NCBI RefSeq assembly: GCF_900130045.1
Contig: NZ_FQXT01000001.1
Span: 663,014-727,013, forward strand
Source: Leeuwenhoekiella palythoae
GTDB taxonomy: Bacteria > Bacteroidota > Bacteroidia > Flavobacteriales > Flavobacteriaceae
Direction of reading: 5' to 3'
Length of the DNA: 64,000 bases
The position numbers were made by a program, and so were the translations under genes. Positions 1 to 64,000 of the stretch are shown piece after piece (position 1 is the first letter of the stretch; each line of letters starts with the position of its first letter). The notes under the pieces were generated by a model. That model was not told where the DNA came from, made no database searches, and saw nothing but the letters and a program-made list of their open reading frames with translations.

Positions 1-513
1 ATGACCGAGATGGAGATGGCAGAAATGGGCCAGTATGCGCACGGAAATCAGCCTATTCAGCATATGATTTATTTATACAATTACTCGGGTCAACCCTGGA
101 AATCCCAGCAAAAATCCCGTGAAGTAATGCGCAAACTATATAATTATACAGAAAACGGCTATCCCGGTGATGAAGATCAAGGTCAAACCTCTTCTTGGTA
201 TGTTTTAAGTGCGATGGGATTTTATAGTGTGTGCCCGGGAACTAACGAATATGTTTTAGGAAGTCCGGTTTTTGAGAAAACAACCATTTCTCTTGAAAAT
301 GGAAAAACATTCACCATTAAAGCCGCTGATAATTCACAACAGAATGTTTACATCAATTCAGCTCAACTTAATGAAAGCGCTTTCTCAAAAAACTACTTAA
401 CTTATCAACAACTTTTAGACGGAGGTACTTTTAACCTTCAAATGAGTGCTACACCAAATAAGAAACGTGGCATACAGAATACAGATAAACCTTTTTCACT
501 CACAGAATATTAA
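1..513 (+). CDS. GH92 alpha-mannosidase, C-terminal fragment
   Basis: This is the 3' end of a GH92 exo-alpha-mannosidase cut by the window edge. The ATG at base 1 is an internal Met, since the reading frame opens in the middle of the catalytic domain. Visible motifs are HGNQP, followed by an IYLYNYSG stretch and then GDEDQGQTSSWY, the C-terminal active-site region of the family that carries the paired acidic residues. The fragment is clearly related to the C-terminus of the GH92 at 5445-7736, so the two look like an old duplication. GH92 enzymes are calcium-dependent inverting mannosidases that trim alpha-1,2/1,3/1,4/1,6-linked mannose. Linkage specificity cannot be read from this fragment. 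A Gfo/Idh gene follows 11 bp downstream. Confidence 0.93.
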   Translation: MTEMEMAEMGQYAHGNQPIQHMIYLYNYSGQPWKSQQKSREVMRKLYNYTENGYPGDEDQGQTSSWYVLSAMGFYSVCPGTNEYVLGSPVFEKTTISLENGKTFTIKAADNSQQNVYINSAQLNESAFSKNYLTYQQLLDGGTFNLQMSATPNKKRGIQNTDKPFSLTEY

Positions 514-524
514 AAACTAAAAAC

Positions 525-1973
525 ATGAAACAAAAAAAGAACTCCCATTCTACCGAAAGAAGAGACTTTATTAAAAAGGCTTCTATAGCTTCTTTAGGTA
601 TTTCTATTGTACCCAGACACGTATTAGGAGGTGTAGGGTTTACTGCGCCTAGTGACAAACTCGTTGTTGCCGGTATAGGTGTAGGTGGAAAAGGAGAAAG
701 TGATATTAAAAGTTTTGCCGATTCTGGTTTGGCAGAAATCGCGTTCTTATGCGACGTTGATGACCGTAGAGCTGCTAACTCAAGAGCGCGTTTTCCAAAA
801 GCGAAATACTATAAAGATTATCGCGAAATGCTAGATAAAGAAGGCGATAAGATTGACGCTGTTTCTGTTTCTACACCAGATCATAACCACGCTGTTCAAG
901 CAATGGCTGCTATGGAAATGGGCAAGCACGTTTATGTGCAAAAGCCTCTGACCCACGATATTTATGAAGCGCGCCAGCTTACCGAAGCGGCAGACAAATA
1001 CAAAGTGGTTACGCAAATGGGTAACCAAGGAGCGTCAAACAACGGTACGCGTTTAATGAGCGAGTGGTTTGATGCCGGCTTGATTGGTGAGATTGAAGAA
1101 GTATATTGCTGGACAGACAGACCGGTTTGGCCTCAAGGAATTCCTTGGCCACAAACGCCTGAAGCAGTCCCAAGCGAACTAGATTGGGATCTTTGGTTGG
1201 GTACGGCTCCTTATAAAGATTATGTAGGCGGCTTAGTACCGTTCAACTGGCGTGGCTGGTGGGATTATGGTACAGGCGCATTAGGCGATATGGGATGTCA
1301 CTTGGTTGAAGTTCCTGTGCGTGTGCTTAACCTAAAATATCCTAAGGATGTGCAATGTAGCGTAGGAAGTGTGTATGTAGACGAATTCAAGCGCGGTTAT
1401 TTCCCTGAAAGCTGCCCTCCATCAAGTCACGTTACAATGACCTTCCCTAAAACCGATAAAACAAAAGGAGACATCAAATTACACTGGATGGACGGAGGTA
1501 TTCAGCCGGCTCGCCCAGAAGAATTGGGTCCAAACGAAGTCTTTGGAGACGGCGGAAACGGAGTGCTATTTGTAGGTACTAAAGGTAAAATGATGTGTGG
1601 TACCTATTCTGAAAATCCACAACTATTACCGACTTCAAAAACAGAACGCACTCAAGTTGCCGAAAAATATGAGCGTGTACCCGGCGGTGCAGGCGGTCAT
1701 TACAAGCAATGGGTAGAAGCTGCTCTTGCCGGATACGGCAAAAAAGAAGTGAGTTCGCCGTTTAGCGTTGCAGGACCACTTACAGAGACCTTATTGATTG
1801 CCAATCTCGCTATAAGAGGTTTTGACATTCGCAAGGAACTTGAAAATGGAAACGTAGAATACCCTGGGCGTTATATTGAAATGCTTTGGGACGCAGAAAA
1901 TATGCGTGTAACTAATTTTGAAGAAGCAAATCAATTTGTGAAGCGTAATTACCGTGAAGGGTGGAAATTATAA
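525..1973 (+). CDS. Gfo/Idh/MocA family oxidoreductase, Tat-type signal
   Basis: This is a 482-residue NAD(P)-dependent sugar oxidoreductase of the Gfo/Idh/MocA family. The N-terminus has a twin-arginine-like signal (RRDFIKKASIASLG), so the protein is probably exported to the periplasm with its cofactor bound. A Rossmann segment (VAGIGVGGKG) lies near residue 50. The family's EKP motif appears as VQKP in GKHVYVQKPLTHD, keeping the catalytic Lys but replacing Glu with Gln. It follows a GH92 gene by 11 bp and precedes a strong terminator, so it is the last gene of a mannosidase operon. The substrate is unknown; reduction or oxidation of a released sugar is inferred from context. Many secreted members of this family in Bacteroidota remain uncharacterised. 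Confidence 0.85.
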   Translation: MKQKKNSHSTERRDFIKKASIASLGISIVPRHVLGGVGFTAPSDKLVVAGIGVGGKGESDIKSFADSGLAEIAFLCDVDDRRAANSRARFPKAKYYKDYREMLDKEGDKIDAVSVSTPDHNHAVQAMAAMEMGKHVYVQKPLTHDIYEARQLTEAADKYKVVTQMGNQGASNNGTRLMSEWFDAGLIGEIEEVYCWTDRPVWPQGIPWPQTPEAVPSELDWDLWLGTAPYKDYVGGLVPFNWRGWWDYGTGALGDMGCHLVEVPVRVLNLKYPKDVQCSVGSVYVDEFKRGYFPESCPPSSHVTMTFPKTDKTKGDIKLHWMDGGIQPARPEELGPNEVFGDGGNGVLFVGTKGKMMCGTYSENPQLLPTSKTERTQVAEKYERVPGGAGGHYKQWVEAALAGYGKKEVSSPFSVAGPLTETLLIANLAIRGFDIRKELENGNVEYPGRYIEMLWDAENMRVTNFEEANQFVKRNYREGWKL

Positions 1974-2022
1974 TATATAGAAGCTAATACCCACCGAAGC
2001 AACACAGCTGATTGTGAACAGG

Positions 2023-2079
2023 AAATCTACTTTCTGGACCTTCGTTTCCTTTACAAGGTTTTTGAAAGTAGATTTTTTT
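2023..2079 (+). terminator. Rho-independent terminator after the Gfo/Idh gene
   Basis: A 12-bp perfect stem (AAATCTACTTTC at 2023-2034 with GAAAGTAGATTT at 2064-2075) is followed by further Ts. It ends the operon that contains the partial GH92 and the Gfo/Idh gene. The loop is long (29 nt) and contains a smaller ACCTT/AAGGT pairing. Confidence 0.8.
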
Positions 2080-2178
2080 ATCTCAAAAAGAAATACGTAG
2101 TAAACTATCATTTGGCAAATCTCATACTCTTCAATCTTGAGCACCCGCCAATAAAATTTTAAAAATTCTCAGCACTAC

Positions 2179-2190
2179 TAAAACGTTTTA
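2179..2190. promoter_or_regulatory. TAAAACGTTTTA operator candidate upstream of the GH43-like gene
   Basis: This is a perfect 12-bp palindrome in the flanking context AC-TAAAACGTTTTA-CTATTG, 39 bp upstream of the chosen GH43 start. The bases TACTATTG overlapping its right end resemble the Bacteroidota -7 box TAnnTTTG with one mismatch. It belongs to a set of six identical palindromes found only upstream of carbohydrate genes in this window. Confidence 0.7.
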
Positions 2191-2229
2191 CTATTGTATG
2201 TATTATATTTAGAACCTCAATTTAGAATT

Positions 2230-3204
2230 ATGAAAAAACTTTTAACGCTTTTACTTCTTTCGGCACTTTTCACCAGCTGTGCTCAAAAAAAAGAAGTTGC
2301 TAACAACAACCCTGTTTTTCCGGGATGGTATGCAGATCCTGAAGGGATCATTTTTGATGATATCTATTATATCTACCCTACTTATTCTGCTCCGTATGAA
2401 GAACAAGTATTTTTAGATGTATTCTCTTCGCCCAATCTCACCGAATGGACAAAGCACGAACGCATTTTAGATACTTCGGCAGTAAAATGGGCTAAGCGTG
2501 CAATGTGGGCGCCTTCCATCATCAAAAAAGACGATAAATATTATTTGTTCTTTGGTGCAAACGATATTCAAAGTGATGATGAATTAGGTGGAATTGGAGT
2601 CGCTGTAAGTGACTCTCCTGAAGGTCCGTTTAAAGATCATTTAGGCAAACCTTTAATTGATAAGTTTCACAATGGTGCACAGCCTATAGATCAATTTGTG
2701 TTTAAAGATAAAGATGGCTCGTACTACTTGTATTATGGAGGTTGGAGACATTGTAACGTCGCTAAATTGAATGATGATTTCACCGGTTTCATTCCTTTTG
2801 AAGATGGTACGATCTTTAAAGAAATCACACCAGAAAGTTATGTTGAAGGTCCGTTTATGTTTATCAAAGACGGTAAGTACTATTTTATGTGGTCTGAAGG
2901 TGGCTGGACCGGTCCTGATTACAGTGTCGCTTATGCCATTTCTGATTCTCCTTTCGGCCCTTTTAAAAGAGAAGATAAGATCTTACAGCAAGACCCGGAG
3001 ATCGCTACCGGTGCCGGGCATCATAGTGTGATTCACCCTCAAGATTCTGACGATTACTATATGGTCTATCACCGCAGACCTTTAGATGAGACCGATCAGA
3101 ACTCTAGAGAAACCTGTATTGACAGAATGTATTTTGACGAAAACGGTCGTATTAAAACCGTTAAGATCACCAATGAAGGCGTCCAGGCTCACCCCCTAGA
3201 CTAA
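2230..3204 (+). CDS. GH43-like glycoside hydrolase, lipoprotein
   Basis: This is a five-bladed beta-propeller glycosidase-like protein of about 325 residues. I start it at the ATG at 2230 because that gives a clean lipoprotein signal (MKKLLTLLLLSALFTSC); the upstream in-frame start adds a non-signal leader. The catalytic signature of GH43-like enzymes is visible: FPGWYADPEG near residue 30 (Asp base), QPIDQFVF (second Asp) and YVEGPFMF (Glu acid). GH43 enzymes typically remove arabinofuranose, xylose or galactose. It is the first gene of a five-gene unit with a GH127-like enzyme, two GH92 and an SGNH hydrolase, directly downstream of a TAAAACGTTTTA site. The exact sugar is not predictable from what I can see. 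Confidence 0.82.
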   Translation: MKKLLTLLLLSALFTSCAQKKEVANNNPVFPGWYADPEGIIFDDIYYIYPTYSAPYEEQVFLDVFSSPNLTEWTKHERILDTSAVKWAKRAMWAPSIIKKDDKYYLFFGANDIQSDDELGGIGVAVSDSPEGPFKDHLGKPLIDKFHNGAQPIDQFVFKDKDGSYYLYYGGWRHCNVAKLNDDFTGFIPFEDGTIFKEITPESYVEGPFMFIKDGKYYFMWSEGGWTGPDYSVAYAISDSPFGPFKREDKILQQDPEIATGAGHHSVIHPQDSDDYYMVYHRRPLDETDQNSRETCIDRMYFDENGRIKTVKITNEGVQAHPLD

Positions 3205-3231
3205 CCGGACACACCACCAGAAATAACTAAA

Positions 3232-5403
3232 ATGAAAAAATATAATCTAATGAGTTTCTTTGCAGGTTGCCTATTGCTGCTTTCCTGTGATGATTCTCAA
3301 AATAAAAATATAGACATAACTACTGTAGATAAGCCTTCGGTAGCTACAACAAATATAAATTATGTAAGCAATCGCGCTCCGCTTTCTCCAAGTGCGCTGA
3401 TCAAACTTCCGCTAGGCGCAATCAAACCGGGAAGCTGGCTAAAAGAAAGTCTGCAACGTCAAGCCGATGGCCTTATGGGCAATCTTGGCGAGATCAGCGC
3501 GTGGTTACAAAAAGACGACAATGCTTGGTTATCTGATGATGGCACCGGTGCCTGGGGCTGGGAAGAAGTCCCTTACTGGTTAAAAGGCTATGCGAATACC
3601 GGCTATATTTTGCAAGATTCTTCGATGATCAAAGAATCGCAAATTTGGTTTGAAGCTGCGCTGAAAAGTCAGCGTGAAGATGGCAACTTTGGTCCTAAAA
3701 TGTTTTCAGATCGCGATGGCTCTCAAGACTTTTGGTCCAATATGATTATGCTGTATTGCCTGCAGTCGTATTACGAGGCAACTCAGGATGAGCGCGTGAT
3801 CGATTTGATGACCAAGTACTTTGAGTATCAAAACAGTGTGCCTGATGATAAAATGCTTTCAGGTGTGCACTACTGGCAAACCTTGCGTGGTGGTGATAAC
3901 CTTTATAGCGTGATCTGGTTGTACAACCGTACCGGAGATAAATTCCTTTTAGATTTAGCCGAAAAACTACACCGCACGAATGCCGATTGGTCGAAGCGCG
4001 ACAATACTTTAGCCGAAATTCACAACCATAAAGAAACACGGGAGGGAATGGAGTTCCCAGACTGGTTTAGCAAATTGGTTGACTGGCATAATGTAAATAT
4101 TGCACAAGGTTTTAGAGAACCGGCGCAATATTATCAGCTAAGCAAAAAGGAAGAGGATCTGCAAGCCACCTATGACGACTTTAAGATCATAAGAGATTAT
4201 TTTGGTCAGGTGCCGGGTGGAATGTTTGGTGCCGATGAAAATGCGCGTCCCGGCTATAGCGATCCTCGTCAAGGAGTTGAAACCTGCGGAATGGTAGAAC
4301 AAATGAACAGTGATGAGCATTTGCTGCGCATTACTGGTGATATTTTTTGGGCAGACCACGCTGAAGAAGTAGCCTTTAACACCTACCCTGCTGCGTTAAT
4401 GCCAGATTTTAGATCACTGCGCTACATCACAAGCCCCAATATGGTATTGAACGACGATGCAAACCACAGTCCGGGGATTGCGAATTCGGGTCCGTTTTTA
4501 ATGATGAACCCATTTAGTTCAAGATGCTGTCAGCATAACCACGGGCAAGGCTGGGCCTATTTTACCGAAAATCTTTTTATGGCTACGCCAGATAACGGTC
4601 TTGCAGCTGTTCTTTACGCTGCAGGTTCGGTTACGGCAAAAGTGAGTGATGGCAAAGAAGTGACGGTAACTAATGACTCAAACTACCCATTTACAGAAAG
4701 TTTAGACTTTACCGTAAACACTTCAGAAGCTGTTGAATTCCCATTATATTTTAGAATTCCGGCGTGGGCCAAGAATGCTTCGGTAGCATTGAATGGTGAA
4801 GCACTTGATGCAAATCCTTCAGCAAATACCTATTTACGTATTGAGCGGGAATGGAACGACGGTGACACCATTACTTTAATCCTTCCGAAGGAATTAGGTT
4901 TACGAACCTGGGAAGCCAATAACAACAGTGTAAGTCTTGATTACGGTCCGCTGACTTTTTCGCTTAAAATAAAAGAAGAATATCCAACGAAGAACAGTTC
5001 GCAAACCGCAGTTTGGGATTCAAAATGGCAAAAAGATGCCGATGTAGAAAAATGGCCTTCTTTTGAGATTCATCCAGCCTCACCGTGGAATTATGGCTTA
5101 ATTTTAGACAAAGATCATCTTAAAGATTCGTTCACCATTGAAACTAAGTCGTGGCCAGAAGACGATTATCCATTTACGGTTGATGCTGCTCCTATTGTGA
5201 TCAAAGCAAAAGGAAAACGCATCCCGCAATGGACGATTGATCAATATGGTCTTGCAGGCGAACTGCAGCCAAGTCCTGTAAAATCTACAGAACCGGCTGA
5301 AGATATTGAATTAATTCCTATGGGCGCAGCGCGTTTACGCATCAGTGCATTTCCGGTGATCGGAGAAGGCAACGCCGCAACCACTTGGGAACCTACTAAA
5401 TAA
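3232..5403 (+). CDS. GH127-like (DUF1680) glycosidase, lipoprotein
   Basis: This 723-residue protein has a lipoprotein signal (FFAGCLLLLSC). It belongs to the DUF1680 group that includes GH127/GH146 beta-L-arabinofuranosidases. The zinc and nucleophile set of the GH127 enzyme HypBA1 (Glu, Cys, Cys, Cys) is recognisable here as E350 and C352 in VETCGM and C432-C433 in SRCCQH, with nearly the same spacing. The enzyme is therefore expected to use a zinc-activated cysteine nucleophile. It lies 27 bp after the GH43-like gene and 41 bp before a GH92. Beside mannosidases it could remove an arabinofuranose-like or other unusual cap. Family membership is well supported; the substrate is not. Confidence 0.8.
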   Translation: MKKYNLMSFFAGCLLLLSCDDSQNKNIDITTVDKPSVATTNINYVSNRAPLSPSALIKLPLGAIKPGSWLKESLQRQADGLMGNLGEISAWLQKDDNAWLSDDGTGAWGWEEVPYWLKGYANTGYILQDSSMIKESQIWFEAALKSQREDGNFGPKMFSDRDGSQDFWSNMIMLYCLQSYYEATQDERVIDLMTKYFEYQNSVPDDKMLSGVHYWQTLRGGDNLYSVIWLYNRTGDKFLLDLAEKLHRTNADWSKRDNTLAEIHNHKETREGMEFPDWFSKLVDWHNVNIAQGFREPAQYYQLSKKEEDLQATYDDFKIIRDYFGQVPGGMFGADENARPGYSDPRQGVETCGMVEQMNSDEHLLRITGDIFWADHAEEVAFNTYPAALMPDFRSLRYITSPNMVLNDDANHSPGIANSGPFLMMNPFSSRCCQHNHGQGWAYFTENLFMATPDNGLAAVLYAAGSVTAKVSDGKEVTVTNDSNYPFTESLDFTVNTSEAVEFPLYFRIPAWAKNASVALNGEALDANPSANTYLRIEREWNDGDTITLILPKELGLRTWEANNNSVSLDYGPLTFSLKIKEEYPTKNSSQTAVWDSKWQKDADVEKWPSFEIHPASPWNYGLILDKDHLKDSFTIETKSWPEDDYPFTVDAAPIVIKAKGKRIPQWTIDQYGLAGELQPSPVKSTEPAEDIELIPMGAARLRISAFPVIGEGNAATTWEPTK

Positions 5404-5444
5404 ATCAAACACTCTAAACAGACACTAATCGCAAATTGAAGCTT

Positions 5445-7736
5445 ATGAAAAAACTACTTTTAGGTTTGTGTACCACATTGCTAATCACTGCCACGCAAGC
5501 ACAAGAAACGCTGGTAGAAGAGGTACCAAACCCTGTAGACTATGTTAACCCGCTTATGGGAACCGACTCAAGCCCGGGTTTATCAAACGGAAATACCTAT
5601 CCTGCCGTGGCTGTGCCGTGGGGAATGAATTTCTGGACGCCGCAAACCGGACCTATGGGACACGGTTGGGCTTACACGTACAATGCAGATAAAATACGTG
5701 GATTTAAGCAAACCCACCAGCCATCGCCTTGGATGAATGATTACGGACAATTTTCATTAATGCCGGTAACCGGTGGTATGAAATTCAATCAGGATGATCG
5801 CGCGAGCTGGTTTTCGCATAAAGCGGAAGAATCTACGCCGTACTATTACAAAGTGTATTTAGCAGATCACGATGTAACGGTCGAGCTTACACCTACAGAA
5901 CGCGCTGCACAATTTAAAATGACTTTTCCTAAAGCAGATAGCTCTTATGTAGTGATCGACCCTTTTGATAAAGGATCTTATGTAAAAGTGATCCCGGAAG
6001 AAAACAAGATCATTGGTTATACCACAAAATATGCGCGTGGAAAATTGACCAATTTCAAGAACTATTTTGTCATCAAGTTTGATACACCATTTAGTGATGT
6101 AAATACTTGGCAAAATGATACGCTGGCAAAAGGTCAAGCTGAAATGACAGCAGATCACGCCGGAGCGATCGTTGGTTTTAAAACGGAAAAAGAAACTGTA
6201 GTGAATGCAAAAGTTGCTTCGTCATTCATCAGTTTTGAACAAGCCGAATTGAATTTGGAGCGCGAAATTGGCAAACAAGATTTTGAAACTACCAAACAAA
6301 ACGCACGAGCACTTTGGAATGAAAAACTAGGCCGCATTGATGTTGGTGGCGGGACTATTGATCAGGTGCGAACGTTTTATTCTTGCTTATATAGAACGTT
6401 ATTTTTCCCAAACAAAATGTATGAGATCAATGCTAAAGATGAGATCGTACACTGGAGCCCGTATAACGGTGAAATCTTACCGGGATATATGTTTGCCGGT
6501 ACCGGTTTCTGGGACACGTTTAGAGCGCTTTACCCGTTCTTAAACCTGGCTTACCCATCGATCAACAAAGAGATGCAAGCAGGTCTTGCCAATGATTTTA
6601 AAGAAGGTGGCTGGTTACCAGAATGGTCTAGCCCTGGTTATGCCAATATTATGGTAGGTAACAACTCGGCTTCTGTAGTTGCAGATGCATACATTAAAGG
6701 CTTGAGAGGTTATGATACTGAAACCCTTTGGGAAGCGCTAGTAAATGGTGCGAACAACGAAGGACCTATGACTGCTGTAGGTCGTGCCGGTGCACCATAC
6801 TATAACGAACTGGGCTACGTTCCATATGATGTTGGTGTAAATGAAAGCGCCGCAAGAACACTAGAATATGCTTATGATGATTTTGCGATCTATCAATTCG
6901 GAAAAGCGATCGGAAAGCCTAAAAAAGAGATCGAGATCTATAAAGAGCGTAGTATGAACTACAAGAATCTTTTTGATCCTAGCTATGGCCTAATGCGTGG
7001 TAAAAACGAAGACGGAAGCTGGCAAGAAGATTTTAACCCGTTCAAGTGGGGTAACCCCTTCACTGAAGGAAACAGCTGGCATTACAGCTGGTCTGTATTT
7101 CACGATGTACAAGGACTTATCGACTTAATTGGTGGAGAAGAAAAGTTTATTAAGAAATTAGATTCTGTATTTTCTATGCCTCCTATTTTTGACGAAAGCG
7201 TTTATGGTGGTGTGATTCACGAGATTCGTGAGATGCAAATCGCAGATATGGGACAGTATGCGCACGGTAATCAGCCTATTCAACACATGATATATTTATA
7301 CAACTACGCTGGTGCTCCGTGGAAAACACAATACTGGGCGCGTGAAACGATGGACAGAATGTATATGGCAACTCCGGATGGTTATTGCGGTGACGAAGAC
7401 AACGGGCAAACATCTGCTTGGTATGTGTTCTCTGCAATGGGCTTCTATCCTGTTGCTCCTGCTACAGACCAGTACGTTCTTGGTGCTCCTTTATTTAAAA
7501 ACATGACGATCAATTTAGAGAATGGAAAAGAGATCGTGATCAAAGCTCCAGAAAATAGCGATGAAAACCGTTATATTGAATCGATGAAAGTTGATGGTAA
7601 AACCTACAACAAAAACTGGTTAAGCCACGAAGAGTTGATGAAAGGAGCCACCATAGATTATGAAATGAGCGATACTCCTAATAAATCCCGAGGAACCAAA
7701 GAATCGGCGTACCCGTATTCACTTTCTAACGAATAA
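5445..7736 (+). CDS. GH92 alpha-mannosidase
   Basis: This secreted GH92 enzyme has about 763 residues. I use the ATG at 5445, which begins the signal peptide MKKLLLGLCTTLLITATQAQ, rather than the TTG three codons upstream. The N-terminal domain has YVNPLMGTDSS and NGNTYPAVAVPWGM. The catalytic domain has EGNSWHYSW with the general acid at E541, HGNQP, and GDEDNGQTSAWY with the acidic pair. It is intact and of normal family length. The HGNQP form, rather than the HGNEP of the next gene, suggests a different +1 subsite and so a different linkage; this is inference. It is the third gene of the unit starting at 2230. Confidence 0.95.
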   Translation: MKKLLLGLCTTLLITATQAQETLVEEVPNPVDYVNPLMGTDSSPGLSNGNTYPAVAVPWGMNFWTPQTGPMGHGWAYTYNADKIRGFKQTHQPSPWMNDYGQFSLMPVTGGMKFNQDDRASWFSHKAEESTPYYYKVYLADHDVTVELTPTERAAQFKMTFPKADSSYVVIDPFDKGSYVKVIPEENKIIGYTTKYARGKLTNFKNYFVIKFDTPFSDVNTWQNDTLAKGQAEMTADHAGAIVGFKTEKETVVNAKVASSFISFEQAELNLEREIGKQDFETTKQNARALWNEKLGRIDVGGGTIDQVRTFYSCLYRTLFFPNKMYEINAKDEIVHWSPYNGEILPGYMFAGTGFWDTFRALYPFLNLAYPSINKEMQAGLANDFKEGGWLPEWSSPGYANIMVGNNSASVVADAYIKGLRGYDTETLWEALVNGANNEGPMTAVGRAGAPYYNELGYVPYDVGVNESAARTLEYAYDDFAIYQFGKAIGKPKKEIEIYKERSMNYKNLFDPSYGLMRGKNEDGSWQEDFNPFKWGNPFTEGNSWHYSWSVFHDVQGLIDLIGGEEKFIKKLDSVFSMPPIFDESVYGGVIHEIREMQIADMGQYAHGNQPIQHMIYLYNYAGAPWKTQYWARETMDRMYMATPDGYCGDEDNGQTSAWYVFSAMGFYPVAPATDQYVLGAPLFKNMTINLENGKEIVIKAPENSDENRYIESMKVDGKTYNKNWLSHEELMKGATIDYEMSDTPNKSRGTKESAYPYSLSNE

Positions 7737-7756
7737 ATCCAGAGACCTTTAAATAC

Positions 7757-10072
7757 ATGACACGAATTACATTCAAGGGTTTATGCACCGCCGCAAGTTT
7801 ACTTGCGGCTGGTGTTTTTAACACCCAAGCACAAGAAGACCTTGCCAAATATGTAGACCCGATGATCGGGACTGCAAAAATGGGACACACCTATCCCGGT
7901 GCTACTGTACCTTTTGGCAGCGTTCAGTTAAGCCCGGATACTGATACGATTCCATATGCGGTTAATGGGCGCTACAACCCTGACGTTTATAAATACTGCG
8001 CCGGTTATCAATATGAAGATTCAACTATTGTTGGATTCAGCCACACACATTTTAGCGGAACCGGTCACTCTGATTTGGGTGATTTTCTAGTAATGCCAAC
8101 GGTAGGAAAACTACAACTCAATCCGGGAACAGAGACTAATCCGGACAGCGGTTACCGCTCTCGTTTTTCTCACGATGAAGAAACCGCTGAAGCAGGCTAC
8201 TATGCCGTTAATCTAAAAGATTACGGGATCAAAGCCGAAATGACAGCCACCACCCGTGTGGGTATGCATCAGTATACGTTTCCAAAAAGTGAGCAAGCGC
8301 ACATTATTCTTGATCTAAAATCAGGAATCTACAATTATGATGAGAAAAATGTGTGGACAATTGTTCGCGTAGAAAACGATTCGACCATTACCGGTTATCG
8401 TCAAACCAGCGGTTGGGCGCGTACGCGTAAGGTTTATTTTGCAATGACGTTCAGCAAAGCCTTTAAGAGTTATGGTCAGGAAAAACAAAAGGGACAAGTT
8501 TATCGCGGATTCTGGGGCCGTTTTGATCAGGAGCATAATTTCCCACAAATGGCAGGAAACGACCTGAGACTGTATTTCGATTTTGATACGGAAGAAAATG
8601 AAGCGATTCAGGTTAAAATGGCATTATCGCCTGTAAGTACCGAAGGTGCACTCAACAATATGGAAGCAGAAGTTCCGGGTTGGGATTTTAACACTGTAAA
8701 GCAACAAGCCCGTAACACTTGGAATAAAGAATTGCAAAAATTTACAGTAGAGACTTTAGAAGAATCTGATAAAGTAAATCTGTACACCGCAATGTATCAC
8801 GCCTTTTTAGGCCCAACCGTTTATATGGACGTAGACGGAAAATATATGGGACTTGATCGCAATGTGCACGAGGCCGATGGCTTTACCAATTATACCAGCT
8901 TTTCGCTTTGGGATACGTATCGTGCGTTGCATCCCTTATTCAATGTATTGCAGCCACAACGCAATCAAGATATGGTGCAATCTATGATGGTTCACCAAGA
9001 ACAAAGTGTACATCATATGCTTCCTATCTGGTCGCATTATGCTAATGAAAACTGGTGTATGATCGGTTATCATTCAGCTTCAGTAATTGCAGATGCTATT
9101 GTAAAAGGCAATGCAGATTTTGATCAGAATGCTGCTTTAGACGCTTGTGTAGAGACGGCGCGCGTTCGTTATTTTGACGGTATTGGCGACTATATTGATA
9201 TGGGTTATGTTCCTGAAGATAAAAGTGGCGCTTCGGTATCAAAAACTTTAGAATATGCTTACGATGACTGGGCGATCGCGCAAGCCGCTAAGAAATTAGA
9301 CCGTGACGAAATCTATAAAGAATTTATCGAGCGTTCTACCTATTGGAAAAACGTGTATGATAAATCTATCGGATTTATGCGTCCTAAATTGAGCGACGGA
9401 AGCTTTAAAAAAGAGTTTGACGCCTTGAACACGCACGGTCAAGGATTTATTGAAGGAAACAGCTGGAACTACAGTTTATACGTTCCTCAGGATCCTGCAG
9501 GAATGATCGATCTTATGGGCGGAAAAGAGAAATTCAGCACGCATTTAGATTCTTTATTTACAATGGAATTGCCTGATAAGTATTTTGAAAACACCGAAGA
9601 TATTTCGCGTGAGGGAATCATTGGGAACTATGTACACGGTAACGAACCTTCGCATCACGTGGCTTATTTATACAACTGGACCGATGATGCCTACAAAGCG
9701 CAGGACAAGATCAGAATGATCTTAAAGCAAAAGTATATGACCGGTTCTGATGGGTTGAGTGGTAATGACGACTTTGGTCAAATGAGTGCCTGGTATTTAT
9801 TCAGCAGTTTAGGATTTTATCCTGTAGCTCCGGGATCGGTAGATTATGCTTTAGGAAGCCCTGCGGTTAAAGAAGCAACACTTAACTTAGATAACGGAAA
9901 CACCTTCAAGGTTGAAGCTAAAAACCAGTCTGAGAAGAATGTATACGTGCGCAAGGTAGAGCTGAATGGCAAAGAACTTACCGAACCATTCATCACGCAC
10001 GATCAGGTTATGAACGGTGGAACGCTTACTTTTTATATGAGCAGAAAACCTAATAAAAATCTTTATAACTAA
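7757..10072 (+). CDS. GH92 alpha-mannosidase
   Basis: This is a 771-residue secreted GH92 with signal peptide ending near TQAQ. Recognisable segments are YVDPMIGTAKMGHTYPGATV at the N-terminus, FSHTHFSGTGHSDLGDF, EGNSWNYSLYVPQD with the predicted general acid at E566, HGNEPSHHVAYLYN, and GNDDFGQMSAWYLFSSLGFYPV near the C-terminus. HGNEP plus GNDDFGQMSAW is the classical form seen in characterised alpha-1,2-mannosidases, so that specificity is a reasonable guess. It lies 20 bp after the previous GH92 and 4 bp before an SGNH hydrolase, so the three are co-transcribed. The two adjacent GH92 proteins differ strongly in sequence and probably act on different linkages. Confidence 0.95.
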   Translation: MTRITFKGLCTAASLLAAGVFNTQAQEDLAKYVDPMIGTAKMGHTYPGATVPFGSVQLSPDTDTIPYAVNGRYNPDVYKYCAGYQYEDSTIVGFSHTHFSGTGHSDLGDFLVMPTVGKLQLNPGTETNPDSGYRSRFSHDEETAEAGYYAVNLKDYGIKAEMTATTRVGMHQYTFPKSEQAHIILDLKSGIYNYDEKNVWTIVRVENDSTITGYRQTSGWARTRKVYFAMTFSKAFKSYGQEKQKGQVYRGFWGRFDQEHNFPQMAGNDLRLYFDFDTEENEAIQVKMALSPVSTEGALNNMEAEVPGWDFNTVKQQARNTWNKELQKFTVETLEESDKVNLYTAMYHAFLGPTVYMDVDGKYMGLDRNVHEADGFTNYTSFSLWDTYRALHPLFNVLQPQRNQDMVQSMMVHQEQSVHHMLPIWSHYANENWCMIGYHSASVIADAIVKGNADFDQNAALDACVETARVRYFDGIGDYIDMGYVPEDKSGASVSKTLEYAYDDWAIAQAAKKLDRDEIYKEFIERSTYWKNVYDKSIGFMRPKLSDGSFKKEFDALNTHGQGFIEGNSWNYSLYVPQDPAGMIDLMGGKEKFSTHLDSLFTMELPDKYFENTEDISREGIIGNYVHGNEPSHHVAYLYNWTDDAYKAQDKIRMILKQKYMTGSDGLSGNDDFGQMSAWYLFSSLGFYPVAPGSVDYALGSPAVKEATLNLDNGNTFKVEAKNQSEKNVYVRKVELNGKELTEPFITHDQVMNGGTLTFYMSRKPNKNLYN

Positions 10073-10076
10073 GTTT

Positions 10077-10769
10077 ATGAGCAAATTTGTCCAACTTTCG
10101 GTATGTATAGTTTTTATGGTTTGGGGTAGTATTTTTAAGTCAAAGGCACAAGATTGGCCTAATTTAAAGCGCTACGCCGAAGCCAATGCCCAAGTAGATT
10201 CGATCTATGCAAAAGAAAACAGAGTGGTCTTTATGGGCAACTCCATTACCGAAGGTTGGGTCAATAGCGATCCTGATTTCTTTACCAAGAATAACTTCAT
10301 TGGTCGCGGAATTAGCGGTCAGACCACGCCTCAGATGCTGTTGCGTTTTAGACAGGATGTAATCGATCTAAATCCGGTAGCGGTAGTGATCCTTGCCGGG
10401 ACCAACGATATCGCCGGAAATACCGGCCCGATGACTACAGCGCAGATTTTTGACAATATGGTTTCTATGGTTGAACTGGCAGAAGCCAATGGCATTGTTC
10501 CTATCGTCTCTTCTATTCTTCCTGCGGCTAAATATCCGTGGAAGCCTGAGGTTGATTCCGTAGGTCCTATCTTAGAACTGAATACGATGCTGAAGTATTA
10601 CTGCGAAGGAAAAGGCTTGGTGTATCTAGATTATTTTTCTGAAATGGTAGATGAAGAAAACGGTCTTCCCGAAGCACTATCTTATGATGGCGTGCATCCT
10701 ACAGATGAAGGCTATCAAGTGATGGAGCCGTTGGCATTAGCAGCAATTAAAGAAGCGCTTAAAAACTAA
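10077..10769 (+). CDS. SGNH/GDSL hydrolase, secreted
   Basis: This is a 230-residue SGNH-fold esterase with an N-terminal signal (KFVQLSVCIVFMVWG). The four blocks are clear: block I MGNSITEGW, block II GRGISGQTTPQM, block III LAGTNDIAG, and block V DGVHPTDEGY with the catalytic Asp/His. It resembles platelet-activating-factor acetylhydrolase-like GDSL proteins that deacetylate sugars. It starts 4 bp after the GH92 stop and is followed by a terminator, so it closes the 2230-10769 operon. Removal of acetyl groups from mannose residues is the likely role, inferred from context. Confidence 0.88.
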   Translation: MSKFVQLSVCIVFMVWGSIFKSKAQDWPNLKRYAEANAQVDSIYAKENRVVFMGNSITEGWVNSDPDFFTKNNFIGRGISGQTTPQMLLRFRQDVIDLNPVAVVILAGTNDIAGNTGPMTTAQIFDNMVSMVELAEANGIVPIVSSILPAAKYPWKPEVDSVGPILELNTMLKYYCEGKGLVYLDYFSEMVDEENGLPEALSYDGVHPTDEGYQVMEPLALAAIKEALKN

Positions 10770-10787
10770 ATACTGCTTATAGTATCA

Positions 10788-10821
10788 AAAAAAAACCTGC
10801 TTTATAAAGCAGGTTTTTTTT
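10788..10821. terminator. Bidirectional rho-independent terminator
   Basis: A stem AACCTGCTTT / AAAGCAGGTT with a 2-nt AT loop is flanked by A-run and T-run. It separates the converging SGNH (+) and ROK kinase (-) genes and can serve both. Confidence 0.9.
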
Positions 10822-10838
10822 ATGTCTTGGTGAATGCT

Positions 10839-11966
10839 CTACACCAGCTCTTTATACAAATTTTTCTTGTCTAGATAATCTAGCGCCAAAGCATAAGCCC
10901 CGAGACACACAGATGTGCTTGTGCCTAATTTACTAATGCCGATAGCAATGCGTTTTTCCTTATTGTATTTCGCTTTTGCTGTACTGAAAGGCACCTTAAC
11001 CTCATACTCAGAATCGGCCGTAAAAGCATTCAATTGTGCAGGATCGTCTATATTAAAAACCTTTGAAATCGCACGAGGCATACCCTCATTTTCTAAATTA
11101 TAAATACAGCCCGAAAGATGCTCAATAATCTTAGGTACAATAAATTTTGAAGCTCCCGCAATGCCGCCACCAATTACGATAGGGCCATCTACAAGCGCTA
11201 GTGCATTGGCCAGAGATTCTGCCACTGCTGTTGCCATTTCTTCAAAAGCATTGATCGCAGCTTGTTTATCACCTTCCTTCTCCCCGCTTGCAATTTTATA
11301 AATCTCACGAGGCGAGATCAATTCGGTTGTTCCTGACTGCTCAGCATATACACGCTGAATGGCGCGAATACTCACACTTTCTTCAACTACGGTTTTTGGT
11401 TTGATGTAATTTCGAGTGAGCCAGATTTCGCCTGCGGCGGAATTATCACCTAAACAGATCTGGTTATTTACCACAATACCACCACCAAAACCGGTGCCTA
11501 AGGTAATGCCAATCAAATTCTTATACGTCCGGCTTATTCCTGCTGCTGCCAATGATTCATTAATGAACGGAAGCATTCCCGCTACCGCTTCGCCATAAGC
11601 AAACAGATCTCCATCGTTATTGATCAGCGTTGGAATCTCAAAAATCTCCTCAAGCATAGGTCCTAAAGCCACGCCACCTCTAAATGCAGGTAAGTTCACC
11701 AGATCACCAATGATTCCGTTTTTATAATCTGCAGGTCCCGGAAATGCAAAACTGATCGCCTCAGGCTGCTGCCCGTTGAGTTGGGCTTTTACCTGATCAA
11801 ATCCTTTAATTATCGTTTTGAGACAACGCTCTAGATCGTCTGAATTAGAAGGTAATGTGATAGGTTGAATAATCTCTTCTCCCCGCTGCAATGCCGAAAA
11901 AACAAAATTAGTTCCTCCTGCATCAAGCGTCATTACAATCCGTTCATCTTCGTAAATATTCTTCAT
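10839..11966 (-). CDS. ROK family sugar kinase-like protein without the zinc motif
   Basis: This 375-residue ROK-family protein is longer than the usual 300 or so residues. The phosphate-binding loop (LDAGGTNFVFSAL) is near residue 15, the catalytic Asp lies in LINNDGDLFAYGE, and a glycine-rich adenosine loop is in GITLGTGFGGGIVV. The cysteine zinc cluster (CxCGxxGC) normally following GEIxH is missing: here the segment reads GEIWLTRNYIKPKTVVEES. No DNA-binding N-terminus is present, so it is a kinase rather than a repressor. A hexokinase/mannokinase role feeding mannose into glycolysis is inferred from the surrounding mannosidases and from a near-copy of the regulon palindrome upstream. Confidence 0.8.
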   Translation of the reverse strand: MKNIYEDERIVMTLDAGGTNFVFSALQRGEEIIQPITLPSNSDDLERCLKTIIKGFDQVKAQLNGQQPEAISFAFPGPADYKNGIIGDLVNLPAFRGGVALGPMLEEIFEIPTLINNDGDLFAYGEAVAGMLPFINESLAAAGISRTYKNLIGITLGTGFGGGIVVNNQICLGDNSAAGEIWLTRNYIKPKTVVEESVSIRAIQRVYAEQSGTTELISPREIYKIASGEKEGDKQAAINAFEEMATAVAESLANALALVDGPIVIGGGIAGASKFIVPKIIEHLSGCIYNLENEGMPRAISKVFNIDDPAQLNAFTADSEYEVKVPFSTAKAKYNKEKRIAIGISKLGTSTSVCLGAYALALDYLDKKNLYKELV

Positions 11967-12033
11967 TCTTTGTTTGGTACTCTAAAAACTATTAATAATA
12001 CCGTCCCTGGTGAACCTGCAAAAGTACGATAAC

Positions 12034-12045
12034 TAAAAGGTTTTA
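12034..12045. promoter_or_regulatory. Degenerate copy of the TAAAACGTTTTA operator upstream of the ROK kinase
   Basis: The sequence ACTAAAAGGTTTTACTA matches the extended consensus of the perfect sites except for one central base (C to G). It lies about 68 bp upstream of the ROK kinase start. Binding would probably be weaker. Confidence 0.5.
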
Positions 12046-12103
12046 CTAAGAACATTTCTATTAGATTCAGTAATAACTTTAAAAACTTCTTCTTAATCTG
12101 TAT

Positions 12104-12931
12104 TTATTGCTCAGATTTGACCGAATTTTCAGCTACAAATCTCAATAACAAGGGGTAAGCAGGATGCGTCATATTGTGTCCATAGCCTTGCATTTCGTAT
12201 TGTTTTATGTGTTGCTGTCCTGCGACTTTCATCATTCGGTAGAAGTAGGCATTCTCTTCATACCTCCCTAACATTTCCAGTTCTCGATCGCCGGTAATCA
12301 AGAGTATAGGCGGCGCATCATTCCGTACAAAATAAAGCGGAGCATAGGCGTCTACTATGGGTTGTTCTCCCGGAATGCCACGCTCTGCTCTAATGGTAAA
12401 ATGAGTAATGGTATGCCCGCTAAACGGTATCAATCCCGCGACGTCATTAGCATTAATATCATATTTAGCAAGACGACTTTTATCCATAATACTCATCAAG
12501 GCCAAATAACCTCCTGCGGAATGCCCGCTCACAAAGATATTTTTTGAGTCACCATTATAGGCTTCGATATTTTTAAACGTCCAGGCGATCGCTGCAGTTG
12601 CATCTTCAATACAAACCGAAGCTTTAACTTTAGGAGAAAGCCTATACCCTACTCCGACAATACAGTAGCCCTTGTTTTTTAAAGCTTGCGGAATTTCTTT
12701 AGAGCCGCCGGTGAGGCCGCCGCCGTGAAACCAAATAATCACCGGAACATCTTTTTTATCTTCAGGATAGTAAATATCTAGACGCGCTTGTGAAGCGAGA
12801 TAGGTGTCAGATTGCTGAAGTGCTTTAGGGTAGTAATTGATGTTTTCAATTGTTTTATAGCTGATTTCCTGCGCCACAACGGGTTCCAAAAAGCTTAGAA
12901 CAACGATAAAAAATCCGACTAATTTCCTCAT
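12104..12931 (-). CDS. Secreted alpha/beta hydrolase (carboxylesterase-like)
   Basis: This 275-residue alpha/beta hydrolase has a signal peptide (MRKLVGFFIVVLSFLEPVVAQ). The oxyanion-hole motif HGGG and the nucleophile elbow GHSAGG mark it as a BD-FAE/hormone-sensitive-lipase-like esterase. The acid and His candidates lie in LLITGDRE and GYGHNMTHP. It is 11 bp downstream of a GH92 gene and is the third gene of the GH125-GH92-esterase unit. A likely role is deacylation of the glycan so that the mannosidases can proceed. The acyl group and sugar are not predictable. Confidence 0.85.
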   Translation of the reverse strand: MRKLVGFFIVVLSFLEPVVAQEISYKTIENINYYPKALQQSDTYLASQARLDIYYPEDKKDVPVIIWFHGGGLTGGSKEIPQALKNKGYCIVGVGYRLSPKVKASVCIEDATAAIAWTFKNIEAYNGDSKNIFVSGHSAGGYLALMSIMDKSRLAKYDINANDVAGLIPFSGHTITHFTIRAERGIPGEQPIVDAYAPLYFVRNDAPPILLITGDRELEMLGRYEENAYFYRMMKVAGQQHIKQYEMQGYGHNMTHPAYPLLLRFVAENSVKSEQ

Positions 12932-12942
12932 AAAAATTGCTT

Positions 12943-15126
12943 TTACTCTACGTTTAATTTTAAATCGCCTCCAAGCATCAATTGTTCCTGATCAATAAAA
13001 TAGCCATCAAGCGTTTTTCCGTTGTATTGAATTTGCTTTAGCGTTCTTGATGTTCCTTCTTTGGAGGTTTCTAATGAATTTCTACCTAAATTCCATTTTA
13101 CGCGGTCAAAAACGGGAAGACTTACTAGATACTCATTATCTGCCGGTGACAGCGGATACAGTCCAGAAGCTGCAAAAACATACCAAGCGCTCATCTCCCC
13201 CGCATCATCCATCCCGCTAAATGCCAAACCGGTTGGTCCTACCCCATAATAGTCTTCTAGAAGCGTGTCTACAATGTGCTGGGATTTTTCGGGCTTATTG
13301 ATAAAATAATAGGCAAAGGGTGCCTCGTGATCGGGCTGATTTCCGTGGCAGTATTGACCTAAAAATCCGCTTACATTGCGCGCGATATGTTTAGGATTCC
13401 AAGGTAAGGTGAATAAGGAATCTAGCTTTTGCTCAAAAGCTTTTTCACTTGGATATAAAGCTACCAAACCATTCATATCGTGCGGCACGAAGAACGCAAG
13501 TTGCCAAGCATTGGCCTCGCGATACATATACTCATAATATGGATATTCTGCATCAAACGGACTTATAAAAGATCCATCAGCTAGCTTACCGCGCATAAAA
13601 TGTGTTTTTGGGTCAAAGACATTCTTGTAATTCTTTGCACGTGCAGCGAGATCTTTGGCGTGATTGTCATCATTTAAAGCTGCTGCCAACAAAGACAAAC
13701 TGTAATCATCGTAAGCATACTCAAGCGTTTTTGAAACACCGGCCTTTGCTTTAGTTTCTACATGCGGATTTTCAACATCAGGGTCTGAAATAAAACCTTT
13801 TTCTATGTATTCTGCGATGTGTGGTCGTGTGCCGCCTTCTTTATACGCATTGTTTAGAAGCTGCTCGTAGGCTTTTTTCACATCAAAATTCGTAATGCCT
13901 TTACCATAAGCCTGTGCGACAAAAGGTGCAGCGTGATCGCCGTGAAAAAAGGTAGGCATAAATCCGCTTTGAGTTCCTTTGTCGATTAACGATTGAATGA
14001 TATCACCGGTAACTTCCGGCGATAATAAGCTCAATAAAACCAATTTGTTGCGATACGTATCCCAAAGCGACGGATTGGTATAATACCGGAAGCCTTTATT
14101 TTGAACCGTTCCCTGAGCATCTGTAAACTCCCCATTGTGATCACTGCGCAAAGCCGGCCACTGCAAGCTTCGGTATAACGAGGAATAAAAAAGCTCTTTC
14201 TCTTTTTGGCTTCCGCCGGAAACTTGGATCTTAGACAACACAGCCTCCCAAGTCTTTTCCGCAGCTTGGTGTATTTCCTCAAAAGTTTTAGTCCCTATTT
14301 CTTGCTGAAGATTTTCTCGTGCATTTTCGGTACTTACAAAAGACAAACCTATTTTTAAAGTTACCGGGTTTGGCGAAGCTTTTAAATTCAGAATCGCATA
14401 ACCTTTATCTGTATTTGGGTTTACTTGCTGGAGTTCGCTGATCGCCTCGCTGAGTTCTACCGAAAAATATACTTTATCACCTCCCGTACGCTGAAATCCT
14501 TCAAGTGTCTTACGCCCGGTTTGTCGCAGTTGCCACTCGTCAACGTGATGATTTGCGCGTCCCAGATCAAATAGAATTGTATGTGCCGAATTATCATCGA
14601 AAGTATAGTTGTGAAAACCCGCACGCAAGGTTGATGTAACCTCAACCTTAACCTTGTAATCATTCAAATAAACACTGTAATAGCCGGCGGAAGCATTTTC
14701 AGTCTCTTTATCAAAAGAAGATTTAAAAGGTACCGAAGCATTTTCTGCAATTGGCAAAATCGGAATATGACACAAATTCCAGTGCCCTTTATTGGTATGT
14801 GTAAAGCCTAGAATTTCATCGTCTTCATATTCATAGCCGGCGCCGCTTCCGTATTGGGTAATGGGACTCAGTTGTACCATCGCATTAGGCAGCGTCGCGC
14901 CGGGATAGGTTAATCCTGCCCATACCCGCCATCCTTCAGGCGGTGTGTACCCTATAAAATCAGGATCTGTGAGCGGTGCGGTACCGTGAAATGGATTGAC
15001 ATAAGCCACCGGGTTTTCTACGTAGGCTTCTTTTTGTTGCGCTGTTACAAGATTGCTGAGGCTTAACAGCGTAACTGCAAAACTAAATAGTATCTTCCTA
15101 CGGAAAGCGCTAGCGTTGTGTTTCAT
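12943..15126 (-). CDS. GH92 alpha-mannosidase
   Basis: This GH92 protein has about 727 residues and a signal peptide (ILFSFAVTLLSLSNLVTAQ). I start at the ATG at 15126; the codon before it is TTG. Motifs are YVNPFHGTAPL at the N-terminus, EANAWQLAFFVPHD with the general acid at E537, YCHGNQPDHEAPFAYYF and GMDDAGEMSAWYVFAASGLYPL. The HGNQP form and the Glu in DDAGEMSAW (Gln in the other complete GH92s with that motif) separate it from the GH92 genes at 5-10 kb. It lies 12 bp after GH125 and 11 bp before the esterase. Alpha-mannosidase activity is expected; linkage is unknown. Confidence 0.93.
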   Translation of the reverse strand: MKHNASAFRRKILFSFAVTLLSLSNLVTAQQKEAYVENPVAYVNPFHGTAPLTDPDFIGYTPPEGWRVWAGLTYPGATLPNAMVQLSPITQYGSGAGYEYEDDEILGFTHTNKGHWNLCHIPILPIAENASVPFKSSFDKETENASAGYYSVYLNDYKVKVEVTSTLRAGFHNYTFDDNSAHTILFDLGRANHHVDEWQLRQTGRKTLEGFQRTGGDKVYFSVELSEAISELQQVNPNTDKGYAILNLKASPNPVTLKIGLSFVSTENARENLQQEIGTKTFEEIHQAAEKTWEAVLSKIQVSGGSQKEKELFYSSLYRSLQWPALRSDHNGEFTDAQGTVQNKGFRYYTNPSLWDTYRNKLVLLSLLSPEVTGDIIQSLIDKGTQSGFMPTFFHGDHAAPFVAQAYGKGITNFDVKKAYEQLLNNAYKEGGTRPHIAEYIEKGFISDPDVENPHVETKAKAGVSKTLEYAYDDYSLSLLAAALNDDNHAKDLAARAKNYKNVFDPKTHFMRGKLADGSFISPFDAEYPYYEYMYREANAWQLAFFVPHDMNGLVALYPSEKAFEQKLDSLFTLPWNPKHIARNVSGFLGQYCHGNQPDHEAPFAYYFINKPEKSQHIVDTLLEDYYGVGPTGLAFSGMDDAGEMSAWYVFAASGLYPLSPADNEYLVSLPVFDRVKWNLGRNSLETSKEGTSRTLKQIQYNGKTLDGYFIDQEQLMLGGDLKLNVE

Positions 15127-15138
15127 CAACTTTTTATT

Positions 15139-16569
15139 TTAAATCGAATTGAGTAATTGGGGTTTCTCCTGATAGATTTTCCAAAGTAACTCTCCAAACA
15201 AGGTGTTTGCCCAAGCAAACCAAGATCGGGTAAAGTCAGTAGGATCATCTTTATGAAAAGTCTCGTGCATAAAGCCAGTTCCGCCGTGCGTATTCTTGAG
15301 CATTTTGATGCACTCCTTAATTTCTGCATCTGAAGTGCTGGTCAAGCCGCGCATCGTAATCGCCATCGGCCAGATCATATTCATACCCACGTGCGGTCCG
15401 CCAATGCCTTCGGCAGCCGTTCCTTTAAAGAAAAACGGGTTGTCTAACGACCAAACAAAGTCTCGGGTATTTTGATAAATAGGATCGTTCACATCTATCG
15501 CGTCCAGATAAGGCAAAGAAAGTAAACTAGGCACGTTAGCGTCATCCATCATCAAATGGTTACCAAAACCATCAGTCTCAAAAGCATAGATCTTACCGTA
15601 TTTTTCGTGTTCAGTCACACCATATTTAGCAATCGCTTCTTTGACCTCTGATGCTAAAGCTTTCAGTTCGTTTGCTAGAGCGGTTTCTTTTTGAAGTGTT
15701 TCAACCATTTCTGCAGCCTGATTTAAACTTACCACCGCAAAAAAGTTAGACGGAATTAAAAATGAATACACCGTAGAATCGTCACTAGGTCGAAAGGCGC
15801 TACAAATCAAACCTACCGGTTTTACAGGATACCCTTTCCCACGAAGAAAGCGCGTATCGGTTCCGTTAGAAGTATTTCGACTGAAAGAATACGGATTGGT
15901 ACCGTCTTTCTCCTGTTGCTCTTTGAATGTTTTTAAAATATTCTTGATCGCCGCCAGCCACTGTTTGTCAAAAGGAGCTGTGTCTCCGGTGGTTTTCCAA
16001 TAGTTGTAAGCCAAACGAATAGGATAGCATAAAGAATCTATCTCATATTTACGCTCGTGCACTCCCGGAAGCATAGCGGTATTATCAGAGGTCCACTCCC
16101 CTTTTTTCTCAGGATCGTCATAAAATGCATTAGCATACGGATCTTTTAAAATCTGACGTGTTTGCCTATTGATCACACCGGCGATAAGGTTTTTAAGATC
16201 TTTATCCTCGTCTGCAAATTGCATATAAGGCCATACTTGCGCAGAACTATCCCGCAACCACATGGCATCAATATCTCCCGTGATCACATAGGTATCTGGC
16301 GCTCCTTTATATTTTGAATAAGTAACCGTAGTATCTAATGTGTTAGGAAAACAGTTGTTAAATAACCAAGACAGCTCTTGATCGTCAACATTTTTTGAAA
16401 ATTCTTTAATCGCCTTTTCAATGGCCTTACTCTCAAAATTACGCTGCCCTTCCGGCACACGCACTGTTGGAAATTTTTTAAATAAACTTTCGGCAAAAAG
16501 GCCAGTAGGATTTATCACGGTTAAGCCTCCGGCTAAGGCCGTATTTTGAATAAATGTTCTTCTTTGCAT
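15139..16569 (-). CDS. GH125 exo-alpha-1,6-mannosidase
   Basis: This protein of about 476 residues belongs to GH125 (formerly DUF1237), metal-independent inverting exo-alpha-1,6-mannosidases. I start at ATG 16569, which gives a Tat-like signal (MQRRTFIQNTALAGG); the longer frame begins with GTG. Diagnostic segments are DIDAMWLRDSSAQVWPYMQF, the EIDSLCYPIRLAYNYWK stretch, WSLDNPFFFKG and GTGFMHETFHKDDP with the catalytic-region Glu, then FTRSWFAWANTLFGEL. It heads a GH125-GH92-esterase unit with a TAAAACGTTTTA site 103 bp upstream. GH125 together with GH92 strongly points to an alpha-mannan or high-mannose N-glycan substrate with an alpha-1,6 backbone. Confidence 0.93.
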   Translation of the reverse strand: MQRRTFIQNTALAGGLTVINPTGLFAESLFKKFPTVRVPEGQRNFESKAIEKAIKEFSKNVDDQELSWLFNNCFPNTLDTTVTYSKYKGAPDTYVITGDIDAMWLRDSSAQVWPYMQFADEDKDLKNLIAGVINRQTRQILKDPYANAFYDDPEKKGEWTSDNTAMLPGVHERKYEIDSLCYPIRLAYNYWKTTGDTAPFDKQWLAAIKNILKTFKEQQEKDGTNPYSFSRNTSNGTDTRFLRGKGYPVKPVGLICSAFRPSDDSTVYSFLIPSNFFAVVSLNQAAEMVETLQKETALANELKALASEVKEAIAKYGVTEHEKYGKIYAFETDGFGNHLMMDDANVPSLLSLPYLDAIDVNDPIYQNTRDFVWSLDNPFFFKGTAAEGIGGPHVGMNMIWPMAITMRGLTSTSDAEIKECIKMLKNTHGGTGFMHETFHKDDPTDFTRSWFAWANTLFGELLWKIYQEKPQLLNSI

Positions 16570-16671
16570 AATGAGGATATAAAACACTACACTTTAGCTA
16601 TTTAACACCTTAAACACTAATAAGCGTAGCATATACGAAAACGATATTTTTGTAATTTAAGTGAAAATAAG

Positions 16672-16683
16672 TAAAACGTTTTA
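16672..16683. promoter_or_regulatory. TAAAACGTTTTA operator candidate upstream of GH125
   Basis: This perfect palindrome is 103 bp upstream of the GH125 start. Read on the minus strand it has the same flanks as the other sites (ACTAAAACGTTTTACTTA). It lies between the SusCD-operon terminator and GH125, so it fits a promoter for the GH125 unit. Confidence 0.7.
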
Positions 16684-16778
16684 GTTATTCAAGTTTTTTA
16701 TCATTAATTATTGCTTAAGCAACTTCTCTAATTCCATTGGATTTTTTAGAGATATTTTATACTACTTGACTGCGTTAA

Positions 16779-16812
16779 TAAAAAAAGCCGCCAGACGTTA
16801 TGTCTGGCGGCT
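16779..16812 (-). terminator. Rho-independent terminator of the SusC/SusD operon
   Basis: A GC-rich 11-bp stem (AGCCGCCAGAC / GTCTGGCGGCT) has a 5-nt loop, and on the minus strand it is followed by a T-run. It lies 53 bp after the surface lipoprotein gene and insulates the SusCD operon from GH125. Confidence 0.92.
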
Positions 16813-16864
16813 GGGGCTAAATAAATCTTTTCAAATAAATAAAGATTCTTTTTTATTCTTGAGC

Positions 16865-17665
16865 TTAGAATGGTAATAAGAATAATCTCCATTCTGTCAT
16901 TTGAAACAAACTGCCTCCACCATTACTTGAAATATCTAATCGGTAGAATTTATAAGCGGTATTATTATCAAAATAGAATTCTCTGGTTTGAGTACGATCT
17001 GAAAATCTGTAATCTTCTCTGCTGTCAAGGGTGATCCATGTTTCACCATCTTGTGAACCTTGTATCTCCCAATCCTGTGGATCACGATCTGGAGCATCAT
17101 TACCTGAAGTAAACGAATAATAACCCGCAACAATAGGTTCTTCAAACTCTAGATTTATCCAAAACGGAGTGACAAAACCAGATAGATATTTTGTAGTCAA
17201 ATCTCCATCAATAAGCTTAGTTGATCCTTCACGACCTTCTGCTCCACCGCTGTATTCCCGGTTTACCGAGATCGTACTTTGATCTGTAATATCTACAGGA
17301 GGCCCTGCGATCACTTTTAACGGCGCAGTATCTGTAAGTGAACTGTCATCTGCTGCCGTAACACGCAAAACAGTTTCTCCAGATCCGGTTGCGGTTAGGG
17401 TTACAGATTTATCCTCGTTTACTTGTAAGTCAGCTACGCTAGGATCTTCTACCTCCCAGATATAATCGCGTTGGGGAACAACATTAGGCTCAAAGGTAGC
17501 CGTGACATCCAGCGTATTTCCTGATTCCAGTAAAATGATGTCATAATTATCGAGATTGACTCCGCTTTCAACGATGGCGTCAAATTCGCGCCTTCCCTCA
17601 CAAGATGCAAACGCAATAAGGAGAAGCACGACCGCCGGTTTTATAGAATTTAAAATTGTTTTCAT
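16865..17665 (-). CDS. Surface lipoprotein with Ig-like and F5/8 type C domains
   Basis: This lipoprotein has about 266 residues. The start at 17665 gives the signal and lipobox LLLIAFASC (C22). Residues about 45-110 look like a bacterial Ig-like (Big_2) domain, with VTATFEPNV, VADLQVNEDKSVTLTATGSGE. Residues about 125-265 form a discoidin-like carbohydrate-binding domain (STKLIDGDLTTKYLSG, PFWINLEFEEP, DWEIQGSQDGETW, YKFYRLDI). It follows SusD directly, in the position of SusE/SusF-type surface glycan-binding proteins. It probably helps capture the polysaccharide at the cell surface. No catalytic signature is seen. Confidence 0.82.
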   Translation of the reverse strand: MKTILNSIKPAVVLLLIAFASCEGRREFDAIVESGVNLDNYDIILLESGNTLDVTATFEPNVVPQRDYIWEVEDPSVADLQVNEDKSVTLTATGSGETVLRVTAADDSSLTDTAPLKVIAGPPVDITDQSTISVNREYSGGAEGREGSTKLIDGDLTTKYLSGFVTPFWINLEFEEPIVAGYYSFTSGNDAPDRDPQDWEIQGSQDGETWITLDSREDYRFSDRTQTREFYFDNNTAYKFYRLDISSNGGGSLFQMTEWRLFLLPF

Positions 17666-17675
17666 AATATACTTT

Positions 17676-19295
17676 TTAGTATCCTGGGTTTTGAACAAGG
17701 TTAGGATTTGCTTGTAATTGTCTGTATGGAATAGGATAGATCGTCAAGTTAAGATCTCCTGAAGGCTCGTGATCCCACCAAGATCCTGTGGTGAATTCAC
17801 CAAAACGAATAAGATCAGTACGACGTTTTCCTTCAAAAATGAACTCTCTACCACGCTCAATTAACAATTCACTCATCGTTAAAGATGTCGTTGTATAGGC
17901 TTCATCTGCCCAATCATCTGAAGTAAAGTAACGTACCTTACTAGCATTGATAAGATCTACCGCTTCTTGAGTTGCGTTACCATTATTTAAACGCATCAAA
18001 GCTTCGGCTTTATTAAAATACAATTCAGTTAAACGGTAAACCACGTAATCCCCTTCTAGATAGTTAGGGTCTTCTTGTCTACCCGAACGGTATTTATGGA
18101 AACGCGCACCGCTATTCTCTTCTCCATCAGTCATAGAACCTTCACCGGTTTGCCCTTCAGTATTTCTACGAATGTTATTCACGTAGATAAATGGCTCACC
18201 ATTATACTCTTCAGATCCTAAAATAGGTTCCTCTGTACCAAATTTATATTGAGGTCCAAATAAAAACCATTCTTGCTTACGAATGTCATTTTCCTGATAT
18301 GCATTGAACGCTGTAGGAATTACAACAAAAGCATTATTACCGCTGTAGTTTACGTCTAAAGCTGCAGTCATATTAGAGAAGCCCATGTAAAACGAAGCCC
18401 AGCTGTATCCAAAGTCATTTTGACGACTGAATGGAAACTGAAAGATGTTTTCTGGAGAATCTTCATTTGTATTATTGAAAGGTCCTAACGGGTCTTGATC
18501 TAACGCAATGTTTCCGGTTAACGAACCTCCTTCTCCATTGATCACTTTATCAGCATACGTGATGCTTTCTTCCCAGCGCGGAGTACCTGACCATACTTCA
18601 GCATTAAGGTAAAGCTCAGATAGAATTGAATATCCTACAGCTTTACTCATACGTCCAATAAGCTGTGGTGAAAGTGGCTGAAGTTTTTCAACATTATCTA
18701 AAAGTTCTTGCTCAATAAAAGCAAACACTTCTTCTCTAGAAGCAGTAGGTGGATTGTTAGGCTCACCTACGGTGGTTACAATAGGTACATTACCCCACAT
18801 ATCCATAATTTTCATATAGTGATATGCACGTAAAACCTTAGCTTCAGCAACGATTGAAGCCAAACGCTCCGGAGTTACCCCAATAGATGCTGCATCTACA
18901 GCCTCAATACTCTCGATAGCCGTATTTACAAAACCTAGACCGGTCCACATGAGTCTCCAGGCATTATTTAAACGCCCCTCTTGATCAGTCCATGTGTGAT
19001 AATGTTGACGTATGTGGTCTGCATTGTCGTAACCGTGACGTCCCTTTTGAGGCCAAGCGGTTTGATCTGCCGAAAGTTCGTTATGGTAGTAATAACCATT
19101 TTGGCCAGACCAAGCCAACCACGCCTGCATATGCGTGAACGGTCTTAAGTTAGCTTGTACGAGTTCTAATTCAGTTTTATAAAAATTTGATTCTGAAAGT
19201 TCTGAATATGTAGTTTCTTCAAGGTCTGTACACCCAATAGTAAGTAACACTCCCATTGCGCACGCAGCCTTCTGAAATAAGTTTATCTTCTTCAT
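17676..19295 (-). CDS. susD: SusD-like outer-membrane glycan-binding lipoprotein
   Basis: This SusD/RagB-family lipoprotein has about 539 residues. The start at 19295 gives the signal MKKINLFQKAACAMG ending in the lipobox LLTIGC (C22). Features of the family are the N-terminal SESNFYKTE, the TPR-like helical region (AKVLRAYHYMKIMDMWGNVPIV), YRLTELYFNKAEALMRL and the C-terminal LLIERGREFIFEGKRRTDLIRFG followed by YPIPYRQLQANPNLVQNPGY. It sits 10 bp downstream of SusC and forms the lid of the SusCD glycan importer. Its substrate is inferred to be a manno-oligosaccharide from the shared operator with GH125 and GH92 genes. Confidence 0.96.
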   Translation of the reverse strand: MKKINLFQKAACAMGVLLTIGCTDLEETTYSELSESNFYKTELELVQANLRPFTHMQAWLAWSGQNGYYYHNELSADQTAWPQKGRHGYDNADHIRQHYHTWTDQEGRLNNAWRLMWTGLGFVNTAIESIEAVDAASIGVTPERLASIVAEAKVLRAYHYMKIMDMWGNVPIVTTVGEPNNPPTASREEVFAFIEQELLDNVEKLQPLSPQLIGRMSKAVGYSILSELYLNAEVWSGTPRWEESITYADKVINGEGGSLTGNIALDQDPLGPFNNTNEDSPENIFQFPFSRQNDFGYSWASFYMGFSNMTAALDVNYSGNNAFVVIPTAFNAYQENDIRKQEWFLFGPQYKFGTEEPILGSEEYNGEPFIYVNNIRRNTEGQTGEGSMTDGEENSGARFHKYRSGRQEDPNYLEGDYVVYRLTELYFNKAEALMRLNNGNATQEAVDLINASKVRYFTSDDWADEAYTTTSLTMSELLIERGREFIFEGKRRTDLIRFGEFTTGSWWDHEPSGDLNLTIYPIPYRQLQANPNLVQNPGY

Positions 19296-19305
19296 CTTCT
19301 TAATA

Positions 19306-22300
19306 TTAAAAGTTAACATTGACACCTGCGGTAACCGTTACCGTTCTTGGGTAAAAGTTTCTATCATCTATACCAGGATACAACCCGGTATCTTGTACTT
19401 CAGGATCACGGCCGGTATATCCGGTAAAGGTTGCAAGGTTTCTAGCACTACCAAATAATCGTAATGCACTAAACGGACTGTTCTCTCCCAAGTTGAAGTT
19501 ATAGCCTAGAGTCAGGTTATCTAATTTGACAAAGTCCCCATTCTCAAGATAGTAATCTGAATATTGTGGTGCTTCTGTGATGTTGTTGTACTGTCCTAAT
19601 GCTGAAGTAAGCACGTTACCCGGCAGTAAACTTGGATTGCCATAGAATAGATCTACGGTGTTCAAAATATCATATTTGAATTTACCGCGTAGCAATATGG
19701 TAAGGTCAAAATTCTTATAACGGAAGGTATTGGTCAAAGAAGCATAATATTTAGGCAAACCATTACCAATAATCGCCTTGTCTTCCTCGGTCATATCACT
19801 GGCTCTTCCGATAGTCCCATCTGCTTTATGGAATAACCATTTACCATCAACAGTAAAACCGGCAAAGCGTTTTCCGTAGAAGTTTCCGATAGGGCCACCT
19901 TCAGTATTTCTAATTGCATCCCCTAAGTTTCCTGGGTTACCAATATTTCCTCCGTAAAGTTCACTCACAGAGAAGATTTGATTAGAAAGTGTTGTAAGCT
20001 CGTTGTTTTGATAACTTCCTACAAAATCCACATTCCATTTAAAATCTCCTTCTTCAAACACACGGTAACTCAGCGCGAGTTCTAAACCATTATTGGTGAT
20101 ATTCCCTACGTTTGTATAAATACTTCCCTGTACAAAAGGTGGCTGAGGAACATCATAACTCAGCAATAAGTCCTCGGTACGACGTGTATAGTAATCAATA
20201 GAACCACTAAGCTTGTTAAACCAGAATCCAAAATCAACACCAATATTGAATTCCTTCTTGGTTTCCCACTTAAGATCTGGGTTAGGGTTCTTTACAGGAC
20301 CATAGGTTTGATAGTAAGTAGCACCATCAGCACCATCTAAAAATACAGGGTATTTACCTCCTGTTCCTAAAGTCACAATAGATTGGTAATTAGGAATCCC
20401 TTGGTTACCCGTAATACCATATCCTGCACGTAATTTAAGATTGTTTACCCAAGCGGCACCTTCCATAAAATTCTCATCAGAGATCAACCAACCTCCGGAT
20501 ATCGCAGGAAAACTAGCCCACTTGTTATTGGCTCCAAAACGTGAAGAACCTTCGTGACGCACAGAGGCTTGTAAAAAGTAACGATCAAGATAGTTATAAC
20601 TCAAACGACTGAAATAAGCGATAAGCGTATTATCTTCTTTAAAACTTGATAAATTAGGACGTGGCAAATCTGTATCAGTGATCGCGTTACCCGCACCAAA
20701 ATTCCAATCTTCAAAACCATCTGTGGTAAAACCACTGTTATCCATAGAATATTCTTCGGTGGTTGAGTACTGATAACTATAACCTCCTAGTAATTCAAAG
20801 CCGTGATCTCCAAAATCTTTAGTGAAGTTGATTGTTGGCTCTACAGTTTGAGTATAATCTATATGATTCCCTTTATATGCATACCCGGTTCCGAAGTAAG
20901 GACTACCAGTGTTATACTGCTGATAATCTTGCGTTGAACGGTAAAAGCGATCATTCCAAGAGTTTCTTTGATAAGAACCAAAAACAGAAGCTACTAACCC
21001 GGGAATTATTTCATACCCAAGTTTTACGTCCCCTGAAAAAGTAATTTGCTTACGCTGATTAAAACGATTTGCATATTCAGAAAATGGGTTATACCCGTTC
21101 TCCGGCTGGTAAAAACCATAACGCCCTTGGTTGAACAACACCCCTTCTTCTGAAGTATTAAATGGTGCATAAATAGGCGCCGTAGGATTCCAGTCTGTCA
21201 CAATACCGAATTGGTTACCTCCTAAAAGGTTTGCGTCATTTACATTAACAACAACGCTAGAGGCAAAAGTAAGTTTGTCATCAAGTCCTTTTTGATTGAA
21301 ACTTGCGCGCACTCCAAATTCTTCTCTTCCATTTTCCAAAGCAATACCTTCAGAATCTTTGTAGTATAATGAAGCTCTGTAATTACCATTTTCGTTACCG
21401 CCAGAAGCAACGAAGTTATGATACTGTGTAAGATTAGAACGGTTAACCAGTTCTTCAAAAATATCAGTAGAAGCTCCTAGATCATTATTAGCGCTAATGA
21501 TTCCGTCTGCGATAGCAGCTCTAAATTGATCTGCCGATAGAAAATCTGGTTTACTGTTTACATAATCGCGTGAAACAAAGCTTGAGTAATTAAAAGTACT
21601 CTTACCCTTCTTTCCTTTTTTGGTAGTAATTAAAATTACCCCGTTGGTCCCTCGTGTACCATAAATTGCTGCTGCTGCACCATCTTTAAGTACATCAAAA
21701 GACTCGATATCATTTTGCTGAAGTAAATCAAGATTACCTCCCGGAATTCCGTCAATTACAATAAGTGGTGAAGTAGAACCGGTGATCGAGGTCACCCCTC
21801 TAAGCTGTATTGCTGTACCACCATTAGGATTGTTTCCTCCTGCTCTGGTGATCTGTAGTCCCGCAACTTTACCTTGAATCAATTCAACCGGTGAGGATAC
21901 CTGCCCTTGATTGAAATCATCAGTATCTACTTTAGTTACAGCGGTAGAAACGGCTTTACGCTCTTGAGAACCGTAACCAATTAAAACCACCTCTTCAAGT
22001 GATTCTTCATTCGATTCCATCGTTATCGTAAACGAATTTTGAGAGCCTACTGCTTGCTCTACGTTAGTCATCCCCACATAAGAAAACACAAGTACAGCGT
22101 TATTAGAGGCAACATCTATACTAAAATTTCCATCAAAATCTGTCGCCACACCATTGGTGGTTCCTTTTTCCTGTACCGTAACTCCCGGCAAAGGCATTCC
22201 TCCGGGATCAGTGACCGTTCCCGTAACGGTTTTTCCTCCCTGTGCATAAAGCGTATGTAGCGATGTCATACCTAATGCAAGGAAAAAAACCAGAATAAAT

Positions 22301-22320
22301 CTTTTAAAGTTTTTGTCCAT
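19306..22320 (-). CDS. susC: SusC-like TonB-dependent outer-membrane transporter
   Basis: This SusC-family barrel protein has about 1004 residues. I start at ATG 22320, which gives the signal MDKNFKRFILVFFLALG. Residues about 30-110 form the carboxypeptidase-D-regulatory-like domain (VTGTVTDPGGMPLPGVTV, DGNFSIDV). The SusC-type plug follows (VVLIGYGSQERKAVSTAV, LQITRAGGNNPNGGTAIQLRG, IDGIPGG, DVLKDGAAAAIYGTRGTNGV), and the rest is the 22-strand barrel with the terminal GVNVNF. It imports oligosaccharides across the outer membrane with SusD. Two tandem TAAAACGTTTTA palindromes lie 79 and 101 bp upstream. No frameshift or truncation is seen. Confidence 0.97.
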   Translation of the reverse strand: MDKNFKRFILVFFLALGMTSLHTLYAQGGKTVTGTVTDPGGMPLPGVTVQEKGTTNGVATDFDGNFSIDVASNNAVLVFSYVGMTNVEQAVGSQNSFTITMESNEESLEEVVLIGYGSQERKAVSTAVTKVDTDDFNQGQVSSPVELIQGKVAGLQITRAGGNNPNGGTAIQLRGVTSITGSTSPLIVIDGIPGGNLDLLQQNDIESFDVLKDGAAAAIYGTRGTNGVILITTKKGKKGKSTFNYSSFVSRDYVNSKPDFLSADQFRAAIADGIISANNDLGASTDIFEELVNRSNLTQYHNFVASGGNENGNYRASLYYKDSEGIALENGREEFGVRASFNQKGLDDKLTFASSVVVNVNDANLLGGNQFGIVTDWNPTAPIYAPFNTSEEGVLFNQGRYGFYQPENGYNPFSEYANRFNQRKQITFSGDVKLGYEIIPGLVASVFGSYQRNSWNDRFYRSTQDYQQYNTGSPYFGTGYAYKGNHIDYTQTVEPTINFTKDFGDHGFELLGGYSYQYSTTEEYSMDNSGFTTDGFEDWNFGAGNAITDTDLPRPNLSSFKEDNTLIAYFSRLSYNYLDRYFLQASVRHEGSSRFGANNKWASFPAISGGWLISDENFMEGAAWVNNLKLRAGYGITGNQGIPNYQSIVTLGTGGKYPVFLDGADGATYYQTYGPVKNPNPDLKWETKKEFNIGVDFGFWFNKLSGSIDYYTRRTEDLLLSYDVPQPPFVQGSIYTNVGNITNNGLELALSYRVFEEGDFKWNVDFVGSYQNNELTTLSNQIFSVSELYGGNIGNPGNLGDAIRNTEGGPIGNFYGKRFAGFTVDGKWLFHKADGTIGRASDMTEEDKAIIGNGLPKYYASLTNTFRYKNFDLTILLRGKFKYDILNTVDLFYGNPSLLPGNVLTSALGQYNNITEAPQYSDYYLENGDFVKLDNLTLGYNFNLGENSPFSALRLFGSARNLATFTGYTGRDPEVQDTGLYPGIDDRNFYPRTVTVTAGVNVNF

Positions 22321-22398
22321 AATTGTTCGGTGTTTCTGGAATTTCAAATTCCCATTAATGCATGTTTAAGTTTTAATTGTTTTTCGCAAACGTTAAAG

Positions 22399-22410
22399 TA
22401 AAACGTTTTA
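22399..22410. promoter_or_regulatory. TAAAACGTTTTA operator candidate, proximal copy upstream of SusC
   Basis: This perfect palindrome is 79 bp upstream of the SusC start, with minus-strand flanks GC-TAAAACGTTTTA-CTTTA. It is one of a tandem pair. Confidence 0.75.
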
Positions 22411-22420
22411 GCAATTATAA

Positions 22421-22432
22421 TAAAACGTTTTA
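22421..22432. promoter_or_regulatory. TAAAACGTTTTA operator candidate, distal copy upstream of SusC
   Basis: This perfect palindrome lies 22 bp (about two helical turns) centre-to-centre from the proximal copy, so two dimers could bind on the same face of the DNA. It is followed on the minus strand by TATAATTG, a near match to the -7 box TAnnTTTG. Confidence 0.75.
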
Positions 22433-22574
22433 GTATAATTGTGTGAAATTCACTTAAATTTTAATAAATTAACATAATTAACAATTTGCAAGGTTATTTC
22501 TAGGTCTATTATCATTATCAGTAATTTATACGCCATATTTTTAGAAATAATTTAAAGCACATTAAACCTATCCT

Positions 22575-24293
22575 ATGCAAATACAAGAATCTTCAAAAAT
22601 GTATGATGTCATCATCGTAGGCTCTGGAGCCGGCGGTGGCATGGCAACAAAAGTTTTGGCAGATGCCGGACTCAAAGTAGCGGTTGTAGAAGCAGGTCCT
22701 CATTTTGATCCTGCAGACCCTAAACAACGTACGCAACTCAAATGGCCTTATGAATCTCCAAGACGTGGTGCCTCAAATAGACGACCTTTTGGAGATTTTG
22801 ACAGCGCCTATGGAGGTTGGGAAATTGAAGGTGAACCTTACACTCAAAAAGACGGAACTCAATTTGACTGGTTTAGATCTAGAATGCTAGGCGGTCGTAC
22901 CAATCACTGGGGGCGCATTTCGTTGCGTTTTGGGGAACGCGATTTTAAGCATAAAAGCTATGACGGTCACGGCGACGACTGGCCCATAGGATACGAGGAC
23001 GTTAAACCTTATTATGATAAAGTAGATAAGCTTATTGGAGTTTTTGGTACCAAAGAAAATATAGAAAATGAGCCTGATGGTTTTTTCTTACCTCCACCAA
23101 AACCCAGATTGCACGAACTTTTTTACATCAAGGGAGCTCGCAAATCTAATATTCCAGTGATTCCTTCGCGAATGTCTATGCTTACCAAAAAAATCAACGA
23201 TGATCGCGGTATTTGCTTCTATTGTGGACAATGTTCCCGTGCGTGTGCGGTATATGCCGATTTCTCTGCAGGGACTTGTTTGATCTTTCCGGCGCAAAAA
23301 AACGGCGGTCAAGTAGACCTCTTTGTCAATGCAATGGTACGCGAGGTAACTACAAATGATGAAGGAAAAGCTACCGGAGTTTCTTACATCAGTAAAGATG
23401 ATCGTAAAGAATATAAGCTGAAAGGCCGCATTGTCGTGCTTGCAGCTTCGGCGTGTAGTTCAGCGCGGATCTTATTGAATTCTAAGAGTGCGCAACACCC
23501 TAACGGATTAGGGAATAGTAGTGATATGGTGGGCCGTTATCTGCACGATTCTACCGGTGCGAGTAGATCTGCGTTCATTCCAGATTTGATGAATCGCGAT
23601 ACCTATAATGAAGATGGTGTAGGCGGAATGCACGTCTATACACCGTGGTGGGGCGATAATAAAAAACTGAATTTCCCGCGTGGTTATCATATTGAAGTTT
23701 GGGGTGGTCTAGGAATGCCGAGCTATGGTTTTGGCTTTAACCCCAATGACCTTAACCGTTTCTTCAATCAAAAAGTGGGCGGCTACGGAAACAGTTTACG
23801 TGCAGATATAAAAAAATATTACGGCTCTACCATTGGTATGGCCGGTCGTGGCGAGTCTATCGCGATGAAAGATAATTATTGCGAGATCGACCCAACCACG
23901 GTTGATGAGTTTGGGATCCCCGTGTTGCGTTTCAATTATAAATGGTCTGAATATGAAGTGAATCAAGCCAAGCACATGAACGATACTTTTGAAGAAATTG
24001 TGCATAATATAGGCGGTACGATGCTTCAAGATGCTCCTTCAAAAGAATCGAATTACGGTCTCGAAAATCCGGGCCGAATCATTCACGAGGTAGGAACCAC
24101 CCGTATGGGAAGTGATCCTAAAACTTCTGTAGTTAATGAATTTCAGCAGTTGCACGACGTGGATAATGTTTTTATTGTAGATGCGGGACCGTTTGTTTCT
24201 CAAGCCGATAAAAACCCTACTTGGACCATTTTAGCGCTTTCATGGAGAGCTTCAGATTATATTATTGAACAACTAAAACAGCAAAACATCTAA
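22575..24293 (+). CDS. GMC family FAD-dependent oxidoreductase
   Basis: This 572-residue GMC oxidoreductase has an N-terminal FAD-binding motif VIIVGSGAGGGMATKVL and a C-terminal signature (GTTRMGSDPKTSVVNEF, VDAGPFVSQADKNPTWTILALSWRASDYI). A cysteine-rich segment CFYCGQCSRAC around residue 218 resembles the metal or iron-sulfur-type cluster region of gluconate-2-dehydrogenase/glucose-3-dehydrogenase-type large subunits. No signal peptide is evident; the partner encoded 3 bp downstream carries the signal, as in complexes exported as a pair. A sugar or sugar-acid dehydrogenase passing electrons to a cytochrome or quinone is likely. Oxidation at C3 of a glycoside is possible given the DUF1080 protein nearby. 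Confidence 0.85.
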   Translation: MQIQESSKMYDVIIVGSGAGGGMATKVLADAGLKVAVVEAGPHFDPADPKQRTQLKWPYESPRRGASNRRPFGDFDSAYGGWEIEGEPYTQKDGTQFDWFRSRMLGGRTNHWGRISLRFGERDFKHKSYDGHGDDWPIGYEDVKPYYDKVDKLIGVFGTKENIENEPDGFFLPPPKPRLHELFYIKGARKSNIPVIPSRMSMLTKKINDDRGICFYCGQCSRACAVYADFSAGTCLIFPAQKNGGQVDLFVNAMVREVTTNDEGKATGVSYISKDDRKEYKLKGRIVVLAASACSSARILLNSKSAQHPNGLGNSSDMVGRYLHDSTGASRSAFIPDLMNRDTYNEDGVGGMHVYTPWWGDNKKLNFPRGYHIEVWGGLGMPSYGFGFNPNDLNRFFNQKVGGYGNSLRADIKKYYGSTIGMAGRGESIAMKDNYCEIDPTTVDEFGIPVLRFNYKWSEYEVNQAKHMNDTFEEIVHNIGGTMLQDAPSKESNYGLENPGRIIHEVGTTRMGSDPKTSVVNEFQQLHDVDNVFIVDAGPFVSQADKNPTWTILALSWRASDYIIEQLKQQNI

Positions 24294-24296
24294 ATC

Positions 24297-25010
24297 ATGG
24301 ATAGAAGAGATAGTTTAAAATCGATGTTTTTAGGTTCGTTAGGAACCGGACTTTTACTCACAGGATGTGATCCTAATCTGGGCGAAAAAGAAGTTGAAAT
24401 TGCGAAAGCTGCTGAAGATTATTTTGGCCGTACCCCTGAAGAACTCGAACTGATTGAAAAGCTACAATCAGAGCAGTTTTTTAGAGAACACGAGATGGAC
24501 ACATTGAATGTATTATGTGCGCTGATCTTACCTGCAAATGAGGAATATGGAAGTGCTACCGATGCCGGCGTGCCCGAGTTTCTTGAATTTATTGTCAAAG
24601 ATATGCCCTATTTACAAACGCCCATACGCGGTGGTTTGATGTGGCTAGACCATACTTCTAATTTAGAATACGACACTGAATTTAAAAGTACTTCGGAAGA
24701 AAATCAGAAAGCTATTTTAGATACGATCGCTTTTCCTGATCCCGAAAAACCCGGCTGGGAACAACCGGTACAGTTACAGTTTTTTAGCTTGATGCGTAAC
24801 CTGACGATGACGGGGTATTATACTTCAGAAATGGGAATCAAAGATCTGGACTACAAGGGTAATCAACCCAATATTTGGGATGGCGTTCCTGAAGAAGTTT
24901 TGCAGAAACACGGCGTAAGCTACGATCCCGAGTGGATCGCAAAATGCGTAGATCAAAGTCAGCGTGGCGTCACCGCCGAGTGGGATGACGACGGGAATTT
25001 ACTTACCTAA
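24297..25010 (+). CDS. Gluconate 2-dehydrogenase subunit 3-like protein
   Basis: This 237-residue protein has an N-terminal signal combining a twin-Arg (MDRRDSLKSMFLGS) with a lipobox-like LLLTGC. The body matches the gluconate-2-dehydrogenase subunit 3 family, with LNVLCALILPANEEYGSATDAGVPEFLEF and FFSLMRNLTMTGYYTSEMGI. This small subunit partners GMC dehydrogenases and provides the export signal. It starts 3 bp after the GMC gene and is followed by a terminator, so the two form a dicistronic unit. The complex is likely periplasmic and membrane-attached. Confidence 0.87.
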   Translation: MDRRDSLKSMFLGSLGTGLLLTGCDPNLGEKEVEIAKAAEDYFGRTPEELELIEKLQSEQFFREHEMDTLNVLCALILPANEEYGSATDAGVPEFLEFIVKDMPYLQTPIRGGLMWLDHTSNLEYDTEFKSTSEENQKAILDTIAFPDPEKPGWEQPVQLQFFSLMRNLTMTGYYTSEMGIKDLDYKGNQPNIWDGVPEEVLQKHGVSYDPEWIAKCVDQSQRGVTAEWDDDGNLLT

Positions 25011-25026
25011 AACGTACTATAAATCC

Positions 25027-25057
25027 ATAAAAACCTCCTAAAACAGGAGGTTTTTTT
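25027..25057. terminator. Bidirectional rho-independent terminator
   Basis: The stem AAACCTCCT / AGGAGGTTT has a 5-nt loop with A- and T-runs on both sides. It lies between the converging subunit-3 (+) and MesD (-) genes. Confidence 0.9.
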
Positions 25058-25074
25058 GTTCTAAGCGTTTGGTA

Positions 25075-26103
25075 TTAAAACCCAAGTTCGTTGCGTACAA
25101 GTGCTGCTCCGGCACTTAAGGCACTTAACTTTCCGCGGGCAACTTCACGTGATAGTGGCGCCATTCCGCAGTTGGTTGACGGATACAGATTTTCAATAGC
25201 TACAAATTCAAGTGCTTTACGCAGCGTTTGGGCTACTTCTTCTGGCGTATCAATGGTATTCGTAGCTACATCTATAGCCCCGACCATTACTTTCTTACCG
25301 CGAATGAGCTCCAGGAGCTCAAGTGGCACGTGTGAGTTATGACATTCTAAGGATACAATATCAATATTCGAGGTTTGAATTTTCGGGAATATTTCTTCGT
25401 ATTGCCGCCATTCTGAACCTAACGTTTTTTTCCAATCATTGTTCGCTTTTATTCCGTAGCCATAACAAATATGTATTGCGGTCTCACAGTGTAATCCTTC
25501 GATGGCACGTTCTAATGCTGCCATCCCCCAATCATTCACATCATCAAAAAATACATTAAACGCCGGCTCATCAAACTGAATAATATCTACTCCTGCTTCT
25601 TGTAGCGCTTTGGCTTCCTCATTAAGTGCTTTGGCAAATTGCCAAGCTAATTTTTCACGACTTTTATAATGATCATCGTACAAAGTGTCGACCATAGTCA
25701 TAGGCCCCGGAAGTGCCCATTTTATAGGTTGGTTGGTCTGTTTGCGTAGAAACTGAGCATCTTCAACAAATACTGCTTTTTGCCGCGCCACCTCATCCAC
25801 AACAACCGGAACACTGGCTTCGTACCGGTCACGGATTTTTACCGTCTTTCGATTTTTAAAATCTACTCCACTCAAATGTTCTATAAAGGTGGTTACAAAA
25901 TGTTGGCGTGTTTGCTCGCCATCACTAATGATATCAATTCCTAAAGAATGCTGTTCTTGTAACGAAATACGCAGGGCATCTTGTTTGCCTTCTAATAATT
26001 GATCACCTTCTAATTTCCAGGGCGACCAAAGTTTTTCGGGTGGCGCAAGCCAGGCAGGTTTAGGTAAACTTCCAACGGTTGATGTTGGTAATATATTTTT
26101 CAT
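25075..26103 (-). CDS. mesD: Folate-independent methionine synthase MesD-like (MetE C-terminal domain)
   Basis: This protein has about 342 residues and consists only of the MetE-type catalytic TIM barrel. I start at ATG 26103 (MKNILPTSTVGSLPKP); the upstream extension overlaps the preceding gene. Zinc ligands of the MetE type are visible as His and Cys in AIHICYGYG, Glu in VSLECHNSH, and Cys in STNCGMAPL. The N-terminal folate-binding half of MetE is missing. Its upstream neighbour is the DUF1852 protein, the known partner (MesX) of MesD-type methionine synthases, which do not use methyltetrahydrofolate and require oxygen. The gene pair makes this assignment firmer than the sequence alone. 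Confidence 0.85.
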   Translation of the reverse strand: MKNILPTSTVGSLPKPAWLAPPEKLWSPWKLEGDQLLEGKQDALRISLQEQHSLGIDIISDGEQTRQHFVTTFIEHLSGVDFKNRKTVKIRDRYEASVPVVVDEVARQKAVFVEDAQFLRKQTNQPIKWALPGPMTMVDTLYDDHYKSREKLAWQFAKALNEEAKALQEAGVDIIQFDEPAFNVFFDDVNDWGMAALERAIEGLHCETAIHICYGYGIKANNDWKKTLGSEWRQYEEIFPKIQTSNIDIVSLECHNSHVPLELLELIRGKKVMVGAIDVATNTIDTPEEVAQTLRKALEFVAIENLYPSTNCGMAPLSREVARGKLSALSAGAALVRNELGF

Positions 26104-26126
26104 AATGAAGTAGTTAGTTGAATTGA

Positions 26127-27125
26127 TTAGTGTGCGTAATTTGCAGACCACTGCTCCAGCACATTCTTATACGGTTTTATAAAATGTTCTTCGGTAAATT
26201 TTCCTTGTTCAATGGCCAGCTGACTGCGTTCTTCCCGGTCATATTCAATCTTGGTGAGCGAATGATCTGGGTTTTTTAAACTGGGTTTAAAGCAGGATCC
26301 CGCCACCGAATTGGCATTGTAAATCTCAGGTCTATAAATTTTTTGAAAAGTTTCCATCGTACTGATGGTACTTATTAATTCAAGATTGGTATACTCTGTA
26401 AGTAGGTCCCCAAAAAAGTAAAAGGTGAGCGGCGCTACGCTGTGTCGCGGCATAAAATACCGTACTTGCAAGCCCATTTTTTTGAAATAGGATTCGGTTA
26501 AAGAAGCTTCATTCACTTGATATTCATACCCAAGAATAGGATGGTGATTGCCTGTACGCTGGTAGGTTTTATTGTGCGAAACACTCAAACAGATCACAGG
26601 TGGTTTAGCAAAATGCTTCTTATACGTTTCTGAGGAAACAAAACGCTTAAAGATCGTACCGTGCAAGCTTCCAAAATCATCTGGAATACTAAAATCAGTT
26701 TTACCTCTATTGTGTTCTATAAGCAAAACACTAAAATCATAATCCCGTACGTAGGAAGAAAAATTATTGCCTACAATCCCTTCGATGCGCTTACCTGTTT
26801 TATGATCCAGTATGTGCGTTTTTAAAACTTCGATCGCAGGAAATGTTGCTCCGTTGTCGTGCATATCAAGATCCACAGAAACAATTTCCAACTCAACCTG
26901 ATAACGGTCTTGATCAGGATTGTCCCAGTTTGCCAACGAATTAAAACGATTGTTGATCATTGTAAGGGTGTTTCGGAGATTTTCTTGACGCCTCGCTCCT
27001 CTTGCCAAATTTGCAAAATTAGTTGTAGTACGTGTACTGCTAGAGGGCACATAGTCTTCGTCGAAATAAATACGCTTTACTGTAAATTCAAAATCGTCTT
27101 TAATGGTATCCTGAGTGTTAGTCAT
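26127..27125 (-). CDS. mesX: DUF1852 protein, MesX-like partner of MesD
   Basis: This 332-residue cytoplasmic protein belongs to the DUF1852 family. Characteristic segments include FEFTVKRIYFDEDYVPSSS near the N-terminus, NRFNSLANWDNPDQDRYQVE, EVLKTHILDHKTGKR and RYFMPRHSVAPLTFYFFGDLL. The family is found next to MesD genes and is needed for MesD methionine synthesis, possibly supplying the methyl donor by an oxygen-dependent step. It lies 23 bp upstream of mesD and diverges from an Lrp/AsnC regulator at 27348. Its biochemical reaction is, to my knowledge, not settled. Confidence 0.83.
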   Translation of the reverse strand: MTNTQDTIKDDFEFTVKRIYFDEDYVPSSSTRTTTNFANLARGARRQENLRNTLTMINNRFNSLANWDNPDQDRYQVELEIVSVDLDMHDNGATFPAIEVLKTHILDHKTGKRIEGIVGNNFSSYVRDYDFSVLLIEHNRGKTDFSIPDDFGSLHGTIFKRFVSSETYKKHFAKPPVICLSVSHNKTYQRTGNHHPILGYEYQVNEASLTESYFKKMGLQVRYFMPRHSVAPLTFYFFGDLLTEYTNLELISTISTMETFQKIYRPEIYNANSVAGSCFKPSLKNPDHSLTKIEYDREERSQLAIEQGKFTEEHFIKPYKNVLEQWSANYAH

Positions 27126-27316
27126 GGCTTTTTTTGATTTGTTGTTTTAGTATTAAAACTACTTTGAGGCAAGCCCTTGGGTATATTCTTCAATTATATG
27201 TCTAAAAACTACCTGAGGCTCATTTTGCAGTTTTTATCTCTTACAAATCTCAAAATAAAAGATTAATTAATTAAGTTTGAACCGATATTTAGATACAATA
27301 ACTACACAAACTACTA

Positions 27317-27337
27317 TAAAAGACAAATCGTCTTTTA
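27317..27337. promoter_or_regulatory. Inverted repeat just upstream of the Lrp gene
   Basis: TAAAAGAC and GTCTTTTA form a perfect 8-bp inverted repeat with a 5-nt spacer, ending 10 bp before the Lrp start codon. It could be an autoregulatory operator or a 5'-UTR hairpin. The mesX/lrp gap (27126-27347) shows no recognisable SAM riboswitch. Confidence 0.4.
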
Positions 27338-27347
27338 GCGGTATAAA

Positions 27348-27836
27348 ATGGACCTACAAATAGAAAATTTATCTATGTCAGAATTAGACCAGATCGATTT
27401 GAAGCTATTAGAATTGCTTCAGCAAAGCGGAAAATTAACCACTAAGGAAATTGCACGACAGGTAAACTTATCTCACACTCCTGTTTACGAACGCATAAGA
27501 CGTTTAGAAAGGGAAGGAATTATTAAGAAATACGTTGCGCTTGTAGAAGCCGAAAAAGTGGGTAAAGGACTGATCGTTTTTTGTGACATCACGATCAAAG
27601 AACATACTAAAGAAATTGGCCATCAATTTGTACAAGATATCATGGCGTCTAAGTACGTTTGTGAATGTTATAATATTTCGGGGAATTACGACTTCAGATT
27701 GAAAGTTATGGTGCGGGATATGAAACACTATCAGGATTTTGTACTGAATGACCTAGGTTCCATAAAAAATATTGGGAGTGCGCATAGTACCTTTGTAATG
27801 GGGGTTATAAAACACGACTACGCCGTGCCCATATAA
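27348..27836 (+). CDS. Lrp/AsnC family transcriptional regulator
   Basis: This 162-residue regulator has an N-terminal winged helix-turn-helix (LDQIDLKLLELLQQSGKLTT, EIARQVNLSHTPVYERIRRL) and a C-terminal RAM ligand-binding domain (VFCDITIKEHTKE, VCECYNISGNYDFRLKVMV, GSAHSTFVMGVIKHDY). An alternative ATG at 27375 would remove nine residues and give the more usual Lrp N-terminus (MSELDQIDL). It is divergent from mesX-mesD, 222 bp away, so control of methionine synthesis by an amino acid effector is a natural hypothesis. Effector and targets are not visible in the sequence. Confidence 0.9.
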   Translation: MDLQIENLSMSELDQIDLKLLELLQQSGKLTTKEIARQVNLSHTPVYERIRRLEREGIIKKYVALVEAEKVGKGLIVFCDITIKEHTKEIGHQFVQDIMASKYVCECYNISGNYDFRLKVMVRDMKHYQDFVLNDLGSIKNIGSAHSTFVMGVIKHDYAVPI

Positions 27837-27973
27837 TGCGCACCTCCATTAAAGTAACTTAGAATAAGCCTTTAGGACATTGCTCGAAAACGAATTATCC
27901 ATTTCGAGACATAGCGGTAGCTATCGTGAAGTAATACTAAATCCTTTGGGGAAACCAATTATTTTCAATAGGA

Positions 27974-28273
27974 TCAAATCCTATCTTTAACATTCATCCT
28001 CTGATGTAAAATTCTTACTATTTCAACAGTATTGGTATCATCCTTTCGGTAGAAAATGACGTGAGATTCTATGACACTAACCCTGTAGTTTTTCCTTAAA
28101 TGCCCAACAGACTTTCCCGTCATAAAATTAGCAGCGATAAATTCAATTCGATCTATCAATAATTTATAATAGGTATCAGCCTGCTCTTTTGACCATTTGT
28201 GTAATGTGTATAACCAAATATGGTCTAAATCTTCAATCGCTTGTTGACTTATACGATATTTAGCCTCCCTCAT
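27974..28273 (-). CDS. ParE/RelE-family toxin
   Basis: This 99-residue protein matches the ParE branch of the RelE/ParE superfamily: YRISQQAIEDLDHIWLYTLHKW at the N-terminus and the C-terminal VIFYRKDDTNTVEIVRILHQRMN. It overlaps the antitoxin gene by 4 bp (ATGA), the usual arrangement of a translationally coupled module. ParE toxins poison DNA gyrase; whether this one does is inference. The 137 bp between this gene and the Lrp gene hold no other ORF I can support. Confidence 0.88.
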   Translation of the reverse strand: MREAKYRISQQAIEDLDHIWLYTLHKWSKEQADTYYKLLIDRIEFIAANFMTGKSVGHLRKNYRVSVIESHVIFYRKDDTNTVEIVRILHQRMNVKDRI

Positions 28274-28512
28274 AAATACTTCTTGTGTAAAGCTTCGAGC
28301 CTTTTTTGAGAATCAAAATCATCAACAAAACCACTCTGCTCTCCCGCCTCCAAAGCTTTAATCAATTCGCGTTCTTTAAGCTCCTCCCGTTCAAATAAGC
28401 GCAATGCAGATCTAATCACCTCACTTACCGAACTATAGCGACCCGATTTTACTTCTTCATTTACAAATTCTTCAAAATGACTTCCCAATGAAATTGACGT
28501 GTTCTTTCCCAT
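28270..28512 (-). CDS. ParD-family antitoxin
   Basis: This 80-residue ribbon-helix-helix protein starts at ATG 28512 (MGKNTSISLGSHFEEFV). The RHH core is followed by the ParD-typical SGRYSSVSEVIRSALRLFE, and an acidic C-terminal tail (ALEAGEQSGFVDDFD) would wrap the toxin. It is upstream of and overlaps the toxin gene. It should also autorepress the module. Confidence 0.88.
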   Translation of the reverse strand: MGKNTSISLGSHFEEFVNEEVKSGRYSSVSEVIRSALRLFEREELKERELIKALEAGEQSGFVDDFDSQKRLEALHKKYL

Positions 28513-28563
28513 TTTTAATATTTTAAATAAAAGTACCAACTTTTGGTATCGCGTCCAAATGCT

Positions 28564-29751
28564 CTAAATCGAATGCTTTGGGTTCCATTTAACGACTTCA
28601 TTGGTAAGCATCGAGTCAATAGCCATTTGCACACAGATTGCGGTATTGGCACCGGTTTTTAAGTCTGAAATGGGTTTGCTATTATTCTTGATCGCATCTC
28701 TCAAATCCATTAGAGCCTGCTTGCTAGGATCTGCGTGGCTAAACTCAAACGGAATTCCCTTTCCGGCTTCCCAAGGTGTTGTAGCACCCGCAACACCATC
28801 AACCTCAGCGCGCTTTTTAGTATAATTTCCTTCAGGATAAAACCAGCCGTTGACATAATCTAAAATAATGGTTCCCTTGTCGCCCATTACCTTGATCTGG
28901 TAATCGTCTTTAGCATTAGTCGTTAAACAAGTAAAGGTCGCCTCTACTCCACTGGGATACGAAAATAAATGATGTACATTATCAAAGGTTTCTCTGCCGT
29001 CTTTCCAGTAATCAATACCGCCTGTACCAAAAACCTGCGACGGTGTTTCTCCCAAAACCCAATTGGTAAAATCGATCTGGTGCGAACATAATTCTGCAGT
29101 CAATCCGCCGGAATATTCCCGGTACATACGCCAATTGATCATACGCTCCAGTTCGGGTTCAGGAACGGGTCTGCGCCAGTTTCCGCTGCGATTCCATTGG
29201 CATTCAAAAGCAGTGATCTCGCCTATTTTTCCATCTTTAATCAAATCAACCACGTGCGTATACAAGCGCGAACTGTGGTACTGATGGCCGGTTTGAAAGA
29301 CTAAATTCCCTTGTGCGGCATCAACAACATCCAACACGGCATCATAGCCTTTTGCCATTGTCTTTTCGCCATACACGTGTTTTCCGGCGGCAAGCGCATC
29401 AAGCTCTATCTGCGCATGCGTGCTGAACGGAGTCGCTACCAAAACCGCATCAATACTCTTATCTTCTAGCAATTTTCGATAATCGGTATAGGCTTTTGCT
29501 GAATCTCCCGCGCGTTTCATTCCGTTAGCCAATCGAAACGGAATAACATCACAACAGGCAGCTACTTCAATCCCTTCAATACCATTCATCACTGAAATTA
29601 AACCGCCTCCGCGATCGCCGGTTCCTATCACACCTATGCGTATTGGTGCACTTGAACCCACATATTTATTGATGTAAGCAAACCCCGGACTAGCAGAAGA
29701 TACCGCCGCTGCTGCCAGACTGCTTTTGATCACAAAATCTCTACGTTTCAT
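28564..29751 (-). CDS. Gfo/Idh/MocA family oxidoreductase, Tat-type signal
   Basis: This 395-residue oxidoreductase has a twin-arginine-type signal (MKRRDFVIKSSLAAAAVSS). The Rossmann motif is RIGVIGTGDRGGGLISV and the family EKP motif reads GKHVYGEKTMAKGYD, keeping the Lys. A His-containing C-terminal domain segment (AELCSHQIDFTNWVLGE) supports the usual catalytic architecture. It is the last gene of the DUF1080-Gfo-Gfo unit, 6 bp after the preceding gene. Reduction or oxidation of a keto-sugar intermediate is inferred. It is not closely similar to its neighbour, so the two likely act on different intermediates. Confidence 0.85.
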   Translation of the reverse strand: MKRRDFVIKSSLAAAAVSSASPGFAYINKYVGSSAPIRIGVIGTGDRGGGLISVMNGIEGIEVAACCDVIPFRLANGMKRAGDSAKAYTDYRKLLEDKSIDAVLVATPFSTHAQIELDALAAGKHVYGEKTMAKGYDAVLDVVDAAQGNLVFQTGHQYHSSRLYTHVVDLIKDGKIGEITAFECQWNRSGNWRRPVPEPELERMINWRMYREYSGGLTAELCSHQIDFTNWVLGETPSQVFGTGGIDYWKDGRETFDNVHHLFSYPSGVEATFTCLTTNAKDDYQIKVMGDKGTIILDYVNGWFYPEGNYTKKRAEVDGVAGATTPWEAGKGIPFEFSHADPSKQALMDLRDAIKNNSKPISDLKTGANTAICVQMAIDSMLTNEVVKWNPKHSI

Positions 29752-29757
29752 AGTCTC

Positions 29758-31095
29758 TTAAATTTTAGGTTCCCAATTAGGTGCATACTCGCGTCCCCAA
29801 AGTTGCATCGCTTCCCGATCATAAATGCGACCTGATTTAGCATCGATATCAAAACCGTGCCCTACGCGATACGCCATATTTGCATAATGCACCATCGCCA
29901 TACTTACCGAAGCATCTTCAATAGGCGCTTTTAAAGTTTCTTTACCGCGAATCGCTTCAAAAAAGTTTACCATATGCGCTGTGGAAGAGTCGCCCCCACC
30001 GCCAAGTGCGAGTCCGCTTTCTGAGGTTTCTTCACTTTGTTTGATCACTTTTCCGCTGCGATCCATAAGCACATAATTAGAACGATCTACCAAAACCGAA
30101 CCTTCGGCACCAAAAATTAGGGTACCACGACCGCGGCCATACGTGTTGTACCCGTTGCGGCTTTTTCCGTCCCAATTGATCACTTTATCATCATCAAATT
30201 TGAACGTCGCATACATCGTATCATACATTTCCCAACCGTCATTTTTAAAATGGCGTTTTTCGGCTTGCACTTCGGCGTAATTAGGGAATTCAACACCCAA
30301 AGCCCATCGGGCAATATCGAGTTCGTGCGTCGCATTATTTCCGGTTTCGGCGGTGCCGTAATTCCAGCCGTACCAATGCCAGTTGTAATCCCAAGTTTCA
30401 CTCGTGTACGCTCTACGCGGAGCCGGCCCTTGCCAAAGCTCCCAATCTAATCCGGTGGGTACAGCCGCCTGCTGCTGCACCGGTGTTTCTCCACGCGTAT
30501 TAGAATAAAAGGCTACAGCTTTATAAACATCACCAATTACCCCTTTGTGAATCTGATCTATGATCTCTATAGTGTGCAACGACGAGCGCTGTTGATTACC
30601 CATTTGCACGCGTTTGTCAAACTTTTTTGCCGCCACAACCAAGAGTTCGTTTTCATTCATATTGTGGCTACACGGTTTTTCAACATACACGTGTTTGCCC
30701 GCTTTTAATGCCATAACAGACCCCGGAGTGTGCCAGTGATCTGGAGTTGCATTTACAAGAATATCTACATCCTTATCTTCAATAAGTTTGCGAATATCAT
30801 TTTCTAATACCGGTGTGTAATCAATATGTTCTTTAAAATTCTTAAGCGCATTCAGTCGGCTTTTTTCCATCACATCACAGAGATACAGTAGGCGTACGTT
30901 AGATTCTTTGCGGGCGATGGGTGCATAATAGGCTCCCAAACGTCTTCCTAATCCCGCGACCGCAACATTTAGGCGATCATTAGCTCCTATAATATTGCGA
31001 TAACTACTGGCAGCCATTCCCATTGCGGTATTGCTTAGCGCCAGCGCGGTTCCGCCTAAAATTGATTTATTGATAAACGATCTACGTGTGGTCAT
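29758..31095 (-). CDS. Gfo/Idh/MocA family oxidoreductase, Tat-type signal
   Basis: This 445-residue protein has a Tat-like signal (TTRRSFINKSILGGTALALS). Rossmann motif VAVAGLGRRLGAY, the EKP motif in KHVYVEKPCSHNMNENE and the substrate-domain segment ETGNNATHELDIARWALGVEFP with the catalytic His region are all intact. It starts 1 bp before the stop region of the DUF1080 gene and ends 6 bp before the next Gfo/Idh, so the three are co-transcribed. Secreted members of this type accompany DUF1080 proteins in Bacteroidota. The substrate is not known. Confidence 0.86.
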   Translation of the reverse strand: MTTRRSFINKSILGGTALALSNTAMGMAASSYRNIIGANDRLNVAVAGLGRRLGAYYAPIARKESNVRLLYLCDVMEKSRLNALKNFKEHIDYTPVLENDIRKLIEDKDVDILVNATPDHWHTPGSVMALKAGKHVYVEKPCSHNMNENELLVVAAKKFDKRVQMGNQQRSSLHTIEIIDQIHKGVIGDVYKAVAFYSNTRGETPVQQQAAVPTGLDWELWQGPAPRRAYTSETWDYNWHWYGWNYGTAETGNNATHELDIARWALGVEFPNYAEVQAEKRHFKNDGWEMYDTMYATFKFDDDKVINWDGKSRNGYNTYGRGRGTLIFGAEGSVLVDRSNYVLMDRSGKVIKQSEETSESGLALGGGGDSSTAHMVNFFEAIRGKETLKAPIEDASVSMAMVHYANMAYRVGHGFDIDAKSGRIYDREAMQLWGREYAPNWEPKI

Positions 31096-31096
31096 A

Positions 31097-32467
31097 TTAA
31101 AGTTCTTTGATTTTGATATTCTTGAAGGATACGCGATTTCCGTGGTCTTGTAGTAAAATATTGCCGCGCTCTAAGGTCCCAAATCCCGGCCAGTCTTTGT
31201 ATTTACTTTCTTGAACTAATTGAAGAAAAGCATCTGTACTGCGATCGTACTCCAACACTTTTTCATCATTAAGCCAGTGCGAAACTTTACCATCTTTACT
31301 CACAATGCGTGCAGTATTCCAAGAGCCGATAGGGTTTACCGGTTTATTAGGATTAGCCTGAATCAAATCATACAACGAAGCTAAAGTGCGACTACCTTCG
31401 TGATTTCCTAATTTGGCATCAGGATGCCGTTCATCATCCAAAATCTGATATTCTAAACCTATCGAAGAACCTTCACCTTTATTCAGGTCTGTATCTACAT
31501 AATATTTGATTCCGCTGTTAGCACCTTCGGTAATTTTAAAATCCACTTTCAGTTCAAAATCTTCGTACTTCTGTGTGGTAACAATATCTCCACCGGCTTC
31601 AGACTCTCCGCCTCCACTTTCCATAACCGTGAGCATGTCGTCTTCGATCTGCCACCCTTGCTCCGGAAAAGTTTCAAGTTTTGCTCCTTTCCAACCTTTT
31701 GTGGTTTTTCCATCCCATAGCAGTTGCCAACCAGATGCTGCTTCTGCTTGTGTCAGATTATTTTTAGTATTGAAAGCAGGCAAGCGCATCTGCTTACTGT
31801 ATTCTCGCGGATTCTCTGAAATGATCTTTAGATTTTTCCATCGTATTTCCTTCCCCGGTTCATCTTCAGCGCCTATCGCGTGAACTTGCAATGCAATAAA
31901 TCCTGAAGCGGTCTGGTCATCTACAAGATGGGCCGCTTCAACCCCATTGATCCAAGTTTTGAGCGTATCACCCAATGCTTCCACACGGTAATGATTCCAT
32001 TCATTTTGTTTAAAAGCCTGCTGCGCTTTAGGGTTATTTTCTAACGAATACAACCAGCCTTTGCGCGCCTCGTCATAAATACCGGCGCTCCAAGCCCGGT
32101 CAGATGGGTCTATCTCTACCTGATATCCGTGAACTCTCCCCTTTTTATAATCAGGATCGCTTAGGCTGCGTATTTGCACACCTGAATTCATTGAGGGATC
32201 TACCTTATAATCAAACTCTAAAATGAAATCACCATAATCTTCGGTAGTCGTTAAAAACGAATTCGGTGTATTGGCTACGGTGGTACCAACGATTTCCTCA
32301 CCTTCTATACGATATGCTGCTTTGCCGTTAAGTTGTTCCCAACCATTAAGCGAAGTACCATCAAACAGGTCTTGCCAAGGTTCTTGATCTGATTCTTTTT
32401 TACAGCCCGTGATCAGTAAGCTTGCAAGCACAAACAATGCTGCGCCTTTGTAGAGATGTCTATTCAT
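31097..32467 (-). CDS. Lipoprotein with two DUF1080 (3-keto-disaccharide hydrolase-like) domains
   Basis: This 456-residue lipoprotein has the signal [12 protein letters not shown]. Two tandem jelly-roll DUF1080 domains are visible: one beginning [18 protein letters not shown] near residue 31 and one beginning [15 protein letters not shown] near residue 248. Each contains the family's NSGIKYY/NSGVQIR segment and an EYQILDD or [10 protein letters not shown] block. DUF1080 proteins of Bacteroidota hydrolyse or eliminate 3-keto-glycosides. It heads a unit with two Gfo/Idh oxidoreductases, which could make or reduce 3-keto sugars. Both domains appear complete. Confidence 0.86.
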
Positions 32468-32510
32468 AAATCCTATTTATCGATTAAATGTTCATAATAC
32501 GCTTAAATAT

Positions 32511-32527
32511 ACGCAATCGTTATAGCA
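32511..32527. promoter_or_regulatory. Shared promoter-proximal motif upstream of the DUF1080 gene
   Basis: ACGCAATCGTTATAGCA lies 44 bp upstream of the DUF1080 start. It matches 14 of 17 bases of a sequence at the same distance upstream of the permease gene (36036-36052). Confidence 0.4.
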
Positions 32528-32533
32528 AACCAT

Positions 32534-32571
32534 CAAAAAAATAGCGAGACTTCAATAAAAAGCCTCGCTAT
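32534..32571 (-). terminator. Rho-independent terminator after GH92
   Basis: The stem ATAGCGAG / CTCGCTAT is followed by a T-run on the minus strand. It is 10 bp downstream of the GH92 stop and ends the permease-GH92 unit. Confidence 0.88.
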
Positions 32572-32580
32572 ACATACACA

Positions 32581-34629
32581 CTAGTTTAATTCAACTTTTG
32601 TAATAAAAGTATTTTGCGTTCCCCAATCTTTATTGGGCGTATCTGCTGTTTCAATGATCAAGTCACCACCGGAAGTCAGTTCTTCGTGCGTGAGCCAGTT
32701 TCGATTTAAAGGTTTACCGTTAAAGGTTGCCGATTTCACGTAAAAATGATCCTTGTTATAATTCTTGACCGAAATTTTAAAGGTCTTCCCTGTGGCAAGA
32801 TTAAGATTCACTTCTTTAAAAATTGGTGCCGTTAAATAGTAAACCGGACTACCTACATTAGCTACCGAAAGTCCCATACTGTGCAGCACAAACCACGATG
32901 ACATCGTACCAGCATCATCATCCATCGTACGCAAATAAGCTTTGGGTTTGTTCTGATAAATGCGGCCCACATAAGGATCTATCCCTTTGCTGTTGTCGTT
33001 AAAATAGGTTTGCACCACAGTGTCTAAAAGAATTTCTCTAAAAAGCTTTTGTGATTTCCAAGGTTGACGGGTCGCATTGTACAATCCCGGAACTTGCAAA
33101 TCAGGCTGATTGGCGTGATTGTAATTAAACTCTTCAAAAAACTGATCCAGTTGACCTTCAAAGGCCTCTGCCCCACCTGTTAAATCTTGCAAGCCGTTTA
33201 CATCCCAAGGCACAAACCAGCGGTATTGCCAGATGGTCCCTTGATACAAACCGCGTGCTTGCATTCGATCTACATCATTTTTTGACAGATCTTTAAAATC
33301 TTTATCCCAATAGGCTTTATAATCTAAAGCTTTATCTAGATACGTTTTACCCGCTCTGGAATCTCCTGTCGCTTTGAGAATTTCGCTCATCGCCCATAGA
33401 TCGTAAGACGATTCTAAAGCTTTGTCCGGAGCACCAAAATCTAAATGATCTGCTTCATAAAGCAAAGAATCCTTGATAGCTTCAAAATCGACCTCATAAC
33501 CTTTTTTATACGCATCGAGTAGCACAACCATCGCGTGTTCTGTACGTACCGTAGGCGAGGTCTCGTGTTCTGTTGCCCAATTCTTTTTCCCAAAGCGGTA
33601 TAAATTGGCAATACTCGTTGTGATATTTTGATAGGTTTTAGGCTTAATTAAAGATAAAAGCGGCAACTGCTCGCGGTAATTATCCCAAATCGCCCAACCG
33701 TTATAGACTTTATACTCCTCATTTTGCACAGAACCATCTGTGGCTCTAAACGTCCCATCTTCTTCAGAAACCAAAAACGGAGATTGTGCAGTTCTATACA
33801 TTAAGGAATAGAATAATTCCATGCGATCGGTTTCCCCAAAAACTTCAATAGTGTTCAAATAGGCATTCCAACTTGCGGAAGCGCTTTCTTTTAATGTTTC
33901 AAAATCATCTGAAGTAATGCGTTTTTTGGCATATCCCTCATTTACTGAAGAAAAACCTACCTGGACTTCAGCCGTATTCCCCAAACCTTTTACCATCAAT
34001 TGATGCTCCCCTACGTTCTGAATTTGCGCTTCTTCCGGTAATTTAATCGCATAGTAAACGCGGTAGGTTCCGGCGTGACAAGTGGTTTTGGTATCAATAA
34101 ATCCCGAGATCAGATTTCGGCGTATCTCGTGTGTTTCAGCAACAAAACGATTACTCAAGGCAAAAGAAAGATCTATATACAAACCGCTATTCGCATTCGG
34201 AAACGTGTACTGATGCATCCCTAAGTTTTGCGCTACGGTGAGTTTAGCGTCGATTCCGTTTTCAAAATTCACGTGGTAAAAACCGGGAACTGCATCCTGC
34301 GTTTTTTTTATGAGTTGGGTCTCTACTTCAGCATTTAGAATAGGTTTAATAAGTAGATTTCCTCCGCTTCCCGTGCAGCCCACGCCTTCCATTCGGGTAT
34401 GGGTAAAACCGTCAAACTGCTTTGCGTAATATTCATAGCCCGTATGCTGATGCGGATTGGTTTGCGGGCCTAAATTCATCATATTGAATGGTGTAGTCGC
34501 CGATGGAGACATCTGCCCGTGATCGCCGCTCGTACCTAAAAACACATTGACGTAATCTGTTAATTGCTGTTGCGCAGCACTTGTAAAAGCCAACAATAAC
34601 GTAAGAAATAGCGGAATATATTTTTTCAT
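32581..34629 (-). CDS. GH92-family protein with Gln at the general-acid position
   Basis: This GH92-fold protein has about 682 residues, the shortest complete GH92 here, with signal MKKYIPLFLTLLLAFTSAAQ. I start at ATG 34629, the codon before being TTG. N-terminal YVNVFLGTSGDHGQMSPSA, the FTHTRMEGVGCTGSGGN stretch and the C-terminal acidic motif MDDDAGTMSSWFVL are present. In the segment that reads E(G/A)N(S/A)W in the other three complete GH92s, this protein reads GLYQGTIWQYRW, placing Gln463 where the catalytic Glu (E533 in BT3990) should be. The same Glu-to-Gln change is known in GH92 enzymes that split mannose-1-phospho-6-mannose. HGNxP is NHANQP here. It is co-transcribed with a FucP-type permease. 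Confidence 0.9.
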   Translation of the reverse strand: MKKYIPLFLTLLLAFTSAAQQQLTDYVNVFLGTSGDHGQMSPSATTPFNMMNLGPQTNPHQHTGYEYYAKQFDGFTHTRMEGVGCTGSGGNLLIKPILNAEVETQLIKKTQDAVPGFYHVNFENGIDAKLTVAQNLGMHQYTFPNANSGLYIDLSFALSNRFVAETHEIRRNLISGFIDTKTTCHAGTYRVYYAIKLPEEAQIQNVGEHQLMVKGLGNTAEVQVGFSSVNEGYAKKRITSDDFETLKESASASWNAYLNTIEVFGETDRMELFYSLMYRTAQSPFLVSEEDGTFRATDGSVQNEEYKVYNGWAIWDNYREQLPLLSLIKPKTYQNITTSIANLYRFGKKNWATEHETSPTVRTEHAMVVLLDAYKKGYEVDFEAIKDSLLYEADHLDFGAPDKALESSYDLWAMSEILKATGDSRAGKTYLDKALDYKAYWDKDFKDLSKNDVDRMQARGLYQGTIWQYRWFVPWDVNGLQDLTGGAEAFEGQLDQFFEEFNYNHANQPDLQVPGLYNATRQPWKSQKLFREILLDTVVQTYFNDNSKGIDPYVGRIYQNKPKAYLRTMDDDAGTMSSWFVLHSMGLSVANVGSPVYYLTAPIFKEVNLNLATGKTFKISVKNYNKDHFYVKSATFNGKPLNRNWLTHEELTSGGDLIIETADTPNKDWGTQNTFITKVELN

Positions 34630-34674
34630 CAAAAAAGCTTCAATAATAGATCTTAAAGTTAGGTTTTCGAAGGA

Positions 34675-35994
34675 TTAAAGCGTTTCGGCAATGTTATGTT
34701 TTCTATGAATCCATATTCCATAGATCGCGATAATCGTAAAACATGAAACAGGAAGCAGGAACGAAAGATTCATTTCAGAAAGCCCTAAAACGGTAATATC
34801 GTTTACTCCTACGCCACCAAAGTCTATGATCATTCCTTGAAGTTTTGGTAATAAAGCACCACCTACAATAGCCATCACGAGTCCGGCTGCGCCTATTTTA
34901 GCTTGATCCTCCTTTAAGCCTTCTAAAGCAATCCCGTAAATTGTGGGGAACATTACCGAAAGGAAAAGCGATACTAAAACCAAGCTATACAAGCCGGCGT
35001 GGCCTTCAAGAATTACCGCGCCTAAGGCGAATAAACCTCCTAGCCCCGAAAAGCAAAACAACAACTTTCCTGAGCTCATAAACTTCAGCATATACGTACC
35101 TATCGCACGACCTACAGTAAATAAAATAAAGGCTACCAACTGATAATTTGCTGCGGTAGAACTGGATATCCCTTTAGCCTCAGCATATTGATAAATATAG
35201 GTCCAGCAGCCTATTTGCGCACCCATATACAGCACCAAGGAAAATACACCTAGAGCATATTTCTTATTTTTAAAAAGTTCGCTGAAGGTATCTTTTATAC
35301 TTGGGATGCTGCCGTCTCCTTTTGCCTGCGGCATTTTATTTACGGCAATAAGCACTAGAATAGCCAAAACCACAAGCCCCAAGATCACATAAGGATTGCG
35401 GATCACCATAAGATCAGCAGATTTTATAAGTAGCTTTTGCGCTTCGGGCAATGCCGAAAAATTCTCTACATCATCAGATTGTAAGAGATCCAAGACAAAA
35501 AACTTCGCAACCAGCAAACCTACGATGAGGCCGACAGGGTTGAAGGCTTGCGCCAAATTTAAACGCTGCGTTGCCGATTTCTGATCTCCCATTGCCATAA
35601 TGTATGGGTTTGCCGTGGTCTCTAGAAATGCCAGACCAAAAGTCAGGATGTATAAGCCCAAGCAAAAAAACCAGAAAAGCCCGGTTGTTGCAGCAGGGTA
35701 AAACAATAAGGCGCCGCCGGCGTAGAGCGTGAGACCAACCAGAACTCCAGATTTATACGAAAACTTACGTACAAATAAAGCGGCCGGAAGCGCCATGCAA
35801 AAATATCCTCCATAAAAAGCCATCTGTACCCAGGCGGCTTGCGAGTTAGACAACTCTAATACTTTTTTAAAGGCCTGTACCATGGGGTCTGTTACCGCGT
35901 TGGCAAATCCCCAGAGGGCAAATAAAGAGGTAACTAAAATAAAAGGAAGTAATAATTTTTTAGGTACAACCGGAGCTGCTTGTGTTTTATTCAT
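34675..35994 (-). CDS. FucP-like MFS sugar permease
   Basis: This 439-residue inner-membrane transporter has 12 predicted membrane segments. The N-terminal part (FILVTSLFALWGFANAVTDPMV) and GLAFLETTANPYIMAMG are typical of the FucP/GluP branch of the major facilitator superfamily, which carries fucose, glucose, galactose or mannose with protons. It precedes the Gln-variant GH92 by 45 bp and has a TAAAACGTTTTA site upstream. Mannose uptake is the best guess from the regulon; the substrate is not determined by sequence. Confidence 0.9.
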   Translation of the reverse strand: MNKTQAAPVVPKKLLLPFILVTSLFALWGFANAVTDPMVQAFKKVLELSNSQAAWVQMAFYGGYFCMALPAALFVRKFSYKSGVLVGLTLYAGGALLFYPAATTGLFWFFCLGLYILTFGLAFLETTANPYIMAMGDQKSATQRLNLAQAFNPVGLIVGLLVAKFFVLDLLQSDDVENFSALPEAQKLLIKSADLMVIRNPYVILGLVVLAILVLIAVNKMPQAKGDGSIPSIKDTFSELFKNKKYALGVFSLVLYMGAQIGCWTYIYQYAEAKGISSSTAANYQLVAFILFTVGRAIGTYMLKFMSSGKLLFCFSGLGGLFALGAVILEGHAGLYSLVLVSLFLSVMFPTIYGIALEGLKEDQAKIGAAGLVMAIVGGALLPKLQGMIIDFGGVGVNDITVLGLSEMNLSFLLPVSCFTIIAIYGIWIHRKHNIAETL

Positions 35995-36032
35995 TCTTAA
36001 ACTATTTAAATCAGACCTTTCTAAAATCTAGC

Positions 36033-36051
36033 ACTACACAATCGTTGTAGT
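36033..36051. promoter_or_regulatory. Imperfect palindrome upstream of the permease gene
   Basis: ACTACA and TGTAGT are complementary arms around a 7-bp spacer, about 40 bp upstream of the permease start. The right part (ACACAATCGTTGTAGTA, 36036-36052) resembles the DUF1080 upstream motif. Confidence 0.4.
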
Positions 36052-36127
36052 AAACTAATTCTGAAAAATTTTATACGCGTGGTTTTTGTTGAACTTTAAG
36101 CGAAAACGATCTCGATATCGATTTCAC

Positions 36128-36139
36128 TAAAACGTTTTA
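36128..36139. promoter_or_regulatory. TAAAACGTTTTA operator candidate upstream of the permease-GH92 unit
   Basis: This perfect palindrome is 134 bp upstream of the permease start and 44 bp after the end of GH78. Its plus-strand context ACTAAAACGTTTTACTTTTG is identical to that of the sulfatase site at 41456. Confidence 0.7.
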
Positions 36140-36183
36140 CTTTTGTAAATCTAAATGTTTTCTTTTAAATCAAAAATTAAATT

Positions 36184-38886
36184 TTAGAGCTTGATTTGAA
36201 AATGATGGGTTCCGGAGCTTAATGTTAATAACTCCGGCTTTAATGCTTCACCTTCTTGCATTACTTCTTTAAAGTCTTTCAGATTAAAAGAAGCTGTACT
36301 ATTGGTTGGAATTTCAACGGTATAACTCACAAGGTTTCCTTCTCGCTTCCAGGAAGAAACAATATTCCCGTACGGACTTTTATGCGATGCTTTGAACTGT
36401 TCAAGCCCTTTCACAAAATTGGGTTTTAGAATAATATTCTTGAATCCGGGAGCTTGTTCATCTGGTAGAATTCCGCCTAGACCTTTATACATCCACGCAC
36501 CAATGGCACCAAACATAATGTGATTTCTAGAAATGTCTGACGCAGCATCAATATCCCAATTTTCATACAAAGTAGTTGCTCCGTTTTTGATCCACCAGCC
36601 CCATGACGGATAAGTTTCTTGCGAAGCCACCTCGTAAGCAAGATCTGCATATCCGTTTTCACTCAAGGCTCCTAAAATAGTCTTGGTTCCTAATAGGCCT
36701 ACATCAATATGCTTGTCGTCTGCTCGCACCCGCTTTGCTAAATTTTCAGCCACTTTGCTTCTCAAATGCTCGGGAACCACGTCAAAATATAAGGCGCTGC
36801 TCAATTCAGTTTGTAAACCACTTTCATAAATTCCGGTATCGGTATTCAAATACTTTTTATTGATCGCAGACCGTACTCTTGTCGCCAAATCTGCATAGAT
36901 TTTGGCGTCTGCCTCATTTCCTAAAAGTTTTGCGGTCTTTGCTAAAATGCTGGCATCAACAAAGTAATAGACGGAAGAAGTGAATTCTTTAGGCGTTACC
37001 GATTTTACCGGAACCCAATCACCCAATCCCCAAGTGGTCAAACCATCCTCATTTTCAGTTTCGGTAATATGATCTACATATTTTTTTATCGCCTCATAAT
37101 TTAACCGAAGCGCGCGATCATCTCCATAAAACTGGTACAATTCCCAAGGAATAATTGCGATCGTACTCGTCCAGTCTGGGCCATTTCCCCAATCATAGCC
37201 CCAGCCCCAAGTAGGAACTATAGAAGGCAAAACGCCATTAGGTTGCTGCTCATCCCGATGGTCAGCAAGCCATTTCTCATAAATGGTTATTCCATCAAAA
37301 TTGTATAGTCCGGTCTCAGTATTGATGTGTGCATCTCCGGTCCAACCATTTTTCTCCCGCTGCGGACAGTCAGTTGGATACCCAAAAAGATTAGACAAAT
37401 AAGCTGCATTTGTAGCTTCCCAAATTTTATTGAGCACCTCGTTTGAGCTCTTTATTTCGCCTACTTGCTCCACATCACTATGTGCAAAATATCCGGTGAG
37501 ATTCTCTATGGAAAGATTAACCGGTTCGTTACTTGTAACGCGTACATATTGAAAGCCTTTATAATTAAATTTAGGCTGAAATACTTCATCTCCGGTTCCG
37601 GCCAAGGTATAAATATCGGTTTGAAAAGGATCAGAATCATCGTGTGACCTGTAGTGTACGTTAATGTTTGAAAGGTCTACATCGCCTAAACTGTCTAACT
37701 GTTCAGCGTGAGTCACTCGAAAAACCGTACCTGCATCACCCTGTACTTTTAACTGCGTAATCCCCGAAATATTACGACCAAGGTCAAACACATAACTCGT
37801 ATCTGCCAACTTCGTAATACTAACCGGAGTTAGGGTATCTACCAAACGTATGGGCTGAATGGCCTGGGCGACAATATGTTTTGACGGTGCTTCTACAACC
37901 TGAGCGGGCGTCCAGGCGCTATCATCAAAATCGGTGGTATTCCATCCTGACTGGTTTAAACGCGCATCTATATGCTCTGCCGTGTAGATACTATTAAAAA
38001 CCTCTTGTCCTAAACTCGTTTTCCAATCGGCATCTGTAGCGATTACCTCTGAAGTACCATCGGTATAGGTAACTTTCAAATTGAGTAAAAATCGCGGCCT
38101 ATTGCGCCAACCGGCCTTGTCAAAATTCCATACTGCAGTTGACTGGTGATTGTACCAACCGTTGCCCAAAAGTACGCCTAAGGCCAATTCACTAGATTCT
38201 TTAACCGCATCAGAAACATCAAAAGTGACATACGCGTTGCGTTTATCAAAACGCGTATACACCGGGTCCATAAAATGGTTTCCTATTTTGTTGCCGTTGA
38301 TGTAAAACTCAAATAATCCTGCAGCGGTAATGTACGCTGTCGCTTTGCTAACCTCTTTTTCTAGCGTGATCGCTCTTCTAAAATAAGGCGCCTGCTTTAC
38401 TTCAATACTGTTGGTATCTGTGATCCAATGGCCTTGCCAGTTTTCGGTTTGCATCATTCCGGTTTCAAACCGAGCAATTTCAGAACTGCTAGAAGCTCCT
38501 GAACTATCCTTGGCAATAACCTTCCAATAATACGCTGTAAACGGTATTAGCTCCTTTCCTTTAAATTCAACCAGATTTATCGCTTCTGCGGAAGCGTGTT
38601 CCCAAACAGCTCCGGTTCCCTGAGCCACCTCAGCAGAATCTTGTCCCACTAAAATTTGATACTCTTTTTGATGATATTGGCTATCGGCGTCAATCTTCCA
38701 CGTAAATCTTGGTGCAGCCGCATCTAAGCCGATAGGATCTTTCAGGTATTCGGTCTTAAGATCGTAAGGTTTAAAGTCCGTTTCGGTTTTACACGATACA
38801 AACATTGTAGTTCCTAGCACTAAAAATGACAGGAAATAGTAAATGCGCTGATTGAAAAATCGGTTTGAGAAAGGAATATAATTCAC
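36184..38886 (-). CDS. GH78 alpha-L-rhamnosidase, lipoprotein
   Basis: This 900-residue inverting alpha-L-rhamnosidase starts with GTG at 38886; no in-frame ATG precedes its lipoprotein signal, which ends LGTTMFVSC. N-terminal Ig-like and beta domains (PRFTWKIDADSQ, YFRRAITLEKEV) precede the (alpha/alpha)6 barrel. The barrel carries the GH78 signature YPTDCPQREKNGWTGDAHI (catalytic acid region) and HIMFGAIGAWMYKGLGGI. It is the third gene of the sulfatase-esterase-GH78 unit, 6 bp after the esterase. It would release terminal rhamnose, which the operon at 54.7 kb can catabolise. Confidence 0.93.
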   Translation of the reverse strand: MNYIPFSNRFFNQRIYYFLSFLVLGTTMFVSCKTETDFKPYDLKTEYLKDPIGLDAAAPRFTWKIDADSQYHQKEYQILVGQDSAEVAQGTGAVWEHASAEAINLVEFKGKELIPFTAYYWKVIAKDSSGASSSSEIARFETGMMQTENWQGHWITDTNSIEVKQAPYFRRAITLEKEVSKATAYITAAGLFEFYINGNKIGNHFMDPVYTRFDKRNAYVTFDVSDAVKESSELALGVLLGNGWYNHQSTAVWNFDKAGWRNRPRFLLNLKVTYTDGTSEVIATDADWKTSLGQEVFNSIYTAEHIDARLNQSGWNTTDFDDSAWTPAQVVEAPSKHIVAQAIQPIRLVDTLTPVSITKLADTSYVFDLGRNISGITQLKVQGDAGTVFRVTHAEQLDSLGDVDLSNINVHYRSHDDSDPFQTDIYTLAGTGDEVFQPKFNYKGFQYVRVTSNEPVNLSIENLTGYFAHSDVEQVGEIKSSNEVLNKIWEATNAAYLSNLFGYPTDCPQREKNGWTGDAHINTETGLYNFDGITIYEKWLADHRDEQQPNGVLPSIVPTWGWGYDWGNGPDWTSTIAIIPWELYQFYGDDRALRLNYEAIKKYVDHITETENEDGLTTWGLGDWVPVKSVTPKEFTSSVYYFVDASILAKTAKLLGNEADAKIYADLATRVRSAINKKYLNTDTGIYESGLQTELSSALYFDVVPEHLRSKVAENLAKRVRADDKHIDVGLLGTKTILGALSENGYADLAYEVASQETYPSWGWWIKNGATTLYENWDIDAASDISRNHIMFGAIGAWMYKGLGGILPDEQAPGFKNIILKPNFVKGLEQFKASHKSPYGNIVSSWKREGNLVSYTVEIPTNSTASFNLKDFKEVMQEGEALKPELLTLSSGTHHFQIKL

Positions 38887-38892
38887 AGGAAA

Positions 38893-39714
38893 TTATTCTA
38901 CAGGATTAAAAAATGAATCAAAAAACACCAAATGATATTTAATCGCATCCCGCCAAACATCCCAGGTATGACCGCCGGGCGTGGTTAAAAAACGGTGCGG
39001 AATATTCATATATTCCAGTTTTTCGTGAAGTTTTACATTGGCATCATAAAAGAAATCTGAAGTCCCACAACTGATCATTATCTGTAAGGAATTGGGCGTC
39101 AATAAAGGCGTCATATTGATCACGCTATTAGCTTCCCAGCGTTCTGTATTCTCAGCATACGTACCCAAATATTCTGAAAGCTCCCAGTTGTTAGGAAATG
39201 GTGTGATGTCTACGCCACCACTCATACTACCCGCAGCGCCAAAAACATCTTGATGTTTAAAAGCAAGATAAAGCGCACCGTGACCGCCCATACTCAAACC
39301 GGTGATCGCTCTCCCGCTTCGGTCTTTTATGGTGCTGTAGGTGTTATCTGTGAACGCCACTAATTCTTCAGCTATGTAAGTTTCATACTGACTTTCTGGT
39401 TTTACCTCGCTGTCAAAATACCAACTATTATAATTTCCGTCTGGGCTTACAAAAATCATCTGATAGGTATCAGCAAACTCCAGCAGTTGAGGAGCGCGTT
39501 TAGGCCACTCGATATAACTACCAGAATGCCCGTGGAGGAGATACACCACAGGATATTTTTTTGAAGCATTGTAGTCGTCTGGCGTGATCACCATCGCTTT
39601 AATGTCCTTATCCATCACATCACTGTGGGTGGTTACCGTTTCTAGTTTACCGGCGTACGTAAAGGTACACGTGAGTAAAAACAGTCCTAAAACGAGTTGG
39701 TGTAAACTTCTCAT
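38893..39714 (-). CDS. Secreted esterase (putative esterase/EstA family)
   Basis: This 273-residue alpha/beta hydrolase has signal peptide MRSLHQLVLGLFLLTCTFTYA. It belongs to the putative-esterase family that includes feruloyl and S-formylglutathione-type esterases: YPVVYLLHGHSGSYIEWPKR, the nucleophile elbow GLSMGGHGALYLA, and the His in TPGGHTWDVWRDA. It is 18 bp downstream of the sulfatase and 6 bp upstream of GH78. It probably removes acyl substituents from the polysaccharide before rhamnosidase attack. The acyl group cannot be read from sequence. Confidence 0.88.
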   Translation of the reverse strand: MRSLHQLVLGLFLLTCTFTYAGKLETVTTHSDVMDKDIKAMVITPDDYNASKKYPVVYLLHGHSGSYIEWPKRAPQLLEFADTYQMIFVSPDGNYNSWYFDSEVKPESQYETYIAEELVAFTDNTYSTIKDRSGRAITGLSMGGHGALYLAFKHQDVFGAAGSMSGGVDITPFPNNWELSEYLGTYAENTERWEANSVINMTPLLTPNSLQIMISCGTSDFFYDANVKLHEKLEYMNIPHRFLTTPGGHTWDVWRDAIKYHLVFFDSFFNPVE

Positions 39715-39732
39715 ACTTAAAATTGTATCAAA

Positions 39733-41445
39733 TTAATTCGGAAAAACATCTGTTGCCTTGGCCATGGTATTCCATTCTTCTTGCATCGCTTTTAAACGAT
39801 CGGGATATTTTGCTGCCAGATTATTCATTTCGGTACGGTCTTCTTTCAGATTATACAGTTCCCAATCTGCATTACCGTCAAGCTTAACCAGTTTCCAATC
39901 GCCTTGACGTAGAGCTGCTGCACCAAAATGCTCCCAAAATAACGTTTCATTAATCGGTGCTTCTTCTGTATTTGTAAAAGCCGAAACCATACTTTTTCCC
40001 ATATATGGGTCGATGGTATTTCCGTTGAACTCCTCCGGATAAGTCGCTCCTGAAAGCTCCAGTAAGGTAGGCATAATGTCTATGATGTGTGCTGCTTGCG
40101 ATTTTACAGCACCTTGTTCTTTAATTCCTGCCGGCCAGTGTACAATGAAGGGCGAAGTGATTCCGCCTTCGTAAACGCGGGCCTTCCAATATCTAAACGG
40201 CGTGTTGGCCACATTTGCCCAAACGGCACCAATACCAGACATCACCGTTTCAGGTCCCGGAAGATGTTCTTCGCTCTTCTTTACAGGATAATGAATTTCG
40301 CGACCATCACGTGTTTCTGAAGGGCGGTCAAAGCCAATTCCGTATTGAGAAGGACGCTCTGAACTTGCTCCGTTGTCTGACATAAACATAATTACGGTAT
40401 TATCAAGTTGGCCGGTTGCTTCCAACTTGTCAATGAGTTTCCCGATGTTTTGATCCATACGATCAATCATTGCTGCGTGAACCGCCATCGCTCGAGAATC
40501 CCAGTTTTCATTTTCATTTTCTGCCCACTTCAAGTCGGGAAACATGAACTCAGAAAGTTTGGTCGTGTCTCCTTTGAAAATCCCTTTCTCGATGAGTTTT
40601 TTATAGCGCTCCTCTCTGATTTTTTGCCAGCCTTCGTCATACACGTGCTCGTATTTCTTGATTTCTTGCTCAGGTGCCATTAACGGCCAGTGCGGTGCAC
40701 AATGAGCTACATAAAGGAAAAAAGGCTTTTCTTCTTTTACAAAATGATCTACATAAGCTACAGTAGAATCGCCGATGGCATCAGTGTAGTAGAAATCTTC
40801 TGGAACATCTTTTACAGGCTTTGTACCATTTACCAACGCAAACGGATCAAAATAATCTACTACTCCCCAAATGTTTCCGTAGTATTTATCAAAACCACGC
40901 GCTGTAGGATAGGTATCTAAATCTGAAAACGTTTCTTTTTCTGTCTGATGATTTAACCACTCGAGCTGCTCATTTCCGCCGAGATCTTCAGTAGGTGAAA
41001 CGTGCCATTTCCCAACCATTCCGGTTTGATAACCGGCAGTTTTTAAAACTTCGGCCAAGGTTACGGTTTGTTCATCAAGACGACCGCGATATCCCGGAAG
41101 GTTACGATCCATCGTCATCTGACCAATTCCCGCCTGATGCGGATATTGCCCGGTAAGTAATGCTGCGCGAGAAGGACAACATCTTGATGTATTATAAAAC
41201 GCGTTGAAGCGTAAGCCGTTTTCTGCAAGACCGTTTAAAACCGGCGTGTCTACTTCACCACCATAACAGCCCAGATCTGAAAAACCAAGATCGTCTGCCA
41301 TAATCACAACGATATTCGGTTTTTCGGGTGTCTCTGAAACTGAAGCTTTATCAGAGGTGTCGTTGTTTTTGCAATTGATAAAAAGTAAGGAACAACCTGC
41401 AATTAGGCTGATTTTTTTACGGAAAGGATTTAATTTATGTAACAT
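39733..41445 (-). CDS. Sulfatase (S1 family), lipoprotein
   Basis: This 570-residue formylglycine-dependent sulfatase has a lipoprotein signal ending LLFINC. The metal-binding start NIVVIMADDLGFSDLGCYGG is intact. The maturation signature is C89-C90-P91-S92-R93 followed by AALLTG, with C89 the residue converted to formylglycine. Further conserved segments are GKWHVSPTED, FLYVAHCAPHWPL and FMSDNGASSE. It heads the sulfatase-esterase-GH78 unit. A TAAAACGTTTTA site is only 11 bp upstream of the start codon, placing desulfation in the same regulon as the mannosidases. Substrate subfamily is not assigned. Confidence 0.94.
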   Translation of the reverse strand: MLHKLNPFRKKISLIAGCSLLFINCKNNDTSDKASVSETPEKPNIVVIMADDLGFSDLGCYGGEVDTPVLNGLAENGLRFNAFYNTSRCCPSRAALLTGQYPHQAGIGQMTMDRNLPGYRGRLDEQTVTLAEVLKTAGYQTGMVGKWHVSPTEDLGGNEQLEWLNHQTEKETFSDLDTYPTARGFDKYYGNIWGVVDYFDPFALVNGTKPVKDVPEDFYYTDAIGDSTVAYVDHFVKEEKPFFLYVAHCAPHWPLMAPEQEIKKYEHVYDEGWQKIREERYKKLIEKGIFKGDTTKLSEFMFPDLKWAENENENWDSRAMAVHAAMIDRMDQNIGKLIDKLEATGQLDNTVIMFMSDNGASSERPSQYGIGFDRPSETRDGREIHYPVKKSEEHLPGPETVMSGIGAVWANVANTPFRYWKARVYEGGITSPFIVHWPAGIKEQGAVKSQAAHIIDIMPTLLELSGATYPEEFNGNTIDPYMGKSMVSAFTNTEEAPINETLFWEHFGAAALRQGDWKLVKLDGNADWELYNLKEDRTEMNNLAAKYPDRLKAMQEEWNTMAKATDVFPN

Positions 41446-41455
41446 AACTCAAAAC

Positions 41456-41467
41456 TAAAACGTTTTA
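41456..41467. promoter_or_regulatory. TAAAACGTTTTA operator candidate overlapping a -7 box at the sulfatase gene
   Basis: This perfect palindrome is 11 bp upstream of the sulfatase ATG. On the minus strand its last two bases begin TAGTTTTG (41457-41450), an exact match to the Bacteroidota -7 consensus TAnnTTTG. A bound repressor would cover the promoter. Confidence 0.7.
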
Positions 41468-41499
41468 CTTTTGTTGTAAATGTATTCTTTTCAAATGAA

Positions 41500-41535
41500 A
41501 AAATCAGGATTCTCATTTTAGAAAATCCTGATTTT
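41500..41535 (-). terminator. Rho-independent terminator after GH2
   Basis: A 12-bp stem (AAAATCAGGATT / AATCCTGATTTT) with a 12-nt loop is followed by T-rich sequence on the minus strand. It separates GH2 (41560) from the sulfatase unit. Confidence 0.85.
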
Positions 41536-41559
41536 GAGCTTTACTTGGTGAACATGTGC

Positions 41560-43368
41560 TTATTCGTTAAGTGCATTAATCACTTCGGTATTGATTTGAT
41601 TTGTTCGCTTGATATCTAATTTATCAACCTCGCGATCATAGGTCATTAGGCCATTGATTTCACCTTCTACATCAGTAGTTTGTGTGTAGATCGCTCCGGA
41701 GAATCCGGCGCTTACAAGTTCTTTCAACTTTTCAGCATAGTCTACATATTCATCGGTAACTTCTTTAGAATTGTTGAATTTCACATACCCCCAATTGTTT
41801 CCGGTTTTCCAAAGGTGTCCTTCCAAGGGAAGTCCGATTCCTCCATACTCTCCTATAACATTCACACGATTGGCGTCGTATAAATACATATTAGGCGCAG
41901 GATAATGGTGTAAATCCAGAATATCACCGGTCTGGAAGAAATTACCTCCACTAGCGGAATTTACCAAGCGTGAAGGATCGTATTCATTGGTCCAATCTGT
42001 AATTTCAACAGTCTTGAATTGTCCCCAAGATTCATTAAAGGGTACCCAGATCACTATACTTGGATACGAATAGAGATAATCCATTATTTCTTTCCACTCT
42101 TTGCGGTAGATCGCTTCAGATTTAGCGCTACGCTCAAATTCGTTTCCTTTATGGTAATCGCGATTTTGCCAGTCGTGCGAGTTATCACCGTTAGGCATAT
42201 CTTGCCAAACTAAAATTCCCAAACGATCACAATGCGTATACCAGCGTGCAGGCTCTACCTTCACGTGCTTACGTATCATATTGTACCCATATTCTTTGGT
42301 TTTCACGATATCGTATTTAAGCGCTTCGTCAGTTGGTGCGGTGTATAAACCATCAGGCCACCAACCTTGATCAAGCGGACCAAACTGAAAGTAATCTTTA
42401 TTATTAAGCTGCATACGCATAATGCCTTTATCGTCTCTTTTCTTAGAAATCTTGCGCATTGCGAAATAGCCTTGGACTTCATCTTGAGCTTTACCGTTAT
42501 CAAGAAGTGCGATTTTAGTATCGTATAAAAAAGGAGATTCTGGCGACCATAACTTCGCATCAGGAACAGCAATAACAATTGGTTCGCCCACCGCAGCTTT
42601 TGTAGTAGATACTGTATTAGAACCATCTAGAATTGTGATCTCTACAACATCTCCATACGTAGTTCCCGCAGCAGCAACTTCAAAAGAGATCGTACCTTGA
42701 TCAATATCTGGAGTCGTACGCACATCTTCTATGTGCTTTTTACTTACCGGCTCTAACCACACCGTTTGCCAAATTCCGGTAACCGGAGTGTACCAGATTC
42801 CGTCAGGATTTTTCACTTGTTTCCCTCTAGGTTGAGGACCATCACTTGTAGGGTCCCAAACTTTAACCGTGAGCTCTTGTTTTCCGCTCTTTAAAAACGG
42901 ACTAATATCGAATGAAAACGGGGTGAACCCGCCGGTATGTGAGCCTATTTTCACTCCGTTTAACCAAACTTCAGTTTCCCAATCTACAGCACCAAAATGG
43001 AGTAGAACAGCTTTATTATTCCAATTTGAAGGAACACTAAAGTTGCGTTTGTACCACACTTCTTGATCTGCACCCACTTCTTTCATCACACCAGAAAGGC
43101 TCGACTCTACAGGAAAAGGCACTAATATTTTTCCGTCAAAACTTTTTGGAGCAGCTGCTCCCTTTTTCTCAATGCTGTATTCCCATAGCCCATTTAAGTT
43201 TTGCCAAGCATCGCGCTCCATAATTGGGCGTGGATATTCGGGTAGAACATTATTCACATCAATTTGCGATGCCCATTTGGTTTTGATCTTGTCTCCGGCG
43301 GGCTTCCACTGCGCCGTGAGTGTGGTCGTAACAAAAGCCAAAATGGCTAAAACTCTAATTTTTTTCAT
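41560..43368 (-). CDS. GH2 family glycoside hydrolase, secreted
   Basis: This 602-residue GH2 enzyme has signal MKKIRVLAILAFVTTTLTAQ. The sugar-binding domain (WKPAGDKIKTKWA, YKRNFSVPSNW, AVDWETEVWLNGVKIGSHTGG) leads into an Ig-like domain and the TIM barrel. The acid/base Glu is in VPFNESWGQ and the nucleophile Glu in VIGEYGGIGL. This short variety of GH2 in Bacteroidota includes beta-galactosidase and beta-glucuronidase-like enzymes; which applies is unknown. It is monocistronic, with a terminator downstream and divergence from the hybrid two-component regulator at 43622. Confidence 0.9.
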   Translation of the reverse strand: MKKIRVLAILAFVTTTLTAQWKPAGDKIKTKWASQIDVNNVLPEYPRPIMERDAWQNLNGLWEYSIEKKGAAAPKSFDGKILVPFPVESSLSGVMKEVGADQEVWYKRNFSVPSNWNNKAVLLHFGAVDWETEVWLNGVKIGSHTGGFTPFSFDISPFLKSGKQELTVKVWDPTSDGPQPRGKQVKNPDGIWYTPVTGIWQTVWLEPVSKKHIEDVRTTPDIDQGTISFEVAAAGTTYGDVVEITILDGSNTVSTTKAAVGEPIVIAVPDAKLWSPESPFLYDTKIALLDNGKAQDEVQGYFAMRKISKKRDDKGIMRMQLNNKDYFQFGPLDQGWWPDGLYTAPTDEALKYDIVKTKEYGYNMIRKHVKVEPARWYTHCDRLGILVWQDMPNGDNSHDWQNRDYHKGNEFERSAKSEAIYRKEWKEIMDYLYSYPSIVIWVPFNESWGQFKTVEITDWTNEYDPSRLVNSASGGNFFQTGDILDLHHYPAPNMYLYDANRVNVIGEYGGIGLPLEGHLWKTGNNWGYVKFNNSKEVTDEYVDYAEKLKELVSAGFSGAIYTQTTDVEGEINGLMTYDREVDKLDIKRTNQINTEVINALNE

Positions 43369-43403
43369 TTCAAATAATAGATTTAAACTTGGATCTCTAA
43401 AAT

Positions 43404-43417
43404 TTACAACGTTGTAA
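43404..43417. promoter_or_regulatory. 14-bp perfect palindrome upstream of GH2
   Basis: TTACAACGTTGTAA is 36 bp upstream of the GH2 start in the 253-bp gap shared with the two-component regulator. It shares the core TACAACG with the motifs upstream of the permease and DUF1080 genes. The rest of the gap holds no ORF I can support. Confidence 0.5.
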
Positions 43418-43621
43418 TTCTAAAAGATTCCAAAAATTTGCAATTCAAAGTACGTTATAGAATCTCCTAATTTTGTCAAGATTTCGTATCAATTTGCTAT
43501 TAAATCCATTCAATTTCGGCGTTATTCTAAAAAATACCGGGATAGTGAGACGATATGTTGAGATGCTGAACTGTATTATTGTAGGGATAGCTGTATCTTT
43601 TAACCCATAAATCTTAAGGTT

Positions 43622-46600
43622 TTGAAATACTTAAAACACACCACTCTTTTTCTCTTAGTATTTGTTCAGATCGTTTTGGGTCAGGACTATTATTTTGAGC
43701 ATTATACGGTAGAAAATGGTCTTTCTCACAATACAGTCTTATCCTCGCTCCAGGATTCAAAGGGCTTTTTATGGTTTGGCACTAAAGATGGTCTCAATCG
43801 GTTTGATGGCTATGCATTCAAACGTTTTCAGAATAAACCCAACGATCAAAAACACCTGTTAGGCAATTACGTAGAATCGCTTTTAGAGTATGATGGGCAT
43901 ATTTATGCCGGTACCGATAACGGCCTTTTCAGATACGATTATAAACTCGAGAATTTTACCCTACTTGAGGGAACCGAAGATATCATCATTCAAGATCTGG
44001 AGCACGACGCTGAAGGAAACATTTGGTACATCGGTAACGGTACTATTTATAATTATAACATCACCACAAGGCAAACCGAAGACTTTCCGCCCAGTAATTA
44101 TTTTATAGCTTCTGAACTTCTAGAAACGCCCGAAGGTGGCATTGTTGCTGCGGGTTTAGATCAATTGTATCGCTTCAACCCAGAGGAGAAATCCTTTGAA
44201 TCTTTAGGTTTTTATATGCCAGACGTGGAGCTTTCGGCCTTCAACATCAATATTTTGTTGATGTTAGACGACAATACGATAGTAATTGGTTCGCACAATT
44301 ATGGGGTACTCGCTTTTGACCTCAAAACCAAAAAAACAACGAGTCTGCTTCCGGTAGCCAATCCGTTTTACATACACGATCTTACGCTTAAAAATGAAGA
44401 CGAACTCTGGGTAGCTTCAGAATCTGGCGTGCACATCTATAACCTAAAAACGAAGGCGTATACTAATCTTAAAAAGAATATTAGCGATCGCTACGCGCTT
44501 TCAGACAATGCGGTTTATACGTTGACGGTTGACAGCAGTGGCGGCGTTTGGGCAGGGACGTATTTTGGCGGAATCAATTATTATGCACCTGCCTCGCGCT
44601 TTTTTACCAAATACTTCCCTAAACCTGCACAGAATTCTATAGTTGGAAACGCGGTGCGCGAAATTAAAGCAGATCAAAACGGCATGCTTTGGATTGGTAC
44701 CGAAGATAATGGTCTCAGCAAATACAATCCCAAAACTGATACGTTTACCAATTTTAAATCAGAAGAGTCCGGCGGAATTCTTACGCATCACAACATTCAC
44801 GCGTTAATGCCGGATGGCGATCAGATCTGGGTGAGCTACTTTGATAACGGGATTGACGTCATTGATATTAATACCCATAAGGTGCTTAAGCATTATCAAG
44901 TGGGAACTTTAGGCAAGGCGCGTAACAATTTTGTTTTCTCACTGGTTAAAACGACTTCCGGAAAAATTTACGCAGCTACGGTACGCGGCGTGAAGTATTA
45001 CGATCCTGATCAAGACCGATTTGTGCTGTGTGACGCTTTCCCCGAAAATTATCATTACACCTCTTTTATTCAGGATTCTAAAGGAGTCCTTTGGGCGGGC
45101 ACGTATTGGGACGGACTCTATTTTTTCAATCCAAAAACCGAAGAGAAAGGATATTTTCAAGAAGAAAACGCACAGGGCAACACGCTAAGTCACAACCACA
45201 TCAACGGTATTTTTGAAGATGATTCCCAACGTTTATGGGTCACTACCGAAAACGGCCTCAACCTGTTCAACCCAAGCACTAAAACCTTCAATGTGTTTAC
45301 TACCGCGCAAGGTTTCCCCAGCAATGTATTTTATGCGGTGGTAGAAGATAATTCAGGGAAACTCTGGGCTACTACTGCAAATGGTCTGACTGCGTTTAAC
45401 AGTAATTTTGAGAATATTCAAACCTTTACTAAAGCGCAAGGATTGTTGGGTAATCAGTTTAATTACAACAGCATTTATAAAAATCCATCCGGGCGTATTT
45501 ATACCGGTAGCGTCAACGGGATGGTCAGCTTTGATCCTTCAAGCCTTATAAAAGATAAAAATCACGCACCGCTTTATTTAACGGGCTTACACATCAATAA
45601 CAAAGAGGTTGCTGTAAATCCTGAAGATGACATACTTCCGGAATCCATTGCAACCCTGAACACGTTGGTTCTTGAGCCGGAAGATTCTTCATTCAGTATT
45701 GACTTTGCTGCTCTGGAATATACCGCTCCCGAGGTCACGAAATACTGGTACAAACTTGAAGGATTAAATACAGAATGGATTTCGCTGGGAACTAACAACA
45801 CCGTGCATTTCACAAAACTGAATCCCGGTGAATATACCTTACACATCAAATCTCAAAACAGCAATGGCGTTTGGAGCCAAGAAAGCCAACCCCTGAACAT
45901 CGAGATTTTGCCGCCCTTTTATTTAACCAAACTTGCTTTTGCACTTTATATTTTGTTTGCTGTGCTCTGTATTGCTGCGGCGTTTAGAGTCTACCATTTA
46001 TACCTAGCACGTAAAAACAACCGAAGAATCAAGCAGGCCAATGATAAAAAGGAGAAGGAAGTGTATCAGGCTAAAATTGAATTTTTTACTAATATTTCGC
46101 ACGAGATACGCACGCCTCTCACACTGATCAAGAGTCCGTTAGAGAAAATTCTCAAGTACAAAGACATTTATCCTGAGATTGCTGACAACCTCAAAATAAT
46201 GAACAAGAATACCAATCGTATTCTTAATCTGGTCAACCAACTTTTAGACTTTAGAAAGACCGAAATTGAAAAAATGAGTCTCAGTTTTGTGGAGACCGAT
46301 GTGAGCCAATTAGTACGAAAAACACAAAGCAGATTTACCGAAGCGATTAACGATAAAGAAATGGAACTTCATCTGGATCTGGAAGAAGAGGTTATTGCCT
46401 TCGTGGATCCCGAAGCCCTCAAAAAGATATTGAGTAATCTCTTAAGCAATGCGATCAAATATGGCGAAAAGCATATTTATCTAAGCTTGGAAAAAGCCGG
46501 GCAGCACTTTAAGATCGCTGTAAAAAACGACGGTTACCTGATCCCTGAATCGATGAAGAATAAGATCTTTGAACCTTTTTATCGTCTTTCGGAAGGAGCT

Positions 46601-47584
46601 ACGCAAGCCGGAACCGGAATAGGGTTATCCTTAGCGCACTCGCTGAGTGAAATGCACGATGGAAGTCTAAAACTTCAAACGCTAGACAATGGTTTGAACA
46701 CTTTTGTGGTTGAGCTTCCGCTACACCAGAAAAAGCATTTTGAACTGTACGACCATCCCGCTACCACCGAAGAAACTCCCTTAATTCCTCAAAAACCTGT
46801 ACAAGCTTCCGCAGCTACAAAACCTGTTATTGTCGTTGCTGAAGACAATCAGGATTTACGCGAATTTGTCACTAAAGAATTACAGGAAGCTTATAAAATC
46901 TATGCTGCTCCTAATGGAGAGATCGCCCTTCAAATGCTCAAAGAACACAGTGCGCATTTGGTTATCAGTGATATTGCCATGCCGGTAAAAGATGGCTTCA
47001 CGCTCTGTAGAGAAATTAAAACCAATATTGAAACCAGCCATGTACCGGTAATTTTACTGACTTCAAAAAATGCACTTTCAGCTAAAATTGAAGGCCTTGA
47101 ATCTGGTGCTGACGCGTACGTTGCTAAGCCATTTTCGGTAGATTTTTTAAAAAAGCAAGTGGCTAATCTAATCGAGAACCGCAAGCATATAATGGAGCAT
47201 TACGCCACCTCGCCGCTTGCACATATGCGTAGTATGGCCAACACGAAAACGGACGACGCATTCATTAAAAAACTAGACGATACCATCGCCAATAATATGG
47301 CAGATTCTAATCTCAATGTAGAAACCCTCGCCGAAATTATGCATATGAGCAGGTCTACTTTATACCGAAAAATCGCCGAAATCACTAATTTGAGTCCAAA
47401 CGAACTCATCAATATTTCCCGACTTAAAAAGGCTGCTGAATTGCTAAAAACAGAGAATTATAAAATTTATGAGGTGGCAGAAATTGTAGGTTACAATTCG
47501 GCTACGAGTTTTGGTCGCAACTTTCAGAAACAGTTTCAAATGACACCTTCTGAATATGTGAATAGCGATCAACGTATTTCCTAA
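43622..47584 (+). CDS. Hybrid two-component system regulator (HTCS)
   Basis: This 1320-residue one-protein sensor-regulator starts with TTG at 43622. An in-frame stop lies 21 bp upstream and there is no ATG before the signal peptide (KHTTLFLLVFVQIVLGQ). The periplasmic part has Reg_prop beta-propeller repeats (GFLWFGTKDGLNRFD, GMLWIGTEDNGLSKY, RLWVTTENGLNLF) and a Y_Y_Y domain to about residue 765, followed by a membrane helix near 770-795. Then come the histidine kinase (H827 in ISHEIRTPLT), ATPase (GTGIGLSLAHSLSEMH), receiver with D1117 (VISDIAMPVKDGF) and a C-terminal AraC helix-turn-helix (LAEIMHMSRSTLYRKI). It should sense an oligosaccharide and activate the neighbouring utilisation genes. 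Confidence 0.95.
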   Translation: MKYLKHTTLFLLVFVQIVLGQDYYFEHYTVENGLSHNTVLSSLQDSKGFLWFGTKDGLNRFDGYAFKRFQNKPNDQKHLLGNYVESLLEYDGHIYAGTDNGLFRYDYKLENFTLLEGTEDIIIQDLEHDAEGNIWYIGNGTIYNYNITTRQTEDFPPSNYFIASELLETPEGGIVAAGLDQLYRFNPEEKSFESLGFYMPDVELSAFNINILLMLDDNTIVIGSHNYGVLAFDLKTKKTTSLLPVANPFYIHDLTLKNEDELWVASESGVHIYNLKTKAYTNLKKNISDRYALSDNAVYTLTVDSSGGVWAGTYFGGINYYAPASRFFTKYFPKPAQNSIVGNAVREIKADQNGMLWIGTEDNGLSKYNPKTDTFTNFKSEESGGILTHHNIHALMPDGDQIWVSYFDNGIDVIDINTHKVLKHYQVGTLGKARNNFVFSLVKTTSGKIYAATVRGVKYYDPDQDRFVLCDAFPENYHYTSFIQDSKGVLWAGTYWDGLYFFNPKTEEKGYFQEENAQGNTLSHNHINGIFEDDSQRLWVTTENGLNLFNPSTKTFNVFTTAQGFPSNVFYAVVEDNSGKLWATTANGLTAFNSNFENIQTFTKAQGLLGNQFNYNSIYKNPSGRIYTGSVNGMVSFDPSSLIKDKNHAPLYLTGLHINNKEVAVNPEDDILPESIATLNTLVLEPEDSSFSIDFAALEYTAPEVTKYWYKLEGLNTEWISLGTNNTVHFTKLNPGEYTLHIKSQNSNGVWSQESQPLNIEILPPFYLTKLAFALYILFAVLCIAAAFRVYHLYLARKNNRRIKQANDKKEKEVYQAKIEFFTNISHEIRTPLTLIKSPLEKILKYKDIYPEIADNLKIMNKNTNRILNLVNQLLDFRKTEIEKMSLSFVETDVSQLVRKTQSRFTEAINDKEMELHLDLEEEVIAFVDPEALKKILSNLLSNAIKYGEKHIYLSLEKAGQHFKIAVKNDGYLIPESMKNKIFEPFYRLSEGATQAGTGIGLSLAHSLSEMHDGSLKLQTLDNGLNTFVVELPLHQKKHFELYDHPATTEETPLIPQKPVQASAATKPVIVVAEDNQDLREFVTKELQEAYKIYAAPNGEIALQMLKEHSAHLVISDIAMPVKDGFTLCREIKTNIETSHVPVILLTSKNALSAKIEGLESGADAYVAKPFSVDFLKKQVANLIENRKHIMEHYATSPLAHMRSMANTKTDDAFIKKLDDTIANNMADSNLNVETLAEIMHMSRSTLYRKIAEITNLSPNELINISRLKKAAELLKTENYKIYEVAEIVGYNSATSFGRNFQKQFQMTPSEYVNSDQRIS

Positions 47585-47589
47585 AAGAA

Positions 47590-47612
47590 AAAGCCCGGAA
47601 ACACCGGGCTTT
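47590..47612. terminator. Bidirectional rho-independent terminator
   Basis: AAAGCCCGG / CCGGGCTTT form a 9-bp stem with a 5-nt loop. It lies between the converging HTCS (+) and acetylesterase (-) genes. Confidence 0.88.
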
Positions 47613-47636
47613 GTTATTAGTTCATAAAATCGATTT

Positions 47637-49148
47637 CTATTCTTCAGAAGCGATAAACACATAATCCCGCAAGTCTGATTTGCGCAATCCTTCAATCAGT
47701 TCTGCAACCGTAAGCGCATTTAATTGTGCTCCCGCGTGATTGGTATGGGTATGATCATCGGGGAAAAATTCGGCAACTTTTTCTTTACCCATCGCTTCGT
47801 ATTTCTGAGCAACGGCTTCATTCAGATCTAAAAAGTACCCACCGGCTTCATCCACTGCTTCTTTCGCCCATTTCACATAAGATTCGGTGGGGCGTTCCAC
47901 TTTTCCATTAGGCCATTCGTTACGAGGAATCATACTCAACACAATTGGTGTTGCTCCCGCAGCTTCGGTTTCTTTGATGTATTGCTTTATATACCAGCCA
48001 TATGTATGTACAGTCTCAACACCTGTACTATCGCGCTGCACCTCTTGCGTTTCGTCGCCCATTCCTTTTAAAGAACCGCGATATTTAGGCTGATCTACGT
48101 GTCCGCCGTCATTATGACCAAATTGCATCAGTACAAAATCTCCGGGTTCTAATCGCTCTTTTACTTCATCCCAAAGTCCTTCATAGCGAAAGGTACGGCT
48201 GCTTCTTCCCCCACGCGCTTTGTTATACACATTCATTCTAGTGGTGTCTATATGCTGCGGAAGATAGACGCCCCAACCGGTTTTCCCATCCTGACCATTA
48301 TTGGCCACCGTAGAATCTCCAATGATGAATAAATTATGCTTTTGCGGAAGCGTGATCTCAGGATTTTCAAGCACATATTCTTTTAATGAATTATCACTTT
48401 CCTGAAGTCCTTCTGCGATCAACGAGGCTGCTAAAACCGCTCCTTTAGCCGAAGTATGCGTGTGATCGCGTTTGTAAAATAAATGACCGGTGACTTGATC
48501 CTCGCCCCGCTTTTCCATTTCCGAAGCCATTTTATCGTTAAGATTGATGAAGGTCACCTGTTCTTCTTCAGCGATCTGTTTTGCCCAACCGCCATAACTT
48601 TCATCATTGCGGGGCACTTGTCCATCCATCCAGTCGTTACGGGGAATTGGTGCCATAACTACAGGAATCGCTCCTTTCGCTTTTGCTTCGGTAACCACTT
48701 TACGAATGTACCAGCCATAACTGTGCACCACTTCGTGTTCACCGGTGAGCATATTGTCTATTTCTTCAGTTTCTTCACCTGTTCCTTTGATGGTTCCACG
48801 AGCGCGCGAATCGTCGTTGAGCGCTCCGCTATCATTATGCCCAAACTGAATCAAAACATAATCGCCCTTTTGCAAACTGTCTAAAACCGGCTGCCAAAGC
48901 CCCTTGCTTTGAAAAGTGCGGCTGCTGGTTCCGCCCAAGGCGTGATTTTTAACCGAAACTTTTGTAGTATCTAAAAACTGACCGATATAATCGCCCCAGC
49001 CCCAAAGACCTCCATCTCCTTTACCGCTGCCATTTTTTACTGTAGAATCTCCCACGCAATAGACCGTGGGTTTTTGAGCCTGTGCAGTATCACAACTTGT
49101 AAAAAGCACTGCCGAAAAAAGCACTAAAAATGCTGAAACTATTCTCAT
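47637..49148 (-). CDS. Tandem CE12-type rhamnogalacturonan acetylesterase-like protein
   Basis: This 503-residue secreted protein contains two full SGNH domains of the rhamnogalacturonan acetylesterase type. The first has VYCVGDSTVKNG, GGTSSRTF, FGHNDSG and the Asp/His block KRDHTHTSAKG. The second, from about residue 262, has FIIGDSTVANNG, GGRSSRTF, FGHNDGG and PDDHTHTNHAG. Both catalytic sets (Ser, Gly, Asn, Asp-His) are intact, so both domains should be active. It lies 8 bp downstream of a GH2 gene and in a run with a third CE12 protein. This supports acetylated rhamnogalacturonan as a substrate. Confidence 0.9.
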   Translation of the reverse strand: MRIVSAFLVLFSAVLFTSCDTAQAQKPTVYCVGDSTVKNGSGKGDGGLWGWGDYIGQFLDTTKVSVKNHALGGTSSRTFQSKGLWQPVLDSLQKGDYVLIQFGHNDSGALNDDSRARGTIKGTGEETEEIDNMLTGEHEVVHSYGWYIRKVVTEAKAKGAIPVVMAPIPRNDWMDGQVPRNDESYGGWAKQIAEEEQVTFINLNDKMASEMEKRGEDQVTGHLFYKRDHTHTSAKGAVLAASLIAEGLQESDNSLKEYVLENPEITLPQKHNLFIIGDSTVANNGQDGKTGWGVYLPQHIDTTRMNVYNKARGGRSSRTFRYEGLWDEVKERLEPGDFVLMQFGHNDGGHVDQPKYRGSLKGMGDETQEVQRDSTGVETVHTYGWYIKQYIKETEAAGATPIVLSMIPRNEWPNGKVERPTESYVKWAKEAVDEAGGYFLDLNEAVAQKYEAMGKEKVAEFFPDDHTHTNHAGAQLNALTVAELIEGLRKSDLRDYVFIASEE

Positions 49149-49156
49149 ATCTAATT

Positions 49157-52018
49157 CTATTTTAAGTCTACATCTGTTCTAAAGTCAAACCAAAGTTTCA
49201 TAGAGATCCCATCGTCGCCGCTCTTGATCCTAATGTTTGAAGGCTGACTACTAGGTCCCTGTTGCGATAAAGGTTTAAAGGCACGTTGCCCCGGAATCTC
49301 ATACATAAATGAGATATTCCCCGGAGGAAATGAGGGCTGAAAATGACTGCCTCTAAAGCCATTTTGTGCCTCATCCGGTGTAAATAAGCGCAGGAATAAT
49401 TTATCGCTTTCACTAAATACTTTGAAGCTATTTTTCCCGGCTTGAAGATTTCCGGCAAGGAAATTTGCATAAAATCCTTTAAACTCCGGATAAACCAAAT
49501 TTTCAAAACTTTCTCCGGTAATGGTGGTATTGTATTCTTTTTCCCAAATACCGTATTCAATTCCTTGCAAGCGGTTGCGCCATGTGTGGTATGGTCCGCG
49601 GCCAAAAAGCGTAATTCCCTCAACTCCTTCTTCTGGAAAGTCAAAAGTGATTCCAAATTTATCGATATCGCCTTCATAAAATGCCCCGTCAAAACCACTA
49701 TTTCGGCCTGCATTTTTAAGTGCGATCATTTTCATATGCACACGACCATCAGGATACATCGTCCAGGTGATGTGATCAATCCCGCCGTTATAATCAATTC
49801 TACAAACCGCATTTTTCCCCTCTTGAGTTAAGGTAACTTTTTCTACCTCAGCTTTCATCCCAATAGGCTTAGGACCGTTCACAAAAGGTATATTACGTTT
49901 TTCACTTTTTACCTCTGTGATGTAACCGGTTTGTGCATTCAGTTTTAGGGTGACCTTATCGCTTTTCAAAGTGACCAGATTTTCATCCTGTGTAGCTTTA
50001 GCCGATTTCTTAACCGCTTCTTGATAGATCAACTTATCAGCAAAGTAATCTGCTTTATGTATCGCCCACGTCCAGGTATAGATCTCGCGCCCATATTGAT
50101 CTCTGGCGGTGATCTCCAGCCAGTCTCCTTTAAAGAAATCAGCCGCTACCGGCATTGTAATTTTTCGGGTTTCACCGGGTGCAGCATTCGGAAGATCGAT
50201 AGCTCCAGAAGCTACAACCCTGGCTTTGGTATTGGGGTTGTACATTGTTCCCGCTCCGGCTTCCATCACCCTGTAATTCATCGTTACGGTGTTTAGGTTG
50301 CTAAATAAATACGCATTGGTAACAAGAAAACTTCCGTCAAAGGTTTCTGTGATTGCTTTCGGTTGAAATTGGACTGGTGCCCATACTTCTTTCACCGTGT
50401 AGAAACTGCCTTCTTTCTCGCGATGCGGACCTAAAACACCATCGGAAGCAAGGTTGCCTTTAGAATCAAATTTCTCCTCGCCGGTCCAGTCGGTTCGCAG
50501 CACAGCTTCATCGCTATATACCCACATAAATCCACCGGCAAACAACGGACTTTCGCTATAATGTTCCCAGAAATCTTTGAGTCCGGCTCCTATCCCATTG
50601 TCGTACGTTCCGTGCATAAATTCAGTAGGAAAAAACACATTTTCTCCACTTCCGAAGCGGTGCACACCAGTCAAATAGGTTGGATAATGATGGGTATCCC
50701 AACCGTTAAAATCAGACCACGGGTGAATTACAATTCGATTTTGTGGGTCGTGTCGTTCAAAATCATCGTCGAGATCGTAGTTCCATCCACCTTCATTTCC
50801 TTGGTCCCAAATGATCACCGAAGGATGGTTTACGTCGCGATCTACCATCTCCTTGATCAATTGTTCGCCGGTTTCTGTATCATACGGATTCTGCCAACCG
50901 GCGAGTTCGTCTAACACCAAAAGCCCCAAAGAATCACATACGGCAAGAAAATGATCATCAGGCGGATAATGAAAACGCACTGCATTCATATTCATATCTT
51001 TGATCAGGTTTACATCCATCACACTGATGCGTTTGCTGGTACTGCGACCACCTTCCGGCCAAAAGCTGTGGCGGTTGATCCCTTTCATCACGAGCTTGGT
51101 TCCGTTTAGGTAAATTCCGTCGCGTTTTCTAAAATCTAAGGTTCTAAAACCGATGCGTTCTGAAACTTCGTGCACGGTTTTTCCATTTTTTTGCAATTCC
51201 AGTTTCAGCGTATATAAATTAGGATGTTCAGGATCCCAAGGTTTTACTTTGCTCCATTGTGTGGCGATGGTTTGCTCGTTTTCGGCAGTGAGGTCAATGG
51301 TTTTTACCTCAAAAGTTTCATTCCCTTCTAATGGACTCAACGAAGCCAGAACCTTTAGATTTTCTGAAGGATTCACTAAATCCAGAACAGCCTTTAGGCT
51401 TCCGTCCATCTGCGCATCAACGGCGATATGATCTATATGTGTTTGTGGTTTTACTTCGAGCCAAACCGGACGATATATCCCGCCAAACAGCCACCAGTCG
51501 GCCTTTCGCTCTGCGTTGTTTACGGTATTATTTTCAGAATGCTTCCAGACGTGCACTTCGAGTAGGTTGTCGTCCCCAAAATTTAGAAACTCAGTAATAT
51601 CATATTCAAACTCATAGAAACCGCCGTGATGCTTCGGCCCTACCACTTCCCCATTTATTTTCACTTCGGTATCGGTCATTACTCCACCAAAATGAATGCT
51701 AACAACCTGTCCCTCTGCTGAAGCAGGCATCTCAAAATCAAGTTTGTAAAAGCCTTCTTCTTTACTGGGTTCATCCTGCTCCAGTTCTTTATACCAGCGA
51801 CCATACGTGTACTCGCCAAAGCCCTGCAATTCCCAATGCGAAGGAACTTCAATAGTTGACCACTTTCCGCTGTTATTTCCTTCTGAAACTTTAAAATCCC
51901 AAGTTTTAGGATGTTCAAAATCAGGCCCCGAAAGCATTATTTTATGGGTTTGTTGCGCACAGATAAACGTGCTGCTTGCCAGTAAAAAAACTGAAAGTAT
52001 GCGTGTTTTAAGGTTCAT
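49157..52018 (-). CDS. GH2 beta-galactosidase-like enzyme (LacZ architecture)
   Basis: This GH2 enzyme has about 953 residues and signal MNLKTRILSVFLLASSTFICAQ. I start at ATG 52018, the longer frame beginning with TTG. It has the full LacZ-like layout: sugar-binding domain (SHWELQGFGEYTYGRWY), two Ig-like domains, a TIM barrel, and a C-terminal Bgal_small-type domain. The barrel has MNAVRFHYPPDDHFLAVCD, the acid/base Glu in WDQGNEGGWN and the nucleophile Glu in FFPTEFMHG. The C-terminal domain includes FDFPEEGVEGITLFGRGPYHTWRNR, split by other residues. It is flanked by CE12 acetylesterases in one unit. Removal of galactan side chains or of an unsaturated uronyl group are both possible. Confidence 0.92.
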   Translation of the reverse strand: MNLKTRILSVFLLASSTFICAQQTHKIMLSGPDFEHPKTWDFKVSEGNNSGKWSTIEVPSHWELQGFGEYTYGRWYKELEQDEPSKEEGFYKLDFEMPASAEGQVVSIHFGGVMTDTEVKINGEVVGPKHHGGFYEFEYDITEFLNFGDDNLLEVHVWKHSENNTVNNAERKADWWLFGGIYRPVWLEVKPQTHIDHIAVDAQMDGSLKAVLDLVNPSENLKVLASLSPLEGNETFEVKTIDLTAENEQTIATQWSKVKPWDPEHPNLYTLKLELQKNGKTVHEVSERIGFRTLDFRKRDGIYLNGTKLVMKGINRHSFWPEGGRSTSKRISVMDVNLIKDMNMNAVRFHYPPDDHFLAVCDSLGLLVLDELAGWQNPYDTETGEQLIKEMVDRDVNHPSVIIWDQGNEGGWNYDLDDDFERHDPQNRIVIHPWSDFNGWDTHHYPTYLTGVHRFGSGENVFFPTEFMHGTYDNGIGAGLKDFWEHYSESPLFAGGFMWVYSDEAVLRTDWTGEEKFDSKGNLASDGVLGPHREKEGSFYTVKEVWAPVQFQPKAITETFDGSFLVTNAYLFSNLNTVTMNYRVMEAGAGTMYNPNTKARVVASGAIDLPNAAPGETRKITMPVAADFFKGDWLEITARDQYGREIYTWTWAIHKADYFADKLIYQEAVKKSAKATQDENLVTLKSDKVTLKLNAQTGYITEVKSEKRNIPFVNGPKPIGMKAEVEKVTLTQEGKNAVCRIDYNGGIDHITWTMYPDGRVHMKMIALKNAGRNSGFDGAFYEGDIDKFGITFDFPEEGVEGITLFGRGPYHTWRNRLQGIEYGIWEKEYNTTITGESFENLVYPEFKGFYANFLAGNLQAGKNSFKVFSESDKLFLRLFTPDEAQNGFRGSHFQPSFPPGNISFMYEIPGQRAFKPLSQQGPSSQPSNIRIKSGDDGISMKLWFDFRTDVDLK

Positions 52019-52036
52019 AAACAACTGGGTTAAATT

Positions 52037-53323
52037 TTAATTTCCGTCAGGTTTTAGGGATTCAAACAAACTGCTGTAAGGAAGGGTGTACGATTCAGGA
52101 AGATTGGGTGTATCAGGATCGTAACTTGGTGCATCTTTAGCGATATAGTTTTTAAGTTCAGAATCGCTTTTGCGCAGACCGCTTAGAATCGCCAGCGCAA
52201 CCTCATTAGCACCAAAATTGCTGAAGTGCGTATTATCTTCTAAAGCTTCCCGCTGCCCCGGAAACATATTTGCGGCATACTGTACAAAAGCCTTACGAGA
52301 TAATTGCGGGCCCCAGGCTTCGTACATTTTGGTCGTCATTTTGGTTAGATCTATTAATGCCACCGCTTCGTTTTGAGCAACTTTACGCATTGCATCAGGG
52401 AACTCACCGTGTGTAGGTTTTAATTTTTTCCCGTCAAAAGCACGACGTTGTGTAGGCGTAATTAAGATAGGAGTACCGCCTTTTTCTTTAATCCGTTTTA
52501 TAAAATCGGTCATTATTGAAGTATAGAGGCCGTATGCTCCTGCGCCTTCTCCTTTTACCTTCTCATCGTTATGACCAAACTCGATCACTACAAAATCGCC
52601 TTCTTTTAATTGGTTTAAGATCTTATCGATTCTACTACTTCTAAAAGACGCCAGAGAAGCACCTGAAGAAGCTTGATTGGCGACAGCGATCTCCTCGTTC
52701 AAGTAGGCCGTAATAAATTGACCCCAAGAAGCCCAAGGCTCCACATCTTGATTGGTTACCGTAGAATCCCCCGCTAAAAACAAGGTTTTTGTCTGATTTA
52801 CAGGTTCGATCTTTATTGATTGTACAGTACTGCTCCCTAAGAACTCGAGCGTTAACTTCTTATCCCAATCTAATTTGGCTAGTTCGCGCTCTTTAAGTCC
52901 AACATCATAACCGGGCTCGATCGTTTTATTGAAAAGGCTAAGCGTGAAGGTTTGAATAGCTGCCTTTGATGAGGCGATACGTTCTTGCGCTAGAAAGAGC
53001 CTTTTTGATTCGGCTTTAACCGTCATCTCGGTGTTTTTGCCTGATAAAGTTACCGTGACTTTATAATTTCCTTCAGGAAGATCTACCGAAAAATACACCG
53101 GCATTGTGGCTTTAAACCCTTCTTCTTGAATTGCTACCCGATAGGCTGTACCCAGATCAAAACCATAACCCGAAGCAGGAGTATAAGGAAGTGCTGTTGC
53201 AATGAAAGTCGCATCAGCCTGGGTTGCCTTCCTTCCGAAGTCAAAATAATGAGTGTTCGTTTGGCTCGCAATCGATTGCATTGAAGCCACAATCAAAACA
53301 AGCATTTGAAAAATTTTATACAT
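52037..53323 (-). CDS. CE12-type rhamnogalacturonan acetylesterase with N-terminal binding domain
   Basis: This protein has about 428 residues. I start at ATG 53323, giving signal MYKIFQMLVLIVASMQSIAS; the longer frame has no signal-like start. An N-terminal beta-sandwich (YFDFGRKATQAD, GYGFDLGTAYRV, LPEGNYKVTVTLSG) of about 150 residues precedes the SGNH domain. The SGNH blocks are LFLAGDSTVTNQ, ASSGASLASFRSSR, IEFGHNDEK and DNTHFSNFGANEVA. It is first in the unit followed by GH2 and the tandem CE12 protein. It should deacetylate rhamnogalacturonan outside the cytoplasm. A shared GntR-type motif lies about 155 bp upstream. Confidence 0.9.
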   Translation of the reverse strand: MYKIFQMLVLIVASMQSIASQTNTHYFDFGRKATQADATFIATALPYTPASGYGFDLGTAYRVAIQEEGFKATMPVYFSVDLPEGNYKVTVTLSGKNTEMTVKAESKRLFLAQERIASSKAAIQTFTLSLFNKTIEPGYDVGLKERELAKLDWDKKLTLEFLGSSTVQSIKIEPVNQTKTLFLAGDSTVTNQDVEPWASWGQFITAYLNEEIAVANQASSGASLASFRSSRIDKILNQLKEGDFVVIEFGHNDEKVKGEGAGAYGLYTSIMTDFIKRIKEKGGTPILITPTQRRAFDGKKLKPTHGEFPDAMRKVAQNEAVALIDLTKMTTKMYEAWGPQLSRKAFVQYAANMFPGQREALEDNTHFSNFGANEVALAILSGLRKSDSELKNYIAKDAPSYDPDTPNLPESYTLPYSSLFESLKPDGN

Positions 53324-53336
53324 AACACGTTTTGGG

Positions 53337-53470
53337 TAAACTATCTCAGGGCAAGCCCGTGAGGCATTAGTTGGAAACAAATTTTCAATTTTGAGGCATC
53401 CCGATAACTATTGGGATGGCGTCTTAAACCCTATGGCCTCGCCAATAAAAATGAAAATTACAATTCTTAA
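53337..53470. repeat. Cluster of imperfect hairpin repeats between gntR and the CE12 gene
   Basis: This segment is built of short inverted repeats. One has the core CAGGGCAAGCCC with arms TATCTCA/TGAGGCA. Another is ATCCCGATA/TATTGGGAT (53398-53417, one G-T pair). An outer pair of AAATTTTCA / TGAAAATT-like arms flanks them. The core resembles hairpins upstream of mesX (near 27160-27180) and upstream of GH28 (62189-62213). I read it as a dispersed flavobacterial intergenic repeat; it may also terminate gntR transcription. Confidence 0.5.
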
Positions 53471-53477
53471 CCTAATA

Positions 53478-53495
53478 AGCTATCCTGTACTGTTA
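53478..53495 (-). promoter_or_regulatory. Candidate GntR operator upstream of the CE12-GH2-CE12 unit
   Basis: On the minus strand it reads TAACAGTACAGGATAGCT. The core ACAGnACAGGAT is shared with the rhaEW upstream region, and ACAGGAT also with the GH28 upstream region. Confidence 0.45.
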
Positions 53496-53500
53496 TGATA

Positions 53501-53521
53501 AACGTATATTTTACAATTAAT
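53501..53521. promoter_or_regulatory. Element shared with the GH28 promoter region
   Basis: AACGTATATTTTACAATTAA and one more base recur at 62357-62377 with a single change in 21 bases. Both copies lie next to an ACAGGAT motif and upstream of pectin-type genes. Function is unknown; operator or promoter element are the options. Confidence 0.5.
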
Positions 53522-53522
53522 A

Positions 53523-54569
53523 TTAAACGCTGTTGCGCTCAATGTATTTAAATACGTTTTTGACCTTTTCTTTTTTATTTTTAAGGACCATATAGGCGGC
53601 GGTCTCGCCCATCGCTTTAAAATCGGTACTGATCACGGTGATGCCTAGTAATTCTTTTAACGGTGTTTCGTTGTAAGAAATCACGCCAATATCTTTACCC
53701 ATAGTCAAATTGCGCTCGCGTATCTGACGCACAAGATTTACCAAGTCCATTTCCTCGATCGTGATGTAAACATCGCGACTTTCAAAATCCATATCATCGT
53801 AGATCTCATTGAGAATTTCGTACTCAAAATCATATTGCATACAAAATTGCTTAAAGCCGTGCATAATACGTCTTGGATACGGGTGAATGAGTTTTTCAGG
53901 ATAAACTAGAATAAGCTTGTCGTACTTTTTAAGCTTATCCATTCCTTCTTTGAGCGCGTTAAAAATATCTTCTTTAAAATCCTGATAGATAGAACCATAA
54001 TTACCCTTGATCTCAGGCTTGGTGTTATCTACCATTAGCAGTTGATCTTTAGGAATTAGCTCAATGGCTTTCAAGACTTCGGGGGTAAAACTTATGTGAT
54101 TAAGGTCATTGTCTTTAAAATGTGGCATGATAACGTAATAGTTATAAGCGCCAAGATTCTTCTCAATAGCATTTACAAACAGAGACTCTTCACAGTGATA
54201 GATATACAGGTTTACGTGCGCATTTACGCCTAAAGTGTTCACAAAATGATTAAAGATCATCATCTTATAAGAACTGGGTTTATTGATGAGGAAGAACACA
54301 TTAATACGCGAAATCAATTCGGTTTTTGCGGTGTAATACCCCTTCCCTTTCACCGAAATGATCACCTTGCGTTCTTTTAAAATCTTGTACGCTTTTTCAA
54401 CAGTATCCCTACTTAAATAAGCAGATTCACTCAGTTCATTGATAGATGGAATTTTCTCCCCAATCTTTAATTTTCCTTTCGCTACATCATTAATTATAGA
54501 GTCAACGATCTGCTTGTATTTGGGTATTCGAGAATCTTCATTAATACTAATGTTTACATTTTGAGACAT
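53523..54569 (-). CDS. GntR family regulator with sugar-binding-type effector domain
   Basis: This 348-residue regulator has an N-terminal GntR winged helix (PKYKQIVDSIINDVAKGKLK, IPSINELSESAYLSRDTVEK, ISVKGKGYYTAK) in residues 1-80. The rest resembles a LacI-type periplasmic-binding fold rather than the usual FCD or UTRA domain, with FFLINKPSSYKMMIFNHFV, DVYITIEEMDLVNLVRQIRE and GVISYNETPLKELLGITVIST. The C-terminal segment (DFKAMGETAAYMVLKNKKE) also fits that fold. It is divergent from the rhamnose catabolic operon, 149 bp from the rhaEW start. Control of rhamnose genes with rhamnose or an intermediate as ligand is the obvious inference. Confidence 0.9.
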   Translation of the reverse strand: MSQNVNISINEDSRIPKYKQIVDSIINDVAKGKLKIGEKIPSINELSESAYLSRDTVEKAYKILKERKVIISVKGKGYYTAKTELISRINVFFLINKPSSYKMMIFNHFVNTLGVNAHVNLYIYHCEESLFVNAIEKNLGAYNYYVIMPHFKDNDLNHISFTPEVLKAIELIPKDQLLMVDNTKPEIKGNYGSIYQDFKEDIFNALKEGMDKLKKYDKLILVYPEKLIHPYPRRIMHGFKQFCMQYDFEYEILNEIYDDMDFESRDVYITIEEMDLVNLVRQIRERNLTMGKDIGVISYNETPLKELLGITVISTDFKAMGETAAYMVLKNKKEKVKNVFKYIERNSV

Positions 54570-54645
54570 AGATAAGAAGCGTGTGTTTGTTTGTGTTTTG
54601 TAAAACTAATCAAAAGATTAGCGTATTAAAACAAATATGTTGCAG

Positions 54646-54661
54646 TACAGCACAGGATGCT
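54646..54661 (+). promoter_or_regulatory. Candidate GntR operator in the gntR/rhaEW gap
   Basis: TACAGCACAGGATGCT contains the direct repeat ACAG-n-ACAG and runs into an inverted repeat AGGAT-GCT-ATCCT. It lies 58 bp upstream of the rhaEW start. The rest of the 149-bp gap has no ORF I can support. Confidence 0.5.
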
Positions 54662-54718
54662 ATCCTTTTTGTTTACATCTATTTTTGGGTCAGATGCTAT
54701 AACCTTTACAAACTAAAA

Positions 54719-56815
54719 ATGGAAAAAACTTTTAGCCACGTAGATTATCTTTGGGATGAACAAAAAGCGGCAGAATTAGGAGACGATCAGGTTGCTCTTT
54801 TTCTGTATCGCTCTAACATCCTTGGCGCAGATTTAAGAATAACAAATTACGGCGGCGGTAATACCAGCTGCAAAACCATAGAAAAAGATCCGCTTACTAA
54901 TGAAGACGTCGAAGTGATGTGGGTAAAAGGTTCTGGAGGTGATATAGGTACGCTAACCCGACAAGGAATTGCCGGTTTATATACAGAGCGCCTGAGAAAC
55001 CTTAAAAATGTTTACGGCGGGCTTGAAGATGAAGACCGTATGGTAGGCCTTTTTAATCATTGTATTTACGACTTAGATTCAAAAGCACCTTCTATTGATA
55101 CGCCACTGCACGGCTTACTTCCTTTTGCACATATAGATCACCTGCATCCTGATGCGCTTATCGCAATTGCTGCGGCAGAAGATAGTGAGAAAATCACCAA
55201 AGAAATTTGGGGTGACACAATGGGTTGGGTACCTTGGCAGCGCCCTGGCTTTGACCTTGGCCTTCAGCTAGAAAAATGCCTAAATGAAAACCCTGGAATC
55301 CGCGGAATTGTCCTAGGAAGCCACGGTTTATTCACTTGGGGAGATACTTCTTACGAATGCTATATCAATAGTCTTGAAGTGATCGAGAAAGCGTCTTCTT
55401 ATATCGAGAAAAAGGTAAAGGAAAACGGAAACGTTTTTGGCGGACAAAAGATCGAAAGTTTACCGGCAGATCAGCGTAAAGATCAGGCTGCTAAATTAAT
55501 GCCGCTCCTTCGCGGACTCGCTTCTTCCGAAAACCGTATGATTGGTCATTTTACTGATAGTGACACGGTGCTTCAGTTCATTAACAGTAATGATCTGGAA
55601 AAATTAGCTCCAATGGGGACTTCGTGCCCTGACCACTTCTTGCGTACTAAGATTCAGCCATTAATTCTAGATTTAGATAAAAACGCAGATCTTGACGACA
55701 CCGAAGCAGTATTGGCTAAACTAGAACCTTCTTTTGAGCAATACCGTCAGGAATACAAAGATTATTACGAAAGCTGTAAACATGACAACAGTCCGGCGAT
55801 GCGTGATCCTAACCCTGTGATCATCATCTTCCCCGGAGTAGGGATGTTCAGCTTTGCTAAAAATAAACAAACCACACGTGTAGCAAGCGAATTCTACATC
55901 AACGCCATCAACGTAATGCGCGGTGCAGAAGCGATCACCAGTTACACTTCATTGCCACGCCAAGAAGCATTCGATATCGAATATTGGTTGCTTGAAGAAG
56001 CAAAATTGCAACGTATGCCTAAAGAGCAACCGCTTTCTCGCAAAGTAGCTTTGGTTACCGGTGCTGCCGGCGGAATTGGTAAAGCGATCGCAGATAAGCT
56101 TGTTGCTGAAGGTGCTAATGTCGTACTTACCGATATGAGCGAGGAAGCTTTAAAAGAAGCTGTTGCGACCTATAAAAAAGATCAAGTTGCCGGTGCGGTT
56201 TGCGATGTTACCAGTGAAGAAGCTATTAAAAAAGCCTATAAAGAAGCTTGCTTGGCCTTTGGTGGTGTAGATATCGTGATCCACTCTGCAGGATTAGCAA
56301 TTTCTAAAGCATTAGAAGATACGACACAAAAAGATTGGGATCTTTTACAGAATGTACTTGTTAAAGGGCAATTCTTAATGGCTCAGGAAGGTGTTGCGAT
56401 TATGCGCAAGCAAGGCTTAGGCGGTGACATTGTGAATATCGCAAGTAAAAACGGACTCGTTTCAGGGCCTAATAACGTAGGTTATGGTACTGCAAAAGCT
56501 GCTCAACAACATATGACACGCCTACTCGCTGCAGAATTAGGCGGTGATAAAATTCGTGTAAATACCGTAAACCCTGATGGTGTTATCGTAGGTAGCAAGA
56601 TCTGGGAAGGCGCTTGGGCCGAAGGTCGCGCAAAAGCGTACGGTATCGAAGTTAAAGACTTACCTGCACACTACGCAAAACGTAATTTGCTTAACGAGAT
56701 CATCCTGCCAGATGATATTGCAGACGGTGTTTTTGCCTGTGTGGGCGTACTGCAAAAAAGTACCGGAAATACCATCAACGTAGACGGTGGTATGGCCAAT
56801 GCTTTTGTGCGCTAA
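54719..56815 (+). CDS. rhaEW: Bifunctional L-rhamnulose-1-phosphate aldolase / L-lactaldehyde dehydrogenase
   Basis: This fusion has about 698 residues. I start at ATG 54719 (MEKTFSHVDYLWDEQKA); the longer frame encodes a Cys- and aromatic-rich stretch that lies over the regulatory gap. Residues 1-400 form a class II aldolase domain (NYGGGNTSCKT, VKGSGGDIGTL, DTPLHGLLPFAHIDHLHPDA with metal-binding His). Residues about 435-698 are a short-chain dehydrogenase (VTGAAGGIGKAIADKL, IHSAGLAISKA, Y589 and K593 in YGTAKAA). The pair converts rhamnulose-1-phosphate to DHAP plus L-lactaldehyde and oxidises the aldehyde to L-lactate. It is the first gene of the rhamnose operon. Confidence 0.93.
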   Translation: MEKTFSHVDYLWDEQKAAELGDDQVALFLYRSNILGADLRITNYGGGNTSCKTIEKDPLTNEDVEVMWVKGSGGDIGTLTRQGIAGLYTERLRNLKNVYGGLEDEDRMVGLFNHCIYDLDSKAPSIDTPLHGLLPFAHIDHLHPDALIAIAAAEDSEKITKEIWGDTMGWVPWQRPGFDLGLQLEKCLNENPGIRGIVLGSHGLFTWGDTSYECYINSLEVIEKASSYIEKKVKENGNVFGGQKIESLPADQRKDQAAKLMPLLRGLASSENRMIGHFTDSDTVLQFINSNDLEKLAPMGTSCPDHFLRTKIQPLILDLDKNADLDDTEAVLAKLEPSFEQYRQEYKDYYESCKHDNSPAMRDPNPVIIIFPGVGMFSFAKNKQTTRVASEFYINAINVMRGAEAITSYTSLPRQEAFDIEYWLLEEAKLQRMPKEQPLSRKVALVTGAAGGIGKAIADKLVAEGANVVLTDMSEEALKEAVATYKKDQVAGAVCDVTSEEAIKKAYKEACLAFGGVDIVIHSAGLAISKALEDTTQKDWDLLQNVLVKGQFLMAQEGVAIMRKQGLGGDIVNIASKNGLVSGPNNVGYGTAKAAQQHMTRLLAAELGGDKIRVNTVNPDGVIVGSKIWEGAWAEGRAKAYGIEVKDLPAHYAKRNLLNEIILPDDIADGVFACVGVLQKSTGNTINVDGGMANAFVR

Positions 56816-56842
56816 TTTTAATTGAATTGTTTTAATTATCAG

Positions 56843-56878
56843 GAAACTCCTTATTCTGTTTCTAGTCTCAGGAGTTTC
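56843..56878 (+). other. Intercistronic hairpin between rhaEW and rhaI
   Basis: GAAACTCC and GGAGTTTC form an 8-bp stem with a 20-nt loop in the 96-bp gap. The following sequence is AT-rich but lacks a good T-run, so it is more likely an RNA-processing or stability hairpin than a full terminator. Confidence 0.45.
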
Positions 56879-56911
56879 TGTTAATTTAATATCCTCCAAA
56901 TTTGTCTTCCA

Positions 56912-58192
56912 ATGAATATCGAAACACAACAACTACAAGATCTTAACGCAAAAAACCTTTCTACTCATAAATCTCAATTCGATTTCTTAACTCAAACGTT
57001 GTCGAATTCTGACGTCGATGTAGATCAGGTTATTAAAAAACTAGCCGATTTTCAAGTGGCGATTCCCAGCTGGGCATTAGGTGCCGGCGGAACCCGCTTC
57101 GGAAGATTCTCTTATGGAGGGGAACCTGCTTCTTTAGAACAAAAAATTGAAGACATCGGGCTTATTCATAAGCTAACACAAACGGCAGGAGCTATATCAT
57201 TACACATTCCATGGGATGTGCCGGAAGATTACAATGCGATCAAAGAACTCGCTGCGCTTAACAAGATCAAGTTTGATGCAGTAAACAGCAACACCTTTCA
57301 GGATCAAAAAAATCAAAAGGAAACCTATAAATACGGTTCGCTAAGTAATACCAGTGCAGCGGTACGTGAGCAAGCGATTGCTCACAATAAAGAAGTGGTA
57401 GAGATCGGAAATAAATTAGGATCAAAAAGCTTGACCGTATGGTTAGCTGACGGTGCTTCCTTTCCTGGGCAAAACAATTTTCAGACTGCACTAACGCATA
57501 CCCAAAACAGCTTGATCTCGATCTATGAAGATATGCCGGCAGATTGGAAAATGTTTATCGAGTATAAACCTTACGAGCCTTATTTCTACAGTACGGTTAT
57601 TCAGGATTGGGGGACGTCGCTAATGCTTGCCAACGGCTGCGGTGAACGCGCGTACACTTTGGTAGATTTAGGACATCACCTTCCGAACACGAATATTGAA
57701 CAAATTGTTTCCATCTTAATGCTGAAAGGCAAACTTGGAGGTTTTCACTTTAATGACAGTAAATATGGTGATGATGATATCACCGTTGGAAGTATCAAAC
57801 CGTATGCACTTTTCCTGATCTTTAACGAGTTGGTTTACGGAATGCAGAACAATCCACAAAACCCGGAATTGGGCTGGATGATCGATGCGAGTCATAACCT
57901 TAAAGATCCGCTTGAAGATTTGATTCAATCGCTTGAAGCGATTCAAGAAGCCTATGCTAAGGCCCTCTTGATCGATCAAGAGGCTTTACGAGCGGCTCAG
58001 GAAAATAACGACGTTACCTTGTGTCAAGAGATTTTACAAACTGCATACCGCACCGATGTACGACCATTAGTTCAGGAGGCACGCCTAAAAACCGGCGGTG
58101 CACTGAATCCTATTGCGGCCTACCGCGATCTAGGCGTGCGTGATGCACTTATTAAAACAAGAGGAAAAAACACAGTAGCGACAGGGCTATAA
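56912..58192 (+). CDS. rhaI: L-rhamnose isomerase, RhaI type
   Basis: This 426-residue TIM-barrel isomerase converts L-rhamnose to L-rhamnulose. It matches the RhaI type known from Pseudomonas and Bacillus rather than E. coli RhaA: SWALGAGGTRFGRFSYGGEP, SLHIPWDVPEDY, FDAVNSNTFQDQ, SKSLTVWLADG with the active-site Asp, FIEYKPYEPYFYSTV, DLGHHLPNTNIEQ and GFHFNDSKYGDDD (metal ligands). Cytoplasmic, with no signal. It lies 96 bp after rhaEW and 17 bp before the kinase. Confidence 0.93.
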   Translation: MNIETQQLQDLNAKNLSTHKSQFDFLTQTLSNSDVDVDQVIKKLADFQVAIPSWALGAGGTRFGRFSYGGEPASLEQKIEDIGLIHKLTQTAGAISLHIPWDVPEDYNAIKELAALNKIKFDAVNSNTFQDQKNQKETYKYGSLSNTSAAVREQAIAHNKEVVEIGNKLGSKSLTVWLADGASFPGQNNFQTALTHTQNSLISIYEDMPADWKMFIEYKPYEPYFYSTVIQDWGTSLMLANGCGERAYTLVDLGHHLPNTNIEQIVSILMLKGKLGGFHFNDSKYGDDDITVGSIKPYALFLIFNELVYGMQNNPQNPELGWMIDASHNLKDPLEDLIQSLEAIQEAYAKALLIDQEALRAAQENNDVTLCQEILQTAYRTDVRPLVQEARLKTGGALNPIAAYRDLGVRDALIKTRGKNTVATGL

Positions 58193-58209
58193 ACTGCAAG
58201 CAAGAGTAG

Positions 58210-59583
58210 ATGAAGAAAACAGTTACGGCAGTATTTGATATAGGGAAAACCAATAAAAAATTCTTTCTTTTTGATGCTGAATTTCAAGAGGTTTATCGCG
58301 AGTACGTTCAGTTTGATGAAATCACAGATGAAGACGACCATCCTACCGAAGATCTTTCAGCACTTCGCGATTGGTTAAAAACCGTTTTTGACCGTATGCT
58401 CAAAACTGAAAAGTATGATATCAAAGCCATCAATTTTTCTTCATACGGGGCTAGCTTAGTACATCTCGATGAGAACCGCGATGTGATTTTCCCGCTATAT
58501 AATTATACGAAATCGATTCCGCAGGAAATTATTGACAGCTTTTACGAGAAATACGGTCCGGAAGAAGATTTTCATCAAAAAACTGGTTCGTCTAGCTCTG
58601 GAATGCTCAATGCCGGAATGCAACTCTACTGGTTGAAAAATACCAAGCCGGAAGTTTTTAAGAAAATTAGGTATTCTTTACACCTTCCGCAGTATTTAAG
58701 TTTTGTATTTACGGGAATTCCGCTGAGCGAGTACACCAGTATAGGTTGTCATACCTCGCTTTGGGATTTTGAAAAAAGAGATTATCACGATTGGGTGTAT
58801 GCCGAAAACTTAGATCAGATCCTCCCGCCTATCGTTTCTACCGAAACGAGCATCAATATGAATTATAACGGTAAGCGTATTAAAATTGGCGTGGGTATTC
58901 ACGACAGTTCTGCGGCTTTGCTTCCGTATGTACGCAGTCTTAAAAATCAATTTATTTTGATTTCTACGGGAACCTGGAGTATCGCGTTAAATCCGTTTGT
59001 AGAACGCACTTTGAGCAAAAAAGATGTGGCAGATGATTGTATCAATTATATGCGCATTAATGGAAAACCAGTTAAATCGGCCCGCCTTTTCTTGGGTAAT
59101 GAATACAGCATTCAAGTAAAAAAGCTCACTGAGCACTACGGCGTAGACAAAGACTATCACAAGACGGTAAAATTTGATCCCGAGATTCATTACGAGATCG
59201 TAAAAGAATTTGAAAAGCTATTTAAATGGGAATCGATTGTCGATCCTGAAATGCCTGAAGAAACCCATTTGCGTTATACCTCATTTGAGGACGCCTATCA
59301 TCATTTAATGATGGAACTCGTGCTACTTCAAGTAGAGAGTATTAAAAGCGCCAAAGGGAATATGACCATCGAAAAACTCTTTGTTGACGGTGGTTTCAGC
59401 GATAACGATATCTATATTCATTTGTTATCGCATCACTTCAGAACAATGGAATTGCGCACCACAGACTCCTCGCTGGGATCTGCCTTAGGCGCAGCGATTT
59501 GTATCTCTGACACCCAACTGAACTCTAAATTTTTAAAGAAAAATTATTCGATGAAAAAGCATATTCCTTTCATCGCTAAATAA
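58210..59583 (+). CDS. rhaB: L-rhamnulokinase (FGGY family)
   Basis: This 457-residue FGGY-family sugar kinase would phosphorylate L-rhamnulose at C1. The N-terminal phosphate loop is AVFDIGKTNKKFFLFD. The C-terminal ATPase part has VGIHDSSAALLPY, LISTGTWSIALNP, FVDGGFSDNDIYIHLL and SSLGSALGAAICISD. Many FGGY kinases look alike, so rhamnulokinase is chosen because it lies between rhaI and the lactate oxidase gene, which completes the pathway. It starts 17 bp after rhaI and ends 5 bp before lldD. Confidence 0.88.
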   Translation: MKKTVTAVFDIGKTNKKFFLFDAEFQEVYREYVQFDEITDEDDHPTEDLSALRDWLKTVFDRMLKTEKYDIKAINFSSYGASLVHLDENRDVIFPLYNYTKSIPQEIIDSFYEKYGPEEDFHQKTGSSSSGMLNAGMQLYWLKNTKPEVFKKIRYSLHLPQYLSFVFTGIPLSEYTSIGCHTSLWDFEKRDYHDWVYAENLDQILPPIVSTETSINMNYNGKRIKIGVGIHDSSAALLPYVRSLKNQFILISTGTWSIALNPFVERTLSKKDVADDCINYMRINGKPVKSARLFLGNEYSIQVKKLTEHYGVDKDYHKTVKFDPEIHYEIVKEFEKLFKWESIVDPEMPEETHLRYTSFEDAYHHLMMELVLLQVESIKSAKGNMTIEKLFVDGGFSDNDIYIHLLSHHFRTMELRTTDSSLGSALGAAICISDTQLNSKFLKKNYSMKKHIPFIAK

Positions 59584-59588
59584 ACACT

Positions 59589-60740
59589 ATGGCTAACTCC
59601 TTTGACACTGCATATCCATCGGTTGATGATTTACGCTCCAAAGCAAAAAAGCGCGTTCCCGCCTTTGCTTTTGAATATCTGGATGGTGGTTGTAATGAAG
59701 ATGTAAGCATACAACGCAACACTTCAGAAATACGCGATGTACAGCTACAGCCGCGTTACCTCAACAATTACGGACAAAGTTCGACGAAGACCAAAGTACT
59801 TGGGATGGAATTTGACGCGCCATTTGGTATCGCTCCGGTGGGATTACAAGGACTGATGTGGCCCAATTCGCCAGCGATCTTGGCTAAAGCAGCGCATAAA
59901 AATAACATTCCGTTTATTTTGAGTACGGTGACCACAATGAATATTGAAAAGGCCAGCGAACTCACCGAAGGAAATGCGTGGTTTCAGTTGTATAATCCTG
60001 TTGAAGATGCGGTGCGCAACGACATTATAGACCGTGCCGAAGCTGCCGGTTGTCCGGTTTTAGTGCTGCTGTGTGATGTACCTACTTTTGGCTACCGACC
60101 ACGAGATTTTAGAAACGGACTCGCACTTCCGCCAAAGATGTCTGCCAAAAATATTATGCAGATTTTAGGTAAACCTACTTGGGCGTTTAACACGCTTAAA
60201 CACGGTCAGCCCACCTTTGAAAACCTAAAACCCTATACGCCGGAAGGTTTAAATCTGAAACAACTTGGCGCGTTTATGGACCGTACCTTTTCAGGAAAAC
60301 TCAACGAAGAAAAAATAAAACCCATCCGCGATCGCTGGAAGGGAAAACTAGTACTCAAAGGTGTACAATCGTTGCAAGACACTCAGGATGCCATAAGAAT
60401 GGGCTTTGATGGAATCATCGTTTCTAATCACGGCGGCCGCCAACTGGATGCTGCACAATCAACGATTAATTCGTTAAAAGAAATTGCAGCCACCTACGGG
60501 GATCAAATTGAAGTAATGATGGACAGTGGTTTACGCTCAGGGCCAGATATCGCGCGTGCGATGGCTTGTGGTGCTAAATTCACTTTTATGGGACGCTCCT
60601 TTATGTACGGCTGTGGCGCACTAGGTAACAAAGGCGGAGATCACACCATCGGGATGCTCAAAACCCAATTCAAACAAGTGATGGATCAATTGGTGTGTGA
60701 GCGCGTTGAAGATCTACCCAAACATTTAATAACCTCCTAA
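59589..60740 (+). CDS. lldD: FMN-dependent alpha-hydroxy-acid dehydrogenase (L-lactate dehydrogenase-like)
   Basis: This 383-residue FMN enzyme has the alpha-hydroxy-acid oxidase fold. The N-terminal RVPAFAFEYLDGGCNED, the FMN-binding APVGLQGLMWP and WFQLYNP, the catalytic H281 and R284 in SNHGGRQLD, and DSGLRSGPDIARAMACGA are all present. It likely oxidises the L-lactate produced by the RhaW domain to pyruvate, passing electrons to the respiratory chain. It lies 5 bp after rhaB and 2 bp before the permease, so translation is probably coupled. Other 2-hydroxy acids are possible substrates. Confidence 0.9.
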   Translation: MANSFDTAYPSVDDLRSKAKKRVPAFAFEYLDGGCNEDVSIQRNTSEIRDVQLQPRYLNNYGQSSTKTKVLGMEFDAPFGIAPVGLQGLMWPNSPAILAKAAHKNNIPFILSTVTTMNIEKASELTEGNAWFQLYNPVEDAVRNDIIDRAEAAGCPVLVLLCDVPTFGYRPRDFRNGLALPPKMSAKNIMQILGKPTWAFNTLKHGQPTFENLKPYTPEGLNLKQLGAFMDRTFSGKLNEEKIKPIRDRWKGKLVLKGVQSLQDTQDAIRMGFDGIIVSNHGGRQLDAAQSTINSLKEIAATYGDQIEVMMDSGLRSGPDIARAMACGAKFTFMGRSFMYGCGALGNKGGDHTIGMLKTQFKQVMDQLVCERVEDLPKHLITS

Positions 60741-60742
60741 CT

Positions 60743-62170
60743 ATGTCGCAATACAATCAAGAAGAAGAAACTATAGAGGAAATCGCCGGTGGTGAATTTG
60801 AACGCCAGGCGGTACCTCAATCCAGACTACAAAGTTGGAAGGCATTTTTAGGTATGTACGCCGGAGAGCACGCTGCAGGAACCGAATTTGTAATCGGTCC
60901 GTTATTCCTTACTACGGGAGTAAGCGCTTTTGACCTTATCGTTGGATTGCTCATTGGGAACTTAATGGCGGTTTTGAGTTGGCGTTTTTTAACGGCAGAG
61001 ATCGGAACCAAGTTTCGATACACGCTGTATTTCCACCTTGAAAAAATCTGCGGAAAACGCTTAGTAACCGCTTACAATCTCGCCAATGGTGTACTCTTCT
61101 GTTTCCTTGCCGGGGCGATGATCACGGTTTCGGCTACAGCCGTTGGGATTCCGTTTGATATGGAAATGCCCAAACTCACCGATACGACTCCTAACAGTCC
61201 TACATGGGTGATCATTGTGATCGCTATTGGTGCTGTGATCTCCATAATTGCTGCAAAAGGATATCAAACCGTAGCAAAAGCCGCAAACTGGATGTCTCCG
61301 GTGATTGTGCTGGCGTTTATCGCTTGTGGCGTGGTGGCGTTGATTCAGTTAGATGTACACAGCTTTACCGACTTTTGGAATATTTGGGGAGAAGGTAGCG
61401 AACCTTTTCCGGGACAAATAAAATATACGTTCTGGCACGTTGTATTATGGTCGTGGTTTGCCAATGCTGCGATGCACATTGGGATGTCTGACCTCTCTGT
61501 GTTCCGCTTTGCGAAAAAACCAAGCGCAGGCTGGACGACCGCCGGCGGAATCTATATCGGGCATTATGTTGCTTGGATTTCAGCCGCCTTGTTATATGCG
61601 GTATATCTTAAATCTCCCGAAGCACAAGCAATGCTGGCAGGTGGCGAAGCACCATCGGTAGCTCCCGGTCCTTTAGCTAACAATGCTATTGGAATCTTCG
61701 GGATTATTGCCGTGATCCTTGCGGGGTGGACGACTGCAAATCCAACGATCTATCGCGCCGGACTTGCTTTTCAAGCCATTATGCCTAAAGTTTCTACATT
61801 TTGGGTTACCATTCTTGCGGGATCTGTAGCCACAATTGCAGGTTTATTCCCCGCTTTTGCAATGAAATTATTAGGCTTCGTAGCACTTTACGGATTCATT
61901 CTTGCCCCTATTGGAGCAATAATCGTATTCGATCATTTCTTTGGAAAAACTGCAGGAATTCAACCATTTTATGCTGAAAAAACAGGAGTAAAATTCAATT
62001 GGGCGGTATTCGGCGCTTGGGCATTAAGCTTTGGAGTATTTTATTTCATCTCGGTGCAGTATGATGTATTCTTATCCTTCCTAACCTTACCGGCCTGGAT
62101 AAGCTGCGGAATCCTGTTTTTAATTTTCAGTAAATTTTATCAAACTAAAACTGCTCCGTTGAGTACGTAA
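60743..62170 (+). CDS. NCS1-type permease in the rhamnose operon
   Basis: This 475-residue inner-membrane protein has about 12 hydrophobic segments. The N-terminal part (GMYAGEHAAGTEFVIGPLFL followed by TTGVSAFDLIVGLLIGNL) and the middle (AAKGYQTVAKAANWMSPV, GWTTANPTIYRAGLAFQAI) resemble the NCS1 purine/pyrimidine permease family. It starts 2 bp after lldD and is the last gene of the rhamnose operon, which otherwise has no transporter. The position suggests uptake of L-rhamnose, or of lactate or a related compound, rather than a nucleobase. The family call is good; the substrate is inference. Confidence 0.78.
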   Translation: MSQYNQEEETIEEIAGGEFERQAVPQSRLQSWKAFLGMYAGEHAAGTEFVIGPLFLTTGVSAFDLIVGLLIGNLMAVLSWRFLTAEIGTKFRYTLYFHLEKICGKRLVTAYNLANGVLFCFLAGAMITVSATAVGIPFDMEMPKLTDTTPNSPTWVIIVIAIGAVISIIAAKGYQTVAKAANWMSPVIVLAFIACGVVALIQLDVHSFTDFWNIWGEGSEPFPGQIKYTFWHVVLWSWFANAAMHIGMSDLSVFRFAKKPSAGWTTAGGIYIGHYVAWISAALLYAVYLKSPEAQAMLAGGEAPSVAPGPLANNAIGIFGIIAVILAGWTTANPTIYRAGLAFQAIMPKVSTFWVTILAGSVATIAGLFPAFAMKLLGFVALYGFILAPIGAIIVFDHFFGKTAGIQPFYAEKTGVKFNWAVFGAWALSFGVFYFISVQYDVFLSFLTLPAWISCGILFLIFSKFYQTKTAPLST

Positions 62171-62188
62171 ACTAGTAATCTTAGATAA

Positions 62189-62213
62189 ACTCCTTCAGGT
62201 CAAGCCTAGGAGT
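62189..62213. repeat. Hairpin repeat with CAGGTCAAGCC core
   Basis: ACTCCT / AGGAGT arms enclose TCAGGTCAAGCCT. The core matches the hairpin repeat upstream of the CE12 gene (near 53348) and resembles one upstream of mesX, suggesting a dispersed intergenic repeat. Confidence 0.45.
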
Positions 62214-62269
62214 ATTAAACCTTTTAACGCTGCCCTATAAAGCGTAAACAATAATTATTTGTGTGTGTA

Positions 62270-62309
62270 AATGGTCGTCAAGCTCGCAACTGACGGCCAT
62301 TTCTTTTTA
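62270..62309 (+). terminator. Rho-independent terminator of the rhamnose operon
   Basis: AATGGTCGTCA and TGACGGCCATT form an 11-bp stem (one G-T pair) with a 10-nt loop, followed by TTCTTTTT. It lies 100 bp after the permease gene. Confidence 0.82.
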
Positions 62310-62331
62310 ATAAAATAATATGGGACAGGTA

Positions 62332-62344
62332 GGGACAGGATGCT
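62332..62344 (+). promoter_or_regulatory. Candidate GntR motif upstream of GH28
   Basis: GGGACAGGATGCT shares ACAGGATGCT with the gntR/rhaEW gap site. It is 48 bp upstream of the GH28 start. Confidence 0.45.
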
Positions 62345-62356
62345 CCAAATCAATAA

Positions 62357-62377
62357 AACGTATATTTTACAGTTAAT
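62357..62377. promoter_or_regulatory. Element shared with the gntR/CE12 gap
   Basis: AACGTATATTTTACAGTTAA plus one base matches 53501-53521 in 20 of 21 positions. It ends 15 bp before the GH28 start, so it may be a promoter or operator. Preceding bases make TAAAACGTATATTTTA, an inverted repeat with arms like those of the TAAAACGTTTTA sites. Confidence 0.5.
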
Positions 62378-62391
62378 TTTACTTTTATTGC

Positions 62392-63867
62392 ATGATGAAC
62401 ATAAATTCCACGCCCATACTTTCGCTAATTACGTGCTTAATGCTCTTTTCTTGTAAAGAGCCTAAGGCCTCTGAAAGTAAAACTTCAACACCTGAGTGGA
62501 TCAGCGAAGTAGGCGCTGAGGAGATCGAATTCAATAAAAAAGTCTTCTATGTAAATGACTACGATGCCATTGCAGACGGAAGCGCATTAACTACTGCTGC
62601 TATTCAAAAAGCGATTGATGCTGCAGCGGTAAACGGAGGCGGAACCGTCACGTTCAAACCGGGAACCTATCTAAGCGGTTCTATTTTTATCAAAGAAAAT
62701 GTACATTTTAATATTCCTGAAGGGGTGAAAATTTTGGGTAGCGAGTCGATTGAAGATTACCCCGAGATCGATACGCGCGTTGCCGGTATCGAAATGAAAT
62801 GGCCTGCCGCACTCATCAACGTTTTAGATCAAAAAAACGTAACAATTGATGGTGAAGGACAGGTGGACGGCCAGGGAAAAGTATATTGGGATTATTATTG
62901 GAACTTACGCGAAGAATATGAACCCAAAGGTTTACGCTGGATCGTAGATTATGATGCCAAACGCCCACGTACCTTCTTACTTCAAAATGCTGAAAATGTT
63001 TTTCTAAAAGACCTCAACATCCAGCGCGCAGGTTTTTGGACGGTGCAAGTACTCTACTCTAACCATATCACAGTAGATGGCTTGACCATTCGCAACAACA
63101 TTGGCGGTCACGGCCCCAGTACCGATGGGATCGATATTGACAGCTCTAAGTATATTTTAGTGCAAAACTGCGATATCGATTGTAATGATGATAATTTTTG
63201 CTTGAAAGCAGGACGGGATTGGGACGGACTACGAGTTGATCGTCCTACCGAATATGTGGTGATTAGAGATTGTATCGCCCTTGCAGGATCTGGCTTAACG
63301 ACCATTGGTAGTGAGACAAGTGGTGATATTCGGCACGTATTTGTTTCTAATATTCAAGGAAAAGGAACCAAAACCGGACTCAAAATAAAATCAGCAACCA
63401 ATCGTGGCGGAACCGTAGAAGACATTCATATGCAAAATATCAAGATGGATAGCGTGGGGACTTTTATGGAAGTTTCGATGAACTGGAATCCTTCATACAG
63501 CTACTCCAAATTACCGGAGGGCTATGATTACGATTCCATCCCAAAACGCTGGAAAACCTTATTAGAAGAAGTTACTCCGCCCGAAAAAGGAATTCCAACA
63601 TTTAAAGATATTAGCATTTCAAACATTGAGGTTCAAGGTGCAAAACGCGCCATTTACGTCAACGGAATGGAAACGTCTACGGTTAATACTATTCAACTGA
63701 CAGATGTACATATTGCTGCACAAGAAGCCGGTCAAATAACGTACAGTAAAGATTGGACCCTTGACAATGTGAGTCTCAATATCGCCGATGGTTCTACGCT
63801 AACTATAGAAAATGCGCCGGCCGTTGAATTCCCTAATACCCTATATATCGCAAATGATGAAGATTAA
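62392..63867 (+). CDS. GH28 family pectin hydrolase, atypical active site, lipoprotein
   Basis: This 491-residue right-handed beta-helix enzyme has a lipoprotein signal (LITCLMLFSC). GH28 landmarks are NDYDAIADGSALTTAAIQKA at the start of the fold, STDGIDIDSS with D245, CNDDNFCLKAG with D266-D267, and GSGLTTIGSE. In polygalacturonases the last of these is GHG; here the His is S300. The usual RIK is KIK (K331-K333). The three catalytic acids are kept, so hydrolysis is plausible, but on something other than plain homogalacturonan. Exo-acting rhamnogalacturonan or alpha-L-rhamnosidase-like activity fits the neighbouring rhamnose genes. Confidence 0.88.
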   Translation: MMNINSTPILSLITCLMLFSCKEPKASESKTSTPEWISEVGAEEIEFNKKVFYVNDYDAIADGSALTTAAIQKAIDAAAVNGGGTVTFKPGTYLSGSIFIKENVHFNIPEGVKILGSESIEDYPEIDTRVAGIEMKWPAALINVLDQKNVTIDGEGQVDGQGKVYWDYYWNLREEYEPKGLRWIVDYDAKRPRTFLLQNAENVFLKDLNIQRAGFWTVQVLYSNHITVDGLTIRNNIGGHGPSTDGIDIDSSKYILVQNCDIDCNDDNFCLKAGRDWDGLRVDRPTEYVVIRDCIALAGSGLTTIGSETSGDIRHVFVSNIQGKGTKTGLKIKSATNRGGTVEDIHMQNIKMDSVGTFMEVSMNWNPSYSYSKLPEGYDYDSIPKRWKTLLEEVTPPEKGIPTFKDISISNIEVQGAKRAIYVNGMETSTVNTIQLTDVHIAAQEAGQITYSKDWTLDNVSLNIADGSTLTIENAPAVEFPNTLYIANDED

Positions 63868-63868
63868 T

Positions 63869-64000
63869 ATGAAATTGAACGTTCTACGCCACATTGCTTT
63901 TTCCCTCTGTATGTTGCAGATCACTGCCGCCCGTTCTCAAGCTACAAATCAGTTTGAGCTGGTAACAGATCGTCAAAAAGTGAGTATTGTTTATGATAAA
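63869..64000 (+). CDS. N-terminal fragment of a secreted protein, possibly a GH115-like enzyme
   Basis: An ATG at 63869, one base after the GH28 stop, opens a frame that runs off the window (44 codons). It begins with a signal-like stretch (MKLNVLRHIAFSLCMLQITA) and continues FELVTDRQKVSIVYDK. That last stretch resembles the start of GH115 alpha-glucuronidases, but the fragment is too short to be sure. It is co-transcribed with GH28. Confidence 0.6.
   Translation, partial: MKLNVLRHIAFSLCMLQITAARSQATNQFELVTDRQKVSIVYDK

Follow-up and report, generated by a model that had tools for sequence, protein, structure and literature searches.

The window, a 64,000-nucleotide stretch of Leeuwenhoekiella palythoae DNA, carries a GH92 gene whose product has Gln at the position of the catalytic general acid, together with a sugar permease gene and a terminator-like hairpin (Table 1). 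A gap of 45 bp separates the end of the permease gene from the GH92 ATG, which lies downstream on the same strand. An alternative TTG start at 34632, one codon before the ATG, would extend the ORF to 32581-34632 (minus strand, 683 aa); residues are numbered here from the ATG. The order of the two genes is kept in all five of the other Leeuwenhoekiella loci that we fetched (L040-L044), and a hairpin with a T run stands at the matching place in L040-L043, with a different stem sequence in L041-L043. The hairpin scan as a whole found no excess of such sites (9 against 10.7 in shuffles). From the short gap, the conserved gene order, and the hairpin after the gene, we infer that the permease and GH92 genes are co-transcribed, as the original prediction had proposed. 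An esterase and a sulfatase are encoded upstream of this unit. On its other side, positions 28564-32467 hold a 3-keto-disaccharide hydrolase gene followed by genes for two Gfo/Idh/MocA oxidoreductases, which resemble the glycoside 3-dehydrogenase BT_2158 family at scores below the cut-off. Judged from sequence, this segment may perhaps encode a 3-keto glycoside pathway.

Table 1. Features of the window discussed in the text, with positions counted from its first nucleotide.
Feature	Position	Strand	Remarks
GH92 protein, Gln at general-acid site	32581..34629	-	682 aa from ATG
Gln463 codon (general-acid position; Glu in ordinary GH92)	33241..33243	-	computed from ATG 34629; agrees with pattern match
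Arg362-Thr363-Glu364 codons, subfamily pair	33538..33546	-	from alignment; position computed
Asp570-Asp571-Asp572 codons	32914..32922	-	from alignment
Terminator-like 13-pair hairpin and T run after the GH92 gene	32541..32571	-	
FucP-like sugar symporter (MFS)	34675..35994	-	TIGR00885 479 bits, cut-off 280
Two-domain 3-keto-disaccharide hydrolase	31097..32467	-	first gene past the hairpin
Sulfatase, nearest AlkP-superfamily protein	39733-41445		CCPSR, ordinary-looking
Further ordinary GH92, cut by the left edge of the window	1-513		

Membership of GH92 was apparent from both Pfam domains (Glyco_hydro_92, 3.4e-86; Glyco_hydro_92N, 2.5e-34) and from the two-domain fold, which Foldseek and VIA-align recovered from a predicted model (mean pLDDT 90, pTM 0.91). 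The acid site reads RGLYQGTIWQYRWF, and the ORF reading and the Pfam match agree with the earlier assignment of Gln463 to this position. The C-terminal Asp residues were likewise found as predicted, in MDDDAG. Asp572 is the putative general base, in view of its alignment with the Asp that is invariant in the GNED motif of ordinary GH92; PMC5930347 and PMC10167667 both name the general base of the family. By eye, the N-terminus resembles a signal peptide. Three complete GH92 genes elsewhere in the window encode Glu at the acid position, and the residues first listed as E541, E566, and E537 correspond to the sites TEGNSW (E544 counted from TTG, E541 from the Met at position 4), IEGNSW (E566), and REANAW (E538, or E537 from the second codon). 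The Glu-type GH92 at 12943-15129 has an odd GMDDAG base region and a HGNQPDHEAP motif, and sits on a long branch of the tree described below.

To follow the Gln through related proteins, we scanned one genome per species; 345 stretches matched, 281 of them encode a relative, and the best 80 of the 281 were kept. These 80 are from Bacteroidota, are 52-92% identical to the window protein, and come from Leeuwenhoekiella, Zunongwangia, Flavobacterium, Maribacter, Allomuricauda, Mucilaginibacter, Pedobacter, Chitinophaga, Hymenobacter, and other genera. The Glu that is usual in GH92 is absent from the window protein and from all 80 relatives, and Gln takes its place in all 81 rows, although retrieval was partly biased because the Gln is part of one of the two peptide patterns by which relatives were fetched. 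That pattern does not match the rows with GMYQGTVW, GLYQGTILQ, or RKLYQGT, which must have come through the other one. Since the Gln is present in every row and both of its codons are in use (CAG in 45 rows, CAA in 36), we ruled out a recent decay or a sequencing slip. The putative base Asp572 is also kept in all 81 aligned rows, and 126 of the 682 alignment columns are invariant.

Across 395 genomes of the class, a profile search detected the subfamily in five, including that of the window, at 1041 bits or more, and the next match scored 424 bits; the 25 further loci fetched from this search all have Glu at the site. The gene is patchily distributed within the genus: in a search of 60 relatives, 5 of 12 other Leeuwenhoekiella genomes had a match of at least 74%, and a different genus gave a single match, of 64%. 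Further Gln-type members came from plasmid records of Streptomyces, two Novosphingobium, and Persicobacter. On a plasmid of Catenovulum adriaticum (L125:9890-12013), a gene product keeps the remaining subfamily signature but has Glu at the acid site. Close to this Glu-form gene are genes for inositol oxygenase and GH28.

The closest characterized relative is CcMan5, a GH92 enzyme of Cellulosimicrobium cellulans (PDB 2xsg/4aq0). It was the best PDB match of the window protein by phmmer, and a profile scored it at 622 bits, with the next entry at 407. Structural comparison gave the same answer: CcMan5 was the top Foldseek match of the predicted model (E 3.9e-53) and the top VIA-align match (Z 46.3, rmsd 1.9, 653 aligned residues, 29% identity), above BT2199 (Z 43.1). 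The kinship with a phosphomannose-cleaving GH92 that had been proposed from the Gln thus holds by sequence, profile, fold, and tree. The two proteins are 26-35% identical, depending on the aligner, and CcMan5 has extra loops. The acid site of CcMan5 reads GLYQGTLWQYHW, with Gln as in the window protein; because this member of the family also lacks the Glu, its absence does not exclude the window protein from GH92. CcMan5 is reported to be active on Man-alpha-1,6-PO4-Man (PMC5930347; PMC9246025) and is the only GH92 that PMC5930347 names as cutting next to phosphate.

A tree of 50 rows was built by a quick method (SH-aLRT without bootstrap, rooted at the midpoint, with CcMan5 represented by two fragments). 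The 30 subfamily rows, including CcMan5 and the window protein, fall on one side of a branch with an SH-aLRT of 100. CcMan5 pairs with a Streptomyces member, and the Glu/Gln site requires two changes, most simply read as a single Glu-to-Gln change at the base of the subfamily with one reversion to Glu in Catenovulum. The placement of Persicobacter JZB09 is unsure because of its long branch.

A signature made up of GVGx(2)GxGG, W312, R362-x-E364, D510, and MDxDA is present in the 30 subfamily rows, and none of the 25 next-best GH92 proteins found class-wide has the full set. Single items do occur outside the subfamily, with the longer loop in L037 and D510 plus GTMS in L006. The Gly-rich loop is one residue longer than usual (GVGCTGSGGN in the window protein, GVGGSGGGGD in CcMan5), W312 sits in GWAIWDNYR, the Arg-x-Glu pair reads TVRTEH (TVRWER in CcMan5), and the subfamily rows aligned for it have an insertion of about 27 residues ahead of MDxDA. 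The typical counterparts in ordinary GH92 are TG-xSDYGD, FSLWDTFR, CMIGYH, HGNEPSHH, and GNEDCGQMS. CcMan5 resembles the window protein in the Gln within GLYQGTxWQYxW, the Arg-x-Glu pair, the Gly-rich loop, W312, the insertion before TMDxDAG, and its place in the same clade. It differs in having HANxxDLQ, where the window subfamily has NANEIDLQ, and a Gln aligned with E406, which is kept in the Gln rows. The ordinary enzymes BT3130, BT3965, 7zgm, BT3990, and BT2199 have the same two-domain fold as the window model, but BT3130, BT3965, and 7zgm, like the other ordinary GH92 rows in our alignments, have Glu at the acid site and neither the Arg-x-Glu pair nor the insertion. For comparison with the +1 triad of the BT3990 type (Trp88, His584-Glu585), the window protein has H505-A506 in what is presumably the matching motif. 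Seven residues (W315, D316, D476, N507, D572, G574, and S577) are identical in the Gln rows, CcMan5, and eight Glu-type rows.

Arg362 and Glu364 align two and four residues past the Cys of CMIGYH in ordinary GH92, which makes the pair a candidate phosphate contact or substitute acid. If a substitute acid, most likely Glu364, had replaced the lost one, the protein would be an alpha-mannosidase of the ordinary kind with an unusual geometry. All subfamily rows, that of CcMan5 among them, have Glu at position 364, the ordinary GH92 that we compared do not, and the position is four residues past the Cys of CMIGYH, presumably the Cys described at the -1/+1 boundary of BT3990, BT3130, and BT3965 (PMC5930347). 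We nevertheless regard such a swap as unlikely: CcMan5 has the same pair and yet is reported to act on a phosphodiester, and Catenovulum has both Glu364 and Glu at the usual site, which would be needless if one stood in for the other. We also considered that hydrolytic activity has been lost and that the protein now only binds sugar, given that BT3990 becomes substantially less active on alpha-1,2-mannobiose when its acid is replaced by Ala or Gln (PMC10167667). The same source reports that the activity of these mutants is not abolished, and the reported activity of CcMan5 despite its Gln, the putative base kept in every row, and the many invariant columns make a loss of activity very improbable.

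The window protein is probably a phosphomannoside-cleaving GH92 of the CcMan5-like subfamily. A phosphate leaving group should need no general acid. The protein would be exported, would depend on calcium, and would work as an inverting exo-glycosidase, releasing a terminal mannose, or a sugar configured like mannose, that is alpha-linked through phosphate (Man-alpha-1-P-R + water -> mannose + R-phosphate). Asp572, with Asp570, would activate the water. Gln463 would hold the leaving-group oxygen and donate no proton, since the departing phosphate monoester is an anion. To go by the alignment, the phosphate may be bound by Arg362 and possibly also by the Gly-rich loop near residues 82-91. Porphyromonas phosphomannan was dropped as a natural substrate on the statement in PMC13086638 that excludes phosphomannan from A-LPS.

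We then compared the gene neighborhoods of the 80 Gln-type relatives with those of 40 control loci with Glu-type GH92, taken from 33 of 39 host genomes and mostly the first strong matches among the matches listed. The Glu pattern fits 38 of the controls, L165 and L174 being the exceptions. An operon run was defined as up to three genes on either side, on the same strand, with gaps of up to 500 bp; at least one such gene was present at 73 of the 80 Gln loci and 37 of the 40 control loci. Phosphoesterases were sought by motif in all 377 neighbor proteins and by Pfam in a selection of them, 25 from Gln loci and 15 from control loci, and families were assigned from the Pfam matches of representatives and, for the remainder, through similarity clusters. 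Sulfatases were kept outside the counts on both sides (a cluster of six in the Gln set and, by reading of the N-terminus, a cluster of two in the control).

A recognized phosphoesterase was found in the run of 19 of the 80 Gln-type loci and of none of the 40 ordinary loci (Fisher p 3e-4, a value that overstates independence because the counted loci are related); the runs of the other 61 had none that we recognized. The types were purple acid phosphatase (7), GDPD (5), Exo_endo_phos (4), PI-PLC-C1 (2), and alkaline phosphatase (1). The two Hymenobacter loci counted for PI-PLC-C1 (L082, L085) also carry a GDPD gene on the opposite strand, and PIG-L neighbors occur at Gln-type loci as well. By genus label, 10 of 22 were positive, one of the labels being an order (a MAG). 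On a plasmid of Streptomyces sp. NBC_01558 (L127:5890-12774), a single protein of 2295 aa joins a Gln-type GH92 to CBM6/CBM35 and PAP2 domains (PF01569, 3.8e-9). Unrelated phosphatase types beside these genes, together with the PAP2 fusion, are in our interpretation the best evidence for a phosphate-bearing substrate.

The neighborhood of the window gene itself is less telling. No recognized phosphoesterase was found in its operon or in the scanned flanks, and the Leeuwenhoekiella loci as a group do not have the phosphoesterase context of other relatives. The sulfatase upstream was rejected as a phosphoesterase, since it reads CCPSR and matches arylsulfatases, though a side activity is possible. 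Sulfatases of the same cluster are in the runs of six Gln loci, Zunongwangia included. In Zunongwangia L046 and L048, the sulfatase of this cluster is directly upstream of the Gln-type GH92. With sulfatases at these loci, sulfate is as near a neighbor as phosphate in the Leeuwenhoekiella/Zunongwangia branch. The permease, which had been expected to import the product, was dropped as evidence for the substrate, because its similarity cluster is also found beside ordinary GH92 (six proteins in Gln-set runs and five in control-set runs). The proposal that the enzyme removes phosphomannose caps thus gains from the kinship with CcMan5 and from the phosphate signal at some related loci, and finds no phosphoesterase to back it at the window locus. 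It is still the best-supported reading, and we hold it with fair confidence.

The commonest gene order at Gln-type loci is Ecf/FecR, SusC, SusD, DUF218, and GH92. Proteins of one DUF218 cluster are encoded at 36 of the 80 Gln loci; they are in the same-strand run at 31, against 0 of 40 controls (p 3.5e-7, overstated because the loci are related), and a distant DUF218 protein would be missed by this count because it was made by similarity cluster. These SusCD and DUF218 partners at many Bacteroidota loci, like the permease in Leeuwenhoekiella, set these members of the subfamily apart from CcMan5. In Novosphingobium humi, genes for a TonB receptor, a DUF218 protein with the motif HARHTTTNLRN, a Gln-type GH92, and a GH3 protein are consecutive. 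The DUF218 proteins at L126:8571-9917 (an alphaproteobacterium) and L060:8705-9988 (Bacteroidota), each a neighbor of a Gln-type GH92, have HARHTTTNLRN in common. A PDB sequence search with the DUF218 partner gave no relative, only five weak matches to coronin. In SanA, a DUF218 protein of E. coli, a Thr/His/Glu triad is reported to be required for function (PMC12176290).

These contexts bear on what the phosphate might be attached to. Another GH92 gene lies within 10 kb at only 5 of 64 full Gln loci (L047, L050, L053, L058, L071), as against 14 of 40 Glu-type loci (p 0.0012), so yeast-type phosphomannan is no obvious common substrate. Moreover, 4 of the 39 host genomes have no GH92 reaching E 1e-60; two of these, F. 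frigoris and F. petrolei, gave one first-look candidate each, presumably the Gln-type gene itself. With strong GH92 matches missing from these genomes and few GH92 genes nearby, the substrate need not be yeast phosphomannan. It is quite possible, if somewhat short of an even chance, that the substrate has a different activated or anionic aglycone (for example a glycerol-, inositol-, or lipid-linked phosphate, or the phosphate of a sugar other than mannose) and that the enzyme serves in the scavenging of organic phosphorus, and not in mannan breakdown. Such a role overlaps with phosphomannoside cleavage and differs from it in substrate and purpose. It would suit the SusCD-DUF218 context, mostly free of other GH92 genes within 10 kb, the GDPD, PI-PLC-C1, Exo_endo_phos, and PIG-L neighbors, the genomes without a strong GH92 match, and the description of Flavobacterium SusCD loci with phosphatases as phosphate utilization systems (PMC8115612). 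Pulling the other way are the reported activity of CcMan5 on Man-P-Man, the retention of several residues common to all compared GH92, and the few loci that do have another GH92 within 10 kb.

Many Gln-type loci resemble the phosphate utilization (PusCD) loci in being SusCD operons, some with a phosphatase or phosphodiesterase. The window locus differs: it is not a SusCD operon, and the operon and scanned flanks hold no SusCD pair with a phosphatase or phosphodiesterase. A term search of the main text of PMC8115612 returned no mention of GH92, glycoside hydrolase, mannosidase, or DUF218. More speculatively, DUF218 and Gln-type GH92, often with a phosphoesterase, may form an unrecognized system for obtaining both phosphorus and sugar from glycans or lipids linked through sugar-1-phosphate, in which DUF218 would be a second enzyme that works on the phosphorylated substrate or product. 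It would extend across Bacteroidota and at least one alphaproteobacterium; we consider this doubtful at present.

Phosphomannoside-cleaving GH92 is a known kind of enzyme, with CcMan5 as its example. What is new is how widely the subfamily extends in Bacteroidota, along with its recurring DUF218 and phosphoesterase neighbors, the PAP2 fusion, and the natural Glu form. We found no description of a Gln-type GH92 in Bacteroidota, its neighbors, the PAP2 fusion, or the Glu form in the open-licence literature that we searched. CcMan5 has served in the preparation of a lysosomal enzyme with a high content of mannose-6-phosphate (PMC9246025), and a candidate family with one conserved signature may yield new uncapping enzymes. 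The Gln subfamily and its natural Glu form in Catenovulum would offer a test of how a glycosidase works without an acid, and the pairing with Gln-type GH92 gives a handle on the function of DUF218.
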